A stretch of DNA of 64,000 nt from a virus. The stretch spans positions 42,949-106,948 of the IMG/VR virus record IMGVR_UViG_3300028394_000050, one strand, 5' to 3'. The notes under the pieces were generated by a model. The model saw nothing but the letters and a program-made list of their open reading frames with translations. It was not told the DNA's origin and searched no databases. Of the stretch, positions 1-64,000 are shown piece after piece (positions within the stretch are counted from its first letter, which is position 1; every line of letters begins with the position of its first letter). Made by a program: the position numbers and the translations under genes.

Positions 1-840
1 CATTGAACGGGCAGTCGGACGGTCAAAAGGGATATCATCCTCATTGCGATAAGATGCGCCAGCTGGCTCAGCAAGAACCTTCTCCAGCTTTGTCTTCAAC
101 TCATCGTAAGACTTGAAGTTAGACGGCGCAAGAAAAGCCTGAAGCGAATGAGCACCCTGCCACATTGCAGCCATATCCTCATCACTAGCAAGAGCAGCTG
201 GTGCATCAAACTCAGATTTATCGTAATTGCGATAGCCTTCGACCTTACGAATCTTTAGCTTGAAATTAGCACCATCCCACAATTCAAAAGGATTGAATGC
301 GTTTACTGGATCGTACTTAGGATTTTCTGGGCTGCGACCCTGTTCATCGAAAGGAGGATGCATGACTTCATCCAGCTTATCCCAAATCTTCTTACCGAAC
401 TTGAAAAGAAAGACTTTACCTTCATTCTCAGGATGTGCAGGATCCTTGAGTACGACGATATTTGAGATGTAGTTGAGACGACGCTTACGCTGACGGACAA
501 TTTCCTTGTCCTTTTCGTTGCCAGAATTCCAAAGCTTGGAGTTCATCTCAGATACAGGATCTTGCTGACCGATGGTTGTCAAAGAGTTCTCAATATACCA
601 ACCACCTGGGCCTTGAAAGCCGTGATTCCAAACACGAACCCACGGAACTTCTTCACCAGCAGGAGCAGGAAGAAAGCGAATAACAGCAAAGCCATTACCC
701 ATCTTATCTACTTCGGGCTGCCAGAAACGCTCGTCCTTAGACGAACCAGTTTCCTTAGTTGATAGCTTATTGATTTCTTTGGTAAGACGCTCAAGTGAGG
801 ATTCGCGATTGCGCTTGAGGTTCATAAATGCTTCATTCAT
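1..840 (-). CDS. 32: T4 gp32-like single-stranded DNA-binding protein (partial, C-terminus off window)
   Basis: 280 codons are visible from ATG at 840 and no stop is reached at the window edge; T4 gp32 is 301 aa. The N-terminus has a basic, LAST-like motif (LKRNRESS) for cooperative binding. The OB-fold core shows GPGGWYIE, LKDPAHPENEGKVF and FGKKIWDKLDEV, which are diagnostic of gp32. It coats ssDNA during phage replication and recombination. The His/Cys zinc ligands of T4 gp32 are missing: the matching stretch reads TTIGQQDPVSEMNSKLW without cysteines, as I recall for marine T4-like phages. A GGAGA ribosome-binding site precedes the ATG. It has its own promoter at 904-932 and lies next to gp59, as in T4. 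Confidence 0.95.
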   Translation of the reverse strand, partial: MNEAFMNLKRNRESSLERLTKEINKLSTKETGSSKDERFWQPEVDKMGNGFAVIRFLPAPAGEEVPWVRVWNHGFQGPGGWYIENSLTTIGQQDPVSEMNSKLWNSGNEKDKEIVRQRKRRLNYISNIVVLKDPAHPENEGKVFLFKFGKKIWDKLDEVMHPPFDEQGRSPENPKYDPVNAFNPFELWDGANFKLKIRKVEGYRNYDKSEFDAPAALASDEDMAAMWQGAHSLQAFLAPSNFKSYDELKTKLEKVLAEPAGASYRNEDDIPFDRPTARSM

Positions 841-903
841 TTGTATATCTCCGTTGTATGTGTTGTATGGATTTTTTATTCACTCAATCATAATAACATG
901 TTA

Positions 904-932
904 TTTATACACTATTCTAGTGCAAATGTCAA
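904..932 (-). promoter_or_regulatory. promoter of gene 32 (sigma70-type, overlapping a late TATAAATA box)
   Basis: TTGACA (927-932), a 17-nt spacer and TATAAA (904-909). The -10 is part of TATAAATA (902-909), the T4 late-promoter consensus, so the site could serve early and late transcription. It is 64 nt upstream of the gp32 ATG. Confidence 0.75.
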
Positions 933-1513
933 GACAAAAACACCTGACGCATAATCTTTTTGATGTTATCAGGATCAACTCTCACAAATGGCCTGTACTT
1001 CTTTAACTGACGATACACCTCAGGCCATATGATGGTATCGCCAATTACCTTGTTCCATGCATCAAGCACATTAAAGGCAATATCAAAAGCAATCACGGTT
1101 TCCGCAGAGACCTTATTGCCCATATAAAGTTTGATTAATTGTGGATGTTCACCAGTCGTCTTCAATAGAGACTTCGGATCGTCCACATCATCAACGATTT
1201 TATTTAGTTCTTCTTTGAGCTGGTACGAGAAAGTTTCCATGCGCTTCAACCAAGCAACATAAACTTTCTCTGACTCGGGTCCTGACATATCACCGACCCA
1301 TCGCACACCGGCAGACGAGACAAAGTTAGCGACAAAGAAATTGGTTAGTTCATCGTCGCTATATTTGCGCTCTATCTTGCGAAAGAGATATTGATCCTTG
1401 CGTTTTAGAAATGACGCTTCGGATATTTTTTTGATTTTGCCAGAGTATTTGATGAAGTCATAGTCGGATGTGAAGTGAAGCTTGAGGGCCTGATAGCGTT
1501 GGTATGCTGTCAT
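929..1513 (-). CDS. 59: T4 gp59-like helicase loader
   Basis: 194 aa (T4 gp59 is 217 aa). T4 gp59 loads the gp41 helicase onto gp32-coated DNA. The N-terminus MTAYQRYQALKLHF, then YDFIKYSGK, FLKRKDQYLFRKIERKY and LTNFFVANF, matches the gp59 N-terminal domain. It sits directly upstream of gp32, the T4 order 59-32. I chose the ATG at 1513, which overlaps the previous stop as ATGA; in-frame ATGs at 1522 and 1531 are possible. The last codons overlap the -35 box of the gp32 promoter. Confidence 0.85.
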   Translation of the reverse strand: MTAYQRYQALKLHFTSDYDFIKYSGKIKKISEASFLKRKDQYLFRKIERKYSDDELTNFFVANFVSSAGVRWVGDMSGPESEKVYVAWLKRMETFSYQLKEELNKIVDDVDDPKSLLKTTGEHPQLIKLYMGNKVSAETVIAFDIAFNVLDAWNKVIGDTIIWPEVYRQLKKYRPFVRVDPDNIKKIMRQVFLS

Positions 1514-2517
1514 GCCTTCCATATTTTCCAACCACGCTCTTCCATCTTACTGATACGCCACGGTGCAACCAGTTCCATAATGCCGCACTGATTAGACCGA
1601 ATCTGTGTGTTCTTAATCGTATCAAATACGTCGCGTGTGATATAGAGTTTATCATTGTACGGTGTATATGATATGCAGCAATGCACCATATCAAAATGAG
1701 CAATGAGTTCCGCGCGTGTGGTGTATGATGTAGTAACGAACTGGTTCTTATGATTCATATCAAACGCAGTAAATTCAATCTTGTCATTGTTCATATAGTC
1801 GGTACTACCGATCTTGAACATACCAGGTTTATCTAAGATCCTTGCATCAACATATTCTTTGACGTACTGTTTTGTCTTAGCATCATCAAGAATGAACACA
1901 TCAATATCATGCGGCAGTTCTTTATTGAGGAAAGACGCGAAACAGCCACCAGCAACAACTACCTTTTCATTGTGCATGAGTTTTTCTGGCACAAACTTGA
2001 GATAGTTATTCTTTAGAACATACTTCATATTACGAATCTCGGCCTGTTCTGCATCGGTAAACAATGCATTGCGCGCCATCTGTTCGTGCTTATAGTCAAT
2101 ACCAAGTATATCATCAATGGACCCTTGCCTTGTGACAGATCCATTTGGATTTGCCATCCATTGACCCAACGTGGGTAAAGTTGTCGTGGTAATCACTGTA
2201 CCATCGGCTGCATAATCATAGATGCCATCAGAATGTGATATTGAAGGATTAGGCAATTGATTGGCCTTTTGGTTGAGAATTTCACGGAGTTTATCATACG
2301 GAACTGCCATAACTTGACCTATAGCTTCTAAGATAATTTGATAAGGATCTCTCGCATCTTCGAGTTCATAGCGAGAGACTTGTTTTGATTTATTAGTTAC
2401 CGAGTAGTTGATAGTAAAAGTATCAAGACCAAAATCTTGATAGATGTGAATGTGGTCAAGATTTAGATTGCGTATCCACATTTGGATATCGCGCATAGGG
2501 GTTACCGTAGATATCAT
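1510..2517 (-). CDS. nucleotidyltransferase-like phage protein
   Basis: 335 aa. Around residues 190-215 it has VVAGGCFASFLNKELPHDID, i.e. GG...DID, the active-site pattern of the Pol-beta/poly(A)-polymerase-head nucleotidyltransferase fold, with a possible third acidic residue in IEFTAFD. Large T4-like phages often carry such proteins, but the substrate is unknown; tRNA CCA addition or nucleic-acid modification are possible. The N-terminal ~150 residues are not recognised. It is inserted between gp33 and gp59 and joined to both by 4-bp ATGA overlaps, so it is translationally coupled. Confident in the motif, not in the activity. Confidence 0.6.
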   Translation of the reverse strand: MISTVTPMRDIQMWIRNLNLDHIHIYQDFGLDTFTINYSVTNKSKQVSRYELEDARDPYQIILEAIGQVMAVPYDKLREILNQKANQLPNPSISHSDGIYDYAADGTVITTTTLPTLGQWMANPNGSVTRQGSIDDILGIDYKHEQMARNALFTDAEQAEIRNMKYVLKNNYLKFVPEKLMHNEKVVVAGGCFASFLNKELPHDIDVFILDDAKTKQYVKEYVDARILDKPGMFKIGSTDYMNNDKIEFTAFDMNHKNQFVTTSYTTRAELIAHFDMVHCCISYTPYNDKLYITRDVFDTIKNTQIRSNQCGIMELVAPWRISKMEERGWKIWKA

Positions 2518-2762
2518 ATCGGAAGCTTTGCTCCAGTGCGTTTGATTAGATTAGAACCTAGCGCCTCAGATTGAATAAGCTTCTTGATCTTTGGTCCGAT
2601 GAGACGAGGCACACTCTCGGGTTCAAGCCCGGACGCGGTACACACGTCCAAGCAAGCGTCAATATATGTCATACCTTTATTGAAGACACGATCTTCCACC
2701 ATGCGAGCAAATGTTTCGCTTGTCATAATGCTCGCTGGTGTATCGTTCATGCTTGCAATCAT
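2514..2762 (-). CDS. 33: T4 gp33-like late-transcription co-activator
   Basis: 82 aa. In T4, gp33 bridges host RNA polymerase to the gp45 sliding clamp and activates late promoters with gp55. The helical pattern FARMVEDRVFNKGMTYIDA followed by GLEPESVPRLIGPKIKKLI resembles gp33 proteins of marine T4-like phages, and the position upstream of gp59/gp32 is conserved. The start at 2762 overlaps the cupin gene stop as ATGA; ATG 2750 is an alternative. TATAAATA boxes elsewhere in the window are its expected targets. Confidence 0.75.
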   Translation of the reverse strand: MIASMNDTPASIMTSETFARMVEDRVFNKGMTYIDACLDVCTASGLEPESVPRLIGPKIKKLIQSEALGSNLIKRTGAKLPI

Positions 2763-3517
2763 TCCTTCTTGTGCTTCAGACCTGCCATCTCTATCTCCTC
2801 CAAAGAACGACCACATCCCGTGCATCTTCCATCATCTCCAAGTTTGCAAATTGAAACACAAGTTCCAAGGTCTTTAGGCACAATAGGTAAATCATTAGCA
2901 TTTAGTTTACGCAATGATTCTACTAGACCAGAGTTAGGAGCAACGGTTGTCGTCACAGAACCAAACATCATCGAATCAAATTGCGCTGATGGAGAAATAA
3001 TAGACGACATCACTGGTCCAATACCTACAGGATGAATTGTTTGCCCCTGCGGTAATGTCGCATAGCCTGCTTTATCATACTTAGGAATCACACGACCAGT
3101 ATCATATTCAAAATCAATCGGCACTGGTACTGCGACAGGATTCTTTTTGATGGGTGGCATATTTGAAGCCATCGGACCGCCAGTGTTCTTGCGCTTGATA
3201 TCTTCGCTAAGAAGTTCGGGCCAATAAAGCTCTAGTGCGCTGCAAGCCTCAGTGCAAACAAAGAAGTGATATTCACCAGGCCGAACGCTAGTAAAGTCAC
3301 CTGCTCGGAGAACAGTAACATCGGTAAGCTCGTAGTTATTCTTTCGTACATGAATTTCCAGTACTCCTGATTCAACGTAGAATCCATTCCATTTATGTTC
3401 ATGTAGGTGCTCCGAGCAGCGAAAACCTGCCTTTACGTTGATCTTATGTAGCTCGACCAATGCGTTCTGAATAATAACACTGGTGTCACCCCAAATCTTA
3501 CCTGTCACGTTAGCCAT
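2759..3517 (-). CDS. cupin domain fused to DUF1289 (Cys-rich C-terminus)
   Basis: 252 aa. Residues ~10-110 form a single cupin barrel with HLHEHKWNGFYVESGVLEIH and a second box PGEYHFFVC, so metal ligands are present, as in sugar-isomerase or dioxygenase cupins. Residues ~110-215 are low-complexity linker. The C-terminus CVSICKLGDDGRCTGCGRSL is a DUF1289 motif (C-x3-C...C-x2-C, likely metal binding). DUF1289 is normally a short stand-alone bacterial protein; this fusion is unfamiliar to me. Function unknown. It lies in the gp33 operon, overlapping gp33 (ATGA) and the upstream gene by 8 bp. Confidence 0.65.
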   Translation of the reverse strand: MANVTGKIWGDTSVIIQNALVELHKINVKAGFRCSEHLHEHKWNGFYVESGVLEIHVRKNNYELTDVTVLRAGDFTSVRPGEYHFFVCTEACSALELYWPELLSEDIKRKNTGGPMASNMPPIKKNPVAVPVPIDFEYDTGRVIPKYDKAGYATLPQGQTIHPVGIGPVMSSIISPSAQFDSMMFGSVTTTVAPNSGLVESLRKLNANDLPIVPKDLGTCVSICKLGDDGRCTGCGRSLEEIEMAGLKHKKE

Positions 3518-3947
3518 GAGTAGTGCCGTCCTCTTCTTCCTTTGTCAAATCAAATGGGCCATGAAATACGACTTCTCTATCGGTAGCTTCCCAACCGTCG
3601 TTCTCAAGACCTTCGTGCCACTCTTCATCAAACAACTCTTGGATACGCTCTTGCTCTTCTTCGTCCATGTCATCAGGAAAAGTCCACGAACACGCGACGC
3701 CATCATCAAAGCTATGATCCATCAAATCATAGTCAAGCGAATAGATATCAATACCATTATCATCATCAAGGTCAATATCCTCAACGGCTTTGAGATAATC
3801 CTTGAAATCTACATCGTCAGGAACATCGAACTTGGCATAACCCCAACGCCACCAAGTCTCGTATTCAATAACTTGCCCATCTTTATTGAAGTATTCAGTT
3901 TCCTGAATGTTCTTCTTATAGCGAGTTTCCAGCTTCCAAATTGCCAT
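3510..3947 (-). CDS. acidic conserved phage protein
   Basis: 145 aa, strongly acidic, with many Asp/Glu clusters (for example DDMDEEEQERIQELFDEEW). The N-terminus MAIWKLETRYKKN is basic and aromatic. No catalytic motif is visible. It overlaps the 3' end of kdsA by 32 bp and has AAAGG about 8 nt upstream of its ATG. The charge profile would fit a DNA mimic or a small binding protein, but that is speculation. Confidence 0.7.
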   Translation of the reverse strand: MAIWKLETRYKKNIQETEYFNKDGQVIEYETWWRWGYAKFDVPDDVDFKDYLKAVEDIDLDDDNGIDIYSLDYDLMDHSFDDGVACSWTFPDDMDEEEQERIQELFDEEWHEGLENDGWEATDREVVFHGPFDLTKEEEDGTTHG

Positions 3948-4776
3948 TGTCTAACCTTTCACTTCTTTTCACTACATCGTCAATCTCAAGTAAACTATAC
4001 AACAATGCGTCGAACTTGTCAAGATAAATCATGTTCGGACCATCGCACGGTGCATTATTTGGATTCTCGTGGACTTCCATAAACAAGCCAGCAATACCTA
4101 CAGCCGTGGCTGCGCGAGCGATGAGTGGTACAAACTCACTCTGCCCACCAGAGCTTGATCCATTACCACCTGGTAGCTGTACAGCATGGGTGCAATCCAT
4201 GAAGACTGGGTAACCCCAATACTTCATAATCTCAAGCGAGCGCATATCGACCACAAGGTTCTTATAGCCAAATGTAGTACCACGCTCAGTCAATATGATT
4301 TTCTTACAGCCAAAATGCTCAAGCTTCTTTACTACGCTACCCATTTCTTCGGGCGCCATAAACTGGCCCTTCTTCACATTGACTGGCTTATGCGTTTGTG
4401 CAGCCGATTCAAGAAGGTCAGTTTGCCGACAAAGAAATGCGGGGATCTGAATAACATCAGCATTCACTGCACCACAATGCCAGTTTTCGTGTACGTCCGT
4501 GAGGACTTCAATGCCCCTACCACGGACGGCATCCATCCCATAATAAGCTTCATCAAACCCCATACCTCTATAAGCAGTTGCGGATGTTCGATTAGCCTTA
4601 TCGAAGGACGTCTTATAAATGAAATTGATTTCTTGCCCGAAGCGTTTGCCAACGCTTTCTACGATATCATGCAGCGACTCTGCCATAAAGATGGCATGTT
4701 TCTGTGACTCGAAAGCACAAGGACCAGCAATGATGCTAAGTGGTTTTGAGTTGCCACATTTATCGTAGAATGCCAT
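3916..4776 (-). CDS. kdsA: 3-deoxy-D-manno-octulosonate 8-phosphate synthase (KdsA)
   Basis: 286 aa, full length for the family (E. coli 284 aa). KdsA condenses arabinose-5-phosphate and phosphoenolpyruvate to Kdo-8-phosphate, precursor of the LPS inner-core sugar Kdo. Signatures are AGPCAFES, KTSFDKANRTS, LTDVHE, PAFLCRQTDLLES, VNVKKGQF, LTERGTTFGYKNLVVD and DCTHAVQLPGG. The Cys of AGPC and the LTERGTTFGY segment resemble the metal-dependent (Aquifex-type) class rather than the E. coli enzyme. No kdsB, kdsC or kdsD is in the window, so the host would supply the other steps. A KpsS/KpsC-like Kdo-transferase candidate lies at 59-60 kb. A TTGACA-17-TATAGT sequence lies inside the gene at 3994-4022. 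Confidence 0.93.
   Translation of the reverse strand: MAFYDKCGNSKPLSIIAGPCAFESQKHAIFMAESLHDIVESVGKRFGQEINFIYKTSFDKANRTSATAYRGMGFDEAYYGMDAVRGRGIEVLTDVHENWHCGAVNADVIQIPAFLCRQTDLLESAAQTHKPVNVKKGQFMAPEEMGSVVKKLEHFGCKKIILTERGTTFGYKNLVVDMRSLEIMKYWGYPVFMDCTHAVQLPGGNGSSSGGQSEFVPLIARAATAVGIAGLFMEVHENPNNAPCDGPNMIYLDKFDALLYSLLEIDDVVKRSERLDNGNLEAGNSL
3994..4022 (-). promoter_or_regulatory. possible internal promoter within kdsA
   Basis: TTGACA, 17-nt spacer, TATAGT on the minus strand inside the kdsA 3' region. The spacing matches the intergenic promoters of this window. It could boost the acidic gene, the cupin gene and gp33, but it may be a chance match within coding sequence. Confidence 0.3.
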
Positions 4777-4946
4777 TACAAATCCTTATATCTAGCGTCG
4801 ATCTCTTTTATTCTGTCTTTCATATACTGAACGACCCATCGCTTCTGTGGATCGTTCTCGCTCATTGAGATTAGCACATTATTCAATTCGTCTACGAAGG
4901 CTGCTTTTCTTAGAGTGTCTATCGAATAATTATATCTAGCTTTCAT
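4776..4946 (-). CDS. small hypothetical protein (56 aa)
   Basis: ATG at 4946, stop TAA overlapping the kdsA ATG as TAATG. The predicted helical protein starts MKARYNYSIDTLRKAAF and ends IKEIDARYKDL. It exactly fills the gap between kdsA and the next upstream gene, which supports a real gene. No family recognised. Confidence 0.6.
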   Translation of the reverse strand: MKARYNYSIDTLRKAAFVDELNNVLISMSENDPQKRWVVQYMKDRIKEIDARYKDL

Positions 4947-4949
4947 GGT

Positions 4950-5612
4950 TTAGTCCCACAGTGAGCGATAGTATTTTCCGAAAAGCTTGAATGCGTTTCG
5001 CTTACGCTCTTCGAAGATATCATTTTCGGCACGATACTTTTCCCAATTACCTTGTTCGTCATCTGGCGGAACAAGCATGTCGGTAAAGCCTTCCTGATCC
5101 ATCTTCTTGACAATGCTTCTACCAAGTTCAGGAAACGGCGGCGCATCGGGATCATCGTTTGCTTCCTGATAGAAAGCCCAGATCATCTCATCAAGGATCC
5201 AGTTCCACCGATCAAAGAACAAATCATCGGTATCCCACTCTTCTTTCTTAGGTGGTGCGTTAGTTGAACGCAGATGCTCAGGCACATCCTCGTCATCAGT
5301 GAAAGGTGCACCATGCTTGGTGTTCTTCAACTGTACGAGCATAGGATGAATGATAAGGGAGAGTGTGTGATCCATTGACCATGTGTCATAAGGATCAATT
5401 CTTACGATCTCGGTGCGCTTACGCTTTTCCTGAATCCAATTACAGAAAGTGCCGACCCAGGTATCTGCGAGCCAGTCGCCAAACTGGTCCTTAAGCTTAT
5501 AATCCCACCGCTCAAGCTCATCGTCGTACCGACGCTTTGTCCAGAAGAAAACATAGTCGGCAATCTGATACGGTCCGTACCAGGTTAGATATGGTCCAAT
5601 CTTGACTTTCAT
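4950..5612 (-). CDS. conserved large-phage protein of unknown function
   Basis: 220 aa. The N-terminus MKVKIGPYLTWYGPYQIAD and later WLADTWVGTF, IVRIDPYDTWSMDHTLS and DRWNWILDEMIWAF match a protein type common in large myoviruses and siphoviruses, always of unknown function. It is rich in Trp, Asp and Lys, and soluble. Two conserved Trp/His/Asp patches suggest a compact enzyme or binding fold, but no known catalytic motif is seen. It sits between two small genes in the same operon. Confidence 0.75.
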   Translation of the reverse strand: MKVKIGPYLTWYGPYQIADYVFFWTKRRYDDELERWDYKLKDQFGDWLADTWVGTFCNWIQEKRKRTEIVRIDPYDTWSMDHTLSLIIHPMLVQLKNTKHGAPFTDDEDVPEHLRSTNAPPKKEEWDTDDLFFDRWNWILDEMIWAFYQEANDDPDAPPFPELGRSIVKKMDQEGFTDMLVPPDDEQGNWEKYRAENDIFEERKRNAFKLFGKYYRSLWD

Positions 5613-5615
5613 GTT

Positions 5616-5822
5616 TCACCAGTTCTCATAGTCTGTGATATCTTTCCAAAGACCTTCGCCTTCGGATGTTTCAATTTCTGCGCGAAGACAGAAACCAATA
5701 CCGGTGCTACCACCGATAAGAGTAATCTTGTGTGGCTGAGGATCCATATCTTTGATCCATTCTGTCAGAGTGGCCAATTCAGCTGGACCAATCATAAGCT
5801 TATAGCTGCGTTCCACTTCCAT
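5616..5822 (-). CDS. small conserved hypothetical protein (68 aa)
   Basis: I start at ATG 5822 (MEVERSYKLMIGPAEL) because upstream codons run into the tRNA-Gln gene. Only 3 nt separate it from the next gene. It contains GGSTGIGF, a loop that resembles a nucleotide-binding turn but is too short to assign. Confidence 0.6.
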   Translation of the reverse strand: MEVERSYKLMIGPAELATLTEWIKDMDPQPHKITLIGGSTGIGFCLRAEIETSEGEGLWKDITDYENW

Positions 5823-5837
5823 ACCATTCTCCAAAGT

Positions 5838-5913
5838 TGGCTCGGGGTGATGGGTTCGAACCACCAACACACGGATTCAAAGTCCGTAGTTCTACCAATT
5901 GAACTAACCCCGA
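5838..5913 (-). tRNA. tRNA-Gln (TTG)
   Basis: 76 nt with encoded CCA. The acceptor TCGGGGT/ACCCCGA with U1-A72 and G73 is typical of tRNA-Gln. Anticodon loop CTTTGAA, normal T-arm TTCGAAC. It lies alone, 35 kb from the main tRNA array. Confidence 0.95.
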
Positions 5914-5920
5914 ATAAAAA

Positions 5921-6145
5921 TCAAGCCTCGTTTAGAAGCTCAGCCGAACCGCGAACCTGCTCACCGATAGTGCCAGGTGCATTGACGAAGCCCATAAGAA
6001 CTTCGGCCTTCTTGATAACATCATTGACTGTGGGATATTTTGCTGTGGCGTCACGCTTCATTTCCTGACCTAGAAGATATTCTTGGTCGCACATAGTCTG
6101 TGCCATCTGAAGAACATTGAAGCGGAGCATCTTATCGTCGTTCAT
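5921..6145 (-). CDS. conserved hypothetical protein (74 aa)
   Basis: Start at ATG 6145 with a strong GAGGTG 7 nt upstream. It begins MNDDKMLRFNVLQMAQTMCD and reads as a small all-helical soluble protein. It is the first gene downstream of the tmRNA and precedes tRNA-Gln. No family assigned. Confidence 0.65.
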   Translation of the reverse strand: MNDDKMLRFNVLQMAQTMCDQEYLLGQEMKRDATAKYPTVNDVIKKAEVLMGFVNAPGTIGEQVRGSAELLNEA

Positions 6146-6171
6146 AATTTTCACCTCTCTAATAGTGTTAG

Positions 6172-6495
6172 TGGGGGGATTCTGTTTCCACGTTCCCCCC
6201 GAACGCATTCTTAGGCTGCTAGAGCATAAGAGATAGGTGCATTATCGTTAGCATCTAAAACGCGCCTCGGTCTACTCGTACCTTTACTACTATCTGTCGA
6301 ACCTATATCGCCCCCATCAAAGATACACTAATCTACACAACAAGCTGGAGCATTTATCTCTTCATGCTTTAGAACTTGTTTGGCGGTAGAACTCTTATAA
6401 AGGATCGTCTTTATTAGTGTATCCATGGTGGAGGCGTCGGGTACTGCCCCCGAGTCCAAATGGTTTATTCCGAACGTCTCAACAACCTTAGCGTA
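6172..6495 (-). ncRNA. ssrA: circularly permuted (two-piece) tmRNA
   Basis: Reading the minus strand, the acceptor piece comes first and ends at 6426 with a T-arm TCGGG-GGCAGTA-CCCGA, then CGCCTCC and ACCA. A 110-nt intervening segment (6316-6425) follows, closed by a perfect 11-bp stem (6413-6423 with 6322-6332). The coding piece then starts at 6315 with GGGGGCG, which pairs with CGCCTCC as acceptor stem. The resume codon is GCT at 6252, and the tag frame 6252-6211 encodes ANDNAPISYALAA then TAA. Tags ending ALAA mark stalled products for 3'-to-5' proteolysis. The T-arm and permutation are signatures of alphaproteobacterial ssrA. Outer ends are approximate; the coding piece probably ends near the GGGGGG/CCCCCC hairpin at ~6172-6202. 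Confidence 0.93.
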
Positions 6496-6630
6496 TTATT
6501 TATAATACATGGAAAGAGGGTGTTTGTCAAGCAGATAATTTCTGGCTGATGCTTCTGACCAATTGTTGATGCAGATATATCGTGGGCAATCCCAGTAGAT
6601 AAAAACCCACGAGCTATAATGCTCACCCAT
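6496..6630 (-). CDS. possible small protein (44 aa) upstream of tmRNA
   Basis: ATG at 6630 overlaps the previous gene stop by 8 nt; the reading frame ends with TAA inside the tmRNA promoter region. The product is aromatic-rich (SSWVFIYWDCPRYICIN). Sharing bases with a strong promoter makes coding status uncertain. Confidence 0.35.
   Translation of the reverse strand: MGEHYSSWVFIYWDCPRYICINNWSEASARNYLLDKHPLSMYYK
6502..6530 (-). promoter_or_regulatory. tmRNA promoter
   Basis: TTGACA (6525-6530), 17-nt spacer, TATTAT (6502-6507), overlapping a TATAAATA box at 6497-6504. The start point would be near 6495, just before the acceptor piece. Confidence 0.8.
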
Positions 6631-6805
6631 CTATATTCCTAGTCTGCCAATCAGGCACAATATCTTCATAATCTATCGCTCTTTCGGGATGATCGCGAAG
6701 GAACAGAATCAATCTATGAATATAATACTTGGTATTGTATTTTGGATCAGCCATGAGTAGGAAATCACGATTAACCCTTTCATATCTTTCAACCCATTTG
6801 CTCAT
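6623..6805 (-). CDS. small phage protein, paralogue of the gene at 17754
   Basis: 60 aa. The central segment DPKYNTKYYIHRLILFLRDH then PERAIDYEDIV and DWQTRNID is repeated with few changes in the protein at 17754-17984, so the two are duplicates. Helical, soluble, unknown function. Start at 6805 overlaps the nuclease stop as ATGA. Confidence 0.7.
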   Translation of the reverse strand: MSKWVERYERVNRDFLLMADPKYNTKYYIHRLILFLRDHPERAIDYEDIVPDWQTRNIDG

Positions 6806-7494
6806 GTTATCTCCACCAAAGCTCTACGAACTCGATACTCGTAGCCATCGCGCACACGAATCAAATCAGCCACATAATCGTTTCGTTCGCCTTCGAACAC
6901 ATCAAAATCGCCTTCATCGGATACAATCAGAATGGCAAAGTCCAGCGTACGGATGCCAGTATGCTCCTCGAACATGATAGAGTAAGCCGTGGCCTGTAAG
7001 AAATAATCGTGGATTTGATCGCGTGTTTTCTGGCGTATGGATGTTTTGAAATCGACCACAGTTGGCTTGCCATTCCATTCGCAGATAAGATCGGCTGTGC
7101 CAGCAATGCGAAGAATGTCTGAATACATGGCCGATTCTGTAGCATACACCAACTGGAGATTAGTGTCAACGCATTTCTGCACCTTGCGGAATCTTTCAAC
7201 AGTGGCTGGCATCTCTTTAGCCAGATTCAAATCATCACCAAGGATATATTTCTCCATGATAGAATGGAGCGCAGTGCCGCGGCGAGCAGCTCCCTGGCTG
7301 ATCTTATTAGCCTCGTCCGCGCCCACGCGAGCGCGCCATTCTGCAATGGACTTTTTCTTTTCTGGCTGAGAAGAAAGGACAGTTGTGATGGATGGGTAGA
7401 TGTTAGCCTCAGGCGTCGAATACCGACGCCCAAGGTCTGTGTTGATTTGCTTTGCTTTTGGCAAATCTATGTGCATATCAAAGTCAAATTTCAA
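6802..7494 (-). CDS. PD-(D/E)XK (RecB/Cas4-like) nuclease
   Basis: 230 aa. The PD-(D/E)XK core is visible: RRGTALHSIMEKYI (motif I His and Glu region), then AGTADLICEWNGKPTVVDFK giving D...V-D-F-K, and QATAYSIMFEEHTG (the QxxxY motif of RecB-family nucleases). It probably acts as an exonuclease in DNA processing or host-DNA degradation. The start is TTG at 7494, overlapping the phoH stop as TTGA, or ATG at 7476 (MHIDLPKAKQ). It lies between phoH and the small paralogue gene. Confidence 0.82.
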   Translation of the reverse strand: MKFDFDMHIDLPKAKQINTDLGRRYSTPEANIYPSITTVLSSQPEKKKSIAEWRARVGADEANKISQGAARRGTALHSIMEKYILGDDLNLAKEMPATVERFRKVQKCVDTNLQLVYATESAMYSDILRIAGTADLICEWNGKPTVVDFKTSIRQKTRDQIHDYFLQATAYSIMFEEHTGIRTLDFAILIVSDEGDFDVFEGERNDYVADLIRVRDGYEYRVRRALVEIT

Positions 7495-8279
7495 TTTATG
7501 ATGCCTCGCTCTTCCAGATTGATTCGTGTAATTATATAGTCTTTCACGAAGCCCGAGCGGACAATATCACCTTTCTCAAACTTTACAATTTCAAAGGACT
7601 TCATATGGTCTGCAATCTTCAAAAGATTTGGCATGCCAGACCCTTCACGCATGTAGTCCTTTTGATTGAAGTCGCCACATAGAATGATGCGACAACCTTC
7701 ACCAACACGAGTCATAATGGTATTCAATTCCGCATCACTCATATTCTGACATTCATCAACGATGATGATGCTGTTCTTGTATGTGATACCGCGAAGGAAT
7801 GAAGTGGTGCAAAATTCAATGTAGTGATTTGTTTTGAACCACTCATATGAATTTGGCTTGTCAACTAGCTCAGCACATATTGCTGAGTAAGGTGCTTCAT
7901 AGACTGCGGCCTTTTCTTTCGCGCTACCTGGAAGAAATCCAATGTCACGCGATGGTACTACGCTGCGAATGATAACGATAGGTTTTGGAGCTTCACCAGA
8001 TAATACCGAATAGAGTGCGAGGTATAGAGAAAGGAATGTCTTACCAGAACCAGCGACACCGTGCAGGATCATATTTTTGCCTGCATCATATGCCTCGAAC
8101 ACTTTACGCTGTGCTTCTGTCTTTGGTATAATTGACTTCAATCGTGGTGGTGGTACAAACGACGGTTGACCGTATGCTTTTGTCTTTCGCTTTTTTTCTT
8201 TTCTACCTCGTCTTGTAATGTACTTATCTGCCTCTTGCTCTAGGAACTTCTCGTTAACCACCTCAGCGACTAGGGACAT
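7491..8279 (-). CDS. phoH: PhoH-like ATPase
   Basis: 262 aa. The Walker A motif HGVAGSGKTFLSLYLAL is at ~residues 73-89, then IVIIRSVVPSRDIGFLPGS, and Walker B SIIIVDECQNMS. GCRIILCGDFNQKD is the sensor-like motif of the SF1-type ATPase core of PhoH. The basic N-terminal ~55 residues (TRRGRKEKKRKTKAYG) are typical of phage PhoH. PhoH is very common in marine and alphaproteobacterial phages; its role is unsettled, probably RNA or DNA unwinding rather than phosphate regulation. ATPase call is firm, function is not. Confidence 0.92.
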   Translation of the reverse strand: MSLVAEVVNEKFLEQEADKYITRRGRKEKKRKTKAYGQPSFVPPPRLKSIIPKTEAQRKVFEAYDAGKNMILHGVAGSGKTFLSLYLALYSVLSGEAPKPIVIIRSVVPSRDIGFLPGSAKEKAAVYEAPYSAICAELVDKPNSYEWFKTNHYIEFCTTSFLRGITYKNSIIIVDECQNMSDAELNTIMTRVGEGCRIILCGDFNQKDYMREGSGMPNLLKIADHMKSFEIVKFEKGDIVRSGFVKDYIITRINLEERGIIN

Positions 8280-8319
8280 ATAATTCTCCGTTGGATGTTA
8301 CAGGAACATAACGAACGTG

Positions 8320-8553
8320 CTACCAAACATTTACCGTACTTCTAGGATGCTTCTTTTTGATAGTCTTGAGGATATCATTGAAGCCCGAGTCGGGTTTATT
8401 GCGGGATGAGATTACGCCTGACACGATTGGTGGCGCAGATAGAGCTTGACGAAGGTGGGGATTTTCTGCGAGATGATTTTCCAGTGCGGAGTATGACATG
8501 AACTCGCTGGTAATTTCATTGGTTTGAGTGTTTTCAATACTGTACATGGGCAT
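8320..8553 (-). CDS. conserved T4-like phage protein (77 aa)
   Basis: The N-terminus MPMYSIENTQTNEITSEFMS and the C-terminal pattern KPDSGFNDILKTIKKKHPRS are typical of a small protein found in many T4-like phages, sometimes labelled FmdB/zinc-ribbon-like. No cysteines are present here, so no zinc ribbon. It ends in TAG, the codon read by the phage CTA tRNA, and sits 28 nt downstream of a late-promoter-like box. Confidence 0.7.
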   Translation of the reverse strand: MPMYSIENTQTNEITSEFMSYSALENHLAENPHLRQALSAPPIVSGVISSRNKPDSGFNDILKTIKKKHPRSTVNVW

Positions 8554-8580
8554 AGTGAAGGTTCTCTCTTGGTTATATTC

Positions 8581-8592
8581 TATTTATAAATA
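8581..8592. promoter_or_regulatory. palindromic late-promoter box (divergent)
   Basis: TATTTATAAATA contains the T4 late consensus TATAAATA on both strands. It lies between the divergent genes starting at 8553 (minus) and 8611 (plus), so one element could fire both ways. Confidence 0.6.
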
Positions 8593-8610
8593 AGCGTAAA
8601 GGAGAAAATC

Positions 8611-8892
8611 ATGGATCAATGGTTCAAATTAGTTGCAGAAGTTGGCTTTCCTATCGCGGCTGCGTGTGCGGGTGGCTATTTCGTATTCCTCACAATGAAA
8701 TTCATTCTAGCAGGTGTTATGTCCAGTGTCAAGGGTCTATCTGGCATCATCACCGCGCTGGACAATCGAGTAAAGACAATGAACCACGATGTTATTCGTA
8801 TTGACACTTTGGTTTCGAATGCTCTTGGTGTGAAGCCAGATGTGGATCGTATCGCAAGAGCGGATGGTAAGAATGACGCACGAAGGGATTAA
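8611..8892 (+). CDS. small membrane protein, holin-like (paralogue of 10491 gene)
   Basis: 93 aa. One or two membrane segments span residues ~8-40 (VGFPIAAACAGGYFVFLTMK), followed by an amphipathic helix (ALDNRVKTMNHDVIRIDTLV) and a charged tail. The GFPI start and the NRV...DVIR helix are shared with the protein at 10491-10931, so the two are related. The layout is like YvrJ-type holin candidates seen in large phages; lysis function is inference. AGGAG lies 8 nt before the ATG and a late-type promoter box 19 nt upstream. Confidence 0.7.
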   Translation: MDQWFKLVAEVGFPIAAACAGGYFVFLTMKFILAGVMSSVKGLSGIITALDNRVKTMNHDVIRIDTLVSNALGVKPDVDRIARADGKNDARRD

Positions 8893-9013
8893 GATTGAAG
8901 TGATAGAAAGAACCAGAAACGGTATATCATATTATACCGTACTTCTAAATGATTGGGTATTTTTGATAACCAAAAATAAAAGCTTGGCGCAAAAAATTTT
9001 TAGGGAGAGTTGA
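8873..9013 (+). CDS. small hypothetical protein (46 aa)
   Basis: ATG at 8873, overlapping the holin-like gene by 20 nt and ending 2 nt before the carbamoyltransferase start. It reads MTHEGIKIEVIERTRNGISY and ends SLAQKIFRES. It fills the gap exactly, but the ribosome-binding site is weak. Confidence 0.45.
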   Translation: MTHEGIKIEVIERTRNGISYYTVLLNDWVFLITKNKSLAQKIFRES

Positions 9014-9015
9014 TC

Positions 9016-10485
9016 GTGAAATTTTTGTCATATCATGTTTGGCCGTACGAAACACCACCACCTACTATTAGACGTTATGCTGCACATGATTCGAATATCA
9101 GCTATTTTGATGGAAAAACTATTCGTTATTTTAAAAGCGAAAGAATGTTTCAGATAAAACACCACAAATTATCTGTTAACGATTGTGATGATATAACAAA
9201 AAAAATATGGGGTGTTAGTAGAGACGATGTTGATGATGTAATTTTTGTTTCTGCTGACTCTAATACAGTTGAGCCGCAATCAAATTTTAAAAATCTAATA
9301 AAGCACATATATTGTGAATCTACCGACGGAACAAAATTTATAGACCATCATTACGCACACGCTCTTAGTGTTTCTCTTTTAGAAGACGTTGATATCAGCA
9401 TTAATATAGATGGTAAAGGATCATTGAAGAGTTGGTCCGTATATCGTGGAGAACAGTTTCTTGATTGTGGTTATATAGATATAGCTGGGTCTATAGGTTT
9501 CAGTTTAACACACATAGGTCATAAGTTAAATATAAAAGGCGACGATATAGATTTGGCTGGTAAGTTAATGGGAGCACAATCTTATGGTAACATTGATAAT
9601 GAACTATTGAAGCTATTAAGAAAATACGATATCTATAATATAAATCCTGTGATGTACACTTTTGAAGGATATACCAAAAAATTAAATTGGTTAAGAACTG
9701 TCCATGAACGATATGGAGAAATGGTTTTAGAGCTATTTGAAAAATACGCTAAACCAAATGAACGAATAGGTTATAGTGGTGGTGTCGCTCAGAATGTGAT
9801 ATGGAATTCCAAACTCAAAGAAAAATATCCAAATCTTGTAGTGATGCCGTATTCTGGCGATGAAGGTTTATCTTTGGGTGGCATGGAATTTCTACGCAGA
9901 AAACATAATCTACCTAGGTTAAGTATGAGCAATTTTCCTTTTTGCCAATCAGACGAATCTCCTCCATCCGAATGCTTACAATTAGATAGAGTTGTAAATG
10001 CTTTAGCCAATGGTAAAATAGTTGCTTGGTATCAGGGTAATGGAGAGATTGGACCTAGAGCATTGGGTAACAGATCCATACTTATGGATCCTAGAATTGT
10101 AAATGGCAAAGACAAAATCAATCGGGTAAAGAATCGAGAATCTTTTAGACCATTTGGTTCTTCCATATTAGCAGAATTTGCAAAAGAGTATTTTGATGTG
10201 GATTATGAAAATCCTTATATGCTATATGTGGGTAAAGTACAGAAAGATAATCTATCATCAATAACACATGTTGATGGTACTTGCAGATTTCAAACCGTAA
10301 CAACTGGGCAATTTCGGCAATTGCTTGAAAAATTTTATGAGCTAACTAATTGTCCAGTTCTTCTAAATACGAGTTTGAATAACGCTGGAAATCCAATTGC
10401 AGCATTTTCTGCAAATGCTCTTTATGAATATGAAACAAATGCCATTGATATGCTTGTCATAGGCAATGAGGTTTACGAAAGGTAA
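9016..10485 (+). CDS. NodU/CmcH-family carbamoyltransferase
   Basis: 489 aa from GTG 9016, chosen because AGGGAGAG lies 7 nt upstream; a TTG at 9010 is too close to it. NodU enzymes carbamoylate a hydroxyl of a sugar or antibiotic from carbamoyl phosphate. The N-terminal Kae1-like domain has RRYAAHDSN and DHHYAHALS (metal histidines), then SGGVAQNV and GDEGLSLGG. The C-terminal YrdC-like part has WYQGNGEIGPRALGNRSILM and NRVKNRESFRPF. All hallmark residues look intact. By eye the gene is much more AT-rich than its neighbours, which suggests recent gain. Its substrate may be one of the phage-made or host surface sugars. Confidence 0.9.
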   Translation: MKFLSYHVWPYETPPPTIRRYAAHDSNISYFDGKTIRYFKSERMFQIKHHKLSVNDCDDITKKIWGVSRDDVDDVIFVSADSNTVEPQSNFKNLIKHIYCESTDGTKFIDHHYAHALSVSLLEDVDISINIDGKGSLKSWSVYRGEQFLDCGYIDIAGSIGFSLTHIGHKLNIKGDDIDLAGKLMGAQSYGNIDNELLKLLRKYDIYNINPVMYTFEGYTKKLNWLRTVHERYGEMVLELFEKYAKPNERIGYSGGVAQNVIWNSKLKEKYPNLVVMPYSGDEGLSLGGMEFLRRKHNLPRLSMSNFPFCQSDESPPSECLQLDRVVNALANGKIVAWYQGNGEIGPRALGNRSILMDPRIVNGKDKINRVKNRESFRPFGSSILAEFAKEYFDVDYENPYMLYVGKVQKDNLSSITHVDGTCRFQTVTTGQFRQLLEKFYELTNCPVLLNTSLNNAGNPIAAFSANALYEYETNAIDMLVIGNEVYER

Positions 10486-10490
10486 TAAAC

Positions 10491-10931
10491 ATGGATGGTA
10501 TTGCTGATCTAATTAACAAATATGGCTTTCCTATTGTCGCTGCTGGTGGCATGGGGTACATGATTTACTATGTATGGACATGGGCAACCAAAGAAATCAA
10601 ACCAGTCACAAGTGAAGCAAGCACCGTTCTTATTGCTTTGATCGACCGCATTCGTATGCTCGACAATGACCTTATCCGTTTGAACCAGAAAATCAATATC
10701 GTTCTTCAGTTGCGTGGCAAAGAGATTGAATCAGAACGTCACTTGCACGATGTTGAGACTGCAGCCAAAGCACAAGCTCGCGAACTAGAAGCGGCTGATA
10801 AGCAGGTCAAAGCTGCTGAAGAACTAGCAGCCAAGCATCATAACAATGCTGTCGAAATAGATGATGGGCCCATAACGAACCCAGAGCAAAATACCAAGCA
10901 AGAGCCAAACCAGAAAAATAAGAAAGTATAA
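10491..10931 (+). CDS. holin-like membrane protein with long coiled-coil tail
   Basis: 146 aa. The N-terminal membrane segment YGFPIVAAGGMGYMIYYVWT matches the 8611 protein, then a helix DRIRMLDNDLIRLNQKINIV and a charged Ala/Glu/Lys coiled-coil tail (~residues 75-125). It begins 5 nt after the carbamoyltransferase stop and converges with the cyclase gene 4 nt downstream. It may be a holin or antiholin, or a membrane anchor; function is inferred from layout only. Confidence 0.7.
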   Translation: MDGIADLINKYGFPIVAAGGMGYMIYYVWTWATKEIKPVTSEASTVLIALIDRIRMLDNDLIRLNQKINIVLQLRGKEIESERHLHDVETAAKAQARELEAADKQVKAAEELAAKHHNNAVEIDDGPITNPEQNTKQEPNQKNKKV

Positions 10932-10935
10932 TATC

Positions 10936-12993
10936 TTACTTGCTGTTGGTACGGAATACGCCATCCCAATCCTTAGGTAGGGGATTCTTTTTATAGTCCT
11001 CCACGCGCTCTTTCATCATTCCATAATATTCTCTTAGTTCATCATTGAATGCTGGTTCAAGCACATGGAAATAATTTTCCAATTGGTGCCATTCCTGTGC
11101 GCGATAGTATTTGATGAAGTCTGCGTGTGTGCGAGCATACGCTTTGTTGATACCAATCTTTTCAACGATGGTGTATATCTTCACACCTTCGCTCTTACCT
11201 TTCACAGCAAGGCAATCAAGTTCCACGCATAGATATTCATCCTTCACATATTCATAAGTCTTAGGACCAATTACCATCTTCACATGATATGGCTTGCTCT
11301 GCCCTTCCAAGCGCGATGCTAGATTGACAGTATCACCGAGGCAAGTATAATCAAAGCGTTGACTACTACCCATATTGCCAACCACAACGGAGCCTGTGTT
11401 AATCCCAAGACCCATACCAAAGGGTGGAACACCCTCAGTGGCGATCTCTTTGTTAAATCGTTCCAAATCATCTAGCATCTCCAATGCTGTTTTAACTGCG
11501 TGTTTCGCATGGTCCGCATCATCAAGTGGTGCATTCCAAAATGCCATCTGCGCGTCACCGATATACTTATCTAGTGTGCCATCGTTCTGAATTATCTTAG
11601 CCGTCATCGCTGTCATGTAGCGATTCATTATTTTCGTAAGGCCCTGTACGTCATTACCGTAATGTTCAGAGATAGTCGTAAAGCCCCTAACGTCAGTAAA
11701 CATGATAGATAGCTCACGGGTCTCTCCTCCCAAGCACAATAGTTCTGGGTTCTTCTGTAGTTTCTCGACCAGTGCAGGTGAAAGGTAAGTACCGAACTGC
11801 TTTTTAATTTGTTGCTTTAGTCTAAACTCGCGAGCGAAATTGTTGAATACCAAGTGCCCATATACAACAGTTATAGACAATACGATATAGCTTGCGTCCC
11901 ATAGTTGTAGCTCTGTTTTGAATAAATAATAACTCGCTGCTGATAATCCAACCACAATGAAAGCGTAGAATGGAACTGTCATCACTACCGTCAGTCTTGG
12001 AACTATATGGAGCAATAGTAGTAGCATGGTGGTTAGTAGTGCTCCTTCTATTAGCCTTCCTACGTTGGGGCGAGAAATAGAAGTTCCGTCTACCAGTGTT
12101 TGGAGTGTCTGCGCTTGAATCTCATGGGCCCACTTCTCACCGATTGGTGTTGCTATGATACCACCAACGCCTTCAATCGTTAGACCAAGAATAACAATCT
12201 TGTCCTTCACGCGAGCGTCTATCTCGGTTGCTTCTAGCGTATCAAATTTGGTATTCCAAGATAACCAGATGCGCCCGCGCTCGTCGGTTGAGATTGGTGG
12301 AAAAGCTGGGACTCTTACAGCTTCTATTCCACCTTCGTTCGTCTTAACTTGAAAGCTAGGGTCTCCAGCAGCGACACGAATGGTCTCCAAAGGAATGCTA
12401 GGATAAAGACCAGATGCAATATTGACAAGTAGAGGCATACGGCGAACCACACCGTCCAATTCAGAGATTGTTGCGACCACACCAACGCCTGAGGCAACTT
12501 CGGCATACTTGTCAAGAGGGCGTAATCCACCAGGCCAACGATAGACAACCCTAGCAGGATCAACAGGACCGATAGCAGCGAACCCACGACGAACCGAGTC
12601 GGGCTTACTGTTTTGAGTAGTAGGTGTTTGTGCGAGGACAACACCTTCAAGAGTTTTTGCCAGTTCATCATCGCCACCTGCTCTGTCTTTTTCAGAGAAT
12701 AGAATAGGCGCAACGATTACCGAAGCGCCGTTCTCTTTTAGTTTATTGATTGTCTTTGCGATATCTCGTCTGTCAAATGGCCACTGACCAAACTTCTCAA
12801 CCGACTTCTCACCAAAGTTAACAATTACAATCTCTTCTGATTGTTTCTTCTCCAGAGAAGTGATAAGATAATCAAAGGTCTTTAGCTGAAGCGTTTGAAT
12901 CGCGCTTGGGTTGATTGCATACAATGTCAACAGGAGACAGGCGCTGATAGCAACCATCCATGTGCTTGTAAGAAACTTGACTAGCTTTTCCAT
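10936..12993 (-). CDS. CHASE2-domain class III adenylate cyclase
   Basis: 685 aa. An N-terminal signal/TM segment is followed by a CHASE2 extracytoplasmic sensor (~25-320, with IVNFGEKSVEKFGQWPFDRR and DKIVILGLT). Three TM helices follow (~325-400, e.g. TTMLLLLLHIVPRLTVVMTV). The cytoplasmic class III cyclase domain (~415-620) has both metal aspartates (SIMFTDVRGFTT and LDKYIGDAQMAFW), the adenine-selecting Lys of LDKYIGD, and the Asn/Arg pair in GDTVNLASRLEG. It should make cAMP and appears catalytically intact. It is the last gene of the curli-like operon, overlapping the small curlin gene stop as TGATG. In bacteria CHASE2 cyclases often neighbour FecR-domain proteins, as here. I know of no described phage example. 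Confidence 0.92.
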   Translation of the reverse strand: MEKLVKFLTSTWMVAISACLLLTLYAINPSAIQTLQLKTFDYLITSLEKKQSEEIVIVNFGEKSVEKFGQWPFDRRDIAKTINKLKENGASVIVAPILFSEKDRAGGDDELAKTLEGVVLAQTPTTQNSKPDSVRRGFAAIGPVDPARVVYRWPGGLRPLDKYAEVASGVGVVATISELDGVVRRMPLLVNIASGLYPSIPLETIRVAAGDPSFQVKTNEGGIEAVRVPAFPPISTDERGRIWLSWNTKFDTLEATEIDARVKDKIVILGLTIEGVGGIIATPIGEKWAHEIQAQTLQTLVDGTSISRPNVGRLIEGALLTTMLLLLLHIVPRLTVVMTVPFYAFIVVGLSAASYYLFKTELQLWDASYIVLSITVVYGHLVFNNFAREFRLKQQIKKQFGTYLSPALVEKLQKNPELLCLGGETRELSIMFTDVRGFTTISEHYGNDVQGLTKIMNRYMTAMTAKIIQNDGTLDKYIGDAQMAFWNAPLDDADHAKHAVKTALEMLDDLERFNKEIATEGVPPFGMGLGINTGSVVVGNMGSSQRFDYTCLGDTVNLASRLEGQSKPYHVKMVIGPKTYEYVKDEYLCVELDCLAVKGKSEGVKIYTIVEKIGINKAYARTHADFIKYYRAQEWHQLENYFHVLEPAFNDELREYYGMMKERVEDYKKNPLPKDWDGVFRTNSK

Positions 12994-13256
12994 CAGTATT
13001 GGCTAACGATATAAGGACTATTGGGACAATTGAGACCACAAGTAACACTAAGACTAAAAGACTGAGGCGTGTTTCCAGATTGAGATACAATAGCCGAGAT
13101 ATTATTGCCAGTGAAATTAAGGGTAGCACTATGATTAGCACCAGACTGAGTAATACTAACATTCTGTAAGGATCCTATGATGTTCACGGTTGCATTATTT
13201 ACTGTCTGCGATAGCGCAGGCGTTGTCATTAGAAGGAGCGCGATTAATGTTTTCAT
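12993..13256 (-). CDS. small curlin-repeat protein (CsgB-like candidate)
   Basis: 87 aa. A Sec signal peptide MKTLIALLLMTTPALSQT precedes a mature region with two curlin-type strands-and-turns: NVSITQSGANHSATLNFTGN and AIVSQSGNTPQSF (the I-x-Q-x-G-x-x-N pattern). A C-terminal VTCGLNCPNSP could form a disulphide. It could be a minor fibre subunit or nucleator, exported through the CsgG pore. It lies between the FecR gene and the cyclase gene, with 1-bp overlaps at both ends. Confidence 0.75.
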   Translation of the reverse strand: MKTLIALLLMTTPALSQTVNNATVNIIGSLQNVSITQSGANHSATLNFTGNNISAIVSQSGNTPQSFSLSVTCGLNCPNSPYIVSQY

Positions 13257-14365
13257 CAGTTGCCCTGCTTTATAGTTATCGTTGTGGTTCCAGAACTGTT
13301 TACCATCTGCGTCACTGAACCACCATCCTGAGTCAAATTCAATGTCATGTTATGCGTAGTTGCTACAGTCAATTCCATATATGAGTTGTATGTTTCACGG
13401 TAGAGTGTCACATTATCCTGCTCAACAAAATACTTTAGGCCTGTCGATGCGTTATATTTAGGTAGTAATGCATTGAACTCTGCAAGCTCATTCGTTAGCA
13501 TCTGCGAGTTCGATAAGTCTAGAAAGTTTAGTAGAAAATCACTGTCAAGAAAGTTGCGATCTAGTTTGTTGTACTCTGTTAGGTAGTTCTTTTCAAGTTC
13601 GCTGTATTTGAGAAAATCAATACCAAGTAAGTCTGCGTCTAATACGTTTGCGATACGCTCAACTGGTTGCTCGCGCACGACAGGTTTTGCTGGTGCTACG
13701 ATAAGCATATTATTTATCTGATCCAGATTCAAATTCAAAATGCTGGATTTTGGTGTACTCATACTGGTCTGCACATTGACGGTCTCAAATGGCTTAGTCA
13801 ACCAGATAGTGCCCATATCCGTCGTTACTGAAATGGAACCAACCACACAGTCGCGTTCAATATTTCGCCAACCAGTAGGGCAAGAAGGAAGCAAAATAAT
13901 AGTAGAACGACCAATCTCATCGACGGTACCTGAGAAATCAGTTCCGCGGACACCGATTGTTGCTGTTGGTGTTTCCACCATGACTTGTTGCGGATCTGAT
14001 TTAGCAATTTGCCCGGATGCATATTTGATAGTGCCGAGCGCCATTTTGATGCCAAGCTTGCCAGTTTTCTTTTCACCGTCGTAAACAAAATTGTCAATGA
14101 CAAGGCGGCTGTGCTCCGTTATCTGGACTTTGGTATCATCTTGGAATGTGATACCAGTTTTCCCGTTCGCAGTCGTTATGGTATCTTTCATCTCAACGCC
14201 ACTGGATAGTGCGCTGGAAATCAAGTTAGCATCACGCTTTATTTCTGCTGGGCCTGTTTGCTCTGTGACCTTACCAACTTCAGACTTAGTTGTGGTTGGA
14301 CTTAATAAGCAGAGTATTGCCAGAACCAGTGATTGTAGAAATGACCTTAGAATCAACACCGCCAC
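13256..14365 (-). CDS. secreted FecR-domain protein
   Basis: 369 aa. The signal peptide region has SLVLAILCLLSPTTTKS. A FecR-type domain (~residues 45-160) shows VEMKDTITTANGKTGITFQD, then LGTIKYASGQIA and VETPTATIGVRGTDFSG, the usual FecR end motif. The C-terminal half is unrecognised. Stand-alone periplasmic FecR proteins often accompany CHASE2 cyclases and may bind surface polymer. The start is GTG 14365 (overlapping the curlin gene by 80 nt) or GTG 14359, both close to AAGG. Role here unknown; scaffold or sensor of the fibre is an inference. Confidence 0.85.
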   Translation of the reverse strand: MAVLILRSFLQSLVLAILCLLSPTTTKSEVGKVTEQTGPAEIKRDANLISSALSSGVEMKDTITTANGKTGITFQDDTKVQITEHSRLVIDNFVYDGEKKTGKLGIKMALGTIKYASGQIAKSDPQQVMVETPTATIGVRGTDFSGTVDEIGRSTIILLPSCPTGWRNIERDCVVGSISVTTDMGTIWLTKPFETVNVQTSMSTPKSSILNLNLDQINNMLIVAPAKPVVREQPVERIANVLDADLLGIDFLKYSELEKNYLTEYNKLDRNFLDSDFLLNFLDLSNSQMLTNELAEFNALLPKYNASTGLKYFVEQDNVTLYRETYNSYMELTVATTHNMTLNLTQDGGSVTQMVNSSGTTTITIKQGN

Positions 14366-14963
14366 CTTGCTTTATATCTACAGTGTTTGTTGCACCTAAG
14401 ATATTCACATCGGCTTCATGTCCATTCGTAGATGCTACGCCTGTCTGAATGATGTTGACACTATTGCCACCACCACCGTCAATTAGAACCGTACTCTTCG
14501 CACCCGCGACTGCGCTGGAATCATTCTCTATGTTTACGGTGTTGTTGTCTGTGTTTACCGTCACGTTTGATATCGTGAACCCCTCGGCCTTCTGCGTGAT
14601 CGTATTGTTATCGCCTGTGATGGTGTTGTTTAATGTTGAACCAGTGCATGTGCCACTGACACCGCATTGCATGTTGATGGTGTTATTATCACCAGTAACA
14701 AGTGAAGACGCGGTTACGCCATCACCTTGAACATTGATGCTCATTAGGTTGGTGTTACCAATCTGGTCAATCGTGACAGTGTTATTCTGCCCGTTGAATA
14801 TTGCTTTGTCGGCAGTATTTCCAATCACGTTCGAGTTGCCAGTCTGAGTCATAGAAATTGTAGAACCACTACCGATTTGGTCTACATACACACTATTGCT
14901 CGCGGCGTTTGCATATTGAAGCATAACCAAGAATGACAAAAATGCCAGTCTTGTACGTTTCAT
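14286..14963 (-). CDS. curlin-like amyloid fibre protein (CsgA-like)
   Basis: 225 aa. The signal peptide ends ~residue 20 (MLQYANAA). The mature protein is built of curlin-type repeats, for example VYVDQIGSGSTISMTQTGNS, NTVTIDQIGNTN, NNTITGDNNTITQKAEG, NSVNIIQTG and NTVDIKQGGG, i.e. Asn/Gln/Gly-spaced beta-strands, with roughly 8-9 repeats. C98 and C104 are one possible disulphide. It is the probable main secretion substrate of the phage CsgG/CsgF pore, starting 5 nt after the csgG stop. It is longer than E. coli CsgA (151 aa). The amyloid assignment rests on pattern, not alignment. Confidence 0.85.
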   Translation of the reverse strand: MKRTRLAFLSFLVMLQYANAASNSVYVDQIGSGSTISMTQTGNSNVIGNTADKAIFNGQNNTVTIDQIGNTNLMSINVQGDGVTASSLVTGDNNTINMQCGVSGTCTGSTLNNTITGDNNTITQKAEGFTISNVTVNTDNNTVNIENDSSAVAGAKSTVLIDGGGGNSVNIIQTGVASTNGHEADVNILGATNTVDIKQGGGVDSKVISTITGSGNTLLIKSNHN

Positions 14964-14968
14964 TTTGT

Positions 14969-15769
14969 TTACCTCTTCTTGATACTCCAGAGCTTCTTTT
15001 TGGCTCCCTCTTTTATCATATCGACCACTGCGGCTTCTATTGCTATTCTAACTGCATATGTTGTAGGTTCATTCGCTGTTGTCCCAGCTTCAAACTCGAC
15101 AGACCTCGTACCCGCATCAACAAACTTAAACACATTCGCACCTGCGCTGGTGCTTAGAATAGTCTTGGATGATCCAGTGGACAACAGAACTTCGCCTGTG
15201 TTTATGGATATCAAACGCAGAACCACCGTGACTTCATCCTTACGGTACTCTTGGTTGGCCCCAACGCCAAGGAATCGTGCGCCAATACCACCAGTGCCAA
15301 TGTTTGAATCAAAGCCAACAATGCCACCATCAATCATAATACCTGCGACGGTCAATGGTGTAAGCGGCTTTGCTTGATCCTTCTCGTATAGCTCACGTTG
15401 GCTACGAATGAGCTGGCGTTCCTTCACGAGGTTTTCAAGCGACGCCCGCTCTACCACTTGAAACCACCGACCCCTACCGGCGTCCTGGAGAGCCTTTATC
15501 AGGAACACCTCTGCACCCTGCGTCACTGCGGAACTCAAGCTGGCAAAGTTGGTAGCGGGCTTGCGTTGACCCGTCATATCTGGAAAGCGGTAGACCGCGA
15601 TAGGAATGATGGATCCATCCACACCTCTCAAACTAGCCAACTCATTGAACCGCTTGTTCATAATGATTTCTGGCGCGTCTGCTACCTCTTCAATCACATC
15701 CTTTGACATAAGCGTTGGCGAGCAACCAGCCAACAGTAGGCCTACCAATACCATACCAATCTTTACCAT
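14969..15769 (-). CDS. csgG: CsgG, curli outer-membrane secretion lipoprotein
   Basis: 266 aa (E. coli CsgG is 277 aa). CsgG forms the nonameric outer-membrane pore that secretes curlin. The lipobox LLLAGC is at residues 11-16. Family signatures cover the full length: AVYRFPDMTGQRKP, TQGAEVFLIKALQDAGRGRW, FQVVERASLENLVKERQLIR, GGIVGFDSNIGTGGIGARF, LGVGANQEYRKDEVTVVLR and GEVLLSTGSSKTILS. It overlaps csgF by 7 nt (ATGGTAA) and precedes the curlin-like gene. No csgE, csgC or csgD is present. The protein looks complete and functional. Confidence 0.95.
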   Translation of the reverse strand: MVKIGMVLVGLLLAGCSPTLMSKDVIEEVADAPEIIMNKRFNELASLRGVDGSIIPIAVYRFPDMTGQRKPATNFASLSSAVTQGAEVFLIKALQDAGRGRWFQVVERASLENLVKERQLIRSQRELYEKDQAKPLTPLTVAGIMIDGGIVGFDSNIGTGGIGARFLGVGANQEYRKDEVTVVLRLISINTGEVLLSTGSSKTILSTSAGANVFKFVDAGTRSVEFEAGTTANEPTTYAVRIAIEAAVVDMIKEGAKKKLWSIKKR

Positions 15770-16203
15770 GCTAAACTCCCGTAGGGAACCACAACCTCTG
15801 TGACGCTACCAGCTGCGTCGGTTATTCGTAATGTAATCTGTGAACCATCAGATGACCATTGGACATTGTTGGTTGCTATGCTAAATGTGCCAGATGTGGC
15901 ACCGTTGTCGGAGAACAGTTGCTCGGCTATCTTCTGCGAGAGTGTAGCATATACGCGGCTCTCGAGGTTATTGATAAACTTCGCAAGGTTCGTATTCTTA
16001 GCATCCGATGCGGCCTTAGAAGCTGCTGCTACCTTGTCGTCCATGATCTTTTGGCGTCTGGTCTGTTCCAGATTCTCAATGGTCAGGACATGCGAAGAAA
16101 AGCCCACACCTGAGAAGGCGGGGCTTTTAAAATTGAACTGTAGTTCGGTCGCATATAGCGGCATTGCTGCCACACATAACAAAGCTACTAAAAGCTTTCT
16201 CAT
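15763..16203 (-). CDS. csgF: CsgF-like curli assembly factor
   Basis: 146 aa (E. coli CsgF is 138 aa). The signal peptide MRKLLVALLCVAAMPLYA is followed at once by the mature N-terminus TELQFNFKSPAFSGVGF, the part that inserts into the CsgG channel in the known CsgGF complex (E. coli has TFQFRNPNFGG). A helical Ala/Lys region (~50-95) and a C-terminal beta domain follow. It is the first gene of the curli operon, 8 nt after thyX, with AGGTG before the ATG. A TATAAATA box at 16209-16216 abuts the start. Confidence 0.88.
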   Translation of the reverse strand: MRKLLVALLCVAAMPLYATELQFNFKSPAFSGVGFSSHVLTIENLEQTRRQKIMDDKVAAASKAASDAKNTNLAKFINNLESRVYATLSQKIAEQLFSDNGATSGTFSIATNNVQWSSDGSQITLRITDAAGSVTEVVVPYGSLAW

Positions 16204-16208
16204 GCACC

Positions 16209-16216
16209 TATTTATA
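16209..16216 (-). promoter_or_regulatory. possible late-promoter box at csgF
   Basis: TATAAATA, the T4 late consensus, lies at the end of thyX and only 5 nt before the csgF ATG. Transcription from it would give a nearly leaderless csgF message, so its use is doubtful. Confidence 0.3.
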
Positions 16217-16985
16217 TGTCAAGGGATGCCAGTACTTCTTTGAGCGATGGGAATGCGTCTGTAATCTGATCCCAGGCCTGCATAGCAATCTCACGGTGTT
16301 CCTTCTGAGTGCTTGCGTCTGTTCTTACTTGGCAATAATGGATCCAACTGCGAAGGCTACCAGCCATATACATCCGACTAAGAATAAGTCCCTCAGGCAA
16401 TACAGAACGAGCCTGCTCTTTTGCGATTCCATTTTCGATGGCCCAGTTGTATGCGGCGGTTGCAGCATCGGTAGTATTTTTTTGATAGGCGGACCAAGTT
16501 TCTTTAAGATTTCTTTTTTCATATAAAACCGATTCTTTTGTAAGATTGCCATCTGGATCATAATGACGTTCATACATAGGCGAGTCGTAGGTTACATCAT
16601 CTGAAATCTCAACTGAGTTCTGTCGATTTTTTGTGTCTTGTAGACGGGCTTCACGGGTAACGAACCCCATGTCTTTCGTGGGATCGGCATAGCGTTGACT
16701 GAACTCCTGAAAACGGAATGAACGGTGACGCAGGATCTGTCTACCAATATCACGGGTGGTATTGATTTCCATCACCACATCAACCATCTCAAAAGGTGAC
16801 CAATGTTTATGCTTCGCAAGGTACTTCAAAAGCTTTGAAGCTGTCAGTGAGTTATTCTGGTTAGATGGATTACTCACGCGGGCCACGTATGCGATAAACT
16901 CATCAACCGAAAGCCTCTGAGGATCACCAGGTGCATCCGTCCAAATCTTCGGTTCTGTCATAGCAATAATTTTAGCGGTGTTCAT
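16212..16985 (-). CDS. thyX: flavin-dependent thymidylate synthase
   Basis: 257 aa. ThyX makes dTMP from dUMP using FAD, NADPH and methylene-tetrahydrofolate. The ThyX motif RHRSFRFQEFSQRYA is complete, with NKT-like flanks (HWSPFEMVDVVMEINTTRDI). The C-terminal LPEGLILSRMYMAGSLRSWI carries the substrate Arg residues. It supplies DNA precursors, replacing T4 td. It lies upstream of csgF and downstream of two small genes in one operon. Confidence 0.95.
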   Translation of the reverse strand: MNTAKIIAMTEPKIWTDAPGDPQRLSVDEFIAYVARVSNPSNQNNSLTASKLLKYLAKHKHWSPFEMVDVVMEINTTRDIGRQILRHRSFRFQEFSQRYADPTKDMGFVTREARLQDTKNRQNSVEISDDVTYDSPMYERHYDPDGNLTKESVLYEKRNLKETWSAYQKNTTDAATAAYNWAIENGIAKEQARSVLPEGLILSRMYMAGSLRSWIHYCQVRTDASTQKEHREIAMQAWDQITDAFPSLKEVLASLDI

Positions 16986-17194
16986 ACTGTAGCTTCCTTG
17001 ATTAGTTTCATAACTTGTGTGGCGGACTCTTCAACTTCCCATGTGATCGGAGGTCCAATTCTTGCATGAATGAAGGTTGTCAAGCTACCATCTTTAATTT
17101 TAGCATGGTCATATACCGCAGTGATATGATCGACATTAATGAAGATGGCTTCACCTTGAAATTCATTCGCGGTGTTTGTTACTTTGATGAACAT
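16982..17194 (-). CDS. hypothetical protein (70 aa)
   Basis: Start at ATG 17194 (MFIKVTNTANEFQGEAIFIN), overlapping the upstream gene by 16 nt; the stop overlaps the thyX ATG as ATGA. It reads as a small beta-rich protein (VDHITAVYDHAKI). No family recognised. Confidence 0.6.
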   Translation of the reverse strand: MFIKVTNTANEFQGEAIFINVDHITAVYDHAKIKDGSLTTFIHARIGPPITWEVEESATQVMKLIKEATV

Positions 17195-17718
17195 GTGAAC
17201 CAATCTGGTGTAGGCCGATTCGTCCATTTTGCGAATCGCGCTTTGTGTTCTATGTAGTACTTCCGATAGCCTTCAATAGGATCAGGCCGCTTACAATCGT
17301 CAGGCATAGCCTGTGGAAATTCATACACAGGGCCATTTTTCATACCGTTCGGCTTGTGGTGCAAAGTCTTCCACAATATTTCGCATTTGTGTACCTTGTT
17401 GTACCGATGGCGATACTCATTCAGTAGCGCACGAAACAACATGACAGCCCACACATAGTTGTCCGAAGACTGCATAGCCCATTGCGTACACGGATGACCA
17501 ACATGTGTAGCCTTGTATAGTGAAAGCTCGCGGTCATCGTTCAAACGCCACCGCTTGATCTTGCGCCCAGACGATGCGTCAACATATTCGTCGCCGTCGA
17601 TGACACGATGAACCGTAGAAAGCATCTGCGCTTCTTCGAGAATCATCTTGACCACATGCTTGTCACAGTGGTACTCCGCGGCCTTGACTGGATTCTGGTC
17701 GAGAATAAATCGGTTCAT
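17179..17718 (-). CDS. conserved myovirus protein of unknown function
   Basis: 179 aa. The N-terminus MNRFILDQNPVKAAEYHCDK then HVVKMILEEAQMLSTVHR, and THVGHPCTQWAMQSSDNYVW, are conserved in many T4-like cyanophage and myovirus genomes. Invariant His/Cys/Asp/Lys residues suggest an enzyme, but the function is not known to me. It is not T4 DenV by sequence. Confidence 0.75.
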   Translation of the reverse strand: MNRFILDQNPVKAAEYHCDKHVVKMILEEAQMLSTVHRVIDGDEYVDASSGRKIKRWRLNDDRELSLYKATHVGHPCTQWAMQSSDNYVWAVMLFRALLNEYRHRYNKVHKCEILWKTLHHKPNGMKNGPVYEFPQAMPDDCKRPDPIEGYRKYYIEHKARFAKWTNRPTPDWFTCSSK

Positions 17719-17753
17719 TTTTCTATCCCGCTGATTTTCGTTCTGCCAATGGT

Positions 17754-17984
17754 CTAATTTCCTGGCTTTTTAATTTGAGAGATGTCCATCCAATCTCCAC
17801 TGTAATCTATATTCCTTGTTTCCCAATCATCACCAACGAAATCTATATAGTCTGGCGCTCTTTCAGGGTAATCACGAAGAAACCTAATCACTCTATGAAC
17901 AAAATGCTTATCATTATATTTTGGATCAATCATAGTTTTCATATCAGTGTAAATTCTATCATTTATATCTTGCACGACTCTCAA
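17754..17984 (-). CDS. small phage protein, paralogue of the gene at 6623
   Basis: 76 aa. DPKYNDKHFVHRVIRFLRDY then PERAPDY and DDWETRNID mirror the 6623-6805 protein almost residue for residue. A short C-terminal extension differs. The start is TTG 17984 or GTG 17975, with a weak GAGG upstream. Unknown function. Confidence 0.65.
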   Translation of the reverse strand: MRVVQDINDRIYTDMKTMIDPKYNDKHFVHRVIRFLRDYPERAPDYIDFVGDDWETRNIDYSGDWMDISQIKKPGN

Positions 17985-17991
17985 TCCTCAA

Positions 17992-18159
17992 TCATATAAG
18001 TTTCCTACTGGGTATAATTAACAACCAAGGTCTTGGCTTTCTCATAATATCTTCTAGTGTAACTTTTAAGCAGCCTCTACGATAATAGTTACGATACCTA
18101 TTCGTAATTGATATTACTGGTTGAAATGTATCTTGATTTATTCCAGCATATTGTTTCAT
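17992..18159 (-). CDS. small basic protein (55 aa)
   Basis: ATG at 18159 overlaps the previous stop as ATGA. It starts MKQYAGINQDTFQPVISITN and contains NRYRNYYRRGC and KPRPWLLI. It is basic and could bind nucleic acid. The coupled start supports a real gene. Confidence 0.55.
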   Translation of the reverse strand: MKQYAGINQDTFQPVISITNRYRNYYRRGCLKVTLEDIMRKPRPWLLIIPSRKLI

Positions 18160-18596
18160 CGTACATTCACTCCCAGATATTCTGCGATACGAGCCGTCAA
18201 TGACATTTGATTGACTTCAGCTTGCCGTTTTGCTCGCCGTTCAAAGTACATACGCATTTTAGCCACTTCTGTGATTGATTTCATGTTGCGAATATCAGGA
18301 TCAATATCATTAAGCCTGACACCTGAAAATCCCATACGCCAATCTTTCATTTCGTCTGTAACTCTATCAGCAATCCACTTAGCAGGGTCGCTAGTGATTA
18401 GCGATAGCTGTTCCTGCATGTCTTTGATATATCCACTGGTATCTTTTACCATAGGAGTATTATATACTTCTTTCACCGTATTGTCAAGACCATAACTCAT
18501 ACCATGAGTAGAAGGCATAAAAGGGCTTTTGGCATCAAGAGTTGACGCACCAACAGCACCAATGCCGAGAAAGGATAGCATACCACGTCTATTCAT
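18156..18596 (-). CDS. protein with Tat-like signal peptide
   Basis: 146 aa from ATG 18596 (GAGG 9 nt upstream). The N-terminus MNRRGMLSFLGIGAVGAS has twin arginines, a hydrophobic stretch and a small-residue end, i.e. a Tat-type signal, unusual in phages. The mature part (~120 aa) is helical and charged (MKDWRMGFSGVRLNDIDP). It overlaps the next small gene by 4 nt. It could be periplasmic or an N-terminal membrane-anchored virion or lysis factor. Function unknown. Confidence 0.65.
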   Translation of the reverse strand: MNRRGMLSFLGIGAVGASTLDAKSPFMPSTHGMSYGLDNTVKEVYNTPMVKDTSGYIKDMQEQLSLITSDPAKWIADRVTDEMKDWRMGFSGVRLNDIDPDIRNMKSITEVAKMRMYFERRAKRQAEVNQMSLTARIAEYLGVNVR

Positions 18597-18729
18597 CGTT
18601 GTCAACCTCTAATATAGCATAGACGATAGGAACAACCTTACGATACATATAACGATCTGGTTCTTCTAAACGAATAATTGGCAACAGATCGTCTTCATCG
18701 TGAAGATAACATAACCATGCAAGTTTCAC
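18589..18729 (-). CDS. small hypothetical protein (46 aa)
   Basis: GTG start at 18729, overlapping the Bax-inhibitor gene stop as GTGA. It reads MKLAWLCYLHDEDDLLPIIR and ends in TAG. The coupled start and exact gap filling support it. Confidence 0.5.
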   Translation of the reverse strand: MKLAWLCYLHDEDDLLPIIRLEEPDRYMYRKVVPIVYAILEVDNDE

Positions 18730-19427
18730 TTTCTATCTCCCAACAACTGAAGCAGGTTCACAAAGATATTGATGAAGTCTAGGTAAAGATTGAGAGCGCC
18801 AAAGATACCAGCCTTGCGGATTTCTTCGTCGTCATTTAGCTCGTAGTACTTCTCTTTGATATCTTGCATGTCATATGCAGTGAAGCCAACAAAGATAAGC
18901 ACACCAATAACACTGATGGCAAAAGCCATAACGCTACTCTGTAGAAACAGATTGACAACACCAGCAATCATCAAACCAATCGCACCCATCATTAGGAACG
19001 AACCCATGCTACTAAGGTCACGCTTGGTTGTGTAGCCGTACAATGCAGTAGCACCAAATGTTGCAGCACTAATGAAGAACACATTAGCAATGCTGCCCAA
19101 CTTGAAAATCATAAAGATGCTACTGAGACTTAGGCCCATCAAAGCAGAGAAACAATAGAGCATAGTCTTTGCTGTACTTGATGACATACTATCTGCCATG
19201 TATGAGAACAGGAACACGAATGCAAGAGGCGCAAAGATAGCAACCCACTTGAATGGTGTTCCCCAAATAGCAGCACCAATCTCAGGTGACAGACCAATGT
19301 ATGCGCTGACAACCGCACTGATTAGCAATGCGATTCCCATATGATTGAACACACCAACGAGATATGTTCTGAGACCCCAATCAATTACTGGAGCGGGGTA
19401 TGCGTGTGATTCGTTTTGATAAGACAT
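18726..19427 (-). CDS. Bax inhibitor-1 (BI-1/YccA-like) family membrane protein
   Basis: 233 aa with about seven TM helices. Family hallmarks include GLRTYLVGVFNHMGIALLIS near the N-terminus, ALYGYTTKRDLSSMGSFLMM (typical of BI-1) and FVGFTAYDMQDIKEKYYE, then GALNLYLDFINIFVNLLQLL near the C-terminus. Bacterial BI-1 relatives include YccA (FtsH modulator) and the pH-gated Ca2+ channel BsYetJ. In a phage it might modulate host membrane proteolysis or ion flux and delay cell death; that is inference. It heads a run of small genes. Confidence 0.92.
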   Translation of the reverse strand: MSYQNESHAYPAPVIDWGLRTYLVGVFNHMGIALLISAVVSAYIGLSPEIGAAIWGTPFKWVAIFAPLAFVFLFSYMADSMSSSTAKTMLYCFSALMGLSLSSIFMIFKLGSIANVFFISAATFGATALYGYTTKRDLSSMGSFLMMGAIGLMIAGVVNLFLQSSVMAFAISVIGVLIFVGFTAYDMQDIKEKYYELNDDEEIRKAGIFGALNLYLDFINIFVNLLQLLGDRK

Positions 19428-19430
19428 GCC

Positions 19431-19706
19431 TTACTCCTTATTTAACCAAGGTTCAGAACCTTGCCCATAGTTCTCTGTCCATTCGAGAGGTTCTTTCCCC
19501 CCCAGTGCTTTGCGGGCGATCCGGCAGTGGCAATCTATTGGTCCGCACCACCGTCCGGTATTTGTGCATCTTATTAACATCTCCCGCAGCGCCGCCTCCA
19601 GCTTCTGAATGCGGTCGGCAGCCTCACCACAATGACAACGGTCTCGTTCCGTTGGGAAGATGCAAGTGTCTGCGCGACGCAGCCGCTTCACAAGATCATC
19701 AGCCAT
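19431..19706 (-). CDS. small Cys-rich coiled-coil phage protein (91 aa)
   Basis: Start at ATG 19706 (MADDLVKRLRRADTC), GAGGGGAAAG upstream, overlapping the previous gene by 8 nt. A short helix EAADRIQKLEAALREML is flanked by cysteines (RCHCGEA, RWCGPIDCHC) that could bind metal. This MADDLVKRLR...EAADRIEKLEA type is common in phages of diverse hosts; function unknown. Confidence 0.65.
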   Translation of the reverse strand: MADDLVKRLRRADTCIFPTERDRCHCGEAADRIQKLEAALREMLIRCTNTGRWCGPIDCHCRIARKALGGKEPLEWTENYGQGSEPWLNKE

Positions 19707-20061
19707 CTTTCCCCTCCAGTGCTTTGCGGGCTTCATCCCGCTCAATGACGCATTCCTTCAACGCCTCTCTAGCACCGAGGAAGCACTCCATTGTATGCTC
19801 CAATGCCGTCTCTAGTTTCTCGATACGACTGGCGGCTTTATTGAAAGCATGGAAATACAACTTAAATTGGCTTTCCAGCTTTTCGATGCGCTGTTCTTTA
19901 TCAGCAATGGTCTGCTTCATTTCCATGATGCCGCCAGGGCCAGATTCGAGTCGCTCGTTTTTTTCATTGAGATTTTTGATTGCTTCTCTAAGAGTACCCA
20001 GAGCAAGAATCAAATCGTTGAATCGGTCATCGCTCAGGTGTGGTGCGTCTTCTCTGTTCAT
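19699..20061 (-). CDS. coiled-coil protein (120 aa)
   Basis: Long heptad-rich helices (IKNLNEKNERLES, DKEQRIEKLESQFKLY, ASRIEKLETALEHT). Soluble and charged, with no catalytic motif. It overlaps the Cys-rich gene by 8 nt. It may be a structural or regulatory adaptor. Confidence 0.6.
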   Translation of the reverse strand: MNREDAPHLSDDRFNDLILALGTLREAIKNLNEKNERLESGPGGIMEMKQTIADKEQRIEKLESQFKLYFHAFNKAASRIEKLETALEHTMECFLGAREALKECVIERDEARKALEGKDG

Positions 20062-20062
20062 G

Positions 20063-20434
20063 TCATTTCCCTGCCATCATAATCATCTGCAAGTAGCAGA
20101 TACGGACTTTGAATGTGCGCTCACCGTTCCATTCATAAATGACAAGCCGTGGGCGCTGTTTGTCTTTACGTTCAATCTTTATCTCAAGCTCTTCAGGCAG
20201 AAAGACACCTATCTTCCTTAATGCTTTGTGTGGCGAATAGGCCAATCCGTGCGCGAGGTCTCTATCGTACCAACATCTTGCAAGAACCGCGCCAAGATAT
20301 TCCATGATGCGTTCTTTAACATCTGATGCTTCAATGATAGTTTCGATTGGTGGATCAGTATCTTCGGTAAATTTTGCATAAGTGTTACTCTGTATTAGTT
20401 GTTTCGTGTAGATTAGGGTTGGAAGGTTTACCAT
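20063..20434 (-). CDS. protein with nitrile-hydratase-leader (NHLP)-like segment
   Basis: 123 aa from ATG 20434 (MVNLPTLIYTKQ, GAGG upstream). Residues ~42-85 read VKERIMEYLGAVLARCWYD then RDLAHGLAYSPHKALRKIG and VFLPEELEIKIE. This follows the nitrile-hydratase alpha/NHLP leader pattern (ARxWxDPxFRxxLLxDPxxALxxxGxxLPxxxEI). The rest (RLVIYEWNGERTF) is beta-rich with no GG cleavage site. It may be a fragment of an NHase-alpha-like fold or a leader-like protein; function unknown. Confidence 0.6.
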   Translation of the reverse strand: MVNLPTLIYTKQLIQSNTYAKFTEDTDPPIETIIEASDVKERIMEYLGAVLARCWYDRDLAHGLAYSPHKALRKIGVFLPEELEIKIERKDKQRPRLVIYEWNGERTFKVRICYLQMIMMAGK

Positions 20435-20666
20435 TTGTGGCCTCAATCTCATCCTCGCCGGGATGAATGGTAAGTGTAGCTTCTCTTAGTCTATGTCCGC
20501 GATCATGCCATGCTTGAATTATACGGGGACGCTCAAAATCGTGTACCTCATACCCAAGCTTTCTATACCATGCTTCACCAGCAGTAGGAGCAAATGTCCA
20601 GTATCCGAGTTTCCACGCCGCATCACCAGGAGGAACAATCACGAAACCTTTGATTTGTTTTACCAT
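20385..20666 (-). CDS. conserved hypothetical protein (93 aa)
   Basis: Start at ATG 20666 (MVKQIKGFVIVPPGDAAWKL), 1 nt after the phosphoesterase stop. It contains GYWTFAPTAGEAWYRKLG, resembling small alpha/beta phage proteins of unknown function. The stop overlaps the NHLP-like gene start by 50 nt. Confidence 0.6.
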   Translation of the reverse strand: MVKQIKGFVIVPPGDAAWKLGYWTFAPTAGEAWYRKLGYEVHDFERPRIIQAWHDRGHRLREATLTIHPGEDEIEATNGKPSNPNLHETTNTE

Positions 20667-20667
20667 T

Positions 20668-21348
20668 TCAAATCTCCACAATCTTCGGAGCATATCTCCA
20701 ATAGTCGTCACGCTCATTCTTGTAGCCACGCGGATGGCAGATCACGCGAGTATCACCAATCATGTAGTCGAAGTCATCGTGAGTATGCCCATGAATCCAA
20801 AGTTTCGGTGGCTTTTTCATATTGAGAATTTGCTTCTCAAGATCATTAGCAAAGCACACATTATGCGGATCGTTCATGTAGCGTTCATGCACCGAACGCA
20901 TCGTAGGCGCATGATGCGACACAATGATATCTGCATCCATGCCAAACAGAAAATGCTTGTGCATCTCGTGGGCCTCAATCATAGCCTCGTGCGTTAGGTC
21001 TTCGATATAGACACAATCAATCAAGCCTTTCTTGTATGTATACCAAGCAAGATTGTCCCGAACATCAGTCCACAGAGTAGCACCAGCAATGCGAACACCG
21101 TTGACCGAACGCAGAATCGTGTGGTACTTGGCATCCGAGAATGTGTTGCCGTAGTAATCATGGTTGCCATGGATAGACAACATGTGATCGTAATGCTTTT
21201 GGTTAAATCGTGCGCGAGCATCATTGTCCTCGCAGATATCACCAGCGCAGATATAGAACACATCGGCTTCAGGCTTAAAGTCCCAAGGTGTCTCTTCGGT
21301 TAGTACCGTCTTGTACATATGCAAATCGGACATGATGCCAATCTTCAT
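20668..21348 (-). CDS. calcineurin-type metallophosphoesterase
   Basis: 226 aa. The motifs are IMSDLHMYK (D-x-H), AGDICED (GD), LSIHGNHDYYG (GNHD), IIVSHHAP (H) and WIHGHTHDDFD (GHxH), so the di-metal site is complete. The substrate is unknown; phage members may act on nucleotides or phosphorylated proteins. It is the first gene after the promoter at 21375-21403. By motif it differs from the LpxH-like protein at the right end. Confidence 0.88.
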   Translation of the reverse strand: MKIGIMSDLHMYKTVLTEETPWDFKPEADVFYICAGDICEDNDARARFNQKHYDHMLSIHGNHDYYGNTFSDAKYHTILRSVNGVRIAGATLWTDVRDNLAWYTYKKGLIDCVYIEDLTHEAMIEAHEMHKHFLFGMDADIIVSHHAPTMRSVHERYMNDPHNVCFANDLEKQILNMKKPPKLWIHGHTHDDFDYMIGDTRVICHPRGYKNERDDYWRYAPKIVEI

Positions 21349-21374
21349 AGCTTCTCTCCTCTCATCATAGGTGT

Positions 21375-21403
21375 ATTATATAAGGTTAATGGTCAAATGT
21401 CAA
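21375..21403 (-). promoter_or_regulatory. consensus sigma70 promoter
   Basis: TTGACA (21398-21403), 17-nt spacer, TATAAT (21375-21380): a perfect consensus pair, 27 nt upstream of the phosphoesterase start. Confidence 0.85.
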
Positions 21404-21406
21404 CCA

Positions 21407-21565
21407 CTACCAATGTCGGATCACGCCAGCAATGATGAAACAGTTGGTTATGATGTACGAAATGATAATGAGAGTTCGGACCAGTGCTACCCGGTCCGAC
21501 TCCCTATCATTTATACCTTCTTTTCTGCCGAGGGCTTTGGCCCAGATGCGCCAGAACTTAGCCAA
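21407..21565 (-). CDS. small membrane protein (52 aa) conserved in T4-like phages
   Basis: TTG start at 21565 overlapping the previous stop. A charged N-terminus (AKFWRIWAKALGRKEGINDR) is followed by one TM segment (VRTLIIISYIITNCFIIAGV) and IRHW. I recognise the pattern from small proteins of marine T4-like phages. It ends in TAG just upstream of the promoter. Confidence 0.65.
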   Translation of the reverse strand: MAKFWRIWAKALGRKEGINDRESDRVALVRTLIIISYIITNCFIIAGVIRHW

Positions 21566-21665
21566 GGCGCTTGTTCCAATACTCTACAACATCAGCCCAG
21601 GTATCTGGATCGTAGCCATTCACATGCATATCCACACGCACCAACATTTCAAGGTCACTTCGCAT
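21558..21665 (-). CDS. very small protein (35 aa)
   Basis: ATG at 21665 overlaps the oxygenase stop by 11 nt. It reads MRSDLEMLVRVDMHVNGYDP and continues to YWNKRLG, then overlaps the next TTG start. Its place in a chain of overlapping genes supports it. Confidence 0.45.
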   Translation of the reverse strand: MRSDLEMLVRVDMHVNGYDPDTWADVVEYWNKRLG

Positions 21666-22275
21666 TATAGAATTCCTTTGCATAATCTGAATCATTAACA
21701 TCACGTTGCAGCTTCATTGCGACAACATATCTTGGTGCTATACATTTGCGATCAACTGGCATACCACGGTGTGGAATGTGTGCTGGGAAAATTACCAAAC
21801 GATTGGGTTTATAAGACACATACCGAATTGCGTCTAGCTTTCCATCTTCGCCTTTTTCATAGAAACATGTGCCGCCTTCCCAGTCTGTCTCCCACTCCGT
21901 ACATGGGTAGTAGATTGCGGTATAATCGCCATCATCTTGGTGAATATATGCATTTGTTCCGTACGGATTACAGTTGGAATATAGCCTGAGAATATTGAAC
22001 TTACCTAAATGCTTGCTAAAAAGATCAGATGCAGTTGCCCACAATGAAATGATTTCTGGGTGTCTCTTATCAAGATCAGCCAGTTGTTCGATTGTCATTG
22101 CGGGCATTTGCTGTGCAGATTGAAAAAAAGTATAATTCCAATGCCACGCATCTTCTGCTTTTTTTAAAGATGACCAATGATTGGTCCATAGCACATTTTT
22201 CAAGCCCCTAAAAAGATCCTCGTGTTCTTTTTTTGTTAGAACATCATCGAACACGAAAAACTTATCATTGGACAT
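21655..22275 (-). CDS. 2-oxoglutarate/Fe(II)-dependent oxygenase
   Basis: 206 aa. The double-stranded beta-helix core has YIHQDDGDYTAIYYPC (H-x-D iron ligands), WEGGTCFY, and the distal His and Arg in LVIFPAHIPHRGMPV and APRYVVAMKL. Phages often carry such hydroxylases; the substrate may be a protein, nucleobase or sugar. It starts as TGATG on the previous gene. Confidence 0.85.
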   Translation of the reverse strand: MSNDKFFVFDDVLTKKEHEDLFRGLKNVLWTNHWSSLKKAEDAWHWNYTFFQSAQQMPAMTIEQLADLDKRHPEIISLWATASDLFSKHLGKFNILRLYSNCNPYGTNAYIHQDDGDYTAIYYPCTEWETDWEGGTCFYEKGEDGKLDAIRYVSYKPNRLVIFPAHIPHRGMPVDRKCIAPRYVVAMKLQRDVNDSDYAKEFYNAK

Positions 22276-22484
22276 CAGAAATCATTCTCCGTTGTGAACT
22301 CGACACGATCAACATATGTATATCCAGCCGCACGAAGGAATTGAGCAAACTGGGCACACATTGTCGTCACTGTCGCATCGGTACCATCAAACGAAAGCGT
22401 GGTAATGTTATCGGGATAATGCTCGTCAGCCGAACCAACAGTCTCGGTGGTAAAGGTAACAGTCGTCTTCACAGTATCAGTCAT
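22275..22484 (-). CDS. small hypothetical protein (69 aa)
   Basis: Thr-rich beta region (TTVTFTTETVG) followed by a helix (TMCAQFAQFLRAAGY). No family recognised. Two nucleotides separate it from the upstream gene. Confidence 0.6.
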   Translation of the reverse strand: MTDTVKTTVTFTTETVGSADEHYPDNITTLSFDGTDATVTTMCAQFAQFLRAAGYTYVDRVEFTTENDF

Positions 22485-22485
22485 T

Positions 22486-22923
22486 TTACTTATCCTTCAT
22501 ATGGGTATAACAGGTACGACGGTATCCGCCGTCTTCGGTAGGCCAGCCGCAGCTGGTAACTTCATAGCATCCTGGTTCGTCGCAACAATTCAGGACTTCT
22601 TTCAGCTTTTCATGATTACCAGATGCTAGTGCTTCGCGGGCATTTGGCAAAGCTTCGGCATCGAACTCGTTGCTGATGAATAGTCCATCACTACACAGCG
22701 GCGCATACGCATCAGGTCCAAAGCCAAGACGCTCGTAAATTAGATAGCGATACGAGCCACCTTCTTTGCCGTGATCTGCGATGTGCTTCATTACCCAACG
22801 AGTAACTGCAAGCTTCATATCATAATCGCAGGTTTCTGCGAGATTGTCAAGTTCTTTTTCACGCTCAGCCATTGCTTCACCTATCTTTGCGAAATCTTCC
22901 CACATATCATCTTTGTCGGTCAT
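22486..22923 (-). CDS. hypothetical protein with Cys-rich C-terminus (145 aa)
   Basis: An N-terminal helical half (WEDFAKIGEAMAEREKELDN) is followed by a C-terminal part with CCDEPGCYEVTSCG and RRTCYTHMKDK, spaced like a small zinc-binding knuckle. It overlaps the next gene by 4 nt. Function unknown. Confidence 0.65.
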   Translation of the reverse strand: MTDKDDMWEDFAKIGEAMAEREKELDNLAETCDYDMKLAVTRWVMKHIADHGKEGGSYRYLIYERLGFGPDAYAPLCSDGLFISNEFDAEALPNAREALASGNHEKLKEVLNCCDEPGCYEVTSCGWPTEDGGYRRTCYTHMKDK

Positions 22924-23129
22924 TGTATGATATCCACTATTCTACTTGTCTGTTCATCAACTATACGGATGCGAGCGGCTCTGTTTGGTCGCGAGAACCT
23001 CGATTTAGCGGCATATCCACGAGGCACATATGTCTGAGGATCATTCTGAACAGAACCTTCACATGTTGCCCAATTTACAACAACAGAACCAGCAAGATCC
23101 ACCAACATATATTCAATGCGGACTGTCAT
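22920..23129 (-). CDS. small hypothetical protein (69 aa)
   Basis: Beta-rich N-terminus (RIEYMLVDLAGSVVVNW) and basic C-terminus (RFSRPNRAARIRIVDE). No known motif. The stop overlaps the next start. Confidence 0.6.
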   Translation of the reverse strand: MTVRIEYMLVDLAGSVVVNWATCEGSVQNDPQTYVPRGYAAKSRFSRPNRAARIRIVDEQTSRIVDIIQ

Positions 23130-23130
23130 A

Positions 23131-23415
23131 TCAAAACTCCTTCCATATGTAGCTTGAGTTCTTAGTCTTGAACTTCACGGTCCAGAAACCTTCATCATTG
23201 ACCGACTCCTCAGTGATCTCGGTAATCGGTGTGGTCTGCCAATAGTCTTGCGCTGCATATGTACGACCATACGGAGAGCCGACGCGAACACCATAACCAA
23301 CCATAGGGTAGTCGGCATTCTTTACAGCCGTGCCGCTCTCAGCATCAAGGATTTCACACATAGGCCCGGAGTCACCAGCACCATCTTTGTCACGCACTAA
23401 CGAATATCTAGGCAT
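23131..23415 (-). CDS. hypothetical protein (94 aa)
   Basis: Start at ATG 23415 (MPRYSLVRDKDGAGD), overlapping the S4 gene by 8 nt. It contains GYGVRVGSPYGRTYAAQDYW and ends YIWKEF; probably a small beta-barrel/SH3-like protein. Unknown function. Confidence 0.6.
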   Translation of the reverse strand: MPRYSLVRDKDGAGDSGPMCEILDAESGTAVKNADYPMVGYGVRVGSPYGRTYAAQDYWQTTPITEITEESVNDEGFWTVKFKTKNSSYIWKEF

Positions 23416-23626
23416 CATCATGCTCCACTAAAAACCATTTCGGTCCATCTTTAGCTAGTCTGGCATAAGGATCATTCACTCTTGTTCCATCGAGCCTTAT
23501 GCCGCCGCCCTTGATATGATTTCTCGCTTCTGTTTTTGATTTAGCAAAACCAACATCAACTATGATTTTGGCTAGACTTTCTCCAACATCTTGAAAGTCA
23601 CAAGGAACTTTGACAACAACTAACAT
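23408..23626 (-). CDS. minimal S4 RNA-binding domain protein
   Basis: 72 aa from ATG 23626, overlapping the previous stop as TGATG. LAKIIVDVGFAKSKTEARNH then IKGGGIRLDGTRVND is an S4 domain, closest in style to the C-terminal tail of tyrosyl-tRNA synthetase, but no catalytic domain is attached. A stand-alone S4 protein may bind structured RNA; the phage encodes many tRNAs and a tmRNA. The link is inference. Confidence 0.75.
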   Translation of the reverse strand: MLVVVKVPCDFQDVGESLAKIIVDVGFAKSKTEARNHIKGGGIRLDGTRVNDPYARLAKDGPKWFLVEHDDA

Positions 23627-23931
23627 CAGTCTAATCCAAAATGATCTTTGATTGCTACCGACACAGGAAATGTCCTGCACTTATATTGCGATTCTTCGCC
23701 AAGTCTGATACACTCCTCAGCGACCAACTTGATAAGCTTCATAACATCATCGGAAATATCCACACCTTCGCGCCAGCGAGAAAGTATCTCATCTCCATCA
23801 ACGCGAAAGCCAGCTTGAGTAATGATCTCGTGTAAACGCTCTTCGGTAATCAACGGTTCTCTCCTTGGACCCCACGGGGAAAAATCTTCATACTCACCAT
23901 CGTCTAGTTTATTATATCCGCCGAATGGCAT
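23626..23931 (-). CDS. conserved phage protein ending in IKDHFG-type motif (101 aa)
   Basis: The C-terminal half VMKLIKLVAEECIRLGEES then SVAIKDHFGLD matches a motif found at the end of many small phage proteins. The gene at 23931 ends alike (AKQIKDHFGVD), so the two are related. Function unknown. Confidence 0.65.
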   Translation of the reverse strand: MPFGGYNKLDDGEYEDFSPWGPRREPLITEERLHEIITQAGFRVDGDEILSRWREGVDISDDVMKLIKLVAEECIRLGEESQYKCRTFPVSVAIKDHFGLD

Positions 23932-24131
23932 TAGTCAACTCCAAAGTGATCTTTAATCTGTTTAGCAATCCAAGGAGCCTGTGGTGCCATTTCTAATCCT
24001 GTATCATATTCTATCATACAAATTCCAACACATTCATTGATAATCAACTGAGCAAATTCTTTCAATCCACTTGGAAAAATAGTCATATTTGCTTTACAAG
24101 CAAGCTCCGCTATCAACTTATCATTCATCAT
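23931..24131 (-). CDS. small phage protein, relative of the 23626 gene (66 aa)
   Basis: FAQLIINECVGICMIEYDTG and IAKQIKDHFGVD mirror the neighbour at 23626. The start at 24131 overlaps the small membrane-protein gene by 11 nt; ATG 24128 is possible. Unknown function. Confidence 0.65.
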   Translation of the reverse strand: MMNDKLIAELACKANMTIFPSGLKEFAQLIINECVGICMIEYDTGLEMAPQAPWIAKQIKDHFGVD

Positions 24132-24240
24132 CTTTTTCCTTCCTAAACATGCTGAAGATCAGTAGCCACATCCAGATGATGGCTGCAACTGCCATGGAAC
24201 ATAGTAGCACGCCAACGAGGATACCAAGAATGGCCATCAT
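24121..24240 (-). CDS. small membrane protein (39 aa)
   Basis: One hydrophobic helix (ILGILVGVLLCSMAVAAIIW) followed by a charged tail (RKEKDDE). Starts (24240 or 24237) and stop overlap both neighbours, a strong sign of a real coupled gene. Confidence 0.6.
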   Translation of the reverse strand: MMAILGILVGVLLCSMAVAAIIWMWLLIFSMFRKEKDDE

Positions 24241-24614
24241 TTGCATTCCCTTATATGCTTGCAGTCTTTACGGAAACCAAAACCAACACAGGTGCAGCTC
24301 CAGTGTGAACCATCACATGTCACAGTGTATGACGAGCCGGGCTTTGAACCCTTGACGATGAAGGTCTTGGATGTGGGCGTGACGGTAGCACCTTCAAACT
24401 CAGCACGATAGAATGTGGTCCTAGCCTTCTCTATCACGCGCACGGGAAACTTGGCATCACCCGTAGACAGGCAGAAAACATCAGGGCCAAAGCCCTTGAG
24501 ATTGGGCACGATGGTGCCAGTGTATTCGTTCCACTCGCGGATTACGCCAGCACAATACGCAGCCGAATTGCGAGGATCGCGAACTTGGACAGTTACCACA
24601 TCACCAACTTTCAT
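24237..24614 (-). CDS. protein with SWIM-like zinc-finger C-terminus
   Basis: 125 aa. The N-terminal SH3-like region has VGDVVTVQVRDPRNSAAY. The C-terminus WSCTCVGFGFRKDCKHIREC has C-x-C...C-x-H spacing, the SWIM-finger pattern for nucleic-acid or protein binding. It follows the promoter at 24638-24666. Function not known. Confidence 0.7.
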   Translation of the reverse strand: MKVGDVVTVQVRDPRNSAAYCAGVIREWNEYTGTIVPNLKGFGPDVFCLSTGDAKFPVRVIEKARTTFYRAEFEGATVTPTSKTFIVKGSKPGSSYTVTCDGSHWSCTCVGFGFRKDCKHIRECK

Positions 24615-24637
24615 GCCTAATCTCCTATTGTGGAAAC

Positions 24638-24666
24638 ATCATATCACTTCTGGACGATGGTGTCAA
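24638..24666 (-). promoter_or_regulatory. sigma70-type promoter
   Basis: TTGACA (24661-24666), 17-nt spacer, TATGAT (24638-24643). It overlaps the 3' end of the dNMP kinase gene and precedes the SWIM-like gene at 24614. Confidence 0.75.
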
Positions 24667-25237
24667 CCTTTTTGTATAGGCTACCCATCGTCTCATTGTT
24701 ATGGATCGTCAGGTCAAAGGTCTCATTATTCCATGCATATTCGGACTCATGGATGCCCGTGGCGAAATGCTTCTTGCCAAACCAGTCGGGCAATTTGCCA
24801 CGCTGAATATGCCAGACTTGCCCGCCAAGCCGACGGATCATAGCTATCTCATTGGGGAAGCGGACATCGGCAATAACAATGTTCTCTGAAAAGTCCAGTG
24901 ACAGGTGGTAGCTCAGCATTCGCTCGGTAGCCAACACCCAGATATCAGGATGCAATGTACCACGCATGACCTCAGTACCAACATGCTGGAGCGCAAACCG
25001 AGGGCTGAAATGAGGAATGCCAAGCCGATCGGCCCACCAGGGATCAACGATTTCACGCAAGCGGCGGCTCTCAGGCGTATCACCTTCAAGCATATCACGA
25101 TCCCATCCGAAGATACAAGCGCAGGCATCCTTCAGCTTTTCAGCGAAGGAAGCACCAAGGAAGTAATGCTCTTCCATGAGATATTCAGCGACGGTACCCT
25201 TACCAGAACCAATGAGACCACAGAGACCAATCAACAT
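24644..25237 (-). CDS. deoxynucleoside monophosphate kinase (T4 gp1-like)
   Basis: 197 aa. A P-loop GLCGLIGSGKGTVAEYLM is at the N-terminus. FAEKLKDACACIFGWDR, then LQHVGTEVMRGTLHPDIWV and NIVIADVRFPNEIAMIRRLG, are the dNMP-kinase motifs of phage enzymes. It phosphorylates dNMPs released from host DNA to dNDPs and complements ThyX. The 3' end contains the next promoter. Confidence 0.9.
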   Translation of the reverse strand: MLIGLCGLIGSGKGTVAEYLMEEHYFLGASFAEKLKDACACIFGWDRDMLEGDTPESRRLREIVDPWWADRLGIPHFSPRFALQHVGTEVMRGTLHPDIWVLATERMLSYHLSLDFSENIVIADVRFPNEIAMIRRLGGQVWHIQRGKLPDWFGKKHFATGIHESEYAWNNETFDLTIHNNETMGSLYKKVDTIVQK

Positions 25238-25248
25238 ATCATCATCCT

Positions 25249-25485
25249 TTAGCGGTTAGCCTTAGCCACCATTGCATCAGCCACTTGATAGAACTCTTCG
25301 GCCATCTGCTTTGCACCGTGAGAGGTTTCCCACACGCCGAGCAAAACCGCAAACGCGGTGTCGGTCACATCCTGAGCGATCCGACCCACACGAATTTCTG
25401 GATTGTCTTCCTTGATCCGAAAGATTTCGGATTGGATCCAGTTCATAAAGCTAATCTTGATTTCGGCGTGCATAAGTTCGTTCAT
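25249..25485 (-). CDS. small helical protein (78 aa)
   Basis: Mainly helical (FMNWIQSEIFRIKED, TAFAVLLGVWETSHGAKQMA). The 25485 boundary overlaps the next gene by 1 nt. No family recognised. Confidence 0.6.
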   Translation of the reverse strand: MNELMHAEIKISFMNWIQSEIFRIKEDNPEIRVGRIAQDVTDTAFAVLLGVWETSHGAKQMAEEFYQVADAMVAKANR

Positions 25486-25742
25486 TAGGCCGTCTTTCCT
25501 AAATGTTCCCAGAATACCTTAGCTGCGGTTCGTCTGAACCCTGCATCGGTCTCGGTTATATATGCTTGGTACAGGGCCCATATTGCAGTTGCAATTGAGT
25601 CCGTGGTCTCACCAGGAATTGCCTTTTCTACATAGTACCCACGATGTTCCAGTTCGTCAATGAGGTCCTGGTCATCAAATTCGTCGATACCCTCTTTAAT
25701 TTCCTCGTCATCAATCCAAACTTCGACGGTCTTGTACGGCAT
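25485..25742 (-). CDS. small acidic protein (85 aa)
   Basis: N-terminal acidic half (IDDEEIKEGIDEFDDQDLID), then a helix (IATAIWALYQAYITETDAG). Unknown function; part of the early small-gene run. Confidence 0.6.
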   Translation of the reverse strand: MPYKTVEVWIDDEEIKEGIDEFDDQDLIDELEHRGYYVEKAIPGETTDSIATAIWALYQAYITETDAGFRRTAAKVFWEHLGKTA

Positions 25743-25744
25743 GA

Positions 25745-26233
25745 TTATTCCTCCTCAATCTCTTCTTGGGATTCAAGCCAGCAGTCATATTCGAATTCCA
25801 GCTGCTCAACTAATTCCTCTGGAATGTCATCGCGCCAGTCCTCGTTCTCGAAATCATATTCGAAACACTCGTCACCATCTTCATTAGACCACTGCCCGAT
25901 GAAAGCAAGGCCCGACTCGTGGTAGGTGGCAGTGATCTGGAATCCAAGCTCCTTCATTGCTTCATAGAAAGCAATCGGAGGGCCCCAGGCCGTATCAAAG
26001 AAACCGAAGCCAGTGTTATAATCGCCAGCCATTTCATCCAAATTGAAATCACCACCATTCACGTCCCACTTGGTACCCCACTCCTCGATGGCAGTACCGT
26101 AGTCCCACTCGCCGCTCGAAAGCGGAACGAAGGTCTGAAACAGATTGCCTTCGCCTATAGCCTTCTCAAACTTAGCCATCTGCTCGCCATCTTCATGGGA
26201 AACAGTGATGGTATTGCTGCACCAATTCGGCAT
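25745..26233 (-). CDS. API92-like ferredoxin-fold protein (DUF1281-type)
   Basis: 162 aa. The N-terminus MPNWCSNTITVSHEDGEQ, then the FFDTAWGPPIAFYEAMKELG and YHESGLAFIGQW segments, are hallmarks of this phage/plasmid family. It has an acidic C-terminus. Function of the family is unknown. Confidence 0.75.
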   Translation of the reverse strand: MPNWCSNTITVSHEDGEQMAKFEKAIGEGNLFQTFVPLSSGEWDYGTAIEEWGTKWDVNGGDFNLDEMAGDYNTGFGFFDTAWGPPIAFYEAMKELGFQITATYHESGLAFIGQWSNEDGDECFEYDFENEDWRDDIPEELVEQLEFEYDCWLESQEEIEEE

Positions 26234-26244
26234 GTTATGACTCC

Positions 26245-26436
26245 TTAACCGTTGAGAGGGACGACGCCCTGGGCTTCAAGTTCTTCCTTGGTAAACTTAT
26301 GTAGCATCTCATACCGAAGCTGGCTGATTTGCTCATTCACGCCAGGAACTTCCACGACCTCACTGAGGGTCATAAGCTGTTCCACATAGTCGGAAACATC
26401 CCAAGCATCGCGCTGGCTAATATAAAGCTTGGTCAT
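26245..26436 (-). CDS. small hypothetical protein (63 aa)
   Basis: Helical and acidic (DAWDVSDYVEQLMTLSEVVE, FTKEELEAQG). Two nucleotides from the next gene. No family recognised. Confidence 0.55.
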   Translation of the reverse strand: MTKLYISQRDAWDVSDYVEQLMTLSEVVEVPGVNEQISQLRYEMLHKFTKEELEAQGVVPLNG

Positions 26437-26438
26437 TT

Positions 26439-26717
26439 TTAGACTCCCATCAAGGTTGCTTCGGCTTCAATTTCCTCAAAGCTGGCATAGATACGGGCAA
26501 AATAGTCGGCTGCGGATTGCTTGGCATCCTCGTGGTCAGCCACATCCGACGTGAACATATCAACCTCGTTCAGGCCGGTCTTCCAGTTGGCGTCGGTGCA
26601 AAGGTCATACACGTTGAAGGTCTTGGAACCATTCCAGACCACGACCCAATCTAGCGCGGGATCGGACGCGACTACAAAGCCATGCTTGAGTGCTTCGTGA
26701 AAGCCATAATGTGCCAT
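26439..26717 (-). CDS. hypothetical protein (92 aa)
   Basis: Mixed alpha/beta; DPALDWVVVWNGSKTFNVYD then an acidic helical tail. First gene after the promoter at 26741-26769. Unknown function. Confidence 0.6.
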   Translation of the reverse strand: MAHYGFHEALKHGFVVASDPALDWVVVWNGSKTFNVYDLCTDANWKTGLNEVDMFTSDVADHEDAKQSAADYFARIYASFEEIEAEATLMGV

Positions 26718-26740
26718 TCGTTCTCTCCTTCTATTCTCTA

Positions 26741-26769
26741 ATAATAGCTGGTTTGGATCGGATTGTCAA
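26741..26769 (-). promoter_or_regulatory. sigma70-type promoter
   Basis: TTGACA (26764-26769), 17-nt spacer, TATTAT (26741-26746), 24 nt before the gene starting at 26717; the -35 overlaps the stop of the upstream gene. Confidence 0.8.
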
Positions 26770-27203
26770 GCGGGGAGTTCTACCGCCACGGGCACAAAGT
26801 CGGTGCCGCGACGGGTGCGGTACGACCAGGTGTGGCCGTCAAACAGGTAGAAAAACTCGCAATCACTGTAATGCGCCACAAAAGCATCGGCATCCGTAAA
26901 GTCACGCGCAGGCGTATCCTCGCCACGGTCGCGGGTATAGAAGGTGGTCATGCCGCCGAAAAGCGACTCCCACTGTTGGTCAGTCAGGTCAGTGCCGAAG
27001 CGGGAGAACGGGTGAGCAACGCCGATGGTCCGATCAAGGGATGAAACATCGCCGTGGTCGATAAGGGCAAGGACAGTGTTCAGATCGGAATAGTTCTCAA
27101 CAAGGGTGCGACCCACGCCCTCAAGGTAGCCATCCCAATGGCAATAAATGCCAGTCACAGTGCCGTCAAATTCCTGGAAGCCGATAGCGGAACGAGTAGC
27201 CAT
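26766..27203 (-). CDS. conserved phage protein (145 aa)
   Basis: Start at ATG 27203 (MATRSAIGFQEFDGTVTGIY), GAGG 9 nt upstream. The segment YCHWDGYLEGVGRTLVENY and the later DRGEDTPARDF are typical of a widespread phage protein of unknown function (N-terminus MxTRSxIG... followed by CHWDGYPEGVG). Often found among early genes. Confidence 0.75.
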   Translation of the reverse strand: MATRSAIGFQEFDGTVTGIYCHWDGYLEGVGRTLVENYSDLNTVLALIDHGDVSSLDRTIGVAHPFSRFGTDLTDQQWESLFGGMTTFYTRDRGEDTPARDFTDADAFVAHYSDCEFFYLFDGHTWSYRTRRGTDFVPVAVELPA

Positions 27204-27214
27204 TTTCATTTACC

Positions 27215-27433
27215 TCAGTTGGAAGATTGGTTCTGGAAGGATTCGCAAACGCGGACTAGGTATTCACCGGCGTTGTCGAGGAGCAAGGCTTGCGTCAGAA
27301 TTCCGTAAGCGCCAATACCAGCACCGGTACGACGGTTGATTTCCTCGCAAACACAAAGCAAGGTATAGCCATCAACGGTCGGATGCTTTTCAAGGAATTC
27401 TGCCACACTTGGTCGGATAGCCACTTTGGGCAT
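27215..27433 (-). CDS. small hypothetical protein (72 aa)
   Basis: Helical (VAEFLEKHPTVDGYTLLCVC, YGILTQALLLDNAGEYLVRV). No family recognised; starts 15 nt after the preceding stop. Confidence 0.55.
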   Translation of the reverse strand: MPKVAIRPSVAEFLEKHPTVDGYTLLCVCEEINRRTGAGIGAYGILTQALLLDNAGEYLVRVCESFQNQSSN

Positions 27434-27448
27434 TGTTGTGCTCCTGTG

Positions 27449-27652
27449 TTAGGCGTAGGCTGCGAAACGGAGACCACCGACGGTCATCTCAATAAGGTAC
27501 CGATCATACTCCACGATCGGATCGGAGTCGGGATAATCACGGATGAAAATCTCAGCTTCGAGATAGGTAGGGAAAGACGCGATGGCGTCGGGTAGCTCGT
27601 CCGAGCCGTAGAAAGAACCGTAAACGGTGAAGGCGCGGGGGAAAGCAGTCAT
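27449..27652 (-). CDS. small hypothetical protein (67 aa)
   Basis: Start at ATG 27652 (MTAFPRAFTVYGSFYGSDEL). Alpha/beta fold, ends GGLRFAAYA. Unknown function. Confidence 0.55.
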   Translation of the reverse strand: MTAFPRAFTVYGSFYGSDELPDAIASFPTYLEAEIFIRDYPDSDPIVEYDRYLIEMTVGGLRFAAYA

Positions 27653-27667
27653 TGTCAAGTTCCTGTA

Positions 27668-27730
27668 TTAGCGAAGGGAGACGTAGGGAATCTGGTAATC
27701 GTCGGTCTCTGGTACGGTGTCGGTGTTCAC
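27668..27730 (-). CDS. possible mini-peptide (20 aa)
   Basis: GTG start overlapping the previous stop as GTGA; peptide MNTDTVPETDDYQIPYVSLR. Too short to support beyond the coupled start. Confidence 0.25.
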   Translation of the reverse strand: MNTDTVPETDDYQIPYVSLR

Positions 27731-27846
27731 TTGCCGAACTCCTCGATCATGCGCTTGGCAACGTAGGCCGAACCCATGCGAACGCCGACACAAAACGACA
27801 CGAACGCGACAATGAGGAGAACGGCGGTGAAGGTTGCATATTCCAT
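27727..27846 (-). CDS. small membrane protein (39 aa)
   Basis: One TM helix (FTAVLLIVAFVSFCVGVRMG) and a charged C-terminus (KRMIEEFGK). AGGAG lies 9 nt upstream of the ATG. Confidence 0.6.
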   Translation of the reverse strand: MEYATFTAVLLIVAFVSFCVGVRMGSAYVAKRMIEEFGK

Positions 27847-27861
27847 ATTGTCAAGCTCCTG

Positions 27862-27963
27862 TTAGCGGTTGTCGAGGACGGCGACGATGGCGAAAGCCAC
27901 CAGCATGACCGTAGCCAGTGCGATGAAGGGGGAGAAGATTAGGGCGGTATCTGCTATTGTCAT
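27862..27963 (-). CDS. small membrane protein (33 aa)
   Basis: Single hydrophobic helix (FIALATVMLVAFAIVAVLDN) after a short N-terminus. First gene downstream of the promoter at 28005-28033, which supports expression. Confidence 0.5.
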   Translation of the reverse strand: MTIADTALIFSPFIALATVMLVAFAIVAVLDNR

Positions 27964-28004
27964 GCTCAAGGTCTCTCTTGTCTCTCAACTCATCTTATAT
28001 TCTA

Positions 28005-28033
28005 ATAATACCAGAGATCCACCCCATTGTCAA
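28005..28033 (-). promoter_or_regulatory. sigma70-type promoter
   Basis: TTGACA (28028-28033), 17-nt spacer, TATTAT (28005-28010), 41 nt before the 27963 start. The leading TTGACAAT is shared by many promoters here. Confidence 0.8.
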
Positions 28034-28110
28034 TGGTACCCTCCTATAAAAAACTCTAGCAAAATCAACAACTTAGCAAAGGGATGCCACTAAGTCATTG
28101 AAATCACTAG

Positions 28111-28142
28111 AAAAAATAATTTCAGAAAAACGAATTATTTTT
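28111..28142 (-). terminator. AT-rich hairpin terminator
   Basis: A 10-bp A/T stem (28133-28142 with 28112-28121) followed on the minus strand by T-residues. It lies 9 nt after the stop of the 28151 gene, between it and the next promoter. No GC in the stem, so strength is uncertain. Confidence 0.5.
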
Positions 28143-28150
28143 GTAATAAA

Positions 28151-28516
28151 TTATGCAACAGTTTCTGGCTCTTCATAGGCGTAGGCTATCTTCAACCCAA
28201 GCTGGTCGAGAAGATGATCCTGAACCGTCAGGCGGATTTCGGCGTCGCTCACCGCTTGGCCTGCAAATAGGTTGTTATTGGTAAACCATGCATAATGGAG
28301 ACCATTCTCCTTGACAATCTTCACGGGAACGAAAGGCTTATCATCATCTGAAAAGTCCATGATATCGTCCGCAGATACCGTACCTAGCGAAACGACATCA
28401 TCATCCTTATCCAGGAACTTGCGGCAGAACCATCGTGCTGCAAAGTAGCCAAAGGCTGATGAACTAAACCAGATGAAGATAGAAAGAGCGAGATCAAGGG
28501 CCGCAGGCATATTCAT
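28151..28516 (-). CDS. membrane-anchored hypothetical protein (121 aa)
   Basis: N-terminal TM helix (ALDLALSIFIWFSSSAFGYF) then a soluble acidic domain (DDIMDFSDDDKPFVPVKIV). No family recognised. It is the last gene before the terminator at 28111-28142. Confidence 0.6.
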   Translation of the reverse strand: MNMPAALDLALSIFIWFSSSAFGYFAARWFCRKFLDKDDDVVSLGTVSADDIMDFSDDDKPFVPVKIVKENGLHYAWFTNNNLFAGQAVSDAEIRLTVQDHLLDQLGLKIAYAYEEPETVA

Positions 28517-29118
28517 TATTGGGCATCCACAAGTTGGGTTGTAAACTGATTGAGGTTTTCGTAGGTGTTAATAAACACGTTAGGACCTTCAATAGGTGTC
28601 ACGATAGCGTCCGATGGGAAGATGAAAATGAAGTCAATCTCAGGATGCTGATTGACGAGCCACTGAAGGTAGCGAACACGCCCAGGATTGTCGTTCGCGC
28701 TTGCGCGTGTTTCTGGTCCGTAGTTGTCTGTGCCATGAAAGAGATTGGACACAGACGCAGCGGGATCCTTGATGAGGAAATCATATCCGAGGCAGATCAG
28801 CTGGTCAAAGTCCAACTTGATAGCCTCGCGCATTGCGTTCATGCCAGCATTGCTACGCGGACGGCCCTGATTGCATGAAGCGGGTTCCCACCGCTCATCA
28901 ATCGGAGGAAAGATCACGCGCTTGGACGGAAAGTCCGAAGCTTCAATCTCGCGCATGATACCTTCATCAATAGCCACCAGATAATCGGGCAACTCATAGT
29001 CAGGATAATACTGCCGATAAAGAGCATTGCAACCAAACACGGTACCGAAAGGCTTCAAGCGAAGCAAATCAAAACCAGTGCGCGACATACCGTTACCAAT
29101 AACAAATGCTGTGTTCAT
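28516..29118 (-). CDS. conserved phage protein with Rossmann-like start
   Basis: 200 aa. AFVIGNGMSRTGFDLLRLK then GTVFGCNALYRQYYPDYELP and DYLVAIDEGIMREIE is a pattern I associate with phage proteins related to MptE/DUF115 or glycan-modifying enzymes. QLICLGYDFLIKDP and FIFIFPSDAIVTPI continue the alternating fold. Function unknown; a nucleotide-binding role is plausible from the G-N-G loop. Confidence 0.65.
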   Translation of the reverse strand: MNTAFVIGNGMSRTGFDLLRLKPFGTVFGCNALYRQYYPDYELPDYLVAIDEGIMREIEASDFPSKRVIFPPIDERWEPASCNQGRPRSNAGMNAMREAIKLDFDQLICLGYDFLIKDPAASVSNLFHGTDNYGPETRASANDNPGRVRYLQWLVNQHPEIDFIFIFPSDAIVTPIEGPNVFINTYENLNQFTTQLVDAQ

Positions 29119-29124
29119 TGTACC

Positions 29125-29547
29125 TTACCAGTTAGTGGTTAGATTAGGGAATGCTTCCTTGACTGCATCAACCTTGACCTTCAATTGCTTGTTCTTCATG
29201 CGAAGGAGCAACTTGGCATCACGAGGATCAATTGTCTCAAGGATCTGAATGAAAAGAACCTCACGACGAACCTGATTGACATTCAAACCTTCAGGTGATG
29301 CAATGAAATATTCAAGCTTGTTGATCTCATTATAGAAGCGCCCTTCCTGATCGGTAGACTCCTCGAGAGCCTTGTACGGAGGATCGGTCTCAGGAAGCAA
29401 CCACTTCACACCAGGATCCATACCATAACCAAGTACGATCTTGAGTTCCTTGCAACTGTACTTTCTCAAAAACTCGACCTGTTTAGCCTTCGTCTTTTGA
29501 AGTTCAATCTTTGCGATAATACCTGCCAATGGCGGTCGCTTATTCAT
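29125..29547 (-). CDS. DUF6433-like conserved T4-type phage protein
   Basis: 140 aa from ATG 29547 (MNKRPPLAGIIAKIELQKTK). KWLLPETDPPYKALEESTDQ and IQILETIDPRDAKLLLRMKN then VKEAFPNL match the family motif WLLPEGxPPY...ESLDPxDAKLL found in marine T4-like phages. Function unknown. Overlaps the previous gene by 8 nt. Confidence 0.72.
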   Translation of the reverse strand: MNKRPPLAGIIAKIELQKTKAKQVEFLRKYSCKELKIVLGYGMDPGVKWLLPETDPPYKALEESTDQEGRFYNEINKLEYFIASPEGLNVNQVRREVLFIQILETIDPRDAKLLLRMKNKQLKVKVDAVKEAFPNLTTNW

Positions 29548-29833
29548 CCACGGATCCTCCTGTATAGTCAACTCGATAAATGAACTTTCGCTTTTGATCG
29601 TCGGTCCATGTTTCGAGGTAGCCGTTTCTTTCGTTGAAAATTTTGAGATACTGTTCATCAGTAATCTCTTTATGGGAGAAAATAGTTTCACCTAACCACT
29701 CCTGGCTCATTTCTTCTGTGGCTTCACCCAGTGTGAGCGCATCCAAGGCATGCTGTGGATCGTCATTGACCTCCATCACATACGTCATGCGGTACAGCGA
29801 GATTGCCTCTACCAACACCAACTTCTTAACCAT
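29540..29833 (-). CDS. conserved phage protein (97 aa)
   Basis: Acidic alpha/beta protein (LVEAISLYRMTYVMEVNDDP, WLGETIFSHKEITDEQYLKI). The same order with the DUF6433-like gene occurs in other T4-like phages as I recall. Unknown function. Confidence 0.65.
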   Translation of the reverse strand: MVKKLVLVEAISLYRMTYVMEVNDDPQHALDALTLGEATEEMSQEWLGETIFSHKEITDEQYLKIFNERNGYLETWTDDQKRKFIYRVDYTGGSVDE

Positions 29834-30267
29834 TAGATATCACCTTCCTTACGATTTTCAGAATAGAAGGCATCAAATGTGCCACCAGGATATCTAGCCT
29901 GAAGCTTCTCCACATTCAATGCAATTACCTTATTCGGATCAATCTGCAACGCATTACACGCATTGACCCAATACCAAATTACGTCACCGAGTTCGCACAT
30001 TAGATGATAACGAGTTTCTTCGGTGTATGGCTTACCCTGAAACAAAACCTTCTTGAGGATTTCTTGGGCCTCGCCAGCTTCACTAGTCAAGCCAATCATC
30101 GCAGTCAGAAGCAATGGCACATTGATGACTGTATCCTTATCATAATGTATTTCACGCACTCTGTCAAGAAAATCCGCAGCTACACGGCTTTCCTTACTTG
30201 TCACAGCCATAACAAATTCGGCATACTTTGCCATATCAATGCAGGGCCAGTCTTGAAATGCTTTCAT
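29833..30267 (-). CDS. MazG-like nucleotide pyrophosphohydrolase
   Basis: 144 aa. LTSEAGEAQEILKKVLFQGK carries the E-x2-E helix and LMCELGDVIWYWVNACNALQ the second E-x2-D helix of the all-alpha NTP-PPase fold. IDPNKVIALNVEKLQARYP is the usual MazG tail. It would hydrolyse (d)NTPs to monophosphates, as proposed for marine phage MazG. Overlaps the previous gene by 1 nt. Confidence 0.87.
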   Translation of the reverse strand: MKAFQDWPCIDMAKYAEFVMAVTSKESRVAADFLDRVREIHYDKDTVINVPLLLTAMIGLTSEAGEAQEILKKVLFQGKPYTEETRYHLMCELGDVIWYWVNACNALQIDPNKVIALNVEKLQARYPGGTFDAFYSENRKEGDI

Positions 30268-30269
30268 TC

Positions 30270-30551
30270 TTAAAGTTCTCCAGTTGGTATTTCAATCTTT
30301 ATATATGAATTTTCATCGTCTCGGTTGATTGTAGGAATAGGCACCCACTCAGATGAACCTTGGCGCTTGTATTGAATTTCATGGCGCACCACTTCCCAAG
30401 TTCTAGCTTTTATAGCTGGCGCAGAGTTGACCCAACCATAAAAATTGACTGCACGGATATCAATGATGGAATTATCCAGCTTTGTTTTTAACTGCCGGAT
30501 TTCTTTTTCCATCGCTGTGATATCGCGCTCTAAACGATCTGTATCACTCAT
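30270..30551 (-). CDS. coiled-coil small protein (93 aa)
   Basis: An N-terminal heptad helix (LERDITAMEKEIRQLKTKLD) followed by a beta-rich tail (WEVVRHEIQYKRQGSSEWVP). Start at ATG 30551 overlaps the previous stop as TGATG. Confidence 0.6.
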   Translation of the reverse strand: MSDTDRLERDITAMEKEIRQLKTKLDNSIIDIRAVNFYGWVNSAPAIKARTWEVVRHEIQYKRQGSSEWVPIPTINRDDENSYIKIEIPTGEL

Positions 30552-30754
30552 CACCGCACCTTCTTAGTGTAGATTTTACTCCAGCAATCATAGTCCTTAT
30601 TGCCGTCAGCCATACAGTGATCGTACATGCGCGCAAGATTATCTGCATATCGCACATCTTCTCGATAAACATTATACAGACCCAACGAAACGAACAAAAG
30701 AATGCTCGCAAAAACGGTAATCATTGTATTATCAATACTCCAGTTCTTAAACAT
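30551..30754 (-). CDS. small membrane protein (67 aa)
   Basis: One TM helix (TMITVFASILLFVSLGLYNV) then a charged tail with two cysteines (DHCMADGNKDYDCWSKIYTK). Start at ATG 30754, overlapping the RNase H stop as TGATG. Confidence 0.6.
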   Translation of the reverse strand: MFKNWSIDNTMITVFASILLFVSLGLYNVYREDVRYADNLARMYDHCMADGNKDYDCWSKIYTKKVR

Positions 30755-31614
30755 CAAAATTCTCCAATAGATTCCGTTAGTGTACGCAAGCGGTTCTGAA
30801 TGAAGTAGTTGAGGATCTTACTACGCGGCTGCCGCTCGTATGCACGATAAGCCTCAACGCATTGCGTCTGCAATTCCTCAGGTACTTCATCAAGGTCGAC
30901 CAGCTTCTTATTGCGATAATAGTTCCGCAGCATTTCACCAGTGCAATATGCTTCGGGCTGGAGCGTAGTCCACTCCTCAAGCTTCTTCTTGGGCAGCGGC
31001 TTCTGTCTGCCACCAGATACGAAGGTATCATCGACGGACAGGAAGTTTGGCACACCATCGCCGCTATCGCCTTGCAGAATGTGGTATTGCTTGAACCGCT
31101 CAGGGTTATCAATAGCAATATGCTTCCGCATGATGGGCGAGTATTGCTGGACGTTTGCATACTTCTGGAGCTGAGCAAAGTCCTTGTCACTGGAAAGAAT
31201 GAGGATCTTTTCAGCGGTAGGCAAGTTCATCGTCTCGCCGTATGCGTGACACAGGGAAGCGATAACATCGTCGGCCTCTGCGCGATCAAAAATCAGCACA
31301 GGATATGGCATGTTGTCGCGAATCTCGTCACGGATTCTGTGGAGGGATTCAAAGATGGTAGCCCAATCATGCCCAGAACTGTCACGGTTCTTCTTCCGAT
31401 TGGCCTTGTAGTGAGGGAATACCTGCCGACGCCAATATGACGGACCATCGCAGCAAACGACAATCTCGCCATACTCAGGAAACTTTTGCTTGTACATACG
31501 CAAGCTTGAAAGAACCATATGGCGGACCATGGACTCGTCAAGCTGTTGCTGGTTATTAGCCAGCTGCACCATTAGATTGGAGATCATAACTTGGCTGAAG
31601 TCAACGAGAATCAT
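30754..31614 (-). CDS. rnh: T4 RNase H-like 5'-3' exonuclease (primer removal)
   Basis: 286 aa (T4 RNase H is 305 aa). FEN-1-type flap and RNA-primer nuclease. N-terminal metal Asp in MILVDFSQVM; VVCCDGPSYWRRQVFPHYK then ANRKK; the acidic cluster FDRAEADDVIAS; LSSDKDFAQLQ; and the helix-hairpin-helix region with LQGDSGDGVPNFLS. All acidic metal ligands are present. ATG 31614 is preferred over an upstream GTG. It has its own promoter at 31641-31669. Confidence 0.93.
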   Translation of the reverse strand: MILVDFSQVMISNLMVQLANNQQQLDESMVRHMVLSSLRMYKQKFPEYGEIVVCCDGPSYWRRQVFPHYKANRKKNRDSSGHDWATIFESLHRIRDEIRDNMPYPVLIFDRAEADDVIASLCHAYGETMNLPTAEKILILSSDKDFAQLQKYANVQQYSPIMRKHIAIDNPERFKQYHILQGDSGDGVPNFLSVDDTFVSGGRQKPLPKKKLEEWTTLQPEAYCTGEMLRNYYRNKKLVDLDEVPEELQTQCVEAYRAYERQPRSKILNYFIQNRLRTLTESIGEF

Positions 31615-31640
31615 TACCACTGTTCCTTATTTCATTCTGT

Positions 31641-31669
31641 ATAGTACACGGATCATTCTTCGTCGTCAA
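31641..31669 (-). promoter_or_regulatory. sigma70-type promoter for rnh
   Basis: TTGACG (31664-31669), 17-nt spacer, TACTAT (31641-31646), overlapping the stop of the gene upstream and 27 nt before the rnh ATG. Confidence 0.6.
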
Positions 31670-32018
31670 GCTCTTCCTCAAGCTTATTCAAACCTTCTAT
31701 GAAGTCATTGATAAAGATGAGGAAAGGATGGCTAACACCCATGGACTGCAAGAGAGTAGCACGAAGGGATTCCATCGTGAACGTATAGCTATCGTCAAAC
31801 TCTGGCGTGGTTATATCAAAGCCTTTGGTCGACAAGAGGTACATAAGCTTTTTGCCAACATCATGTACCGCTTGGTCTACAAAGTCATGCTTGAACTTAA
31901 TCCGTTCCTCATCGTTGTCGTCTATCACGATCACATGTGCGCGAGGATTATTTTTCGGAAACTTTACGATATTATTTGATTGCACGAAGAAGGACTGTGT
32001 ATTCGTTGATTCGTCCAT
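31653..32018 (-). CDS. conserved T4-like phage protein (121 aa)
   Basis: Start taken at ATG 32018 (MDESTNTQSFFVQSNN), though the ribosome-binding site is weak; GTG 31985 is an alternative. NIVKFPKNNPRAHVIVID and FTMESLRATLLQSMG are seen, and the C-terminus is acidic. Similar proteins occur in marine T4-like phages next to a larger conserved gene, as here. Unknown function. Confidence 0.65.
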   Translation of the reverse strand: MDESTNTQSFFVQSNNIVKFPKNNPRAHVIVIDDNDEERIKFKHDFVDQAVHDVGKKLMYLLSTKGFDITTPEFDDSYTFTMESLRATLLQSMGVSHPFLIFINDFIEGLNKLEEELDDEE

Positions 32019-33099
32019 TTGGTTCACTGGCCTTGGTTGTGATAGCTTCAAACGACCTGATGGCAGCTTTGGATGTAGATCCAGTGATACCAGGCAACAC
32101 CTGATCTGGCTTACGAAGTTTCTTTTGCGAGGACAACTTATCATTTACATTTTGAAGAGTTGTTCCCTTTACAGACAAACCTGTATCAGAAACGTAGTGC
32201 GCGAGAACATTATATTTAGTGTTAAATGTCCACAACTCTTTAGCGCCGACGATCTTGGTAGGGTCAATGCTGACGATTTTCAGGTCAACGTCTTCCTTCT
32301 GGCACTTGAGGCTTTTGACGATAACGGTATCGCTCTTAGGTTTGATCTTGCGTGGCTTGCGTACAACAGCCTTGCGATTATTACCCACATAAGACTTGCA
32401 ATCATTAATGATTCCTTCAAATAGAGCAATGCGCTCCTTGATTTGTTTCTTGGTCATATGACGATAAGCATACTTGAAATCGGTGTCTTTTGTTGCGTAT
32501 GCTTCCTTCATTTCATCAACCCACGGCTGGTAATAGTTAGCAATATCTGTAACCATCGCCGGCTTTGGTGCTTTGTTTTTCAGGAGTTCGTAAAATTTGG
32601 TGAGCTGTTCATCATTAGCATCTACCATAGACTCAACATCAGCCAGCAGATTGTTTGTCACCGTGCTTTTGGACATAGCGGACGGCGGCCTTTCAGCCTC
32701 AGCGATAGCAATACCACGCTTCACAATTTCTGTAATGTCATTGAATAGGATTATCCGACGCTCTTTGGGGGCATCGTAACCCATCGTAATCATACGCGCC
32801 ATCTTCCATATGCTAGGAAGAATGTGATGGTCATCAACCTTATTCATCATCTGCAAAGCAGCTTTGGACATACCCTCAGCAACCATAAACTCCTCGAGGA
32901 ACTCACGGTTCATCTTGGAGTTTGAAAAATAGTTGTACCAATTATATGCGCCAGCAATCTTTGATGAAAGAGCTGACTCACCAAGGAACTGTTGATCCTC
33001 CCAAGTCGGCTCTTCACCAAGATACTTCTGATCTAGCCCGCGCGGTGTGATCCGCTTGACCTTCTTCTTGGGTGCCATCTGTAGCAGACTCTTAGCCAT
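31972..33099 (-). CDS. conserved large-phage protein (375 aa), function unknown
   Basis: A basic N-terminus (APKKKVKRITPRGLDQKYLG) with WEDQQFLGESALSSKIAGAY and YNWYNYFSNSKMNREFLEEF. The central helical part is followed by KRIALFEGIINDCKSYVGNN-like text (ERIALFEGIINDCKSYVGNN) and a basic linker RKAVVRKPRKIKPK. The C-terminal beta domain has ELWTFNTKYNVLAHYVS. This architecture is conserved in T4-like marine phages without assigned function. Own promoter at 33126-33154. Confidence 0.72.
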   Translation of the reverse strand: MAKSLLQMAPKKKVKRITPRGLDQKYLGEEPTWEDQQFLGESALSSKIAGAYNWYNYFSNSKMNREFLEEFMVAEGMSKAALQMMNKVDDHHILPSIWKMARMITMGYDAPKERRIILFNDITEIVKRGIAIAEAERPPSAMSKSTVTNNLLADVESMVDANDEQLTKFYELLKNKAPKPAMVTDIANYYQPWVDEMKEAYATKDTDFKYAYRHMTKKQIKERIALFEGIINDCKSYVGNNRKAVVRKPRKIKPKSDTVIVKSLKCQKEDVDLKIVSIDPTKIVGAKELWTFNTKYNVLAHYVSDTGLSVKGTTLQNVNDKLSSQKKLRKPDQVLPGITGSTSKAAIRSFEAITTKASEPNGRINEYTVLLRAIK

Positions 33100-33125
33100 G
33101 TATTGATCCTTTCATATTAGAGAAC

Positions 33126-33154
33126 ATCATATCACACAGCTTAGGTATTGTCAA
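33126..33154 (-). promoter_or_regulatory. sigma70-type promoter
   Basis: TTGACA (33149-33154), 17-nt spacer, TATGAT (33126-33131), 27 nt before the 33099 start; the -35 overlaps the glycosyltransferase stop. Confidence 0.8.
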
Positions 33155-34134
33155 CCTTTAAGTCCGCCAAGGAAGCCAACCCACTGCTGAATGCGATAGT
33201 CCCAATTGTAGAAATTGTTGGTGTACATTTTCTGGAAGTTCAACTTGTTTTGATTATTCTGATCCCAGAAATTCTTGATAGCTAACATTAGAAGTCCGGC
33301 AAATCTGTTCGCATGGACGTTGGCATCTTCTGACCAACCGTACATCGTAGCGAAGTTGGCAGTTGTCTCAGGCAATGCAGCGAAATTAGGACACACAACA
33401 TCACAGCCAGCACTCATGGCTTCAATAACAGAAATGCCAGATGTTTCGGGCCAGATGTTTGGGTATGCGTAAATGTGTGCTTTCTTCAAAGCTTCACGGA
33501 CAACCACATTAGGTTGGAATCCATGATATGTCACATTAGGATTGGCTCTGAGCTTATCGAAAAGAGGCAGATACGGATCGTCTCGATGTTCCCAACCATA
33601 GATTGCAAACGACGAATAAACATCGAGATGGTAATCAATTCCTCGATCTGTCATAAAATCAACGACAGGTGCAAGGAGTTCTAGCCCACGATGTGGCGTG
33701 GTGTGATAGATAAGATTGATTGTACCTTCTGGCTTTACATGATCCTCGATAGGAACGATTGCGTTCTGCAATACGATACCCTTATCATAAGGAACCTGCA
33801 GCGCCATGTTATAAGTTTCTTGCTGGTAGTTTGAAACAAAGATTAGCTTTTCAAACCGATCAAGACTAGACTTTTCCTTAAGATGCTGCGACTCAGGATC
33901 GTCCCAAGTATCATGCAACCAAAGCAAATTACGCTTTGAGGAATCAACCTCGCGCACACGCGAACAAATGATATTGAATGGATCTTTTAGGTCATCTGGA
34001 AGACGATCCATAAGACCCTTGTACATCTGCTCGGTGCCGCCCTGCGAACCGATATGCCCATACGTGCCATTTTGTGCAGGATCAATTGTCATCGGCTTTG
34101 CAGTATCGCGTAAGCCAGTAATTTTAAGTTTCAT
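33151..34134 (-). CDS. GT4-type glycosyltransferase
   Basis: 327 aa. GT-B fold; the C-terminal nucleotide-sugar site has NLIYHTTPHRGLELLAPVVD, VTYHGFQPNVVVREALKKAH and IYAYPNIWPETSGISVIEAM (the E-x7-E motif), then SAGCDVVCPNFAALPET. A short N-terminal acceptor domain is present (NLLWLHDTWDDPES, KLIFVSNYQQETY). It probably adds a sugar to a glycan, protein or modified base. Overlaps the next gene as ATGA. Confidence 0.87.
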   Translation of the reverse strand: MKLKITGLRDTAKPMTIDPAQNGTYGHIGSQGGTEQMYKGLMDRLPDDLKDPFNIICSRVREVDSSKRNLLWLHDTWDDPESQHLKEKSSLDRFEKLIFVSNYQQETYNMALQVPYDKGIVLQNAIVPIEDHVKPEGTINLIYHTTPHRGLELLAPVVDFMTDRGIDYHLDVYSSFAIYGWEHRDDPYLPLFDKLRANPNVTYHGFQPNVVVREALKKAHIYAYPNIWPETSGISVIEAMSAGCDVVCPNFAALPETTANFATMYGWSEDANVHANRFAGLLMLAIKNFWDQNNQNKLNFQKMYTNNFYNWDYRIQQWVGFLGGLKG

Positions 34135-34382
34135 TCCATTGTCTCCACTTTAATAACCGAATTAATTCGAAATGAGCGCCAGCTTCGCGCTTGAAGATCC
34201 ATCACTGCGAGAACATTTGGATTATCCTTCGTTGTTACTTCCGCGTCTTCCATGATAGGAGGAAGATACTGATCCATCAATGAGCATACCATAATACGCT
34301 CTGTGCCATCAGACTTTGTAAACGTCACACGGATAACATTTTCACGCGCCAGTTCGGCCACACTTTGCTTAGTCCACATCAT
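34131..34382 (-). CDS. DUF2693-like small phage protein
   Basis: 83 aa. VIRVTFTKSDGTERIMVCSL and DLQARSWRSFRINSVIKVE match the phage DUF2693 pattern (VxVxFTKxDGTxRxMxCT...WRSFR). Function unknown. Starts overlapping the preceding stop as TAATG. Confidence 0.72.
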   Translation of the reverse strand: MMWTKQSVAELARENVIRVTFTKSDGTERIMVCSLMDQYLPPIMEDAEVTTKDNPNVLAVMDLQARSWRSFRINSVIKVETME

Positions 34383-34738
34383 TATATATTCTCCTCTTCA
34401 TCTTCGTATATCCACATTCCTAAATCAAACAATGTGTCCATAAGTGAACCGACACCAACTTCCCAATTCATCTCATCCGACATCCAATCGTCTGGATCAT
34501 TATTTTCTACAACATGTCCAACACCATCTTTGAACATCTTTTTACCTTCTCGCAATGCAAGATGATAAAACAAATTATAATCGTCTTCTTTTGCACCACT
34601 CACAAGCTTGTGTAAATTAGGAAATTTTTGGCATTGATCTTCTTCAAACTCCACGATAAATTTTTTTGCCATATCTTTCCACATTTTTTCTTTTTCATCC
34701 CGCGTGAACGTATGATTTTTAGCTTTTTTGCGTGCCAT
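34382..34738 (-). CDS. hypothetical protein (118 aa)
   Basis: Start at ATG 34738 (MARKKAKNHTFTRDEKEKMW). A basic N-terminus, then an acidic helical body (VGVGSLMDTLFDLGMWIYED). No family recognised. The gap to the next gene is 10 nt. Confidence 0.6.
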   Translation of the reverse strand: MARKKAKNHTFTRDEKEKMWKDMAKKFIVEFEEDQCQKFPNLHKLVSGAKEDDYNLFYHLALREGKKMFKDGVGHVVENNDPDDWMSDEMNWEVGVGSLMDTLFDLGMWIYEDEEENI

Positions 34739-34748
34739 CACATAGCTC

Positions 34749-35144
34749 CTAGATTTTACGACCGAGAGTTTTGGTATCTGCGCCATCAGTGATATACTGG
34801 TAAGCGCCTTTGGAATACGCGGGTGCAGTACGCGCAGCCTTGTTTTGGATTTCTTTGATTGTCTCTTTGGTCTCTTCAAGCCCACGCTTCCACTTGTGGT
34901 CATTGAGCTTGTCGCGCTTGGCTGCAATGCCGCCAGGAATAGCATCTGTCAAAGGTGCCACATTGCGCTCATTCTGCCACTGGTCTGCTTTGGCTTTGAC
35001 TGGCGCACGATCACGTTTGACGTAGCCCACACGCGCCAGAAGTTCTGCAGTTTTACGAGCAGACTCCTCGGATGCGCGTGTGGGCAACGAAGCCTTGCGT
35101 TTGCGAAAATTGGTGGTGGTGTAGTAGATTGGAAGGATAGCCAT
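34749..35144 (-). CDS. basic conserved phage protein (131 aa)
   Basis: Start at ATG 35144 (MAILPIYYTTTNFRKRK), just downstream of the promoter at 35166-35194, which excludes the longer frame. VKAKADQWQNERNVAPLTDA and KGAYQYITDGADTKTLGRKI are seen. A basic, possibly DNA-binding protein; function unknown. Confidence 0.65.
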   Translation of the reverse strand: MAILPIYYTTTNFRKRKASLPTRASEESARKTAELLARVGYVKRDRAPVKAKADQWQNERNVAPLTDAIPGGIAAKRDKLNDHKWKRGLEETKETIKEIQNKAARTAPAYSKGAYQYITDGADTKTLGRKI

Positions 35145-35165
35145 GACGAACTCCGATTTGAATTC

Positions 35166-35194
35166 ATCATAACACAATCATTCCTCATTGTCAA
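35166..35194 (-). promoter_or_regulatory. sigma70-type promoter
   Basis: TTGACA (35189-35194), 17-nt spacer, TATGAT (35166-35171), 21 nt before ATG 35144; the -35 overlaps the stop of the PhyH-like gene. Confidence 0.8.
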
Positions 35195-36185
35195 ATGGAG
35201 AATTCAATCGAATTGAGCCATGAATAGCATCACGGATCGAATCCACTGCGGCTTCGCCACGCCCATGAAAGCCAAACACATTCGAGATAATAAATGTATC
35301 TTTTGGCACAATCATTGGCGCAACGCCAAGTCCCATGGCTTCCATCTCGATTGGCAAAACTCTCAGCGATCCCTCTGCGTGCCCATAGGTACGCTCTGGC
35401 TCTATCGTCTTATCATAATATCGCATGTATGCGCTTTGCATCCATGTCAGTCTAGCTTCATTCATTATGTGCGATTGTGGTGAGATTGTAAAGGGTCCGT
35501 TTTCAAGTTTGACCTCTTTAGGAAAATACCAGAACTTCATTGCATCATAGTAGGTATCGAAGTGCATGATTTTCTGAACATCGCCGTCGTTTGGTTTATT
35601 GTGAACGCGCTGAACAAACGTGTTATCTAGGAACTGCCTCGATGCATCCTTGTGCGTCTTGGACATCATCAAGCAATCAAACACGCAATCCCGAAGCTTG
35701 CTATCGAAAAGAAAACTACGCAGAGCAGGATTATCAGTCATTGTGCTAATGACATTCGAGCCATTCTTATTGACACTGATTGGTAACTGTTCCATCTCTC
35801 TAATCAGTTCCGAGTTATCGGTACCGAGAAAATCATTGATGACCACAAGCCCATCGTCAATGTAAGTTTGCACCATTGCTGATTTGTTAGCGGTCTTGCG
35901 CTGCCGAAGCTTGAGGACTTCATTAGCAAATACAGACCGTGCAACATGAATGCCTCTGCGAGCATCGAGGATGCTATATGGCAATTCATGTAGGTTCTTG
36001 ATACGACTAAACAGAATCGGGTCGGGTTCCTGTCGCATGATGACAGTTGCGACATTATGCAATGCATCTCTGATCTGATTGGTCTTTGTTGCGTGAGTGG
36101 CCATTCCATAAAATTCACACAATCTCGACATATCATCGACAGAGAAGGTATTCAGTGAACGAATGAAAGGATAGAATGCAGACAT
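35178..36185 (-). CDS. phytanoyl-CoA-dioxygenase-like (PhyH) 2OG-Fe(II) oxygenase
   Basis: 335 aa. The N-terminal ~100 residues are helical. The catalytic core from ~110 has DDGLVVINDFLGTDN, then KIMHFDTYYDAMKFWYFPK (the H-x-D iron pair), ENGPFTISPQSH, and the distal His in NVFGFHGRGEAA with an Arg nearby. It likely hydroxylates a small molecule or sugar nucleotide. It sits upstream-adjacent to the colitose genes (1-nt overlap), so a deoxysugar or glycan substrate is an attractive guess. Confidence 0.75.
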   Translation of the reverse strand: MSAFYPFIRSLNTFSVDDMSRLCEFYGMATHATKTNQIRDALHNVATVIMRQEPDPILFSRIKNLHELPYSILDARRGIHVARSVFANEVLKLRQRKTANKSAMVQTYIDDGLVVINDFLGTDNSELIREMEQLPISVNKNGSNVISTMTDNPALRSFLFDSKLRDCVFDCLMMSKTHKDASRQFLDNTFVQRVHNKPNDGDVQKIMHFDTYYDAMKFWYFPKEVKLENGPFTISPQSHIMNEARLTWMQSAYMRYYDKTIEPERTYGHAEGSLRVLPIEMEAMGLGVAPMIVPKDTFIISNVFGFHGRGEAAVDSIRDAIHGSIRLNSPFDNEE

Positions 36186-37051
36186 TACATGCTCCGATAA
36201 TCTGTAATCATTTGCGATATGCCTGTCTCTAGGCTAATCTTTTGTTTCCAACCGATGCTATCTAGTAGCGAGGTATCAAGGAGTTTTCGCATCATACCAT
36301 TAGGCTTTGTTGTATCAAAAACGATATCACCATCCCAACGCGCAATATCTATGATAAGGCGAGCGAGATCATGAATTGAGATATCTTCTCCTGAACCAAT
36401 ATTTATATATGGACCATCGAGTTGTGTTGCAGCCACGATAGCATCCGCACAATCGTCAACATGTAAGAACTCACGGCGCGCAGTACCATCACCCCATACT
36501 GTAATAGATGATTTACCATTCTTTTGAGCATCGCACACCTTGCGAACCAATGATGCTAGAACATGTCCGCTCTCCGAGAAGTTATCCTTGGGTCCATATA
36601 GATTGCAAGGAATCATCGACACATAACCAGCATATCTAGCAGCTTCCATACCAACAAGTTTAGCCATAGCATAACCACCGTTTGTTGGTTCTACAGGACC
36701 AGTTAGAATGTGCTTCTCTTTCATCGGCTGTTCACACGCATTTGGATAAACGCATGATGATGAAATATAATAGACCTTTTCAACGCCGCATGTCCTAGCC
36801 ATGTCGATGACGTTAAGTGCCATCCTTGCGTTATCCATCAGAAAATAATATTGGTTATTCATGTTGTCCATGATACCACCAACAAGACCAGCACAGTGAT
36901 AGATCACATCAAAATCAAAATCGAAGATTTCATGGACTTGTCTCTGATTGAGTAGATCACAATCCTTACTTGATATTCCAATAGATCCAGGTAGTCGGCG
37001 CATCATGGCTGAACCGAGCATACCTGTTGCGCCGAGAATGAGGGCTGTCAT
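36185..37051 (-). CDS. GDP-L-colitose/GDP-L-fucose synthase (ColC/Fcl-like epimerase-reductase)
   Basis: 288 aa from ATG 37051, overlapping the ColD stop as ATGA. It is an extended SDR: Rossmann motif LGATGMLGSAMM, SSSCVYP (catalytic Ser and Cys), GGYAMAK (Y-x3-K), NLYGPKDNFSESGHV (the His of Fcl), and REFLHVDDCADAI. Fcl turns GDP-4-keto-6-deoxymannose into GDP-L-fucose; the ColC homologue acts after ColD to give GDP-L-colitose. The ColD-like neighbour argues for the latter. The two cannot be told apart by these motifs. Confidence 0.85.
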   Translation of the reverse strand: MTALILGATGMLGSAMMRRLPGSIGISSKDCDLLNQRQVHEIFDFDFDVIYHCAGLVGGIMDNMNNQYYFLMDNARMALNVIDMARTCGVEKVYYISSSCVYPNACEQPMKEKHILTGPVEPTNGGYAMAKLVGMEAARYAGYVSMIPCNLYGPKDNFSESGHVLASLVRKVCDAQKNGKSSITVWGDGTARREFLHVDDCADAIVAATQLDGPYINIGSGEDISIHDLARLIIDIARWDGDIVFDTTKPNGMMRKLLDTSLLDSIGWKQKISLETGISQMITDYRSM

Positions 37052-38199
37052 CCGATTAGTTTCCTTGTTGCTATAATCTTTTTCTTCAACGGGCGCCAAT
37101 CGTTGCCGAAGAAGAAACCATTCTTATCCAACAGTTGTGCATTCGTTAGCGGTCCAACGACGCGATGCTTCATGTATGCGAGAACCGGTTGATTGACAAA
37201 GTTACCAGCAACGATTGGACGAACCTCAATCTTTGCCCTTTTGAAGTCGGTAAGAAGAGCTTCCCGCGCAATTGTTCTATCTTCCTTGAGAACGACGCCG
37301 AAGCCAAACCAACTCGACTTCATTCTCCGATTCTCAGTCTGAATGTGGAAGTCATCACCAAAAAGTTTAGTGAATGTCTCGGCATTCTTTCTGCGAGCGT
37401 CAATCATTCGATCCATCTTAGTGAGCTGGACAGAACCAATAGCACCACTCATTTCTAATGGGCGAACGCAATAGCCGGGGAGCACAAAGTGGAAACTCTC
37501 ATTGAATGGATCGACAGAACCCTTAGCGTAAAGATGATCGGTACGAACATCACGCACCCACCCGTGTGCGCGAATGGATCGCATGTAATCAGCCAGTTCA
37601 TCATCATCTGTCACAATCATACCACCTTCCATCGTCTGGATATGGTGTGAGAAAAAGAAAGAGAAGGTACCAAACTCACCGAATGTGCCAGCTTGCTTTA
37701 CATCATACAATGCACCAAGGCTTTCACAATTATCTTCCATCAGATAAATGTCATTATCATCACACAGTTGCCGAAGCTCTGTCAACTGGCACGGCAGACC
37801 AAGAAGATTGACAGCGAACACCGCACATGTCTTTTTGGTAATAGCACCTCTCACAGTTTCTAATGTGAGATTGAATGAGTTGATACCAACATCAACAAAC
37901 ACAGGCACAAGCCCGAGTTGCGTAATAGGGAAATATGTTGTTGACCAACTTACAGCTGGCACAATCACTTCACTACCTGCTGGAATTTCTTTTAGATAAA
38001 CGAGTGCAGCAAGCCCAACGAGATTAGCTGAACTACCACTGTTTGTCATAACCGCATTACGAACTTCCATCTTCTTCGCAAATTCATTTTCAAACTTTGC
38101 GACCTCTGGTCCCATCGTGTATCGACCACTCCGCATCACGCGCAAGATGGCAAACTTTTCTCTCCAGTTCCATGTATCAGTTGCTAGTGGGTAATTCAT
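37048..38199 (-). CDS. colD: GDP-4-keto-6-deoxy-D-mannose 3-dehydratase (ColD-like)
   Basis: 383 aa, DegT/DnrJ aminotransferase fold. The position of the PLP lysine holds His185 in [18 protein letters not shown]; aminotransferases have Lys there, while ColD uses His. Other ColD-like features are [20 protein letters not shown] and FFFGNDW near the C-terminus. ColD removes the 3-OH of GDP-4-keto-6-deoxymannose using PMP and glutamate. It lies between gmd and the ColC/Fcl-like gene with ATGA overlaps on both sides, the complete route to GDP-L-colitose. Confidence 0.87.
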
Positions 38200-39197
38200 T
38201 TCAAATCCTCCAGATCACTTTGGACCATTTCGTGTATAAGCTCGGTAAAGGTAACCTCTGGTTTCCAACCTAGAATTGCATTTGCTAGTGCTGCATCACC
38301 ACGCAAGGAATCAACCTCGTTCGGGCGATAATACTTACTATCAATCCGAACGCGAGCGATTCCATTATCATCATAACCAACTTCTTTAATTCCTTTGCCT
38401 TCCCAACGAATGGTCATATTCACATACGCGAACGCACATTCGATCATATGCCTAACGGTATATGCTTTGCCTGTAGCAATGACAAAATCTGCTGGGACTG
38501 ACCGCTGAAGCATCATCCACATTGCAAGCACATAATCCTTAGCGTGCCCCCAATCGCGCTCAGCATCAAGATTGCCAATCAGAATATCATTCTGTAATCC
38601 CTCTAAAATACGAGCGACGGCTTTCGTGACCTTGCGCGTGACGAAGGTCTCACCGCGTCTCGGGCTTTCGTGGTTGAATAGAATACCATTCGCAACATAC
38701 ATGCCATAAGAATCACGATAGTTTCTACCGATCCAATATGAATACAGCTTTGCGCTACCGTACGGGCTGCACGGATGGAATGGCGTGTCTTCATTTTGTG
38801 GAGAAGGAGATGAACCAAACATCTCAGAGGTACATGCTTGATAAATGCGAGTGTCCAAATCTAGTGATCGAACTGCCTCGAGAATTTTAAGCATACCGAC
38901 ACCATCAGCTTGAATGGTATATTCGGGGGTTTCAAAGCTTACCTTCACATGCGACTGTGCAGCCAGATTATAGATTTCATCTGGCTGGATTGTGCTGATT
39001 AGATTGAGGAGATTAGAGCCGTCTGTCATATCTCCATAGTGCAGATGTATCTTATCAAAGAGGTGGTCAATTCGCCCGGTATTGAACGACGACGACCTAC
39101 GAATGATTCCATGGACTCGATAGCCCTTCTCAAGAAGAAGTTCCGCGAGATAAGATCCATCTTGTCCGGTTATGCCAGTAATCAGTGCTGTTTTCAT
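38196..39197 (-). CDS. gmd: GDP-mannose 4,6-dehydratase
   Basis: 333 aa. [20 protein letters not shown] (GxxGxxG NADP site), [17 protein letters not shown] (the RR phosphate clamp), then [27 protein letters not shown], and [14 protein letters not shown] (Y-x3-K). The [20 protein letters not shown] and [10 protein letters not shown] signatures are also seen. It converts GDP-mannose to GDP-4-keto-6-deoxymannose, substrate of the next two enzymes. ATG 39197 preferred; ATG 39209 overlaps the GT gene stop. Confidence 0.95.
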
Positions 39198-39199
39198 AT

Positions 39200-39907
39200 T
39201 CACATCCATTCAACATTGCCAAACAACTCAACCAATTGTCTAATCTTACACCAATCGTCCTGTAAAATCAAGCTCGGATCGTCGCATTTCTCTTGTGAGA
39301 AGAAAAATAATTTCTGATCTGGATTCAACGCAGCTGCCAATAATGTGAAGGTAGAATAAGCGCCATATACAGTTTTGGCATTTAGAATACGCTTCCAGTC
39401 CGCCAATGCATTCGATACAGGTTGAAGCTTGTATCGCTGAATGACGGACTCATCTTCGCTTATGATGATTGGCTGGTAGTTCTCATATGGATAATGAGAA
39501 GCCAACGATAACGAATCAATCAAGGTGTCAAACTTTTCGATAGCAACCAATGGTCTATCTGTTTGCCTAATATGAACAATCGTTTCGTTGGTTTGATTTT
39601 TGATGGTAGGCTTTAACCAAACTTTGGTCTTCACTTCATCCCAATGCTTTAGAAGCAAAGAGAATTGTGGCTCTTTGAATGGCAGAGTTTTGTTGGTACC
39701 ATTGATGGAAGATATGTTTGGTCGAGATTCAAATTCGAGAAGATCGTCAATGTAGATCCTATCCAGGTCGTGGTCATTGCGTGGATAGTTTCCTGTGTTG
39801 AACTTGATATCAGATACGGTTGTGGCACGTTCGATAGCAAGCGCATAGGCTGCATACACGGATAAAATCTGCGTACCTAATCCACCTCGAATATGAAACT
39901 CTGCCAT
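39200..39907 (-). CDS. GT11-like fucosyl/colitosyltransferase
   Basis: 235 aa. The N-terminal [20 protein letters not shown] is the GGLGNQ-type motif of alpha-1,2-fucosyltransferases. VHIRQTDRP matches the basic H-x-R-x-x-D motif, and the C-terminal [20 protein letters not shown] corresponds to the SSFSWW region. Being next to gmd/colD/colC, it is the natural enzyme to use GDP-colitose or GDP-fucose. It is shorter than typical GT11 (~290 aa). Acceptor unknown: LPS, capsid glycan or modified base. Confidence 0.72.
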
Positions 39908-39920
39908 TATATCTCCATCA

Positions 39921-40541
39921 TCAATTTAGCAAATGCGATACATCATCATCAAAATTAACATTAAATGAAATTCGAGGCTCTATTATGTCTGGGTTACAAA
40001 ATACGCCATGTGGGTATCCTGCATTAAATAGATATGCATTATTTAATTCGAATTCGCCAGAAATTTTAAATTCTCGATAAAGCCCTTTATACAAATTATC
40101 GTATTGATATTTTTGTCGATCTTCTAACCAAACTTTTTTGAAAAAACGAGGAGGAACATCTACGAATCTGGTAATAGACCCTTCGCAATTCCTAACTGGT
40201 AACAAGAGATTAACTCTCGTTGGTGTTGGATCTATATGATACGGATCAAGTCCTGGATGCCATGCTGGTTTTGGTTTGATTTGCAAGATCATATATCGAA
40301 TAGGTTTAGCTCCTATCCAATCACACAATTTTTTTAGTTCCGGAACTTCCTGATTTACAAGATCAAAGTCTGGCACTATTGAATATATGAGTGTTTTGCG
40401 AATAGGGTTCTGCAAAATATCAGTATGTTGTTCGACAAATAAATTTAATTTTTGCGATATCGTCTTGATCTTATCGACGGGATAATTTAAATTTTTATAA
40501 GGAATTTCACTAGGTCTTCTATAAACTTCATCGTCCGACAT
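39921..40541 (-). CDS. aspartyl/asparaginyl-hydroxylase-like 2OG oxygenase
   Basis: 206 aa from ATG 40541 (AAGGAA 6 nt upstream). The iron motif DPYHIDPTPTRVNLLLPVRN (H-x-D), the distal His in NAGYPHGVF and the 2OG Arg in EPRISFNVNF are present. The gene is AT-rich by eye. The substrate is unknown. Confidence 0.7.
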   Translation of the reverse strand: MSDDEVYRRPSEIPYKNLNYPVDKIKTISQKLNLFVEQHTDILQNPIRKTLIYSIVPDFDLVNQEVPELKKLCDWIGAKPIRYMILQIKPKPAWHPGLDPYHIDPTPTRVNLLLPVRNCEGSITRFVDVPPRFFKKVWLEDRQKYQYDNLYKGLYREFKISGEFELNNAYLFNAGYPHGVFCNPDIIEPRISFNVNFDDDVSHLLN

Positions 40542-40563
40542 ATGATGTTCCTTCAATGATAAG

Positions 40564-40640
40564 TGGTAGACGGAGCCGGGTATGATCCGACATCTGGGCC
40601 GTTATGAGCGACCGGCATTTTCCATTTATGCTATCCGTCC
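40564..40640 (-). tRNA. tRNA-Met (CAT), non-canonical T-loop
   Basis: 77 nt with CCA. Acceptor GGACGGA/TCCGTCT, D-stem GCAT/ATGC with GG in the loop, anticodon stem GGTCG/CGGCC around CTCATAA, T-stem GTCGG/CCGGC. The T-loop is ATCATAC, lacking T54 and A58. It could also be an Ile tRNA with modified C34. Confidence 0.75.
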
Positions 40641-40651
40641 AGCGCAATCTG

Positions 40652-41245
40652 TTAGGACAGTTCAACCCATCCAGTTAGTATATATTTGGTATTGCTGAGT
40701 GGTGGGTTACCACGATGCGTGTGAGTATATCCTGCTGGCCATAGAATGAGCTTACCAACCTCAGCCTTATATCGTTTCGAGTAATAGAGGAACTCGGTCT
40801 CACCACCATCAGGAATATCGTTCAGGTAAAGAATGAATGTCATTAATCTACGCATTGCATTTGGGTCACCATCTTCGCAGTGCCAAACATGATAGCCTTC
40901 GCTCTTATGCGTCTTCTGAATTTTCAAGAGGCGAACGGTGTGTTGACTCATATCTGTCAACACACCATATTTCTGGCGATAAATCGGATACGCTTGATCC
41001 CAAAACTTTTTCACAAAATAGTGAAACGGTTCTAGGTCAGAGATATTCAATTCATTTGTGGCTAAAAGCGAAGTGACAAACATCTGGTCATCAGCTTTTC
41101 TAACCGACGGTTCACCAGAGGCTTGGCGATTAATTGTGAGCCCCATTGATTCATACCGATGATAACAATCAATGTATCCCATACATTCTTCAGGTGTCAG
41201 GAAGTTATTATATTCCAAAACAAAATCATCAATGGTAACACTCAT
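40652..41245 (-). CDS. prolyl-4-hydroxylase-like 2OG-Fe(II) oxygenase
   Basis: 197 aa. YHVWHCEDGDPNAMRRLMTF (H-x-x-D type iron ligands), LYLNDIPDGGETEFLYYSKR, and VGKLILWPAGYTHTHRGNPP (distal His plus basic residue) follow the P4H/PHD layout. Probably a protein or peptide hydroxylase. It overlaps the next gene by 4 nt. Confidence 0.87.
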   Translation of the reverse strand: MSVTIDDFVLEYNNFLTPEECMGYIDCYHRYESMGLTINRQASGEPSVRKADDQMFVTSLLATNELNISDLEPFHYFVKKFWDQAYPIYRQKYGVLTDMSQHTVRLLKIQKTHKSEGYHVWHCEDGDPNAMRRLMTFILYLNDIPDGGETEFLYYSKRYKAEVGKLILWPAGYTHTHRGNPPLSNTKYILTGWVELS

Positions 41246-41718
41246 GTGGCAAGAATCTCCTTCAATCTATCAGCCGCGTATGATGCAGCAAATGCTTCTG
41301 GCTTTACCTTTGGTGTGAACCCACAAAGCCCACGAATGTATCCAGTCGCTTGCTGAATAACGCAGCTTGATCCATGCATTTCATCGGGATTGATATCGAG
41401 GTGGACTTCCACATGCCTGTCGCCGATTGCTTCATACAGTTCTAGGTACATGTTCGCTGCACGATAGACTTCATTCATCAAACGGAATGATGGCCGATCG
41501 TGGCGCTTATCGTAATCAAACTCAGATGTTACATCACCGAATACCTTACAGCCCTTGTTGCCATCATAGTGAACAACAACCGCTACCGTGTAGTCGGCAA
41601 TCCACTTACCGTCTTTGCGACAGTAGCGTTCCGAATCTGCACCGATATAGATTTTTGTTGTGGCTGAGGTGTTGCTGATAAATTCGCGGACTTCATTGAT
41701 GTTCATTTGGTTTCTCAT
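41242..41718 (-). CDS. RNase H-like (YkuK/DUF458-type) protein
   Basis: 158 aa. TKIYIGADSERYCRKDGKWI is the first acidic strand (D-S-E), followed by YTVAVVVHYDGNKGC, DRHVEVHLDINPDEM (second acidic strand) and a C-terminal Asp/Arg helix. This is the DUF458 RNase H fold of unknown activity, present in several phages. ATG 41718 chosen; ATG 41706 is possible. Confidence 0.75.
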   Translation of the reverse strand: MRNQMNINEVREFISNTSATTKIYIGADSERYCRKDGKWIADYTVAVVVHYDGNKGCKVFGDVTSEFDYDKRHDRPSFRLMNEVYRAANMYLELYEAIGDRHVEVHLDINPDEMHGSSCVIQQATGYIRGLCGFTPKVKPEAFAASYAADRLKEILAT

Positions 41719-41731
41719 TACGATATTTAGT

Positions 41732-41808
41732 TGGTGCCCACGGTCGGGTTCGAACCGACACTTTGGAGATTTTAAGTCTCCTGACTCTACCTGTTGGCCT
41801 ACGTGGGC
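41732..41808 (-). tRNA. tRNA-Leu (TAA)
   Basis: 77 nt with CCA. Acceptor GCCCACG/CGTGGGC, anticodon loop CTTAAAA, T-loop TTCGAAC. The variable region is short (AAAGT), unlike the usual long arm of Leu tRNAs; the two other Leu tRNAs here share this. Confidence 0.88.
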
Positions 41809-41852
41809 ATTAGCTACTATATAGAGTAAGATTATACACTCGGAGATTATTT

Positions 41853-43037
41853 ATGTCAAGCGATGATTTTTTTTGCCCCGCTCCCTGGACAGGATTGTAC
41901 TACCATGAAAATACTGCGTCGCCGTGTCATGTAAGTTTGGAAAAACAAACAATGTCACCGATTGATTATTTGCAAAGCGATTGGCTTGCAAACATCAAAA
42001 GCGAATTGAAAGAAGGAAAAGTTCCGAAGAACTGCGAAGTCTGTTGGAAAAAAGAACAGCGTGGGCTTAAAAGTTCAAGACAAAGTGAAATTAGAATGAT
42101 GGGTGTTGGGAACTATGGTTATGGACTAGGAGAAGATAGACAATCATCAGATTTTAACGCAGAAGATCCTACAGAAATCGTTCGTATCGAATTGCGAGCG
42201 AGCAATCTTTGCAATTTTAAATGCAGAATGTGTAATGCAGATTCAAGTTCTGAATGGCAAAAAGAAGTAGAAGAATACCCAGTCCTTTTAAACTACACAC
42301 AATTTAAATTCAGAGATTTCACAAACACGTCCGAAAGCAATTTCGATGAACTAAAAAAACTGTCATTAGATAATGTCAAAACTGTATGTTTTACAGGTGG
42401 AGAACCATTGCTGATAAAGCAGTACTATGATTTTATGGATCACATGATTGAAAATGGGTATCATAAAAAAGTGATACTGGAAATGTTTACCAATTGCAGT
42501 GTGTGGAATCCACTTTTCATAGACAGGCTAATGCAATTTGAAAAAGCTAGAATCGTAATGAGCATCGACGGTGTTGGGAAAGCTGCTGAGTACAATAGAA
42601 AAGGTACGAAATGGGATGTGGTTGAAGAAAACTTCATAAAATTTTCAAAGCTTCCATTATGGAATTTGCATTATAATATTGCTATCAGCCCGTATAATCT
42701 TTTAGACTTTGCAAATCTAGCTGAGTTTTTGATGAAGATTTATGATATCAACCCAATCTTGCAGACAAGATGCTATTCGGTAACTCTACCGTATGCTCTT
42801 CACTGGGTACACCTAAACAATGATCTTCGCGCAAGAGTTATGAATGAGATTGATAAGTCGATAGAAATTCTACATCCGTCAAATTTTGATGTTCTCAAGA
42901 AGGAGCTTCTTGCTATCAAGGCTCATATGCTTGAAACGAAACCTGAAAGAGAAGACCTTTTCATCTCATTCACGAAGACACTTGACACCATTCGAAATGA
43001 AAAATTCGAAGACGTTTATGGTTACAAGCTATATTGA
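41853..43037 (+). CDS. radical SAM protein with N-terminal twitch-like Cys motif
   Basis: 394 aa. An N-terminal FFCPAPWTGLYYHENTASPC and CEVCWKKEQRG give extra Cys residues for an auxiliary cluster. The radical-SAM CxxxCxxC motif is LCNFKCRMCNADSS at ~residue 127, then GGEPLLIKQYYDFMDHMI. No maturase partner is recognised. Similar proteins occur in T4-like marine phages. It is one of the few plus-strand genes and is AT-rich, with GGAG before its ATG. It converges with tRNA-Gly. Confidence 0.85.
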   Translation: MSSDDFFCPAPWTGLYYHENTASPCHVSLEKQTMSPIDYLQSDWLANIKSELKEGKVPKNCEVCWKKEQRGLKSSRQSEIRMMGVGNYGYGLGEDRQSSDFNAEDPTEIVRIELRASNLCNFKCRMCNADSSSEWQKEVEEYPVLLNYTQFKFRDFTNTSESNFDELKKLSLDNVKTVCFTGGEPLLIKQYYDFMDHMIENGYHKKVILEMFTNCSVWNPLFIDRLMQFEKARIVMSIDGVGKAAEYNRKGTKWDVVEENFIKFSKLPLWNLHYNIAISPYNLLDFANLAEFLMKIYDINPILQTRCYSVTLPYALHWVHLNNDLRARVMNEIDKSIEILHPSNFDVLKKELLAIKAHMLETKPEREDLFISFTKTLDTIRNEKFEDVYGYKLY

Positions 43038-43111
43038 TGGAGCGGGTAAGCGGAATCGAACCGCTGCATAAACCTTGGCAAGGTTTCAAGCTACCATTAC
43101 ATCATACCCGC
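43038..43111 (-). tRNA. tRNA-Gly (GCC)
   Basis: 74 nt with CCA; acceptor GCGGGTA/TACCCGC, loop TTGCCAA. Begins right after the radical-SAM stop on the other strand. Confidence 0.93.
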
Positions 43112-43113
43112 AT

Positions 43114-43188
43114 TGGAGGAGCCACCCAGATTCGAACTGGGACCTCAAGGATTTGCAGTCCCGCACATTGCCGTTTTGCTATGGCTCC
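43114..43188 (-). tRNA. tRNA-Cys (GCA)
   Basis: 75 nt with CCA; acceptor GGAGCCA/TGGCTCC, loop CTGCAAA, T-loop TTCGAAT. Two nucleotides from tRNA-Gly. Confidence 0.92.
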
Positions 43189-43192
43189 ATAT

Positions 43193-43267
43193 TGGCTGGG
43201 AATCAAGGACTCGAACCTCGAATAAGGGAGTCAGAATCCCCCGTTATACCAATTTAACTAATTCCCA
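43193..43267 (-). tRNA. tRNA-Gln (CTG)
   Basis: 75 nt with CCA; U1-A72 acceptor TGGGAAT/ATTCCCA with G73, loop TTCTGAC. Four nucleotides from tRNA-Cys. Confidence 0.92.
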
Positions 43268-43274
43268 TCATATT

Positions 43275-45020
43275 TTAGAAGTTGATTTTCAATCCAATCA
43301 TACCAACTGCGCCGGTGTAATTAGAACCTTTATCAGCTCCTGCTGTTAGTTCTATATATGCGTCCTTTACGATTTCAATCTTCGCGCTTGCGCGTATCTG
43401 CGCGATAGTACCAAAATCTCTGGAACGTGTCACTCTCGTTTCTACACCGAAAACGTCGTCGATGTCATATCTGATACCGACATATGGTCTTGCTTCAAAT
43501 GAAGAACCAACACCAGGCAATGTGGATAGCAATGCACTACCACCTTCGGCCTGTGATATTACCTCAGACTTGTTTAGTACGACACCAACAAGTGGTCTGA
43601 ATCCTTCAAACTCCTTAGCGGAATAGAATGTGATATCGCCGTAGTAGTTTCTTGTCTTCACGGTGCTACTGTTCACAAGTGCAAACACTGGCAACGATGT
43701 TGTCGTGGCATATTCAGCGGTGCTATAACCAACTGCACCCTTGACCCAAACATCTTCCTGCTTTGTTAGAAAGTAAGCTGTACCCGCGTATGCGTCGGAG
43801 CTAGAAGATGAACCTACGAATCCACTGTTTTCAGTCTTTGAGATATTACCAGCAATACCAGCTGTGTTATTCTCAACGGTTGTCTGATAGCCAAATGATA
43901 GCCCACTGATACGGAATGAACCGCTTGTTTTCGCATAACCCAAGCTAGGCGTAGCCCATGCACCATCTTTAGTTGATAGAGCATCGACCAAGAATGGATT
44001 GAAATTGCGAACCGCAATAGAATCCTTTAGAGATACGCCAGACACAGATGCAGTCTGCGCTACTGATTGACCGATTGTTATCGTAGCACCATTTTGCGTT
44101 GTTGTCAATGCTGTTCCGTTAGTTGTGACTGTAGTGCCATCGCTATATGTTTCTACCGCATGTGGTGTTGTCACTGTGGTAATGGTATATGGGCGAGTTG
44201 TCACTGGCGTTGTGGTGCGTGTTACTGCAATCCACTGACCAGAATTTACCCTCGCATTAGCAACATTATAAGCAACAACAGATGTTCCATATGCGGTTGA
44301 GGATGTTGCGGTTGATGGCGCGTTGGCTGTACTAACGAGAGTGACAGGTGGTGGTGTTGGATTACCAGCCGCTGCACCCTGTGATGGAGTTGCTAGTGTG
44401 GTAAAGCCAACAGATGATGGGATAGTACACTGGTCAGGTGCGATGCTTACAGTTGAGCAAGCGCCGCCATATACGCCAAGCTGAATAGAATTACCGTTAG
44501 AAGTGTTATTCCCAGAGACTTCAAAAGCAATAGTGTAAGTGGTGCCAGCTGTAAGAGCCACACCTTGGTAAATGCCATCAAACGACCCAACAGCGCCGTC
44601 ATACCATACGCCACCATGAGCGCCCCCAATATCAGTCCAAGTGCCAGCGGCAGCAGGATATGTTCCATTTTGATACCAAACTCCCCAGTTTGTTGGGGCT
44701 TGCATGTTAGAAACACCATTGTTGGTTGTTACGCTAAAACGACCACCTGTAGTGAATGTTCCGTTAGTTAGAAGATTTGTGGTTGAACCAGCAGCGGTCA
44801 AAGTAACATTGTCAAATGTCCAGAATGCTGGGTCTTCGCGAAAGGCAAAACCTACAAAGTTTGCTCCAGTTGTTGATGGAGTAAACGTGTAGGTAAATGG
44901 TTGCCATGTGTTTCTTGTATTGCCTGTAACAGTACCTATTGAACCTGATGGTAGCGTTTGTGCATATGGTGCTGTAATCGACGCACACAATATTGCAGCG
45001 GCTGCTAGTAGTCTTTTCAT
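43275..45020 (-). CDS. outer-membrane protein with autotransporter-like beta-barrel
   Basis: 581 aa. Signal peptide KRLLAAAAILCASITAPYAQ. The N-terminal ~200 residues read like a secreted jelly-roll domain (DDPAFWTFDNVTLTAAG-like text, GGAHGGVWYDGAVGSFDGIY). A Ser/Thr/Pro/Ala-rich linker (~215-330) leads to a C-terminal ~250-aa barrel with alternating strands (GGSALLSTLPGVGSSFEARP, YIELTAGADKGSNYTGAVGM) ending IGLKINF. The terminal Phe is the BAM-recognition signature. The phage would place it in the host outer membrane, perhaps for superinfection exclusion or adhesion. AGGAG precedes the ATG. Confidence 0.83.
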   Translation of the reverse strand: MKRLLAAAAILCASITAPYAQTLPSGSIGTVTGNTRNTWQPFTYTFTPSTTGANFVGFAFREDPAFWTFDNVTLTAAGSTTNLLTNGTFTTGGRFSVTTNNGVSNMQAPTNWGVWYQNGTYPAAAGTWTDIGGAHGGVWYDGAVGSFDGIYQGVALTAGTTYTIAFEVSGNNTSNGNSIQLGVYGGACSTVSIAPDQCTIPSSVGFTTLATPSQGAAAGNPTPPPVTLVSTANAPSTATSSTAYGTSVVAYNVANARVNSGQWIAVTRTTTPVTTRPYTITTVTTPHAVETYSDGTTVTTNGTALTTTQNGATITIGQSVAQTASVSGVSLKDSIAVRNFNPFLVDALSTKDGAWATPSLGYAKTSGSFRISGLSFGYQTTVENNTAGIAGNISKTENSGFVGSSSSSDAYAGTAYFLTKQEDVWVKGAVGYSTAEYATTTSLPVFALVNSSTVKTRNYYGDITFYSAKEFEGFRPLVGVVLNKSEVISQAEGGSALLSTLPGVGSSFEARPYVGIRYDIDDVFGVETRVTRSRDFGTIAQIRASAKIEIVKDAYIELTAGADKGSNYTGAVGMIGLKINF

Positions 45021-45077
45021 TTTTGCTCCTATGTTGCATCAAACAAAAATGTCATCAACAACATATCGAACATGATA

Positions 45078-45169
45078 TGGCGGAAGCGGTAGGATTCGAA
45101 CCCACGGTACCCTTTCAGGCACGCTAGTTTTCAAGACTAGAGCAATAAACCAGACTCTGCCACACTTCC
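45078..45169 (-). tRNA. tRNA-Ser (TGA)
   Basis: 92 nt with CCA and a long variable arm; acceptor GGAAGTG/CGCTTCC, loop TTGAAAA, G73. Confidence 0.93.
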
Positions 45170-45336
45170 GTTATAAGCAAGGGTGCGTATCTCCTACGCT
45201 TGCCTGCTGCCCCTTTACAGCTCCCTCAAACGAAGGATTCTCTGGTTAGTGAGAACCCATGAGGCGAGAACTTTTCGGATCGTAGCGGAACCACCCGCAG
45301 TCGATTTCTTCCAACTAAAGTTTCTCGGTCCATTCT
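45170..45336 (-). other. structured spacer in tRNA array
   Basis: 167 nt between tRNA-Ser(TGA) and tRNA-Trp without a convincing reading frame. It holds a GCAA/TTGC plus GCGTA/TACGC hairpin at 45177-45203 and a long stem CGAGAA/TTCTCG with flanking CTTT/AAAG (45265-45275 with 45317-45327). Possibly a small RNA or processing element. Confidence 0.4.
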
Positions 45337-45410
45337 TGGCACCGGTGCTAGGAGTTGAACCCAGGCCCTCAGTTTTGGAGACTGATGTGCTACCGTAACA
45401 CTTCACCGAT
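45337..45410 (-). tRNA. tRNA-Trp (CCA)
   Basis: 74 nt with encoded 3' CCA; acceptor ATCGGTG/CACCGGT, anticodon stem TCAGT/ACTGA around CTCCAAA, G73. Confidence 0.9.
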
Positions 45411-45421
45411 AATTAGCAACC

Positions 45422-45429
45422 TATTTATA
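45422..45429 (-). promoter_or_regulatory. TATAAATA late-promoter box between tRNAs
   Basis: T4 late consensus between tRNA-Ser(GCT) and tRNA-Trp, 11 nt upstream of the latter. Similar boxes lie at 46521-46528 and 47666-47673. Confidence 0.4.
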
Positions 45430-45430
45430 A

Positions 45431-45520
45431 TGGCGGAGAGTGTGAGATTCGAACTCACGGAAGATTTTCACCTTCGCTCATTTAGCAAACGAGTGCTTTA
45501 GGCCACTCAGCCAACTCTCC
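45431..45520 (-). tRNA. tRNA-Ser (GCT)
   Basis: 90 nt with CCA and long variable arm; acceptor GGAGAGT/ACTCTCC, loop TTGCTAA. Its first 14 nt overlap the 3' end of the GATase-like CDS, whose TGA stop lies in the D-arm. Confidence 0.93.
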
Positions 45521-46154
45521 AAAGTCTATTCACAAAATCTAGTAGCAACTGGTGATGTTTACCATCGTGCCAATATCCATCAAGATACTGATAAGGACTC
45601 TCATACCAAAATTCCTCACTCTCAGGATGGCAACCAATCAGACCAAGATTGCCTTGAATGATTGCCATCGGTTCATCGTTAGCATATTTGGCAATAGTAT
45701 CATAATATCCGCTGCCTGTAAAGACACAACCGTCATAGAAGAACATCTTTTCTTTTTGACCAAGCCATTCAATATCAGCAACCGTACCATAGCTTCGGCG
45801 TATCTCAGCCGTTGGTCGCTTGATATATTGAACAGCGTCTATCCCATCAAGAAAATCAAAATATCTAGAACCAGCCCAATAAGCACCCATGCAAATGCCG
45901 ATATACCTACCACCTCTATCAAGAAACGCTGCGATTTTGTTAGCTTTAGAACGTGTAAAGAAATCGTGATAACTGTCACTGTCGCCAATGCCGCCAGGGA
46001 AAACAATTCCATCCACATCATTTAGTACCTCATCAAGATCATCTTGAATTGTAAACAGCTTCACTTCATATTGCGAAGATAACGCTCTTATTATCCCATT
46101 ACAACACTCAATAGAGCATTCTGGTTGGTGATTAAAAAGAGCAATCTTTTTCAT
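45507..46154 (-). CDS. class I glutamine-amidotransferase-like (BPL_N-type) protein
   Basis: 215 aa. DGIVFPGGIGDSDSYHDFF, then GGRYIGICMGAYWAGSRYFD with the nucleophile elbow G-x-C-x-G, and a C-terminal GCHPESEEFW, resemble the BPL_N/GATase1 fold. The H-P-E end motif supports a catalytic triad. Substrate unknown. The stop codon is inside tRNA-Ser(GCT). A late TATAAATA box lies 50 nt upstream. Confidence 0.77.
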   Translation of the reverse strand: MKKIALFNHQPECSIECCNGIIRALSSQYEVKLFTIQDDLDEVLNDVDGIVFPGGIGDSDSYHDFFTRSKANKIAAFLDRGGRYIGICMGAYWAGSRYFDFLDGIDAVQYIKRPTAEIRRSYGTVADIEWLGQKEKMFFYDGCVFTGSGYYDTIAKYANDEPMAIIQGNLGLIGCHPESEEFWYESPYQYLDGYWHDGKHHQLLLDFVNRLWRVG

Positions 46155-46203
46155 ATATTTATTTCCTATTTGAATAAATTATTCTAAATAGCGTCGTGCG
46201 AAA

Positions 46204-46211
46204 TATTTATA
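46204..46211 (-). promoter_or_regulatory. TATAAATA late-promoter box for the GATase-like gene
   Basis: T4 late consensus on the minus strand, 50 nt before ATG 46154. On the plus strand the same bases give TATAAT-like text upstream of the 46237 gene. Confidence 0.5.
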
Positions 46212-46236
46212 ATGATTCATATTATAGGAAAAAATC

Positions 46237-46470
46237 ATGACCGAGAAGCTTTTTGAAGAAATCAGTAATCGTGTAGATAAGATCCAATCCAAAATTGACT
46301 TTCTTAATGAACTTGAAATGAGAATTGATACAATCCTAGGCAATCTTACCGAAGAGCCAGAAGACGAAGAAGAAGATGACGAAGATGACGAAGAAGATGA
46401 CGAAGGCGATGTTCTTCTCACTGGTCTAAAAGATTTGGTAGCTAACACTTCATTCACATATACCGAATAA
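46237..46470 (+). CDS. acidic small protein (77 aa)
   Basis: N-terminal coiled coil (LFEEISNRVDKIQSKIDFLN), then an Asp/Glu run (EPEDEEEDDEDDEEDDEG). AGGA 9 nt before the ATG and a terminator just after the stop support a real plus-strand gene. Could bind basic proteins or mimic DNA; unknown. Confidence 0.65.
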   Translation: MTEKLFEEISNRVDKIQSKIDFLNELEMRIDTILGNLTEEPEDEEEDDEDDEEDDEGDVLLTGLKDLVANTSFTYTE

Positions 46471-46491
46471 ATTTACCTTACATGAAGTAGA

Positions 46492-46521
46492 GGAGCGGAT
46501 CCGAAGTTCGCTCCTTTTTTT
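46492..46521 (+). terminator. rho-independent terminator
   Basis: GGAGCG (46492-46497) pairs with CGCTCC (46509-46514), followed by seven Ts, 22 nt after the acidic gene stop. Confidence 0.88.
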
Positions 46522-46528
46522 ATTTATA
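46521..46528 (-). promoter_or_regulatory. TATAAATA box downstream of tRNA-Phe
   Basis: T4 late consensus 1 nt after the CCA end of tRNA-Phe; overlaps the plus-strand terminator tail. No minus-strand gene follows closely, so use is doubtful. Confidence 0.3.
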
Positions 46529-46529
46529 A

Positions 46530-46605
46530 TGGTGCCGTCTCTTGGTTACGCTCCAAGCTCTCTTGCTCTTCAGGCAGGCGCTTTCACTAGATTAGCTTAG
46601 ACGGC
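46530..46605 (-). tRNA. tRNA-Phe (GAA), degenerate D- and T-loops
   Basis: 76 nt with CCA. Acceptor GCCGTCT/AGACGGC is perfect; anticodon stem CCTGC/GCAAG (one mismatch) around CTGAAGA; T-stem CTTGG/CCAAG. The T-loop AGCGTAA lacks TTC and the D-loop lacks GG, so standard tRNA finders may miss it. Confidence 0.72.
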
Positions 46606-46609
46606 AAGT

Positions 46610-46706
46610 ATATAGTTGGTAAGAGCGAACCTTACCACGCAGTACCACCACACTCGCTTTGTGACCGTGAACCTGGGAGGGTGATCCAAACGCCGCGAGA
46701 CTATAT
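46610..46706 (-). other. stem-closed element between tRNA-Phe and tRNA-Met
   Basis: 97 nt closed by ATATAGT/ACTATAT (46610-46616 with 46700-46706), whose end abuts the CCA of tRNA-Met. An inner 6-bp hairpin GGTAAG/CTTACC with a 7-nt loop is at 46618-46636. No coding frame is supported. Confidence 0.45.
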
Positions 46707-46781
46707 TGGTTGCAGAGGGTGGAATTGCACCACCGGCCTTTTGGGTATGAACCAAACGAGCTACTACTGCTCCACTCTGCT
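46707..46781 (-). tRNA. tRNA-Met (CAT) with 1-72 mismatch
   Basis: 75 nt with CCA; acceptor 2-7 pair but A1 faces A72, as initiator tRNAs are unpaired there. D-stem GAGC/GCTC, loop TTCATAC, T-stem GGTGG/CCACC with odd T-loop TGCAATT; D-loop lacks GG. Initiator identity is possible, but the GGG/CCC anticodon stem is absent. Confidence 0.75.
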
Positions 46782-46786
46782 TCAAT

Positions 46787-46862
46787 TGGTGCCGAAAACT
46801 GGACTTGAACCAGTGACCATACCCGTATGAAGGGTGCGCTCTACCAACTGAGCTACATCGGC
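46787..46862 (-). tRNA. tRNA-Met or tRNA-Ile2 (CAT)
   Basis: 76 nt with CCA; canonical D-arm (TAGCTCAGTTGGTAGAGC) and T-loop TTCAAGT; loop TTCATAC. Three CAT tRNAs in one phage suggest initiator, elongator and lysidine-modified Ile forms. Confidence 0.88.
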
Positions 46863-46870
46863 AAACTGTT

Positions 46871-46947
46871 CCCACCGTTAACTGGCTCCATAAGCGCCAC
46901 GGGTTTGTTTTACATCGGCTGCCGCACGGTGGGCACACGGTCCGATG
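46871..46947 (-). other. possible pseudoknotted element between tRNA-Met and tRNA-Tyr
   Basis: Two interleaved stems: CCCACCGT/ACGGTGGG (46871-46878 with 46926-46933) and CATCGG/CCGATG (46913-46918 with 46942-46947). The order a-b-a'-b' is that of an H-type pseudoknot. Confidence 0.45.
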
Positions 46948-46951
46948 GTAG

Positions 46952-47045
46952 TGGTGGGTGAGGTAGGAGTCGAACCTACATTGTTTACCACATAGGGACC
47001 GGATTTACAGTCCGGGGATGCACACGCCATAGCATCAACTCACCC
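46952..47045 (-). tRNA. tRNA-Tyr (GTA)
   Basis: 94 nt with CCA and long variable arm; acceptor GGGTGAG/CTCACCC, anticodon stem CCGGA/TCCGG around CTGTAAA. Confidence 0.93.
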
Positions 47046-47052
47046 AATTCTT

Positions 47053-47469
47053 TTATACTTGAACCCAGACTTGACCTTCAAGCCACGCTACAACCTCGTC
47101 ACGCACGGCTTTTACCGCATCTGGCTTCATAAACTTTTCAATTTTTCCATGCTCATATTTGATGACCATTGAAACAATACGAGGCAAAATATACGTCTTG
47201 AACGTACCATTATCTTTACGACAATGTTCTACCGTTTTGTAAATTCGCCCTTCTATGTATGCGCGAGCGAGAAGAGTAGCACGAGCTTCATTGCGAACAT
47301 CAAAACGACGATGGCTATTCAATGACTCCCACATAAAACGAACTTTAGTCTCGTCCTTTTGGTGTGTCTTGAGCCATTCAATCTGGCGCTTGAGTTTCTG
47401 TTCCTCGAACCGAATGACGCCAGCTTCCAATGCGAGATGTTTAGACTTGATCTTTAACTTGATAGACAT
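47053..47469 (-). CDS. basic hypothetical protein (138 aa)
   Basis: Lys/Arg-rich helical protein (KIKSKHLALEAGVIRFEEQK, RRFDVRNEARATLLARAYIE). No family recognised. Own promoter at 47494-47522. Located inside the tRNA array. Confidence 0.65.
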   Translation of the reverse strand: MSIKLKIKSKHLALEAGVIRFEEQKLKRQIEWLKTHQKDETKVRFMWESLNSHRRFDVRNEARATLLARAYIEGRIYKTVEHCRKDNGTFKTYILPRIVSMVIKYEHGKIEKFMKPDAVKAVRDEVVAWLEGQVWVQV

Positions 47470-47493
47470 GTTGGTTTCCTTATTGATGTTAAC

Positions 47494-47522
47494 ATTATAC
47501 GATAGTGATTATTCAAAGTCAA
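47494..47522 (-). promoter_or_regulatory. sigma70-type promoter
   Basis: TTGACT (47517-47522), 17-nt spacer, TATAAT (47494-47499), 25 nt before the 47469 start. Confidence 0.75.
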
Positions 47523-47590
47523 TAAGAAAATTCATGGGGGACGAAAAACCTACAGAAAAAATACCTTCATGTTATTACTCCATTATCAGT

Positions 47591-47665
47591 TGGTGATCCT
47601 AACGGGACTTGAACCCGTATTCGATGTTTTAGAGACACCCGCATAGCCAGTCATGCTCTAGGATC
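47591..47665 (-). tRNA. suppressor tRNA (CTA anticodon, reads UAG)
   Basis: 75 nt with CCA. Acceptor GATCCTA/TAGGATC, D-stem GCAT/ATGC with GG in loop, anticodon stem GGTGT/ACATC around CTCTAAA, T-stem ACGGG/CCCGT around TTCAAGT. T33 and A37 are canonical, so the anticodon is CTA, an amber reader. Position 8 is G rather than T. The amino acid charged cannot be judged. Confidence 0.85.
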
Positions 47666-47673
47666 TATTTATA
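47666..47673 (-). promoter_or_regulatory. TATAAATA box between tRNA-His and suppressor tRNA
   Basis: T4 late consensus lying directly against the 5' end of the suppressor tRNA; either a late promoter or a recurrent spacer. Confidence 0.35.
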
Positions 47674-47674
47674 T

Positions 47675-47750
47675 TGGCACTACCTCCAAGATTCGAACTT
47701 GAACTCCGGCGTCCACAACACCGGGTGCTTACCAATTACACTAAGGTAGC
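47675..47750 (-). tRNA. tRNA-His (GTG)
   Basis: 76 nt with CCA; acceptor GCTACCT/AGGTAGT, anticodon stem CGGTG/CGCCG around TTGTGGA, T-loop TTCGAAT. Residue -1 is T, not the usual G. Its first 15 nt are shared with the 3' end of the oxygenase CDS. Confidence 0.88.
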
Positions 47751-48332
47751 ATAGTGCTTCTGAATAAGATTCATATTTGTTGTCACTGCCACACGATCTT
47801 TATCGGTTTGATTGTGCGACACTTGATGAACTAGCCACCCAGGAAACATAATCATCTGTCCAGCTTTTGGCTTATAGTTGAACACATTATAATGTTTAGG
47901 ATTAAGACTAATCCAACCTAACGTCGATCTAGGATCGAGTAGTCGAATGATCCCACCTTTATCTCCTACATCCACATAATAAGTGGCTGCAATCGTAGTC
48001 ATTCGATGACTATGAAATCTATATTCTTGCCCATATTTACAAAAATTAATCCACCCTCTAGCATGTCTAAAGAAATCTGGTTTATATTCCATCTCAAAAA
48101 ATTCAGTTGCATATTTGGCAGCAGATTCCAAAAAGAAATCATGAAGAATATTTATACCTTCATTATATCTATGACTCCAGATATTTCTGTCTTGTGAATA
48201 CTCAAAAGTATCTGAACCATTTTGCTCAGCAACACCTTTGAGATTGCCATCTAAAATAATTTTATTGATTCTTTCAAAATCTGGCAAATCAAAAATTGCT
48301 ACTGGTGTTGAAAACAAATTTAATTTCTGCAT
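47736..48332 (-). CDS. 2OG-Fe(II) oxygenase (phage type)
   Basis: 198 aa. An N-terminal LFSTPVAIFDLPDFERIN is typical of phage/cyanobacterial oxygenases. YRFHSHRMTTIAATYYVDVG gives the iron His, GGIIRLLDPRS the next strand, and AGQMIMFPGWLVHQVSHNQT the distal His; VAVTTNMNL follows. The stop TAA lies in the D-loop region of tRNA-His. Confidence 0.82.
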   Translation of the reverse strand: MQKLNLFSTPVAIFDLPDFERINKIILDGNLKGVAEQNGSDTFEYSQDRNIWSHRYNEGINILHDFFLESAAKYATEFFEMEYKPDFFRHARGWINFCKYGQEYRFHSHRMTTIAATYYVDVGDKGGIIRLLDPRSTLGWISLNPKHYNVFNYKPKAGQMIMFPGWLVHQVSHNQTDKDRVAVTTNMNLIQKHYATLV

Positions 48333-48347
48333 GATATACCTTTAAAT

Positions 48348-48424
48348 TGGTGCCCGTAGTAGGACTCGAACCTACAACATTCGGAGTTTGAAACCGACGC
48401 CTCTTCCAGTTGGACTATACGGGC
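48348..48424 (-). tRNA. tRNA-Leu (CAA)
   Basis: 77 nt with CCA; acceptor GCCCGTA/TACGGGC, loop TTCAAAC, short variable arm like the other phage Leu tRNAs. Its T8-A9-G10 forms the stop codon of the upstream CDS. Confidence 0.87.
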
Positions 48425-48873
48425 CTGTTATTCCACGGATTCATACTAATTGCAAATCGTGTACCTGTGTAATCATACACAGCATGGTAAATGTCAGAAG
48501 AGAACATGACCAACCTATTTGTCTTAGGCGTACATCGAAAACTCTCGGACGTGAAATCACCACCTTGCATGTTTTCGATGTGTGCGTAGTACACGATGCT
48601 CACAGCAGGAAATATCAGTTCCTCTGTTCGCTTATATATGTACTCATCGTGGTCAAAATGCCAACCAACGGCTTTTTGATTGACCCACATTTCATAACCA
48701 GTTGTCTGCGATAGATCAAAATGCTCCTTCGCGATATCGAGGATCTTTTCATGCAATGGGCTAACGCCGTAATCGTACCAACGCTGTGGCATTGGCGGAC
48801 CATAATCAAACGCTTTCAACTGTTCCAGTATAACAGGATCAAACACATTGTCAAGCACGATCATCTTTTGCAT
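48415..48873 (-). CDS. prolyl-hydroxylase-like 2OG-Fe(II) oxygenase
   Basis: 152 aa. KAVGWHFDHDEYIYKRTEEL carries the H-x-D pair, IVYYAHIENMQGGDFTSESF the central strands, and NRLVMFSSDIYHAVYDYTG the distal His. The 2OG-binding Arg is likely in RFAISMNPW. The TAG stop is formed by tRNA-Leu(CAA) bases 8-10. Confidence 0.82.
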   Translation of the reverse strand: MQKMIVLDNVFDPVILEQLKAFDYGPPMPQRWYDYGVSPLHEKILDIAKEHFDLSQTTGYEMWVNQKAVGWHFDHDEYIYKRTEELIFPAVSIVYYAHIENMQGGDFTSESFRCTPKTNRLVMFSSDIYHAVYDYTGTRFAISMNPWNNRPV

Positions 48874-48888
48874 AATGCATCCTTATAT

Positions 48889-48965
48889 TGGTGCCCCTGG
48901 AGAGATTCGAACTCCCACCACCCGGAACCTAAATCCGGTGCCTCTACCAGTTGGACTACAGGGGC
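48889..48965 (-). tRNA. tRNA-Leu (TAG)
   Basis: 77 nt with CCA; acceptor GCCCCTG/CAGGGGC, anticodon stem CCGGA/TCCGG around TTTAGGT. Its T8-A9-G10 is the stop codon of the radical-SAM CDS. Confidence 0.9.
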
Positions 48966-49918
48966 AAAACTATTTGCTTATTCGCTTTAATATCCGAAGG
49001 ACATGTACAGCGATGTCTAGGACAGATTATATAGTCATCAAATAATTCAAAATTATCAATCTTTCCTAATAATTTTGAACCACACACTCCAGCAAAAACA
49101 TCACCGGAATATGAAGCATGAATGGATTCCGACCCAACATGGCATTTCCATCCTTCGAAATTGTGCCAATTATTCAGCGTTATAAGTCCAAGTTTCATTG
49201 CTGAGATAGTTGACCCATCAGAAAAGATCATTTTAGGGTTAGACCTAGTTTCTCTTTTTTTGTTATTTGCAATATAATCTTCATATTTTTTTAATGTGTC
49301 TGATATCCAGTTATATTGTTCCCTGCTGTATCTATAAGTCGTGCGATTTATTTTATCGTTTTTATCCCAATGCTGCAAGACTTTTGGAGTAACAAAAACT
49401 TTAAACTCGTCATCTAATTCATCATATAAAGCCATTGCTTTTTCCCAATTATTAGGATCACACGATAGATTGTACCTCAAGTTAGTTCCACTATCTATAA
49501 TAATTCTTGAGAGACTATTGACCTTATTAGATTTTGTGAACTCTGGATGAAGAGATAACTGAACGGCTGAAATAGGAAGGATACTTTTCCAAAAATCATT
49601 TCCTCGCGAACCATTGGTCGTTATACACAATATGCATTTATCACGCAATCTGGAAACAATGTAGGGTAGCATAGGATGCAAAGTTGGTTCTCCGCCACTT
49701 AACACAACATCAAGTCTGCGAGTTTTAGCCAACTCTTCAAGCTTATCAACAAATGCTATTATCTGTTCGTCAGTAGGAAATCCTTGCGATACACCTTTGT
49801 GATATTCACCACTATGAAGAAAAGATGGACAATAGTTGCAACTAAAATTGCAGAAATCTGTGAGTGTCCAATAAACAGATAGTTCTGGTTCTTTACAAAA
49901 GACTGCAACAGGCTGCAT
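48956..49918 (-). CDS. radical SAM protein
   Basis: 320 aa from ATG 49918 (GAAGGA 6 nt upstream; codons further up run into tRNA-Asp). LTDFCNFSCNYCPSFLHSGE has the CxxxCxxC cluster, DVVLSGGEPTLHP the GGE motif, and ILCITTNGSRG follows. C-terminal cysteines (GWKCHVG, FAGVCGSK, ICPRHRCTCP) suggest a SPASM-like auxiliary cluster. Substrate unknown. TAG stop within tRNA-Leu(TAG). Confidence 0.87.
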   Translation of the reverse strand: MQPVAVFCKEPELSVYWTLTDFCNFSCNYCPSFLHSGEYHKGVSQGFPTDEQIIAFVDKLEELAKTRRLDVVLSGGEPTLHPMLPYIVSRLRDKCILCITTNGSRGNDFWKSILPISAVQLSLHPEFTKSNKVNSLSRIIIDSGTNLRYNLSCDPNNWEKAMALYDELDDEFKVFVTPKVLQHWDKNDKINRTTYRYSREQYNWISDTLKKYEDYIANNKKRETRSNPKMIFSDGSTISAMKLGLITLNNWHNFEGWKCHVGSESIHASYSGDVFAGVCGSKLLGKIDNFELFDDYIICPRHRCTCPSDIKANKQIVLPL

Positions 49919-49938
49919 ATATGATCCTTCATTTTTTA

Positions 49939-50013
49939 TGGCGCTCTTGAAGGGAATCGAACCCTCCTCACCCCTTAGACAGAGGGGTCGCTTCACCAGA
50001 TGCGTACAAGAGC
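49939..50013 (-). tRNA. tRNA-Asp (GTC)
   Basis: 75 nt with CCA; acceptor GCTCTTG/CAAGAGC, anticodon stem CCCCT/AGGGG around CTGTCTA, G73. Confidence 0.92.
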
Positions 50014-50182
50014 AAATTTCGGTACTGGTTACTGCCATCCAGCGTTGCCTTTTCGCGCAACAGGTTCTGAGACAAGACGGTCCAAGTAACTCGGTCTCTT
50101 CAGGCGGCCGCAGCCTATATCCACCAAGGCCGCTTGAACCCAGGTTAGGTGGTGACGCAAAGGATCTCATCCCTTCGAATTA
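50014..50182 (-). other. structured spacer between tRNA-Asp and tRNA-Thr
   Basis: 169 nt with no supported frame. Hairpins GTTGC/GCAAC (50044-50061) and GCGGCC/GGCCGC (50104-50109 with 50128-50133). The closing stem is weaker than in the other spacers. Confidence 0.35.
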
Positions 50183-50258
50183 TGGTGCCCCCACGAAGAT
50201 TCGAACTCCGGACCTACTGATTACAAATCAGTTGCTCTACCAGCTGAGCTATAAGGGC
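50183..50258 (-). tRNA. tRNA-Thr (TGT)
   Basis: 76 nt with CCA; loop TTTGTAA, canonical D-arm; acceptor GCCCTTA/TGGGGGC with G-U pairs. Confidence 0.92.
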
Positions 50259-50267
50259 AAAACTAGA

Positions 50268-50311
50268 GGGATGGTGTTGTGTACACAGGCCTCGCCAAAC
50301 CACACCATCCC
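50268..50311 (-). repeat. inverted repeat between tRNA-Thr and tRNA-Arg
   Basis: GGGATGGTGT (50268-50277) pairs perfectly with ACACCATCCC (50302-50311); the loop contains the palindrome GTGTACAC. Confidence 0.6.
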
Positions 50312-50321
50312 ATACGCGATA

Positions 50322-50398
50322 TGGAGTCCCGTGAGGGAGTCAAACCCCCAACCTTCGGTTTCGTAGACCGATGCTCTATTCAGTTGAGCTAACGAGAC
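50322..50398 (-). tRNA. tRNA-Arg (ACG)
   Basis: 77 nt with CCA; acceptor GTCTCGT/ACGGGAC, loop CTACGAA, T-loop TTTGACT; D-loop lacks GG. A34 would need inosine editing to read all CGN codons. Confidence 0.87.
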
Positions 50399-50406
50399 AA
50401 ATTGAA

Positions 50407-50513
50407 TTCAGGATCTTGACTAGATGCAACCTATGGTTAGGATTTATCGGGTCGCCCAGCATCTTGCTGCCATTCACAGTAGGTAACCATTTGCTTCTAC
50501 TGTTAGTCCTGAA
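50407..50513 (-). other. stem-closed element between tRNA-Arg and tRNA-Ala
   Basis: 107 nt closed by TTCAGGA/TCCTGAA (50407-50413 with 50507-50513), one base from the CCA of tRNA-Ala. On the minus strand inner stems include ACAGTAG/CTACTGT, AGATGC/GCATCT and CCTA/TAGG. No coding frame is supported. Confidence 0.5.
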
Positions 50514-50514
50514 A

Positions 50515-50590
50515 TGGTGGAGGTAGCCAGAATCGAACTGACGACATCCTGCTTGCAAAGCAGGCGCTCTCCCAACTGAGCTATACCCCC
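50515..50590 (-). tRNA. tRNA-Ala (TGC)
   Basis: 76 nt with CCA; anticodon stem CCTGC/GCAGG around TTTGCAA. Abuts tRNA-Val with no spacer. Confidence 0.93.
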
Positions 50591-50665
50591 TGGTAGTCCG
50601 TGACGGGATTGAACCGCCGACCTTCGCCGTGTAAAAGCGTTGCTCTACCGCTGAGCTAACGGACC
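50591..50665 (-). tRNA. tRNA-Val (TAC)
   Basis: 75 nt with CCA; loop TTTACAC; its CCA end at 50591 touches G1 of tRNA-Ala. Confidence 0.92.
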
Positions 50666-50675
50666 GTGAATGAGA

Positions 50676-50787
50676 AGAAGAGGCGTTCCCAGCATTAGGG
50701 ATACTTGAATACCATCGCACGACCAATGGGATGTTCTCTCGGTGTTCGTGAAACAAGCTATGAAGCTCCACCGATACCGCCTCTTCT
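50676..50787 (-). other. stem-closed element between tRNA-Val and tRNA-Asn
   Basis: 112 nt closed by a perfect 10-bp stem AGAAGAGGCG/CGCCTCTTCT (50676-50685 with 50778-50787), 3 nt from the CCA of tRNA-Asn. An inner stem TCGGTG/CACCGA is visible on the minus strand. Confidence 0.5.
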
Positions 50788-50790
50788 AAT

Positions 50791-50866
50791 TGGCTCCTCG
50801 ACCTGGGCTCGAACCAGGGACATTCTGATTAACAGTCAGACGCTCTACCAACTGAGCTATCGAGAA
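50791..50866 (-). tRNA. tRNA-Asn (GTT)
   Basis: 76 nt with CCA; acceptor TTCTCGA/TCGAGGA, loop CTGTTAA, G73. Confidence 0.93.
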
Positions 50867-50912
50867 TCAAACTATAATAACAACGAATGCTATTATAGTT
50901 TATATATGCATT

Positions 50913-50987
50913 TGGTTGGGACAGCTGGATCCGAACCAGCGACCTAACGCTTATCAAGCGTTTGCTCTACCACTGAGCTATGCCCCA
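50913..50987 (-). tRNA. tRNA-Ile (GAT)
   Basis: 75 nt with CCA; acceptor TGGGGCA/TGTCCCA, loop TTGATAA, T-loop TTCGGAT. Confidence 0.9.
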
Positions 50988-50992
50988 TCATT

Positions 50993-51068
50993 TGGTGAAC
51001 CATGCAGGGATCGAACCTGCGACAAAGAGATTAAGAGTCTCCTGCTCTACCAGCTGAGCTAATGGTCC
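50993..51068 (-). tRNA. tRNA-Lys (CTT)
   Basis: 76 nt with CCA; loop CTCTTAA, canonical arms. Five nucleotides from tRNA-Ile. Confidence 0.93.
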
Positions 51069-51073
51069 TAAAT

Positions 51074-51150
51074 TGGTCGGAGATGCAGGATTCGAACCTG
51101 CGACCCTCGCGTCCCAAACGCGATGCTCTACCAGACTGAGCCAATCTCCG
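51074..51150 (-). tRNA. tRNA-Pro (TGG)
   Basis: 77 nt with CCA; acceptor CGGAGAT/ATCTCCG typical of Pro, loop TTTGGGA. Confidence 0.93.
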
Positions 51151-51152
51151 AA

Positions 51153-51352
51153 AACTGATTAGGCATGGTGTTATGTTATGGATATGGATAGACTGTCATA
51201 CCGTTCGCTTTAATCTGTAACCTTATGCGTGGGAGCAACCCCACTTTTCAGTTACAACTCAGTTTATGCCGTGCCTGCAGGACAGAGGGCTCCAGGGACT
51301 GTGCGCTGCCCAGGAACACTGGGATTTTCCATAACACCATACCTAATCAGTT
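51153..51352 (-). other. 200-nt element closed by a 23-bp stem (candidate structured RNA)
   Basis: Arms at 51153-51175 and 51330-51352 are reverse complements with one mismatch. Inside are hairpins GTGGG/CCCAC and CCCAG/CTGGG and a TGTAAC/GTTACA stem. No convincing reading frame. It sits 2 nt from tRNA-Pro and shares 3 nt with the next element. Confidence 0.6.
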
Positions 51353-51452
51353 GTTTCTTCTAAAAGAGCTATCTTGCATACCCCATACGAGATATCTTGT
51401 AGCTGCCACTAACGATGTGGCAGCATCGCATAGCTCTTTTAGAAGAAACAAC
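51350..51452 (-). other. 103-nt element closed by a perfect 23-bp stem
   Basis: Arms 51350-51372 and 51430-51452 are perfect reverse complements. The loop contains a 7-bp hairpin CTGCCAC/GTGGCAG. Located near the 5' end of the transcript from the promoter at 51557-51585. Confidence 0.65.
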
Positions 51453-51556
51453 CGTTACACCCACGATGGGGTAAGAATCCCTACTCTAAAAGCAGGAATC
51501 CCCGGCGTTTCTTTTTCTTTACCAGCAATGTCAAACAGCGTATTCTCTATTCTTAT
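51453..51556 (-). other. leader region of tRNA array, no gene seen
   Basis: Region between the array promoter and the stem-closed elements. No ribosome-binding site or supported frame; a GGG-ATTCTTA-CCC stem is visible. Confidence 0.35.
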
Positions 51557-51585
51557 ATAGTAGCATATTGGCACTCTTTTGTCAA
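51557..51585 (-). promoter_or_regulatory. sigma70-type promoter of the tRNA array
   Basis: TTGACA (51580-51585), 17-nt spacer, TACTAT (51557-51562), between tRNA-Glu and the stem-closed elements; points into the Pro-Lys-Ile-Asn run. Confidence 0.78.
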
Positions 51586-51596
51586 CCATTCTTTTT

Positions 51597-51674
51597 TGGT
51601 CCTCCGTATCGGATTTGAACCGATGATCTCCGCGCTTGAAAGGCGGGTATGTTGGACCGCTACACCAACGGAGG
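51597..51674 (-). tRNA. tRNA-Glu (TTC)
   Basis: 78 nt with CCA; acceptor CCTCCGT/ACGGAGG, D-stem GTGT/ACAT, A26, anticodon stem CCCGC/GCGCG (one C-C mismatch) around CTTTCAA. A one-base shifted reading would give TCA, but the loop and A26 favour TTC. Confidence 0.83.
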
Positions 51675-51679
51675 TTATA

Positions 51680-51756
51680 TGGTGGACTCTCTGGGACTCG
51701 AACCCAGCACCAACGGTTTAAAAGACCGCTGCTCTAACCAACTGAGCTAAGAGTCC
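51680..51756 (-). tRNA. tRNA-Lys (TTT)
   Basis: 77 nt with CCA; acceptor GGACTCT/AGAGTCC, loop CTTTTAA, canonical arms. Confidence 0.93.
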
Positions 51757-51763
51757 GAAATCT

Positions 51764-52018
51764 TTACGGGATATGGTTCCCGCAAACCTGACGCTCTACA
51801 TACCCATGAGGAGTGCGATTCCACACAGTAGCACACCGCGGGCGTCGGAGTGGTGCATAATACGGCCTAGGAACAGGCTGTGGTATATACACTGGCTCCT
51901 GCGCGATATACCGCGGAGGCGGAACGTAAACATCCATGGTAGGGCGAGGACCATACACGGTCGCATTGCAGCCCGCGAGCGCGAGGGCTAATGCTGAGAC
52001 GGCTGCAATGCGGATCAT
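51764..52018 (-). CDS. small proline-rich lipoprotein
   Basis: 84 aa from ATG 52018, overlapping the previous stop as ATGA. The signal peptide MIRIAAVSALALALAGC ends in a lipobox (LAGC). The mature part is Pro/Tyr-rich (RPTMDVYVPPPRYIAQEPVY) with two cysteines. It would sit in the outer membrane. Rz1-like outer spanins are also Pro-rich lipoproteins, but no Rz partner is seen, so a lysis role is only possible. Confidence 0.7.
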   Translation of the reverse strand: MIRIAAVSALALALAGCNATVYGPRPTMDVYVPPPRYIAQEPVYIPQPVPRPYYAPLRRPRCATVWNRTPHGYVERQVCGNHIP

Positions 52019-52380
52019 GCTACACTCCATTCCATTTCATCTTCGGTTTCGATCCATTCGGAACCGTCATACTCTCGCAGAATGTACCGCGTACCAGGTG
52101 CTAACTCACGGATGCACAGGTCAGCACAATAGCCAGACGCAGCTTTACCAAGTTCCTCTACGGCCTGAGCAAGAACAGGATCTGTCCGCTCAATATTCCA
52201 ATCATTGAAAAATTCACCCTCATTCATTACGCTAGTACCGATACGGAATCGGACATTGCGAAAACTAACTTCGGACTCTTCCTCGGTAAAAGGGACACCC
52301 TTTATCTCAAGGTATCTACGAATGCAGGCATCGGACAAACCAAAGCCACCGAAGCAACCATTATAAACGATCTTTGTCAC
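52015..52380 (-). CDS. conserved phage protein (121 aa)
   Basis: GTG start at 52380. IVYNGCFGGFGLSDACIRRY followed by LEIKG is the N-terminus of a common phage protein (KIVxNxCxGGFGLS). VLAQAVEELGKAASG and ELAPGTRYILREYDGSEW follow. Function unknown. A perfect consensus promoter overlaps codons 1-7 (52360-52388), so transcripts starting there would miss the start codon. Confidence 0.75.
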   Translation of the reverse strand: MTKIVYNGCFGGFGLSDACIRRYLEIKGVPFTEEESEVSFRNVRFRIGTSVMNEGEFFNDWNIERTDPVLAQAVEELGKAASGYCADLCIRELAPGTRYILREYDGSEWIETEDEMEWSVA

Positions 52381-52388
52381 CTTGTCAA
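52360..52388 (-). promoter_or_regulatory. consensus promoter overlapping a start codon
   Basis: TTGACA (52383-52388), 17-nt spacer, TATAAT (52360-52365). The -10 lies inside the gene that starts at 52380; it could serve the lipoprotein gene downstream. Confidence 0.5.
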
Positions 52389-52396
52389 CCTCTTTG

Positions 52397-52597
52397 TTAG
52401 TGGCGGTCGCGGAAGGATTCGAACCCTCGGCCCACGGAGTAGAAATCCGTTGCTCTATCCAGCTGAGCTACGCGACCTTTACGCTTGTAGCCTTTGCGAG
52501 ATGCAACGACACGAGCATGGTATTTAGTAGTAGCCAAATCAATCGCAATCGGGTTGCGCTTTGATCCGCTTGAGCTTACCGATGATTTCCCAGTCAT
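52397..52597 (-). CDS. basic small phage protein whose frame runs through tRNA-Arg
   Basis: 66 aa. GAAGG 8-9 nt before ATG 52597. KRNPIAIDLATTKYHARVVA then SRKGYKRKGR resembles a basic small protein family of large phages (RNPxAxxL...YxxRVVxxKKxYxRK). The frame has no stop before tRNA-Arg and passes through all of it to TAA at 52397, so the last ~26 residues are tRNA-encoded. The authentic protein may end elsewhere by processing. Confidence 0.5.
   Translation of the reverse strand: MTGKSSVSSSGSKRNPIAIDLATTKYHARVVASRKGYKRKGRVAQLDRATDFYSVGRGFESFRDRH
52401..52477 (-). tRNA. tRNA-Arg (TCT)
   Basis: 77 nt with CCA; acceptor GGTCGCG/CGCGACC, loop TTTCTAC, T-loop TTCGAAT, G73. Lies within the 3' part of the frame 52397-52597. 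Confidence 0.93.
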
Positions 52598-52742
52598 AGG
52601 TTTTTACCTTCGTCTTTCTATCGACAACAAAGTCCATTTTGTGCCCAGTTTTGTATTCTAGGTACTTAACGGCCTCGGCTAACGTATCGAACACCTTCTG
52701 ACCAGTGGTGTTATTTAGATTAGGTTTGGCTAAAAATTGCAT
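52539..52742 (-). CDS. small hypothetical protein (67 aa)
   Basis: Start at ATG 52742 (MQFLAKPNLNNTTGQKVFDT), GGAGAG 4 nt upstream, downstream of the promoter at 52762-52790. Basic C-terminus (RKTKVKTYDWEIIGKLKRIK). Unknown function. Confidence 0.6.
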   Translation of the reverse strand: MQFLAKPNLNNTTGQKVFDTLAEAVKYLEYKTGHKMDFVVDRKTKVKTYDWEIIGKLKRIKAQPDCD

Positions 52743-52761
52743 CACACTCTCCATTATTTTT

Positions 52762-52790
52762 ATTTTATATGGTCGGGACGGGATTGTCAA
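52762..52790 (-). promoter_or_regulatory. sigma70-type promoter
   Basis: TTGACA (52785-52790), 17-nt spacer, TAAAAT (52762-52767), 20 nt before the 52742 start. Confidence 0.75.
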
Positions 52791-52798
52791 GGTCTATT

Positions 52799-53008
52799 TT
52801 AGCTGTTTTCGATATCGTTTAGGAGACGCTCTAGGTACATAATTTCCTCATGGAGCCCAGCGCGATACCCAAGCTCGGAACCAGACAGTCCTGCCATAGG
52901 GGAATCGTATTGGTGCAACAGGTGACGGCTACGGGTTAGGCGGTCATACAACCGAGCCTTGATTTCCGTGATAGCCGTCGCAGGATCCTTTGACAAAAAC
53001 TGGTTCAT
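52799..53008 (-). CDS. small helical protein (69 aa)
   Basis: KARLYDRLTRSRHLLHQYDS and LHEEIMYLERLLNDIE form helices. No family recognised. 8 nt from the next gene upstream. Confidence 0.6.
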   Translation of the reverse strand: MNQFLSKDPATAITEIKARLYDRLTRSRHLLHQYDSPMAGLSGSELGYRAGLHEEIMYLERLLNDIENS

Positions 53009-53016
53009 TTGACACC

Positions 53017-53283
53017 TCAGAGAATGGACAAGCTGGCACGGCCAAACTTATAGAGAACGATGGCTTCACGCCTTACGCCAGCTCCTGCACGGAACGCCTT
53101 GAGTCCCGTAGCAAAATAAAACAACCGACCTCGCTCATACGACCACTGTTCCGCTGTGGAAAAATCATCGTAATCGGAGCAAAAACCTAGACCGTTCGCG
53201 GCATCACGGACACCCTGTAGAAAGGTAGGGCGAGCCATGATCTTACGGATCGAAACTGACTTGGTTGCTACTTGCGCCATCAA
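53017..53283 (-). CDS. conserved small phage protein (88 aa)
   Basis: FLQGVRDAANGLGFCSDYDD then WSYERGRLFYFATGLKAF fits a phage family with G-x-x-D-A...YERGR motif, sometimes annotated as unknown. Basic. Promoter at 53310-53338 upstream. Confidence 0.65.
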   Translation of the reverse strand: MMAQVATKSVSIRKIMARPTFLQGVRDAANGLGFCSDYDDFSTAEQWSYERGRLFYFATGLKAFRAGAGVRREAIVLYKFGRASLSIL

Positions 53284-53309
53284 TTTTCTCCATTCATCAT
53301 CATATTACC

Positions 53310-53338
53310 ATAATACCACGAACTGGCAGGATTGTCAA
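53310..53338 (-). promoter_or_regulatory. sigma70-type promoter
   Basis: TTGACA (53333-53338), 17-nt spacer, TATTAT (53310-53315), 27 nt before the 53283 start. Confidence 0.8.
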
Positions 53339-53341
53339 CCC

Positions 53342-54007
53342 TTAGGCTGCAAGATTTTTCATAATCTTGCCCATACGGCGACCGTGCGCGGGGTACGCGA
53401 CCACAGCCACATCCTTATTCCAGCAAGCGCGGCAATCGCCACATTTGCCACCACGCTCATATGCGTCACACACCTTGGACGCTTCGGTCTCGGAGTCGGC
53501 AAACGGAACAACCGTTGAGCCATGCTCACCATGCTCAAAAGCGCCATTGATAAAGTCCGACGAATAGCGAACCGCTGCGTTCGGCAGGGCCTTCATCCGC
53601 TCAAGGATCGCACGGATGCGCGGGACCTTGTAAGACTTCGTGGGCAGCCAATGCTGGACGTGAGGAGTTTTTTGCATGACCAGAAAAATCTTGAAAGCCA
53701 AAGCCGGGTGGTAAACGTCACCCGAGTCGAACCAACGGAAAAATTTCTGGCGCTTCAACTCCTTGACCATATCATCAACCCACTCCGGGCGCTTCCAATC
53801 CTCGCGGTTGTGTTCGCGCAATGCGATGGCGTCAGGCATCTGGTAGAAGCCTTCGGTGGCATAGCAGCCAGCGCACACCTCAACCGGGGCCTTTGTCACC
53901 GGGTCGATAGAACCGGGGCAGGTCTTGCGAGCCTGAAGCGACCAGGATTTGGCGGGCATTTTAGAGGCTTTGGAAAGCTTAATCATGGCCATGTTCTCCG
54001 TGTTCAT
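53342..54007 (-). CDS. GP88-like Cys-rich protein
   Basis: 221 aa. KTCPGSIDPVTKAPVEVCAG then CYATEGFYQ gives a C...C-x2-C cluster; FRWFDSGDVYHPALAFKIFL, HWLPTKSYKVPRI and a C-terminal CDAYERGGKCGDCRACW follow. This matches the mycobacteriophage L5 gene-88 type, which looks like a degenerate radical-SAM/iron-sulphur fold. Function unknown. Own promoter at 54022-54050. Confidence 0.75.
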   Translation of the reverse strand: MNTENMAMIKLSKASKMPAKSWSLQARKTCPGSIDPVTKAPVEVCAGCYATEGFYQMPDAIALREHNREDWKRPEWVDDMVKELKRQKFFRWFDSGDVYHPALAFKIFLVMQKTPHVQHWLPTKSYKVPRIRAILERMKALPNAAVRYSSDFINGAFEHGEHGSTVVPFADSETEASKVCDAYERGGKCGDCRACWNKDVAVVAYPAHGRRMGKIMKNLAA

Positions 54008-54021
54008 TTCATCTTAACTTA

Positions 54022-54050
54022 ATGATACCACAGACGGGCTTGATTGTCAA
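54022..54050 (-). promoter_or_regulatory. sigma70-type promoter
   Basis: TTGACA (54045-54050), 17-nt spacer, TATCAT (54022-54027), 15 nt before the 54007 start. Confidence 0.72.
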
Positions 54051-54078
54051 GGGCCTGTGGTACTCTTAAATTAAGCTG

Positions 54079-54612
54079 CTATTCGCTATAAGATTCCTTG
54101 AGAAGGAAGGCGGGCATATATTCACGCGGGTCGATCTTGTCTGCCAATTCCATTCGGGCAAACTCCTCAAGAACCTTTTCTTGGGTCTTGGTCATGGCTT
54201 GCTTGGTGATAGGATGCTTTTTGGCAGACACAACCTTCATGGTCTCAAGGTTCTTAGCCTTGACTGCCGCCTTAGCCTCGTCGGACAGACGAGAGGTATC
54301 GACAACCTTGACCGCCTTGTCCTTGACCGCCTTCGGCGCTTGCGTCTTTACAACCTTGGGAGCCTTGACCTTAGCAGCTTTGGGCGCTGCGACAGGAATG
54401 GCACTAAGGTCGCCAGACGCAAGGACGTAAGCGGTAACGCCACGGCCGCCATCACGAACTGCCTCGATAGCCAGACCCATCTGACGAGCGAGAAACAGCG
54501 CCCGACGGGAGCGGCGTTCGGAACCCGTCGCGGCGTCAAGCTGCGCGGGAGTAAAGCGGTTGCCATTAGCCTTGAGAAGGTTGACGACCGGATCTGCTTG
54601 CTTAAAGTTCAT
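54079..54612 (-). CDS. Lys/Ala-rich DNA-binding-like protein
   Basis: 177 aa. An N-terminal winged-helix-like part (FTPAQLDAATGSERRSRRAL, MGLAIEAVRDGGRGVTAYVL) is followed by a histone H1-like tail of Lys-Ala-Pro repeats (AAKVKAPKVVKTQAPKAVKD). A nucleoid- or DNA-binding role is inferred. Promoter at 54643-54671. Confidence 0.65.
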   Translation of the reverse strand: MNFKQADPVVNLLKANGNRFTPAQLDAATGSERRSRRALFLARQMGLAIEAVRDGGRGVTAYVLASGDLSAIPVAAPKAAKVKAPKVVKTQAPKAVKDKAVKVVDTSRLSDEAKAAVKAKNLETMKVVSAKKHPITKQAMTKTQEKVLEEFARMELADKIDPREYMPAFLLKESYSE

Positions 54613-54642
54613 GATGTACCTCTGATTTCACCCTACTTTTAT

Positions 54643-54671
54643 ATTCTACTAGGAGCGGATTGGATTGTCAA
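54643..54671 (-). promoter_or_regulatory. sigma70-type promoter
   Basis: TTGACA (54666-54671), 17-nt spacer, TAGAAT (54643-54648), 31 nt before the 54612 start. Confidence 0.7.
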
Positions 54672-54729
54672 TGGCACCTAGCGGCGATTTGACGGTTATT
54701 TTTGTAATTGTTTATGTTACGATCTTTGT

Positions 54730-54876
54730 TTATTCTGATGCAAGCCATGCACGGATTAACGCTTCATAATTGATATCGTACGGCAGCGAAAGAGTTGCAA
54801 GTTCTTGCAAGTATGTAACACGCTCTGCAACAGTCTCAAGCGCACGAAAGGTTTCGAAGATATATTCTATTGTCAT
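54730..54876 (-). CDS. small protein (48 aa)
   Basis: ATG 54876; IFETFRALETVAERVTYLQE then LPYDINYEALIRAWL. Helical. It lies 31 nt downstream of a promoter (54907-54935), which supports expression. Confidence 0.55.
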   Translation of the reverse strand: MTIEYIFETFRALETVAERVTYLQELATLSLPYDINYEALIRAWLASE

Positions 54877-54983
54877 GCTTTAGCTCCGTTTTCTGACTCT
54901 ATAACCATCTTACTAGGCTTCTGCTTGATTGTCAAGGTAATAATGGTAACAAACTGTGATACGCTCGTTATTGCTACGCTCAT
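54873..54983 (-). CDS. possible small protein (36 aa)
   Basis: ATG 54983 with AAGG close by; stop overlaps the next ATG as ATGA. It shares sequence with the promoter at 54907-54935, so coding status is doubtful. Confidence 0.3.
   Translation of the reverse strand: MSVAITSVSQFVTIITLTIKQKPSKMVIESENGAKA
54907..54935 (-). promoter_or_regulatory. sigma70-type promoter
   Basis: TTGACA (54930-54935), 17-nt spacer, TAAGAT (54907-54912). Confidence 0.65.
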
Positions 54984-55007
54984 GCCTTAACCTCAACTCA
55001 TATCCCT

Positions 55008-55036
55008 ATAATACCAGAAAGGGGGCCTATTGTCAA
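55008..55036 (-). promoter_or_regulatory. sigma70-type promoter
   Basis: TTGACA (55031-55036), 17-nt spacer, TATTAT (55008-55013). Third promoter within 400 bp; the stretch 54613-55083 otherwise holds only small frames. Confidence 0.78.
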
Positions 55037-55083
55037 GGCGCCCTAACCACTAGATGATTTGGTGTTGCTAAATTATCACACCA

Positions 55084-56460
55084 CTAGAACTTAGCAATAA
55101 GTGCGTCCACCTCGGGTATTGTAGCACGCCAATCTGTGCCACGCGACCGATCGAGAGAATTCATATAATGCCTGAAAATCGAAATTTGATTTCGCGCCTT
55201 TTCATCTGATAGAGCATCCAGATTGTTTTTCAGATAACCAACAACATGCTTTTGGTCTGAATGCGGAAGATCCGATTGCTCATAAATTTTTATCACGGCT
55301 TCTTTGGCCGCTCGAGGTAGATTGATGATATCGACCTGTGGTGGAGAGCGAAGGATACGGAACACATACTTATCGTAGCCGAGCGCACTAAAATATCTGT
55401 GAATGGTAAGTGGAGCAAAAATGGTATGAATACCAATGCATGATGTGATATTGACAATTTTTTCGTGGAGCCCATATTCCTTTAGTAGTTCTATGTTCTT
55501 GGTGATGCGATCAAACTTCAATGGAAAGCGAACAAGGTTATACCTTTCGCCGACATCATCGGCACTGATGCGAATGATAACATCTTTGAACTCTGTGAGA
55601 TAATTCAAAATCTTTGGATTCAAAACGCTGAGATTGGTATCATATTCGATGATAATGTTTTTTGCGAAGCCGCGCTCGACAAGCTTTTCGATGAATACAT
55701 CATGGACAGGCTGGATGAAAGGTTCGCCACCTGTGATATAAACGTGACGAAGATGTGGTGCTAGTTCATCAAACTGTTTCCACCAACGAGGGTCATCATT
55801 CCAATTTGGCATGTCATCGGTATATGTCTTGCGGCCGGTAGGAGATGTTTTGGTAATGATGTTATATCGTTTTGGTCCTACATCAAAAAAATCTTTTTGA
55901 TTTACGTCGATTTGATCTCCGTACCAAAGTGTGCTATAGAGAGGTTCACACATGATGCATTTAGCATTGCATAGATTGCTAAAGCGCATATCCAAGCTGA
56001 TTGGCATCATGTCAATCGAACCACCAGCGGTCATGATATCAGATGCAGTCTCAGGTAGAACAGCACCCGTCATAGGATGCCCACCAAAATGTTTACGGGA
56101 TTGATTTGTTCCGCTATCAGCATTCTGGTAGTAGGTTCGCACGACGCGCAATGATGTTGCAGCCTCATCATGTGTCGCTGCGGCATCATCACGATCCCAA
56201 CACACCTTGCATATCTCGTGGCGCTTGCCTTGTGACTGCGCTACTCGCAATTCTTTATGCCATTTACTATTCATTGCTTCTTTGATAGAATGCGTCAGGA
56301 CATTCATTGAATTGCCGTCATCATCTATAGCAACACCATGGCTATCACGACCATCTGATGTCTTGTGGCCTGTGAAACAACAAATCTTGAAATCACCTGA
56401 TGGCAAAATCATAATAGACGACCAAGGCATCGTACAAAATGTTTTATTGCTGAACGACAT
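55084..56460 (-). CDS. radical SAM protein with N-terminal Cys motif
   Basis: 458 aa from ATG 56460 (GAGAG upstream; the longer frame runs into the DUF2061 gene). An N-terminal FCTMPWSSIMILPSGDFKIC followed by C and CKVCWDRDD supply auxiliary-cluster cysteines. LCNAKCIMCEPLYSTLW is the CxxxCxxC motif, then YITGGEPFIQPVHDVFIEKL (GGE). The architecture matches the 41853 protein. It is in an operon with a DUF2061 membrane protein and a PP-loop enzyme. Substrate unknown. Confidence 0.88.
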   Translation of the reverse strand: MSFSNKTFCTMPWSSIMILPSGDFKICCFTGHKTSDGRDSHGVAIDDDGNSMNVLTHSIKEAMNSKWHKELRVAQSQGKRHEICKVCWDRDDAAATHDEAATSLRVVRTYYQNADSGTNQSRKHFGGHPMTGAVLPETASDIMTAGGSIDMMPISLDMRFSNLCNAKCIMCEPLYSTLWYGDQIDVNQKDFFDVGPKRYNIITKTSPTGRKTYTDDMPNWNDDPRWWKQFDELAPHLRHVYITGGEPFIQPVHDVFIEKLVERGFAKNIIIEYDTNLSVLNPKILNYLTEFKDVIIRISADDVGERYNLVRFPLKFDRITKNIELLKEYGLHEKIVNITSCIGIHTIFAPLTIHRYFSALGYDKYVFRILRSPPQVDIINLPRAAKEAVIKIYEQSDLPHSDQKHVVGYLKNNLDALSDEKARNQISIFRHYMNSLDRSRGTDWRATIPEVDALIAKF

Positions 56461-56896
56461 CTTTTTCTCTCTTTCCCCAAACAACACCATTCCAAACTCG
56501 TTCATGAGCATAATATACGATAATATTTAGTACGGTAGCTATTCCTAGGAACGCTATAGCCGATTGCCAAGAGCCAGTCATTATGAATGGAATCATAAAA
56601 TTATTGATTGTGATTAGTGCCCGCCACGTTATGCTCTTGCTAATAGTTCTTGGGTGCCCGTCAACAAATAACTTGGTGTCACCTGGTTTTCTATTGAATG
56701 CCGCAAATTCCCACGCACGGTCGTGAATCCAAAATAAAACCATATTGATGATGGCTGCTACGCCTGCAATCTGCGCTCCAATAACGAAACTACCGGTAAC
56801 GATGAATCCATTCAAGAGATGGCTTAGAGTGAATAGAACTCTGATCGTCAGCGTCTTCGCTATCGTGCGCGTGTGCGTCTCATAAAATTTGTTCAT
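56444..56896 (-). CDS. tandem DUF2061 membrane protein
   Basis: 150 aa. Two copies of the DUF2061 unit: KTLTIRVLFTLSHLLNGFIV with WIHDRAWEFAAF, then KSITWRALITINNFMIPFIM with YAHERVWNGVVWG. Four TM helices. Unknown function; bacterial homologues are inner-membrane proteins, sometimes near sulphate metabolism. Overlaps the PP-loop gene by 4 nt. Confidence 0.85.
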   Translation of the reverse strand: MNKFYETHTRTIAKTLTIRVLFTLSHLLNGFIVTGSFVIGAQIAGVAAIINMVLFWIHDRAWEFAAFNRKPGDTKLFVDGHPRTISKSITWRALITINNFMIPFIMTGSWQSAIAFLGIATVLNIIVYYAHERVWNGVVWGKREKDVVQQ

Positions 56897-58026
56897 TCTA
56901 AAAAATACCTTGAGCTGTAAAATGGATAATAATTATGTCTGTCGTAGAAATCTTTCTTATAGATACCTGAATATATTGAATCCATTATTGACATGAACTT
57001 ATGTCTTTCGAGCAATGACGACTTGATGAACCATCTATCACGCTGGCTATATGTCATAGATCCAGCTTTACCATTACAGAAAATATCATTTGACCATTTT
57101 GGATATATAGCTGTCTTGACATATGCATCTTTTAGATACCCATCGAATCGTTTCGAATAGCCACCTGTTTGAAATTTAGTGTCGCTCTTTGGTTCGAACT
57201 GCGATTCGTCAATACATGATTCCACATAGTTCTTTAGAACATGCGCTTGCTTGATAGCCAGCTGTGGCATATCAGGTGTCCAATAGAATAGCTCATCATA
57301 CCACCCTTGATGATACTTTTTCTGAACATATGGACCAACCGTGTTGTCAATGTTATCGGAAAACACGAAGAAATGTTTACCGTTCTCATATTGAAGAACT
57401 GGCTTTTCTTTACCCCAAACAAAACATAACTTCTTACCATCAGCGATCATGTTTTTATAATCGTCAATCTCATTTCGGAATATGTGTTTTGCAGGATTGT
57501 TTGGACTGAGATGGAAGTTGACGTTATATTCAAACTCTGTATTCCATGTACTAAAAAGTTTTATACAGAAATGTGAGATATCAATCAAACGAAACTCGAA
57601 TTCGTAACCAGCATTTTTCAGCATTGCGATATCTGGCAAAACCACATTTGTGATTTCTGCGTTATAGTGATTCTGTTTATCGCCAGTAGCACCGTAATTC
57701 CATGTTGTTGCAATCTCGTCTATTTTAAGACCTGCATCCAACCATGCCCAAAGTAGATTATGACTATCAGAACCTCCGCTATACCATAATACAACATAAT
57801 CGTATTCTTCACGGATTTGCCTCGCTCTCTCTTTGTACATTTCCCAAAGAGAACCAGTAGGCTCTTTCTTCCAATCCATAGACTCAAAGGCGGAGCGATT
57901 AAAATTCCACTCCGCCTTCATGTTAGTAGTGGAAGCCCACTCAAGGGCTTCCATTTTACTATATGTGGTTCTACCCCCCACCTCATAATAACCGAACTTA
58001 TCCGCAGTGAGGGATATTTTCATCAT
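56893..58026 (-). CDS. PP-loop ATPase (adenine nucleotide alpha-hydrolase-like)
   Basis: 377 aa. VVLWYSGGSDSHNLLWAWLD is the SGGxDS PP-loop at ~residue 85, as in QueC, asparagine synthase and PAPS reductase families. The N- and C-terminal parts (FGYYEVGGRTTYSK, SIMDSIYSGIYKKDFY) are not recognised. It likely activates a carboxyl or base by adenylation; with the radical-SAM neighbour it suggests a modification pathway. Starts 1 nt overlapping the beta-barrel gene stop. Confidence 0.8.
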   Translation of the reverse strand: MMKISLTADKFGYYEVGGRTTYSKMEALEWASTTNMKAEWNFNRSAFESMDWKKEPTGSLWEMYKERARQIREEYDYVVLWYSGGSDSHNLLWAWLDAGLKIDEIATTWNYGATGDKQNHYNAEITNVVLPDIAMLKNAGYEFEFRLIDISHFCIKLFSTWNTEFEYNVNFHLSPNNPAKHIFRNEIDDYKNMIADGKKLCFVWGKEKPVLQYENGKHFFVFSDNIDNTVGPYVQKKYHQGWYDELFYWTPDMPQLAIKQAHVLKNYVESCIDESQFEPKSDTKFQTGGYSKRFDGYLKDAYVKTAIYPKWSNDIFCNGKAGSMTYSQRDRWFIKSSLLERHKFMSIMDSIYSGIYKKDFYDRHNYYPFYSSRYFLE

Positions 58027-58571
58027 CAGAACTTATAATTAACTCCAAGAGACACACGATCTTCGGGACGCTTGTAGTCAAAGTTTTCTACGCGATGGTA
58101 CCGAGCATCAAGCTCAATTGCGGACGTGACCGCAAACTTAATACCACCACCAGCTGCCCAAACTGCCTCATTCTTAGGACCACCAACACGAACAGGAAGC
58201 TTGCTATCAACAAAACGATAGCCAACACCGCCAAGAGCGTATGGAGAGAAAGGACCAAACGCATATGATACAAGCGCATTGCCTGAAACCATGTTAGTAT
58301 TGCCCTTGGTGTAATCATATGCGGCTTCTGCTGTGAAACCCATAGGACCAAAACCTAGAACCTTACGACCTGCAATAACGCCGAAAGCTGTAGGAGCTTG
58401 TTTGTTGACGCCATCAGTGACATTCGCTCCGACATTAACACCGATATAATTGTCGGCGCTTACGAAGACGGGTACGGGAGCCTTTGGAGCGACCTTGCCG
58501 CTTGGTACGTCAGTTGCATAAGCGGAAGTGCTTAGTGCAAGTGCGAAGATGGTAGTGATTGTGTTTTTCAT
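58026..58571 (-). CDS. Omp25-like outer-membrane beta-barrel protein
   Basis: 181 aa. Signal peptide KNTITTIFALALSTSAYA. Eight-strand-type barrel: ADNYIGVNVGANVTDGVN, GFTAEAAYDYTKGNTNMVSG, PFSPYALGGVGYRF and IELDARYHRVENFDYKR, ending RVSLGVNYKF with terminal Phe. It resembles alphaproteobacterial Omp25/OmpA-like porins. Possibly taken from a host; may alter the outer membrane or block superinfection. Confidence 0.85.
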   Translation of the reverse strand: MKNTITTIFALALSTSAYATDVPSGKVAPKAPVPVFVSADNYIGVNVGANVTDGVNKQAPTAFGVIAGRKVLGFGPMGFTAEAAYDYTKGNTNMVSGNALVSYAFGPFSPYALGGVGYRFVDSKLPVRVGGPKNEAVWAAGGGIKFAVTSAIELDARYHRVENFDYKRPEDRVSLGVNYKF

Positions 58572-58580
58572 ATTTACTCC

Positions 58581-58664
58581 TTAGTCTAAAAAGACATTAT
58601 ATAAAAGTAGGAAGATTCCTACGCTCAATGCCATCCAGTTACAGATAGCAATCACGAGGGCCAT
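58581..58664 (-). CDS. possible mini membrane peptide (27 aa)
   Basis: MALVIAICNWMALSVGIFLL then YNVFLD: one hydrophobic helix, starting 21 nt after tRNA-Gly. Weak ribosome-binding site. Confidence 0.3.
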   Translation of the reverse strand: MALVIAICNWMALSVGIFLLLYNVFLD

Positions 58665-58684
58665 TTCTAGCCACTCGTGAAACT

Positions 58685-58759
58685 TGGAGCGGGCGACAGG
58701 GTTCGAACCTGCGACGAACAGCTTGGAAGGCTGACACTCTACCACTGAGTTACGCCCGC
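58685..58759 (-). tRNA. tRNA-Gly (TCC)
   Basis: 75 nt with CCA; acceptor GCGGGCG/CGCCCGC, loop CTTCCAA, T-loop TTCGAAC. Own promoter at 58774-58802. Confidence 0.94.
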
Positions 58760-58773
58760 AATTTCTATTGTGT

Positions 58774-58802
58774 ATTATATATGCATCTTTACTCTTTGTC
58801 AA
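58774..58802 (-). promoter_or_regulatory. consensus promoter of tRNA-Gly
   Basis: TTGACA (58797-58802), 17-nt spacer, TATAAT (58774-58779): a perfect pair ending 15 nt before the tRNA. Confidence 0.85.
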
Positions 58803-58807
58803 GACAA

Positions 58808-59173
58808 TTACGCCTGTCTTGTGAGATAGTTTGGACGCACATACTTTGCACCAAAATATTCCTTGACCAACTGAATAACAATCTGATCGTCATATTCCTT
58901 GCATGAGAAAACATCGAGGTACATAGCATTACCACCCATGCCATCATCTGGCACAAAATGCGCTACGATATTTGATGTTTCGATTAACTGTACCAATGTG
59001 TAGCCGGCCTTGTTGCCTGAGCCAAAGTTAACAATATGTGGTTCACCATAAGCGACCATATCAATATCTTTGACCAAACGCTTGACGAAATAATAGATGT
59101 TCTCCGCATCTGTGATTGCTGCGTGATCCAATTCAGCGCAGTCCAATAGGAGGTGATAACCCCAATATGACAT
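58808..59173 (-). CDS. speD: S-adenosylmethionine decarboxylase, phage type
   Basis: 121 aa. VQLIETSNIVAHFVPDDG contains the Ser expected to become the pyruvoyl group, with His five residues later; MYLDVFSCKEYD holds the Cys. The Glu-Ser self-cleavage bond of bacterial SpeH is Thr-Ser here, a pattern I recall from cyanophage SpeD. It would make decarboxylated AdoMet for polyamine synthesis, useful in DNA packaging. Starts MSYWGYHLLLDCAELDH. Confidence 0.85.
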   Translation of the reverse strand: MSYWGYHLLLDCAELDHAAITDAENIYYFVKRLVKDIDMVAYGEPHIVNFGSGNKAGYTLVQLIETSNIVAHFVPDDGMGGNAMYLDVFSCKEYDDQIVIQLVKEYFGAKYVRPNYLTRQA

Positions 59174-59184
59174 ATTCGTTCTCC

Positions 59185-60153
59185 TTATAGCCCGTTAAAA
59201 GAATTACCGTTTCTTGTGTCGTAAGTCCATTCGTACCACGACTCGAAAAATGCTCGTACTTCCTTCTCGTTGAACACAGGAGACCTGAGAACGTCAACGA
59301 TATTATCCGCCGTAGCCTTGTTACTCACGCAATCATACTCACATCTACCAAAGGTAATCACTGGGCGTTTATGAAGCATTGCTTCCATACCAGTCCCAGA
59401 ATTTACGACGACAACCGCATGTGCGTTGGGGATCAAATCGTGAATGGACACATCATCGACCCAATGAACATGATCGTATTGCTTAACCGCTTGATATAAC
59501 GGTGCCATGCTACCTGGATTAACAGGATGCCCTTTTACCACCAGTGGCATATTTAGCTTCTTTGTAGCCTCACATGTAGCCATCAATGCATCTAACACCG
59601 AGATATCGGAATGGTACTTGATTGTTTCATCGTGTGGAATCTGGCATGGAAACAGAACATATGGGCCATCAGATTCAACTGTAATTTTACCCATAGGCGG
59701 TTGTGCGAACTTACTCTCACCCGCGAGCGCACGAGCCTGCATCTGGGCATAGAAGCTTCCGTGTGGTATCTCAAGGTTCCAATCATAGTCAAATGGGTAC
59801 CTTGAGCTACCACCAGCAAAGCCCTTTGAGTCAATATAAAACTGAAAAGGAAATACGCTCTGCATATAGTAGCGAACTTCTTTTCCACTCACAGGAAAAG
59901 TATCGGTCGACTTATGTGGAATATACACGATATCAGCGTCTAGTGATTCTACGAACTCAGTCGTAAATTGCCAAAGTGGCTTTTCAATAATTGAAACCTT
60001 ATCGCCAGCCTTCAGCATATGATGCTGCAATAGCTTATCTTTGAAATTTTGCCAATGAATACGAATTGGTGGAATTTCGCCACGACCTTCGGGTACAGGT
60101 CCTTCTTTGAATGTCACATCCAAACGAGGGAACAGAATTGACACTTTTCTCAA
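59185..60153 (-). CDS. KpsS/KpsC-like capsule (Kdo) glycosyltransferase
   Basis: 322 aa from TTG 60153, which overlaps the previous stop as TTGA with GGGAGAG 6 nt upstream; ATG 60168 is an alternative. LFPCQIPHDETIKYHSDI, then PLVVKGHPVNPGSMAPLYQA and HAVVVVNSGTGMEAMLHKRP with VITFGRCEYD, are the Q-x-P, H-P and N-S-G-T-G motifs of the Capsule_synth family (beta-Kdo transferases KpsC/KpsS). With phage kdsA this suggests Kdo transfer, but other sugars are possible. Confidence 0.78.
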   Translation of the reverse strand: MRKVSILFPRLDVTFKEGPVPEGRGEIPPIRIHWQNFKDKLLQHHMLKAGDKVSIIEKPLWQFTTEFVESLDADIVYIPHKSTDTFPVSGKEVRYYMQSVFPFQFYIDSKGFAGGSSRYPFDYDWNLEIPHGSFYAQMQARALAGESKFAQPPMGKITVESDGPYVLFPCQIPHDETIKYHSDISVLDALMATCEATKKLNMPLVVKGHPVNPGSMAPLYQAVKQYDHVHWVDDVSIHDLIPNAHAVVVVNSGTGMEAMLHKRPVITFGRCEYDCVSNKATADNIVDVLRSPVFNEKEVRAFFESWYEWTYDTRNGNSFNGL

Positions 60154-60356
60154 GGCGTACTCTCCCATGCGTTATTCAAAATAACCCAATCATTGATACA
60201 GTTTTCTTTTGTTAGTTCTTTTGGGTTTGTTTTTTTACGTTCTTCGCGCACCCAATCGCGCCAATCCCAATCAAGAATTTGTTCTTCTGATACTGTTTCA
60301 ACTTCATAGGTTTCGCCTCGTTCGCCACCAGTTATCATGTAAGAGAAGTATCTCAC
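60150..60356 (-). CDS. small acidic/Trp-rich protein (68 aa)
   Basis: SEEQILDWDWRDWVREERKK is notable. Overlaps the KpsS-like gene (TTGA) and the next gene (4 nt). Unknown function. Confidence 0.6.
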   Translation of the reverse strand: MRYFSYMITGGERGETYEVETVSEEQILDWDWRDWVREERKKTNPKELTKENCINDWVILNNAWESTP

Positions 60357-61069
60357 CGCATCATCCTTTCGAAGAAAGCTTTCTTGGCAAGGTATTTTTC
60401 GTTCTCATACTTCCGCGGTCCTTTACCAGTCCAGATCGTAGTTCCTTCCACGAACTCCCAATCCATAAATTGCGCGTCGAAATACCTAAAACGATAGTCA
60501 GTAATATCTTCCTGATAAGCTTCATTGATAGCTACCTGATCTAAGAACCACGCGAGAGGCCCTTTCCTGATACGATTTTCAACCTTCTCAAGGAATGGTA
60601 CAGCCTCTTGTGAAATAAACACAGCACCAGCTGCTACACGACTACCAGCATTTTCCCAACCCTGTGTGCCGGGCAATGACTCACGAAGAAACAATCCAAC
60701 CTGGTCATCAAGAATTGGTTCAATGTGTTGCATAACCAAACAGTCGGTGTCGATGATAAGCAAATCGCATTCGTGGTTCTGCATAACGAGACCTGCGGTA
60801 AGGAACCTATCGCAAGCATAAACCGTACGCAGTTCTTCTGAATCTTTAGGGCAAGCATACATGGTACTCATAGACCAACTAAAATCACTATGCGGCCATT
60901 CTGATATCTTGTGGTACTTAGAACTCATATCATCAAGGATGTCACGATCATCTTGCCCAGGAGCAATCACATTGATATGGATAGAGTTATTATGATATGC
61001 AGCCGACGCTACGAGCGCGGGCGCGTGTACGCGAAGGTACTTTGAATCGCACGATGCAAATAGTTTCAT
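60353..61069 (-). CDS. GT8-like glycosyltransferase
   Basis: 238 aa. GT-A fold: KLFASCDSKYLRVHAPALVA, then LRTVYACDRFLTAGLVMQN and CDLLIIDTDCLVM (the D-x-D motif), VAAGAVFISQEAVPFLEKV, and WFLDQVAINEAY. Typical of small phage and LPS galactosyl/glucosyltransferases. Part of the right-end glycan cluster. Confidence 0.78.
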   Translation of the reverse strand: MKLFASCDSKYLRVHAPALVASAAYHNNSIHINVIAPGQDDRDILDDMSSKYHKISEWPHSDFSWSMSTMYACPKDSEELRTVYACDRFLTAGLVMQNHECDLLIIDTDCLVMQHIEPILDDQVGLFLRESLPGTQGWENAGSRVAAGAVFISQEAVPFLEKVENRIRKGPLAWFLDQVAINEAYQEDITDYRFRYFDAQFMDWEFVEGTTIWTGKGPRKYENEKYLAKKAFFERMMR

Positions 61070-61296
61070 AGTGTAATCCCATCAAGAAGATGCCGAGAAC
61101 TGGCCATAAAATCATCCGAGAACTTTTTGCATTCATCAAAGCGGCCTTGAAGAACGCTGATGGTAGTATGAATGTGACCCATATCATGAGGCCCATTGAC
61201 TTCAGCGTACCTCGTAAGATACGCAATCTCCTTCTTCAGGAAATACATGTGATTGAATATCTCCATTGCACCTCCCATATCTTCACGCAAAGCCAT
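61066..61296 (-). CDS. small helical protein (76 aa)
   Basis: EIFNHMYFLKKEIAYLTRYA and HIHTTISVLQGRFDECKKFS. Lies between two GT8-like genes, overlapping the next by 4 nt. Unknown. Confidence 0.6.
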   Translation of the reverse strand: MALREDMGGAMEIFNHMYFLKKEIAYLTRYAEVNGPHDMGHIHTTISVLQGRFDECKKFSDDFMASSRHLLDGITL

Positions 61297-61297
61297 G

Positions 61298-62029
61298 TTA
61301 TCTTCCTATGATGTTATAGTCGCCATATGTTTCATTGGTAAGCTGTGGCGCGTAGCCATTAAGAACTGCTTCGGCTCGCATATCATGCCAAAGCTTCACA
61401 AGGTCTTGCCGTGGATGTTCCTCAGCTTTGCCAGTAAACCACGCAGGCTTCCAAGGTTGTGTACTCATTTTAGTATAGTGTAAGTGCCAGATATTGTCAA
61501 GAGCTAAACCGTCACCATCGTGACAATTCCACCGAGGATCGAGGTCAGTCACATATTCTGGATTACCAGAGAACATATTGATATACCGATGATGGGCTGA
61601 TGGGTTAGACTTCATTCGCGCCACAGGTGTAAGAATACCATTAAACTGCTCACAATCCATAACAATGACACAAAACTCATGACCACCAAAACGAGCGCCG
61701 CGCCGAGCAGCCATAGGGCGGCCGTTAAGATCCGTTGCGTATAGATCAGCGATATCACGCAAATTAAGCTGATCTACATCCATGTAAATTGCTCGCCCAT
61801 GATAACCACACGCCTCAGGAATTGCCCAACGAAAGCCACTAAACGGCGTAGACCAATTTTCCGTTTCCCATCCACCCCAATGAGAATTGGTGTCATGCGT
61901 CTGGCGCATCCATGTAATCTGGATAGGATGCGTGGCGTGCTTCTTTAGTGTATATTCCAACACCATTTCAGCCTCAGCATCTTCATTGTTAGAAGATGTG
62001 CCTACGAAAATACGAATAGGTTCAATCAT
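61298..62029 (-). CDS. GT8-like glycosyltransferase
   Basis: 243 aa. IRIFVGTSSNNEDAEAEMVL then FSGFRWAIPEACGYHGRAIY and MDVDQLNLRDIADLY (D-x-D) match GT8 phage enzymes. EFCVIVMDCEQFNG and LDPRWNCHDGDGLALDNIWH follow the family end. A TTGACA-17-TATACT sequence occurs inside at 61472-61500. Confidence 0.8.
   Translation of the reverse strand: MIEPIRIFVGTSSNNEDAEAEMVLEYTLKKHATHPIQITWMRQTHDTNSHWGGWETENWSTPFSGFRWAIPEACGYHGRAIYMDVDQLNLRDIADLYATDLNGRPMAARRGARFGGHEFCVIVMDCEQFNGILTPVARMKSNPSAHHRYINMFSGNPEYVTDLDPRWNCHDGDGLALDNIWHLHYTKMSTQPWKPAWFTGKAEEHPRQDLVKLWHDMRAEAVLNGYAPQLTNETYGDYNIIGR
61472..61500 (-). promoter_or_regulatory. possible internal promoter
   Basis: TTGACA (61495-61500), 17-nt spacer, TATACT (61472-61477), inside the GT8-like gene; could serve the 61296 gene or be chance. 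Confidence 0.3.
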
Positions 62030-62043
62030 AATTAAATCCTTTA

Positions 62044-62250
62044 TTACATAGAATTATCAGGACGCACCATAATACCTATAGACCAATCTTTAGCCGCAGC
62101 TTCAGCTTCTTGCTGATCGGTTGAAAAATCTTGTGTCTTAACTACAGTCTCGTATAAACGAAACCGAACTGTAAATGTGCCATCTTCATATTTGAGAACG
62201 TCAGCGCAACGGTGGTCATCATCGCAACTATGTGTCGTTAAAATTTGCAT
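62044..62250 (-). CDS. small protein, paralogue of 62259 gene (68 aa)
   Basis: RCADVLKYEDGTFTVRFRLY and EAEAAAKDWSIGIM repeat the pattern of the neighbour. Unknown function. Confidence 0.6.
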   Translation of the reverse strand: MQILTTHSCDDDHRCADVLKYEDGTFTVRFRLYETVVKTQDFSTDQQEAEAAAKDWSIGIMVRPDNSM

Positions 62251-62258
62251 GTTATCTC

Positions 62259-62480
62259 CTAAAGATTTAGAATACCAATCGTCCAGTTATAGGCTGCGCT
62301 ATCAGCATAGGCTTCACTCTTGCCAGGAAAGTATCTTGTCTCGACAAGCACACCATCGCGCTTGAAATCTACCGCGTACATGTTAGCAGCCGCGGCTGTA
62401 TCAGGACCCAATCTGCGTTCTTCAAACAAACGGACTTCAGCACAAAGCTTTTTATCAGTGCTCCAATATTGCGAAATCAT
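62259..62480 (-). CDS. small protein, paralogue of 62044 gene (73 aa)
   Basis: LCAEVRLFEERRLG, YAVDFKRDGVLVETRYFPG and YADSAAYNWTIGIL align with the 62044 protein (C-A-x-V...W-S/T-IGI). A tandem duplication 8 nt apart. Unknown function. Confidence 0.6.
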   Translation of the reverse strand: MISQYWSTDKKLCAEVRLFEERRLGPDTAAAANMYAVDFKRDGVLVETRYFPGKSEAYADSAAYNWTIGILNL

Positions 62481-63073
62481 TATGCTCTCCTTACAAAAAA
62501 CATACCAGTACGCTGCATGAATGGCTTCTGCATGGTAGACTTGTGTAGACGAATTTCCTGTGTGGTCTCGTCATCATAATCAAAACCATACTTATCAAAA
62601 ACATCAAGCCAATATGTAGGTAGTTGGCAGTTCACATGATGATGCCCAGGTGCACCAGGACCAGCAGCGGTACATGCAACATACTTACAGCGAGCAAAAG
62701 CTTGCATATAGTTATCCTGATATTGTTCATCCACATGCTCAAGAAACTCGACAGACCAACCAAGATCGAACTCGCGGTCTAATGGCGCAGGACCAGTTGT
62801 GAAATCGTGGATGATAATCTTTGCTTCCTTTTCCTTAGGAACTTCCCAATCGCCGTCGATACCTAATGAGAATAGATTACGCATTTGTGCGAGACGAACC
62901 ATACCGCCAGGGCCACAGCCAACATCGAGGAATGATTTGATTTGAAACTTCTCGATACAATGAAGGAGAGTGCCACGATCATTGTGGGTTTTGTTTAGAT
63001 GCCCGCCCAGATGAGAGGGAAGAGAATCTTGATTTGCTTGTGATGTGTTCTGGTCCACGGTGCCACTTTCCAT
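62480..63073 (-). CDS. SAM-dependent methyltransferase
   Basis: 197 aa from ATG 63073; GTG 63058 is equally possible, and the start overlaps the GIY-YIG gene by ~95 nt. SFLDVGCGPGGMVRLAQMRN is motif I (SAM site), then IIIHDFTTGPAPLDREFDL and WSVEFLEHVDEQYQDNYMQA. The HLGGHLNKTHNDRG start is typical of phage class I methyltransferases. Target unknown. Confidence 0.82.
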   Translation of the reverse strand: MESGTVDQNTSQANQDSLPSHLGGHLNKTHNDRGTLLHCIEKFQIKSFLDVGCGPGGMVRLAQMRNLFSLGIDGDWEVPKEKEAKIIIHDFTTGPAPLDREFDLGWSVEFLEHVDEQYQDNYMQAFARCKYVACTAAGPGAPGHHHVNCQLPTYWLDVFDKYGFDYDDETTQEIRLHKSTMQKPFMQRTGMFFVRRA

Positions 63074-63440
63074 TGATATTGTCATTGATATAGTCGTCAC
63101 TTTCCAGGACGCCATTTACGAATTGCTCTTTTACTTCTTCATAGTTTACACGACCTTTGGTCGAATGTAAAGAGATAATTTCTCGTCTGAAGAGATTTTT
63201 GTTGGAGTCTTTGATTTTGGCTTTGAGTAAATCACTGGAGCCATAATACTTTTTCCAGTCAGATTCGGATCGCTGACGACGGGTCTTACCCTTAACTTTT
63301 CTGATAGACCAGAAGTACTTTCTACCGATGTACTTCTGACCCTCTGGTGTTGTGATAAGGTAAACGAAGCCGTACGCATCCCCGATATCCTCACTGTCAA
63401 ATTCCTTACCATTAAAAGTCCACGCATTCTCATATGTCAT
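62979..63440 (-). CDS. GIY-YIG-like nuclease
   Basis: 153 aa. YGFVYLITTPEGQKYIGRKY then FWSIRK is the GIY-YIG core (Y...Y, G, R, K), RSESDWKKYYGSSDLLK and NLFRREIISLHSTKGRVNYE the Arg/Glu helix. Such proteins are common in T4-like phages as putative endonucleases, including Seg-type homing enzymes; mobility is not evident here. Basic C-terminus (HITSKSRFSSLSSGRASKQN). Confidence 0.77.
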   Translation of the reverse strand: MTYENAWTFNGKEFDSEDIGDAYGFVYLITTPEGQKYIGRKYFWSIRKVKGKTRRQRSESDWKKYYGSSDLLKAKIKDSNKNLFRREIISLHSTKGRVNYEEVKEQFVNGVLESDDYINDNINGKWHRGPEHITSKSRFSSLSSGRASKQNPQ

Positions 63441-63453
63441 AGACTTATATAGT

Positions 63454-64000
63454 CTACTTCCACTTCACAATTTCAAATGTACCATCATGGTTCTCAACCA
63501 ATGCGGTACACGATTCTACCCAATCGCCACAATTCATATATCTAATACCGCCAATATCACGAATATTAGCATGATGAATATGCCCGCATATAATTCCGTC
63601 AAGATTTTTGCCTCTCACATAATTACATAGCGTCTCTTCATAGTTGCCAATAAAATTTACCGACTCTTTTACTCTTCCTTTTAAATATGCGGAGAGCGAC
63701 CAGTATTTCATACCAAACACTGTTCTTATTTTATTAATAAAAAAGCTCATGTCAATACTAAAATCATATGCCCATGAACCAAGGTGAGAAAGCCATTCAG
63801 CATTTCTAATTACCACATCAAACTGATCACCGTGAGTAACAAGATATAGCCGACTATCGACTCCCACATGTATGGCTTCCCTAACCATAATAATATGACC
63901 GAATTCGTTATCGCAATAGTTACGCATAACGTCGTCATGGTTTCCTGGGATATATACAACTTCTGTGCCCTTTCTAGCGCGACGCAAAAGCTTTTGAATT
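63454..64000 (-). CDS. LpxH-like metallophosphoesterase (partial, N-terminus off window)
   Basis: The frame is open to the window edge, so the start lies beyond 64000. VVYIPGNHDDVMRNY (GNHD), LYLVTHGDQFDVV (H-G-D), GIICGHIHHANI (GHIHH) and MNCGDWVESCTALVEN match the UDP-2,3-diacylglucosamine diphosphatase type used in lipid A synthesis or related phosphatases of alphaproteobacteria. First metal motif (D-x-H) is not visible. With kdsA it hints at LPS, but the substrate is unproven. Confidence 0.75.
   Translation of the reverse strand, partial: IQKLLRRARKGTEVVYIPGNHDDVMRNYCDNEFGHIIMVREAIHVGVDSRLYLVTHGDQFDVVIRNAEWLSHLGSWAYDFSIDMSFFINKIRTVFGMKYWSLSAYLKGRVKESVNFIGNYEETLCNYVRGKNLDGIICGHIHHANIRDIGGIRYMNCGDWVESCTALVENHDGTFEIVKWK

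Follow-up and report, generated by a model that had tools for sequence, protein, structure and literature searches.

Six tightly packed genes occupy the minus strand from position 16203 down to 10936, in the order csgF, csgG, curlin 1, fecR, curlin 2 and CHASE2 cyclase. The window is the whole 64,000-nucleotide stretch analyzed, bases 42949–106948 of a 106,948-bp IMG/VR virus record. Coordinates and strand of the six open reading frames agree with a preliminary description made from the sequence alone. The profile searches proposed there were run against Pfam, and CsgF, CsgG, Curlin_rpt (twice), FecR, and CHASE2 with Guanylate_cyc all matched above curated cut-offs (E 1e-4 to 2e-53). Signal peptides or a lipobox are visible in all five secreted or outer-membrane products. 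Start and stop overlaps had been described throughout the operon. They are present at four junctions: csgF and csgG overlap by 7 nt, curlin 1 and fecR by 80 nt, and fecR/curlin 2 and curlin 2/cyclase have one base in common each. The fifth junction, csgG to curlin 1, is a 5-nt gap.

The neighbors of the module are T4-type genes homologous to those of phage HTVC008M, including gp32 SSB, gp59, gp33, exonuclease, PhoH and RNase H, and thyX lies upstream of csgF. The record is a genome fragment without gp23. The closest long relative, of 154.7 kb (L005), has the same locus with a 96% identical FecR protein and encodes a gp23 capsid. Sequence comparison places the phage, a virus probably of marine-type bacteria, among the T4-type myoviruses, as a relative of HTVC008M and Melnitz. 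Misassembly of a host contig into the phage, raised earlier as a way the finding could fail, was rejected because of the T4-type neighbors and the same locus in the 154.7-kb relative. GC content is 44%, versus 33% in the HTVC008M region compared. A tmRNA of alphaproteobacterial type hints only weakly at an alphaproteobacterial host lineage. Comparison with L005 gave dN/dS values of 0–0.11 for the six module genes and two companion genes described below, indicating that all tested genes are under purifying selection.

Products of the operon

The csgF product (15763–16203, minus strand) is 146 aa long, has a signal peptide, and matches Pfam PF10614 (E 8e-19) and phrog_35372 (E 4e-44); the solved E. 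coli CsgF is matched only weakly. The csgG gene (14969–15769, minus strand) encodes a 266-aa outer-membrane pore lipoprotein. Its match to PF03783 (E 2e-53) and its lipobox, LLAGC, bear out the full-length lipidated CsgG described before. The protein aligns to E. coli CsgG structures 3x2r and 4uv3 over almost its whole length (E about 1e-48). The constriction-loop region differs from that of E. coli CsgG and has a TGQR motif. In similarity searches, the best plasmid-borne relatives of CsgG are mostly alphaproteobacterial, at 42–51%. CsgE had been reported absent, and none was found in the 107-kb record or four long relatives (E. coli control positive). CsgE is an accessory gate reported to raise curli release but not to be essential (PMC7029224).

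Curlin 1 (14286–14963, minus strand) has 225 aa, a signal peptide and a predicted beta-solenoid. Curlin 2 (12993–13256, minus strand) has 87 aa and a signal peptide and is CsgB-like. Both exceed the Curlin_rpt cut-off of 20.7 bits (2.9e-5, 24.4 bits and E 1e-4, 22.6 bits), which supports the two secreted curlin-repeat proteins described earlier, more weakly for curlin 2. The repeats are degenerate, and the scores are barely over the cut-off. Curlin_rpt was found in 18 of 22 members of the curlin 1 family and in only 2 of 12 of the curlin 2 family. The NCBIfam CsgB profile matches curlin 2 at E 4e-4, below that profile's cut-off. Relatives of curlin 2 fall in the same size class. A truncated pseudogene was rejected because a form of about 88 aa is conserved in close relatives and dN/dS versus L005 is near 0. 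Curlin 2 is nevertheless dispensable in some relatives, as it is missing from five loci (L039, L041 and L043–L045) in which fecR abuts the cyclase gene.

An AlphaFold model of curlin 1 (pLDDT 86.5, pTM 0.81) has regular short strands. A search for structural matches to solved curli returned none that was significant, and the best neighbors, likewise non-significant, are beta-solenoid proteins. The regular predicted solenoid, these neighbors and the degenerate repeats would suit an adhesive or protective surface layer of non-amyloid type, with the curlins secreted as folded beta-solenoid adhesins and not as cross-beta fibers. Such a layer is improbable, since curlin fibers, as known from CsgA, are themselves solenoids of this kind in stacks, and since CsgF and CsgG are both present.

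The secreted FecR-domain protein (13256–14365, minus strand) is 369 aa long (Pfam FecR E 1.7e-10). The FecR domain is present in 34/34 family members, and a C-terminal beta domain with two near-invariant Gln residues is conserved. The model resembles the PupR cell-surface-signaling domain 6ovk (Foldseek E 1.6e-4). The C-terminal tail compared with curlin profiles gave P values of 0.008 and 0.014 (CsgG control 0.76), which is only suggestive; in the model, the tail supplies the final strands of a beta domain of six strands, and it is not claimed as a curlin repeat. The protein has a signal peptide. It is without an anti-sigma region, and fecR has neither a TonB receptor gene nor a sigma factor gene beside it; iron sensing is thus no more than a name, and the label "iron regulator" derives solely from that of the domain. 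These same features weigh against an import or permeability pore (PMC7029224, PMC9599517), in which an ungated CsgG would admit larger nutrients and FecR/CHASE2 would sense nutrient. The failure to find CsgE in the record and four long relatives fits such a pore, as does a FecR fold that is that of ferric-siderophore signaling proteins. It is nonetheless very improbable; CsgF and two curlins would be needless for import, yet they are conserved.

The last gene (10936–12993, minus strand) encodes a 685-aa CHASE2-domain class III adenylate cyclase (CHASE2 E 2.9e-40, Guanylate_cyc E 1.3e-22). Asp434 and Asp480 (metal), Lys476 and Asp554 (adenine pair) and Arg561 (transition state) are invariant in 60/60 phage copies. 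With the active site intact, the phage enzyme should make cAMP. Neither the phage record nor four relatives yielded a cyclic-nucleotide-binding domain, so this cAMP would have to act through a host receptor.

A FecR gene adjoins a CHASE2 cyclase gene on plasmids of Ruegeria, Paracoccus, Shinella, Ensifer and S. meliloti, with no curli genes; two of these alphaproteobacterial loci also adjoin peptide-export genes. In Burkholderia, a strain carrying an insertion in the response-regulator gene of a FecR and CHASE2-kinase operon lacked biofilm production (PMC5192318). As in the phage, the Burkholderia BiofilmReg operon and three plasmid loci (L087, L095, L096) place a secreted FecR protein beside a CHASE2 sensor. 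Unlike the phage, these bacterial pairs lack curli genes, and their FecR proteins lack the phage-type beta tail. The plasmid curli operons that were opened contain neither FecR nor CHASE2 cyclase, and no operon joining curli, FecR and cyclase was found on plasmids. A scan of genome contigs for such a bacterial operon yielded a single contig, a MAG contig whose module is phage-like. A chromosomal bacterial parent of the module is possible. Pairs without curli and plasmid curli operons without either protein point to a secretion operon to which FecR/CHASE2 was probably added as a separate envelope-sensor pair.

Companion proteins and a late-promoter motif

Two small paralogous membrane proteins, each with a single transmembrane segment, are encoded on the plus strand beyond the cyclase end. 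Companion A has 93 aa (8611–8892; phrog_18771 E 5e-33). Companion B has 146 aa (10491–10931; phrog_18771 E 2e-31), and its gene is convergent with the cyclase gene. Companion B matches a holin family weakly (E 1.6e-4) and has no plasmid match. Neither companion (93–146 aa) matches a kinase domain in Pfam or NCBIfam. A "histidine kinase, sometimes two" has been placed upstream of the module in podoviruses (PMC9599517). We infer that the companions may be this upstream "HK".

When 160 IMG/VR contigs were fetched by the companion family alone, 146 had module genes in the stretch examined; the remaining 14 break off no more than 2 kb from the pair. Full flanks are available in 35 companion contigs, of which 31 encode both fecR and the cyclase; the remaining four have the cyclase, with CsgG further along the contig. 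Both companion genes immediately precede csgF in the same orientation in 66/74 cases in one set and 24/66 in another. Because the two sets consist of contigs closely related to the queries, these counts describe a strong association in these lineages and not an all-phage survey. The pair also occurs in the long divergent contigs checked, and among 50,697 phage records the family is confined to curli carriers. Module contigs lacking the pair were judged to be cut before its expected place. Wherever the contigs examined were long enough, companions A and B accompany the module; they had been overlooked before.

The T4 late-promoter consensus TATAAATA is found just upstream of csgF (16209–16216, minus strand) and upstream of companion gene A (8585–8592, plus strand). 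It occurs 11 times in the window versus 3.1 expected, and 0/100 shuffles reach 11. Across T4-like loci, TATAAATA or CATAAATA lies 13–33 nt before the csgF start in 13/26, versus 0.16 expected, although some of the 26 are close relatives and the 13 cases are thus not independent events. In relatives without the motif, the companion gene mostly runs straight into csgF, and the promoter could lie earlier. Prediction of late promoters in pelagimyophages had not succeeded in an earlier study (PMC7029224). The motif suggests that the module is probably expressed late in infection.

Timing of this kind is also compatible with the main rival explanation, an extension of a published hypothesis for Melnitz, in which lysis control was proposed and fiber genes were said to be absent (PMC9004378). 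CsgG/CsgF and the companions would form a regulated pore or holin-like lysis timer controlling release; the curlins would serve as plugs or spacers, and the cyclase would keep time. The companions are compatible with this as well: they are an obligate single-transmembrane pair with a weak holin-family match, directly before csgF in many relatives, and a pinholin or secretin role has been argued (PMC9004378). We regard lysis control as unlikely. An outer-membrane pore such as CsgG leaves the inner membrane polarized, and the secreted curlins, CsgF, FecR and the cAMP sensor, all under purifying selection, are left unexplained. The companions also have a conserved helix after the transmembrane segment, which appears not to be a typical holin tail.

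Occurrence and comparison with known systems

A FecR-profile scan returned at least 501 IMG/VR viral stretches with FecR relatives. Gene order was counted in 80 loci kept out of these and scored only where the flank was long enough. csgF and csgG lie upstream of fecR in 63/63 kept loci with enough upstream sequence, and the cyclase lies downstream in 51/53 with enough downstream sequence. The module is also found on two contigs, of 246 kb and 329 kb, that encode gp23-like capsids, with the cyclase in the examined stretch of the 246-kb contig. Two cultured phages, Pelagibacter phage HTVC008M (KC465899) and Methylophilales phage Melnitz (MZ577097), encode the complete set of six in an identical order. 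The phage search suggested in the preliminary description therefore found this gene order in both phages and in almost all flank-complete IMG/VR loci. That description took csgG/csgF to be all that had been noted in marine phages; this was wrong, given these two genomes and a paper that names the curlins, FecR and cyclase (PMC9599517). csgF/csgG were reported and "sibling capture" was proposed in 2020 (Zaragoza-Solas et al. 2020, PMC7029224), and the pelagiphage order csgF-csgG-curlin-FecR-curlin-adenylate cyclase was described in 2022 (Wittmers et al. 2022, PMC9599517). The gene set is known from related ocean phages since 2020–2022. Added here are the companion pair, the late-promoter motif, FecR/CHASE2 as a probable separate sensor pair, and purifying selection with an intact cyclase site.

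The pelagiphage type VIII secretion module has the same gene order and strand as the present one, and both lack CsgE. Podovirus modules of pelagiphages are reported to have one or two histidine kinases before csgF; here there is none, and thyX takes the upstream position. Here and in HTVC008M and Melnitz, two small paralogous membrane proteins stand in the histidine-kinase place or beside the cyclase end. Every gene is homologous between the present module and those of HTVC008M and Melnitz, as are the T4-type flanks. Identities are 39–41% for CsgF, 40–41% for FecR, 44–48% for CsgG and 44–45% for the cyclase. The second curlin is 87 aa here versus 338 aa in Melnitz and 441 aa in HTVC008M. The companion genes here, in contrast to those of the two phages, converge on the operon and have a carbamoyltransferase gene between them. 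With E. coli csgBAC/csgDEFG, the phage shares CsgG and CsgF homologs and curlin repeats with signal peptides. The phage operon differs in having no csgD and no CsgE found, and in adding FecR, the CHASE2 cyclase and the small membrane proteins.

Proposed function

The sequence contains the type VIII (curli) components CsgG pore lipoprotein, CsgF and secreted curlin-repeat subunits, but not CsgE. Domain matches and gene order support well the earlier reading of a curli secretion module on a phage that also encodes the module's substrates and a cAMP sensor in the membrane. We favor, at a probability of roughly 0.55, a phage type VIII secretion module that would act late, carry a FecR/CHASE2 cAMP sensor and bring its benefit at the infected-cell surface. 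CsgG would form the outer-membrane pore, and CsgF would cap it and nucleate. Curlin 1, as the major solenoid subunit, and curlin 2, as the minor CsgB-like subunit, would exit through the pore and polymerize on the infected cell. In the periplasm, the FecR protein would pair with the CHASE2 cyclase, report envelope or secretion state and raise cAMP, which a host receptor would read. The likely benefit would be host aggregation or retention, or the blocking of competing phages.

Aggregation, superinfection block and a gated pore for lysis timing are published hypotheses (PMC7029224, PMC9599517, PMC9004378). Counted against the favored type VIII module are the missing CsgE gate, the degenerate curlin repeats, the dispensable curlin 2, and Melnitz-infected cells, which showed no clumping (PMC9004378). 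It also leaves the function of companions A and B unexplained. More tentatively, the eight genes may form a two-membrane apparatus unlike bacterial curli, in which the companions, at the inner membrane, and FecR/CHASE2 are obligate parts linked to the CsgG/CsgF/curlin exporter, and outer-membrane secretion or amyloid assembly is converted to a cAMP signal as the host dies.

Curli modules occur commonly in ocean phages that infect hosts without curli. The two strictly linked membrane proteins are testable new parts of this system, and the late-promoter signature narrows its time of action. FecR/CHASE2 as a probable borrowed bacterial sensor pair supplants the "iron regulator" reading.

RNA genes and stop codons

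At window positions 6120–6534 the phage encodes a two-piece tmRNA of alphaproteobacterial type (RF01849, 108 bits), which RF04321 also called. The phage has about 30 tRNAs in total. One at 47591–47665 has the anticodon CTA and was called as Pyl, and another at 51597–51674 has the anticodon TCA and was called as SeC; these are potential amber and opal suppressors, respectively. Among 64 large ORFs, TAG is the stop codon of only 6 and TGA of 28.

Neighboring protein-coding genes

Companion genes A and B, which encode paralogous single-TM proteins, are separated by an insertion, a Nol-like carbamoyltransferase gene (9010–10485). The T4-type Pelagibacter phage HTVC008M (KC465899) also carries such a gene, at 1306–2751. 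The window also encodes a Bax1-I-type membrane protein (18726–19427; Pfam E 2e-59), which had no match in PHROG.

Relatives and other database records

Many divergent relatives (L042–L083) have an enlarged interval between fecR and the cyclase gene. This interval spans 1.3–5 kb and encodes long curlin-like or other secreted proteins of up to ~740 aa. L085 (NZAX01000026.1), a contig within a Flavobacteriaceae MAG, carries the phage-type curli module and the companion pair; it is probably of phage origin and was misbinned. An UNVERIFIED record of 1499 bp, L004, is titled "Salmonella phage S.Kent 1-2-1" (OR851715.1). Its CsgG is identical to that of E. coli across the loop compared, and the csgG looks like host DNA rather than a phage gene.

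Bacterial FecR/CHASE2 pairs

In Shinella and Ensifer (L096 and L097), NHLP-type peptide export ABC transporters adjoin the bacterial FecR and CHASE2-cyclase genes. Location next to export systems may be a general pattern for this sensor pair.

Follow-up and report, generated by a model that had tools for sequence, protein, structure and literature searches.

Gaps in a phage tRNA array carry putative small structured RNAs, one of which belongs to a widespread RNA class

The gaps between the tRNA genes in the 64,000-nucleotide stretch of phage DNA analysed here (the window) appear, from sequence comparison, to encode several small non-coding RNAs that are structured and unrelated to each other and that form exchangeable cassettes in a tRNA operon. 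All tRNAs of the array are encoded on the minus strand, and the gaps contain at least eight unrelated elements in the same orientation, which differ in fold and sequence. They are modular and conserved in relatives, and several preserve their pairing through compensatory change. One of them, at 50407-50513, belongs to an RNA class that is linked to tRNAs and to Ro-like genes.

Results

Elements in the gaps of the tRNA array

An earlier note on this DNA had described a family of non-coding gaps closed by inverted repeats. That the gaps contain neither tRNAs nor genes for proteins is confirmed: open reading frames that overlap them also traverse tRNAs. Insertions and deletions in the gaps among relatives have lengths that are not multiples of three. 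When the best end-to-end stem of each gap was compared with 400 dinucleotide shuffles, most elements did close end to end, but 45170-45336 did not. The gaps listed in the note are real, but a conserved element at 50014-50182 had been omitted, and with at least eight unrelated kinds of element the term family does not apply. Below the head of the array, and apart from 50407-50513, the elements are:

50868-50902, minus strand: AT-rich hairpin of 15 bp in the gap from tRNA-Ile to tRNA-Asn (stem 50867-50912, 0/400 shuffles)
50676-50787, minus strand: closed-stem element between tRNA-Asn and tRNA-Val (10-bp stem, 50666-50790, P 0.0025)
50268-50311, minus strand: 10-bp closed hairpin with the conserved loop GGCGAGGCCTGTGTACACA (stem 50259-50321, P 0.005)
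50014-50182, minus strand: element of several helices that precedes tRNA-Asp and has the conserved GGGTTCAAGC, kept in contigs L003, L004 and L007
46871-46947, minus strand: H-type pseudoknot element after tRNA-Tyr (CATCGG/CCGATG and CCCACCGT/ACGGTGGG)
46610-46706, minus strand: element with a closed stem that follows tRNA-Met and may form a pseudoknot, ATCACC/GGTGGT (stem 46606-46706, 7 bp, P 0.06)
45170-45336, minus strand: successive hairpins in the gap from tRNA-Trp to tRNA-Ser, without a closing stem (P 0.98), homologue in L007

Judged by folding energy alone, most of the elements are modest (z +0.4 to -2.9), the leader region (-6.8) and the Ile-Asn hairpin (-5.2) being the strongest. Many elements begin 0-4 nt past the 3' end of a tRNA. 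Whole elements are present or missing between an identical pair of tRNAs in near-identical phages. L004 lacks the hairpin at 50868-50902, which leaves an Ile-Asn gap of 19 nt, as well as 50407-50513 and the element at 50676-50787, the last of which is present in L003. The hairpin at 50268-50311 is identical in the window, L003, L004 and L007, and the L007 copy has different neighbours.

The note had named conservation of the stems in related phages as one point to be checked, and they are conserved. Among the 47 consensus pairs of 50014-50182, three show compensatory change and four are broken. At 46871-46947 the apparent end-to-end stem (46863-46951, 8 bp, P 0.018) is in fact one arm of the pseudoknot; in five sequences 98.9% of the cells are paired, with one compensatory pair, two pairs varying through G-U and one break, and covariation is weak. 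The L007 homologue of 45170-45336 retains GGGGCAGCAGGCAAG, and one hairpin is re-paired from GCGTA/TACGC to TAGC/GCTA. The element at 46610-46706 is also found in L003.

Rfam 15 gave no credible family other than tRNA and tmRNA, at gathering as well as at permissive thresholds. Matches to miRNA, plastid, sX4 and L20-leader families fell below the cut-off, and most of them were antisense or overlapped a tRNA. A BLAST comparison of the elements from the window with 50,697 phages gave no match. An identity as type III toxin-antitoxin RNAs was dropped, as there are no tandem repeats. The proposal that the gaps encode new small RNAs thus gains support at the level of sequence, from elements that are conserved, covarying, modular and absent from Rfam 15, whereas nothing was found in favour of tRNA-processing guides. 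The third proposal, dumbbells protecting against RNases, applies in a loose sense to the closing stems and to the long hairpin of the leader, and no further, since the conservation of inner loops and pseudoknots shows the interior to be important.

Two further observations concern the tRNAs themselves. A tRNA at 46533-46605, overlooked by ARAGORN, scores 39.2 bits with Rfam, and a tRNA-Phe occupies the corresponding position in L003. An insert in L004 holds two tRNA-like T arms.

The head of the array

The region 51153-51452, regarded in the note as one gap element, consists of two separate RNAs, which are preceded by a promoter-like sequence and a boxA-like site. Together they make up the array head (51151-51590):

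51557-51585, minus strand: predicted sigma70-like promoter TTGACA-17-TACTAT (consensus scan, 10/12, TG before the second hexamer)
51522-51539, minus strand: boxA-like site GCTGTTTGACATTGCTGG, with the sole exact GCTGTTTGACATTG within the window
51452-51511, minus strand: leader motif GAAAC..GGGGATTC-hairpin-GATTCTTACCCC..GTAACGG (leader comparison)
51350-51452, minus strand: near-invariant leader hairpin RNA of about 103 nt, in which a long stem carries two hairpins
51157-51348, minus strand: closed-stem RNA of about 190 nt before tRNA-Pro (closing stem and compensatory change)

A promoter-like sequence occurs at the equivalent place in L019, L022, L024, L026 and L027, and the boxA-like site lies upstream of the leader hairpin in every contig that reaches that far, L021 excepted. 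The exact phage boxA 20-mer was not found in 84,980 prokaryote genomes, and therefore alphaproteobacterial rRNA leaders taken from megaplasmids were compared instead. The site matches at 14-15 of 18 positions in four of seven Alphaproteobacteria (0-1/1000 shuffles), and the leader of Methylobacterium, the fifth of the seven, matches by an 11-nt core. One of these matches is unconvincing, and in the other two leaders, those of Ensifer and Azospirillum, the match is missing. In the leader comparison, other phages have a simple GAAACAATCGAAAGGTTGTTTC hairpin in place of the motif at 51452-51511.

The leader hairpin was found in 15 contigs with a 19-nt probe and is near-invariant although the adjoining tRNAs differ. 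Its closing stem (51349-51453) has 24 bp (0/400 shuffles), and of the 41 pairs of the whole hairpin RNA the three with compensatory change are located at the open end. An exact 30-mer from it is absent from the 84,980 prokaryote genomes. A likeness by eye to a Cas9 repeat (GAGCTATGC) was dropped, since the bulges differ. The RNA of about 190 nt is closed by 19 bp (51151-51348, 0/400 shuffles), and six of its 54 consensus pairs show compensatory change in four sequences.

The RNA class of 50407-50513

50407-50513, minus strand: class member after tRNA-Ala with P1 (closing), P2, P3, P3b, P4 and a pseudoknot between the P2 and P4 loops, core 50421-50465 (leave-out model, covariation)

The hallmarks of this apparently undescribed class are the core TGCTGGNAAANCCGNTAAAT, a closing stem and the pseudoknot. 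A model from which the window and its closest relatives had been excluded recovers the core, P3, P3b and P4 of 50407-50513 with 31.1 bits (E 2.5e-5), the second-best match in the window reaching only E 0.5. On these sequence grounds the element is assigned to a widespread RNA class, within which it is divergent. In the window copy P1 (7/7), P2 (7/7) and the pseudoknot (6/6) are fully paired, the end-to-end stem (50399-50514) has 7 bp (P 0.06), and five helices are maintained despite sequence change in five contigs. Across 43 sequences of the class, 63 cells of the core are double-changed versus 20.2 (score 0.347 versus 0.118, 0/500 shuffles), and permuted pairings never equalled the pseudoknot's own (0/500). 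P1, P2 and the pseudoknot were verified by hand and by permutation because MAFFT had misaligned P2 of diverged members.

After removal of six of the 52 distinct core matches as chance or coding (L062, L070, L096, L100, L107, L128), the class comprises 46 distinct sites. A tRNA lies within 400 nt of 34 of them, versus 30.7% expected; the remaining 12 have none within that distance. All 81 tRNAs near class sites are on the same strand as the class RNA and none on the opposite one, and the distance to the tRNA end is variable. Cultured phages with a member include Pseudomonas phage Astolliot (57.3 bits), Synechococcus phage BUCT-ZZ01 (56.1 bits) and Agrobacterium phage Atu_ph07, in which it resembles a stand-alone gene. 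Three members resemble a tRNA with the core in place of the anticodon arm. BLAST of the core against E. coli genomes and a search of the T4 genome for the class (R1) gave no match.

Ro-like genes near class members

In four contigs (L039, L048, L094, L117) the class RNA comes 60-70 nt after a Ro-like (DUF2828/TROVE-type) gene, with its core 66-71 nt behind the stop codon, and overall the proximity of the two is significant (P 1.4e-5). Astolliot likewise encodes a Ro-like protein (74152-75531), its class member lying at about 65.1-65.2 kb of the record. A Ro-like gene is present in 12 of the 32 class-bearing records of at least 30 kb versus 673 of 50,697 phage records, a base rate of 1.3% that is unmatched for genome size. 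The majority of class-bearing records have no Ro-like gene, and none is recognisable in the window contig (a 107-kb fragment) or in L007 (168 kb). The Atu_ph07 RNA does not adjoin one, and in phages Munch and RHph_TM30 a Ro-like gene is present but R1 gave no match. The Rfam Y_RNA and YrlA models gave no match at 50407-50513 (E up to 5), in L048 (E up to 10) or in other members (E up to 0.5).

The 50407-50513 class is put forward as a candidate phage Y-like RNA. That tRNA-rich phages share it as the RNA which their Ro60/TROVE-like proteins bind, and hence as part of a phage Y-RNA system in tRNA operons under rRNA-style boxA antitermination, is suggested only tentatively. The link to Ro is confined to this one element; the others have no known partner.

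Discussion

Our best explanation combines cassette RNAs, a boxA-antiterminated operon, release by tRNA processing and a Ro-binding class; taken as a whole, we consider it evenly balanced between right and wrong. We infer that transcription starts at about 51550 and proceeds leftward through the leader RNAs, tRNAs and small genes, with the boxA-like site recruiting host antitermination factors of the NusB/S10 type. RNase P at the 5' end of the next tRNA and 3' trimming of the previous one would release each element, which its closing stem or pseudoknot could then shield, as in T4 RNAC and RNAD. The pseudoknotted core of the 50407-50513 class would most likely bind a protein of the Ro60/TROVE type, which in many relatives is encoded by the phage and in other cases might be supplied by the host. 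By this, the RNA could act like a Y RNA and serve as the scaffold or the gate of a particle for RNA quality control or repair, the targets of which would be tRNA or rRNA damaged during infection.

Alternatively, the elements could be stable trans-acting RNAs with a partner other than Ro, serving as decoys for tRNA-cutting defence enzymes or binding host RNases, ribosomes or tRNA enzymes, with Ro-like genes merely in the same cargo region. Their place within a tRNA operon, which they share with T4 RNAC and RNAD, the tRNA-like members and the many carriers without a Ro-like gene would fit this possibility, which we take seriously while holding it to be somewhat short of probable; the four contigs in which class RNA and Ro-like gene are immediate neighbours, and their clustering overall, speak against it. 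Cis-acting and possibly self-cleaving elements that free the neighbouring tRNA, as theta ribozymes do in gut phages (PMC10879173), would explain why so many elements start directly behind tRNA 3' ends, and conserved pseudoknotted cores are typical of ribozymes. Yet neither an HDV-like nor a hammerhead family of Rfam matched, a nested P1 closes the class in place of the HDV P1/P2 pseudoknot, spacing to the tRNA end varies, and some members have no tRNA nearby or, in Atu_ph07, seem to be genes of their own, which makes this reading improbable. A hammerhead-like sequence after tRNA-Val in L039 reached only 12.4 bits and is not claimed. Least probable are non-functional insertions or tRNA debris folding by chance: the modest z-scores, the T arms in the L004 insert and the lack of diverged homologues for 46610-46706, 50676-50787 and 50868-50902 would suit them, but compensatory change in the class, the ~190-nt RNA, the leader hairpin and 50014-50182, the near-invariance of the leader hairpin beside differing tRNAs and the dozens of class members across diverse phages do not, and for 50407-50513 and 51157-51452 they are already contradicted.

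A phage tRNA array is commonly seen as a list of tRNAs separated by empty spacers. In the window the spacers carry conserved RNA elements, and through a single one of these an RNA class emerges that occurs in dozens of phages, cultured ones included, and has a candidate protein partner. Both the role of small phage RNAs such as T4 RNAC and RNAD and the question of which RNA phage Ro-like proteins bind thereby become testable at the bench. If an rRNA-type boxA indeed heads a phage tRNA operon, this would account for the way in which long operons with poor translation evade Rho.

Comparison with known systems

Like the Ro60 ligands Y RNA and YrlA, the class has ends that pair into a closing stem; in four contigs its gene immediately follows one for a Ro-like protein, and some members include a tRNA-like body. 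Unlike these ligands, the class has a pseudoknotted core, matches neither Rfam model and often occurs without a recognisable Ro gene. The array head resembles the boxA leader of rRNA operons in that a boxA-like GCTGTTTGACATTG follows the predicted promoter of a mostly untranslated operon, but the phage version heads tRNAs and small RNAs instead of rRNA. Theta (HDV-like) ribozymes are likewise small RNAs with pseudoknots and adjoin the 3' ends of phage tRNAs (PMC10879173); the class differs from them in its fold (nested P1), its variable spacing and the lack of an HDV-like match in Rfam. GOLLD and ROOL, structured phage RNAs of unknown function by tRNA islands (PMC12286853), share the position near tRNAs, but they have hundreds of nucleotides compared to 44-190 nt in the window, where their Rfam models found no match; the earlier note had rightly set the elements apart from GOLLD. 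The gap elements are best read as stable non-coding RNAs of the kind of T4 RNAC and RNAD (species 1 and 2 stable RNA), which have 139 and 119 nt, lie inside a phage tRNA cluster, one of them directly beside a tRNA, and are of unknown function as well. The putative RNAs of the window seem to be unlike them in sequence and fold, as far as the R1 search of T4 for the 50407-50513 class shows, and whereas T4 has two, the array described here has many, as exchangeable cassettes.

Elements in the gaps of the tRNA array

The earlier note had taken at least seven non-tRNA gaps in the tRNA array (45170-51596) as one family of stem-closed elements. These gaps hold something real and under-described, not noise, and point to an RNA class whose partner can be tested; on comparison with relatives, the elements behave as exchangeable cassettes of several kinds and are not one family. 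Closing stems were found in most of the named gaps, in several of them beyond those of shuffled sequences, but not in 45170-45336. An additional element, at 50014-50182, had been overlooked. MFE z-scores by themselves were weak for most gaps, as is expected where pseudoknots dominate, and therefore the comparison with relatives decides.

Contigs sharing the array were gathered by protein-based scans. Between the same flanking tRNAs, an entire element can be present in one phage and missing in another.

Gap lengths between relatives
Asn-Val gap: 125 versus 7 nt
Ala-Arg gap: 116 versus 3 nt
Val-Ala gap: 0 versus 88 nt
Ile-Asn gap: 46 versus 19 nt

The diverged contig L007 has retained five elements, some of them adjoining other tRNAs, and has added new ones. 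As judged from sequence comparison, the gap elements are thus units that behave as cassettes. No model in Rfam 15 matched them, and no description was found in the published papers searched.

Further elements were observed in the arrays of other viral contigs. In L004 (8396-8749) the Thr-Asp gap measures 354 nt versus 169 nt in the window; the extra element has a 16-bp closing stem with two tRNA-like T arms inside. A ~143-nt element (GTGGTAAG..CTGCCAC) common to L019 (4470-4610) and L030 (8259-8401) contains the motif GGAGTAATTAACC, which recurs, its stem re-paired, in the insert of L004. A pseudoknot-like element (GTGTGGTTRCTGGTGACAC..AGGAACC), absent from the window, recurs at L007:8400-8549, L007:8712-8937, L030:8478-8704 and L039:13658-13778. 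The two short hairpins 5' of tRNA-Ser in L003 (8806-9025) and L022 (3860-3919) have wholly different stems, with pairing kept. Finally, a closed-stem element 3' of tRNA-Val in L039 (13854-13945) carries hammerhead-like pieces (CTGACGAG and ACGAAAG; 12.4 bits with the hammerhead model).

tRNAs and other genes of the window

The window belongs to a 107-kb IMG/VR virus contig with Pelagibacter phage HTVC008M and Methylophilales phage Melnitz as distant kin (~43% identity, one protein). ARAGORN found 29 tRNAs and a permuted tmRNA, all on the - strand, and the gaps were therefore read on this strand. One tRNA was missed by ARAGORN:

46533-46605, - strand, extra tRNA (Rfam, 39.2 bits); tRNA-Phe(gaa) in the matching place of the relative L003

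The tmRNA (6120-6518) is two-piece and of alphaproteobacterial type, with the tag ANDNAPISYALAA; a two-piece tmRNA has been reported for Melnitz (PMC9004378). The tRNAs at 47591-47665 and 51597-51674, with anticodons CTA and TCA (labelled Pyl and SeC by ARAGORN), are candidate stop-codon suppressors (TAG, TGA). A phage gene with CHASE2 and adenylate/guanylate cyclase domains (10936-12993; Pfam E 3e-40 and 1e-22) also occurs in Melnitz and HTVC008M. A strong terminator-like hairpin on the + strand (46489-46517), 3' of a small acidic + strand reading frame, faces the tRNA array.

A widespread RNA class

Homologues of the element at 50407-50513, after tRNA-Ala, occur in L003, L007, L030 and L039; they keep the helices, a loop-loop pseudoknot (ATGGTT/AACCAT, ATGGGT/ACCCAT, CTGAGA/TCTCAG) among them, despite sequence change. 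The core TGCTGGNAAANCCGNTAAAT was found in 84 stretches of the viral contigs scanned, with ~7 expected by our own estimate from the collection size; six chance or coding matches were dropped, leaving 46 distinct sites.

In 43 aligned sequences, odd members excluded, 89.4% of cells were paired. Double-changed cells numbered 63 versus 20.2 in shuffles, and the covariation score was 0.347 compared with 0.118 for shuffled data (0/500) and no more than 0.097 for slid controls; relatedness among the sequences inflates such scores. No variation is possible at the probe-fixed bases, and a GCA partner for P3 was required of the rows; covariation free of probe bias is carried by P3b pair 11-15 (four pair types, none broken), P3 pair 4-44 and the P4 pairs. 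When P2 loops were permuted against P4 loops, pseudoknot pairing fell in 500/500 trials.

The window copy has CGA in place of the AAA of the class probe. A model trained with the window, L003, L007 and L097 left out matched it at E 2.5e-5 (second-best window match, E 0.5) and assigns 50407-50513 to the class. Two phages outside the training set also matched: Pseudomonas phage Astolliot, where the RNA is unannotated between tRNA-Leu and tRNA-Glu and a P3b pair of the core has itself changed from GG..CC to GC..GC, and Synechococcus phage BUCT-ZZ01, where it lies beneath a small 'hypothetical protein'. Agrobacterium phage Atu_ph07 is a training member, identified through a 100% match; its RNA lies between genes, preceded by TTGACA and followed, 3' of the closing stem, by a U-rich stretch (by eye; absent from the consensus-scan output).

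A tRNA lay within 400 nt of 34/46 class sites; for positions drawn at random from these loci the figure was 30.7%. The nearby tRNAs were all (81/81) co-oriented. By eye and MFE, the members in L061, L064 and L104 resemble a tRNA with the core replacing the anticodon arm.

The array head

A sigma70-like promoter and the boxA-like box GCTGTTTGACATTG precede the leader RNAs. Matches to this box of 14-15/18 were found in the rRNA leaders of Paracoccus, Microvirga, Sphingobium and Sulfitobacter, 187-248 nt 5' of 16S (0-1/1000 shuffles as good). The Methylobacterium rRNA leader has only the 11-nt core, and no convincing counterpart was found in the leaders of Ensifer, Azospirillum and Acinetobacter. 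For recruitment of the rRNA antitermination complex in E. coli, boxA is both required and enough by itself (PMC10250234). We infer that the tRNA array may use rRNA-style antitermination.

Fifteen contigs matched a 19-nt probe taken from the leader hairpin (51350-51452). The hairpin is nearly invariant, and varies at its open end only, with compensation; identity over the 19 probe bases is imposed by the search, the other ~84 nt being free to vary. Several contigs stop inside it, as would be expected if assemblers break at sequence common to co-occurring phages. The ~190-nt element beside it has 54 consensus pairs, with compensatory change in six. L019, reached by the scan for the E-Tyr element, has the same leader as the window before its tRNA-Pro. 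Covariance analysis in relatives, which the earlier note had proposed, found compensatory change in the hairpin end, the ~190-nt element and the 50407-50513 class.

Ro-like genes and comparison with known RNAs

In L039, L048, L094 and L117 the class core starts 66-71 nt past a gene's stop codon. The L048 gene encodes DUF2828 and DUF7788 (PHROG 850, 'RNA-binding protein'), and its mycobacteriophage relatives are annotated 'Ro-like RNA binding protein'. A Ro-like gene was present in 12/32 RNA-bearing records 30 kb or longer versus 673/50,697 phage records, an upper estimate of the enrichment because the base rate is unmatched for genome size or tRNA content. In records with both, RNA and gene lay nearer to each other than at random (P 1.4e-5, or 6e-4 with three short contigs left out), the exception being Atu_ph07, where 204 kb separate the RNA from a Ro-like gene detected with the TROVE model (E 3e-34). 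In the window contig and in L007 the class RNA is present but no Ro-like gene could be recognised; the reverse holds for Munch and RHph_TM30, where a Ro-like gene is found but the class model R1 has no match.

Since Ro60 proteins bind Y RNAs, a Y-like role is favoured for the class. By this analogy, the RNA would dock on a Ro-type protein and, during infection, control whether damaged tRNA or rRNA gains access. For the elements outside the class, another comparison suggests itself. RNAC and RNAD of T4, detected by Northern blots and of no known function (PMC9697503), have their genes within the T4 tRNA cluster, and the remaining gap elements are probably best seen as stable, independent RNAs of this kind.
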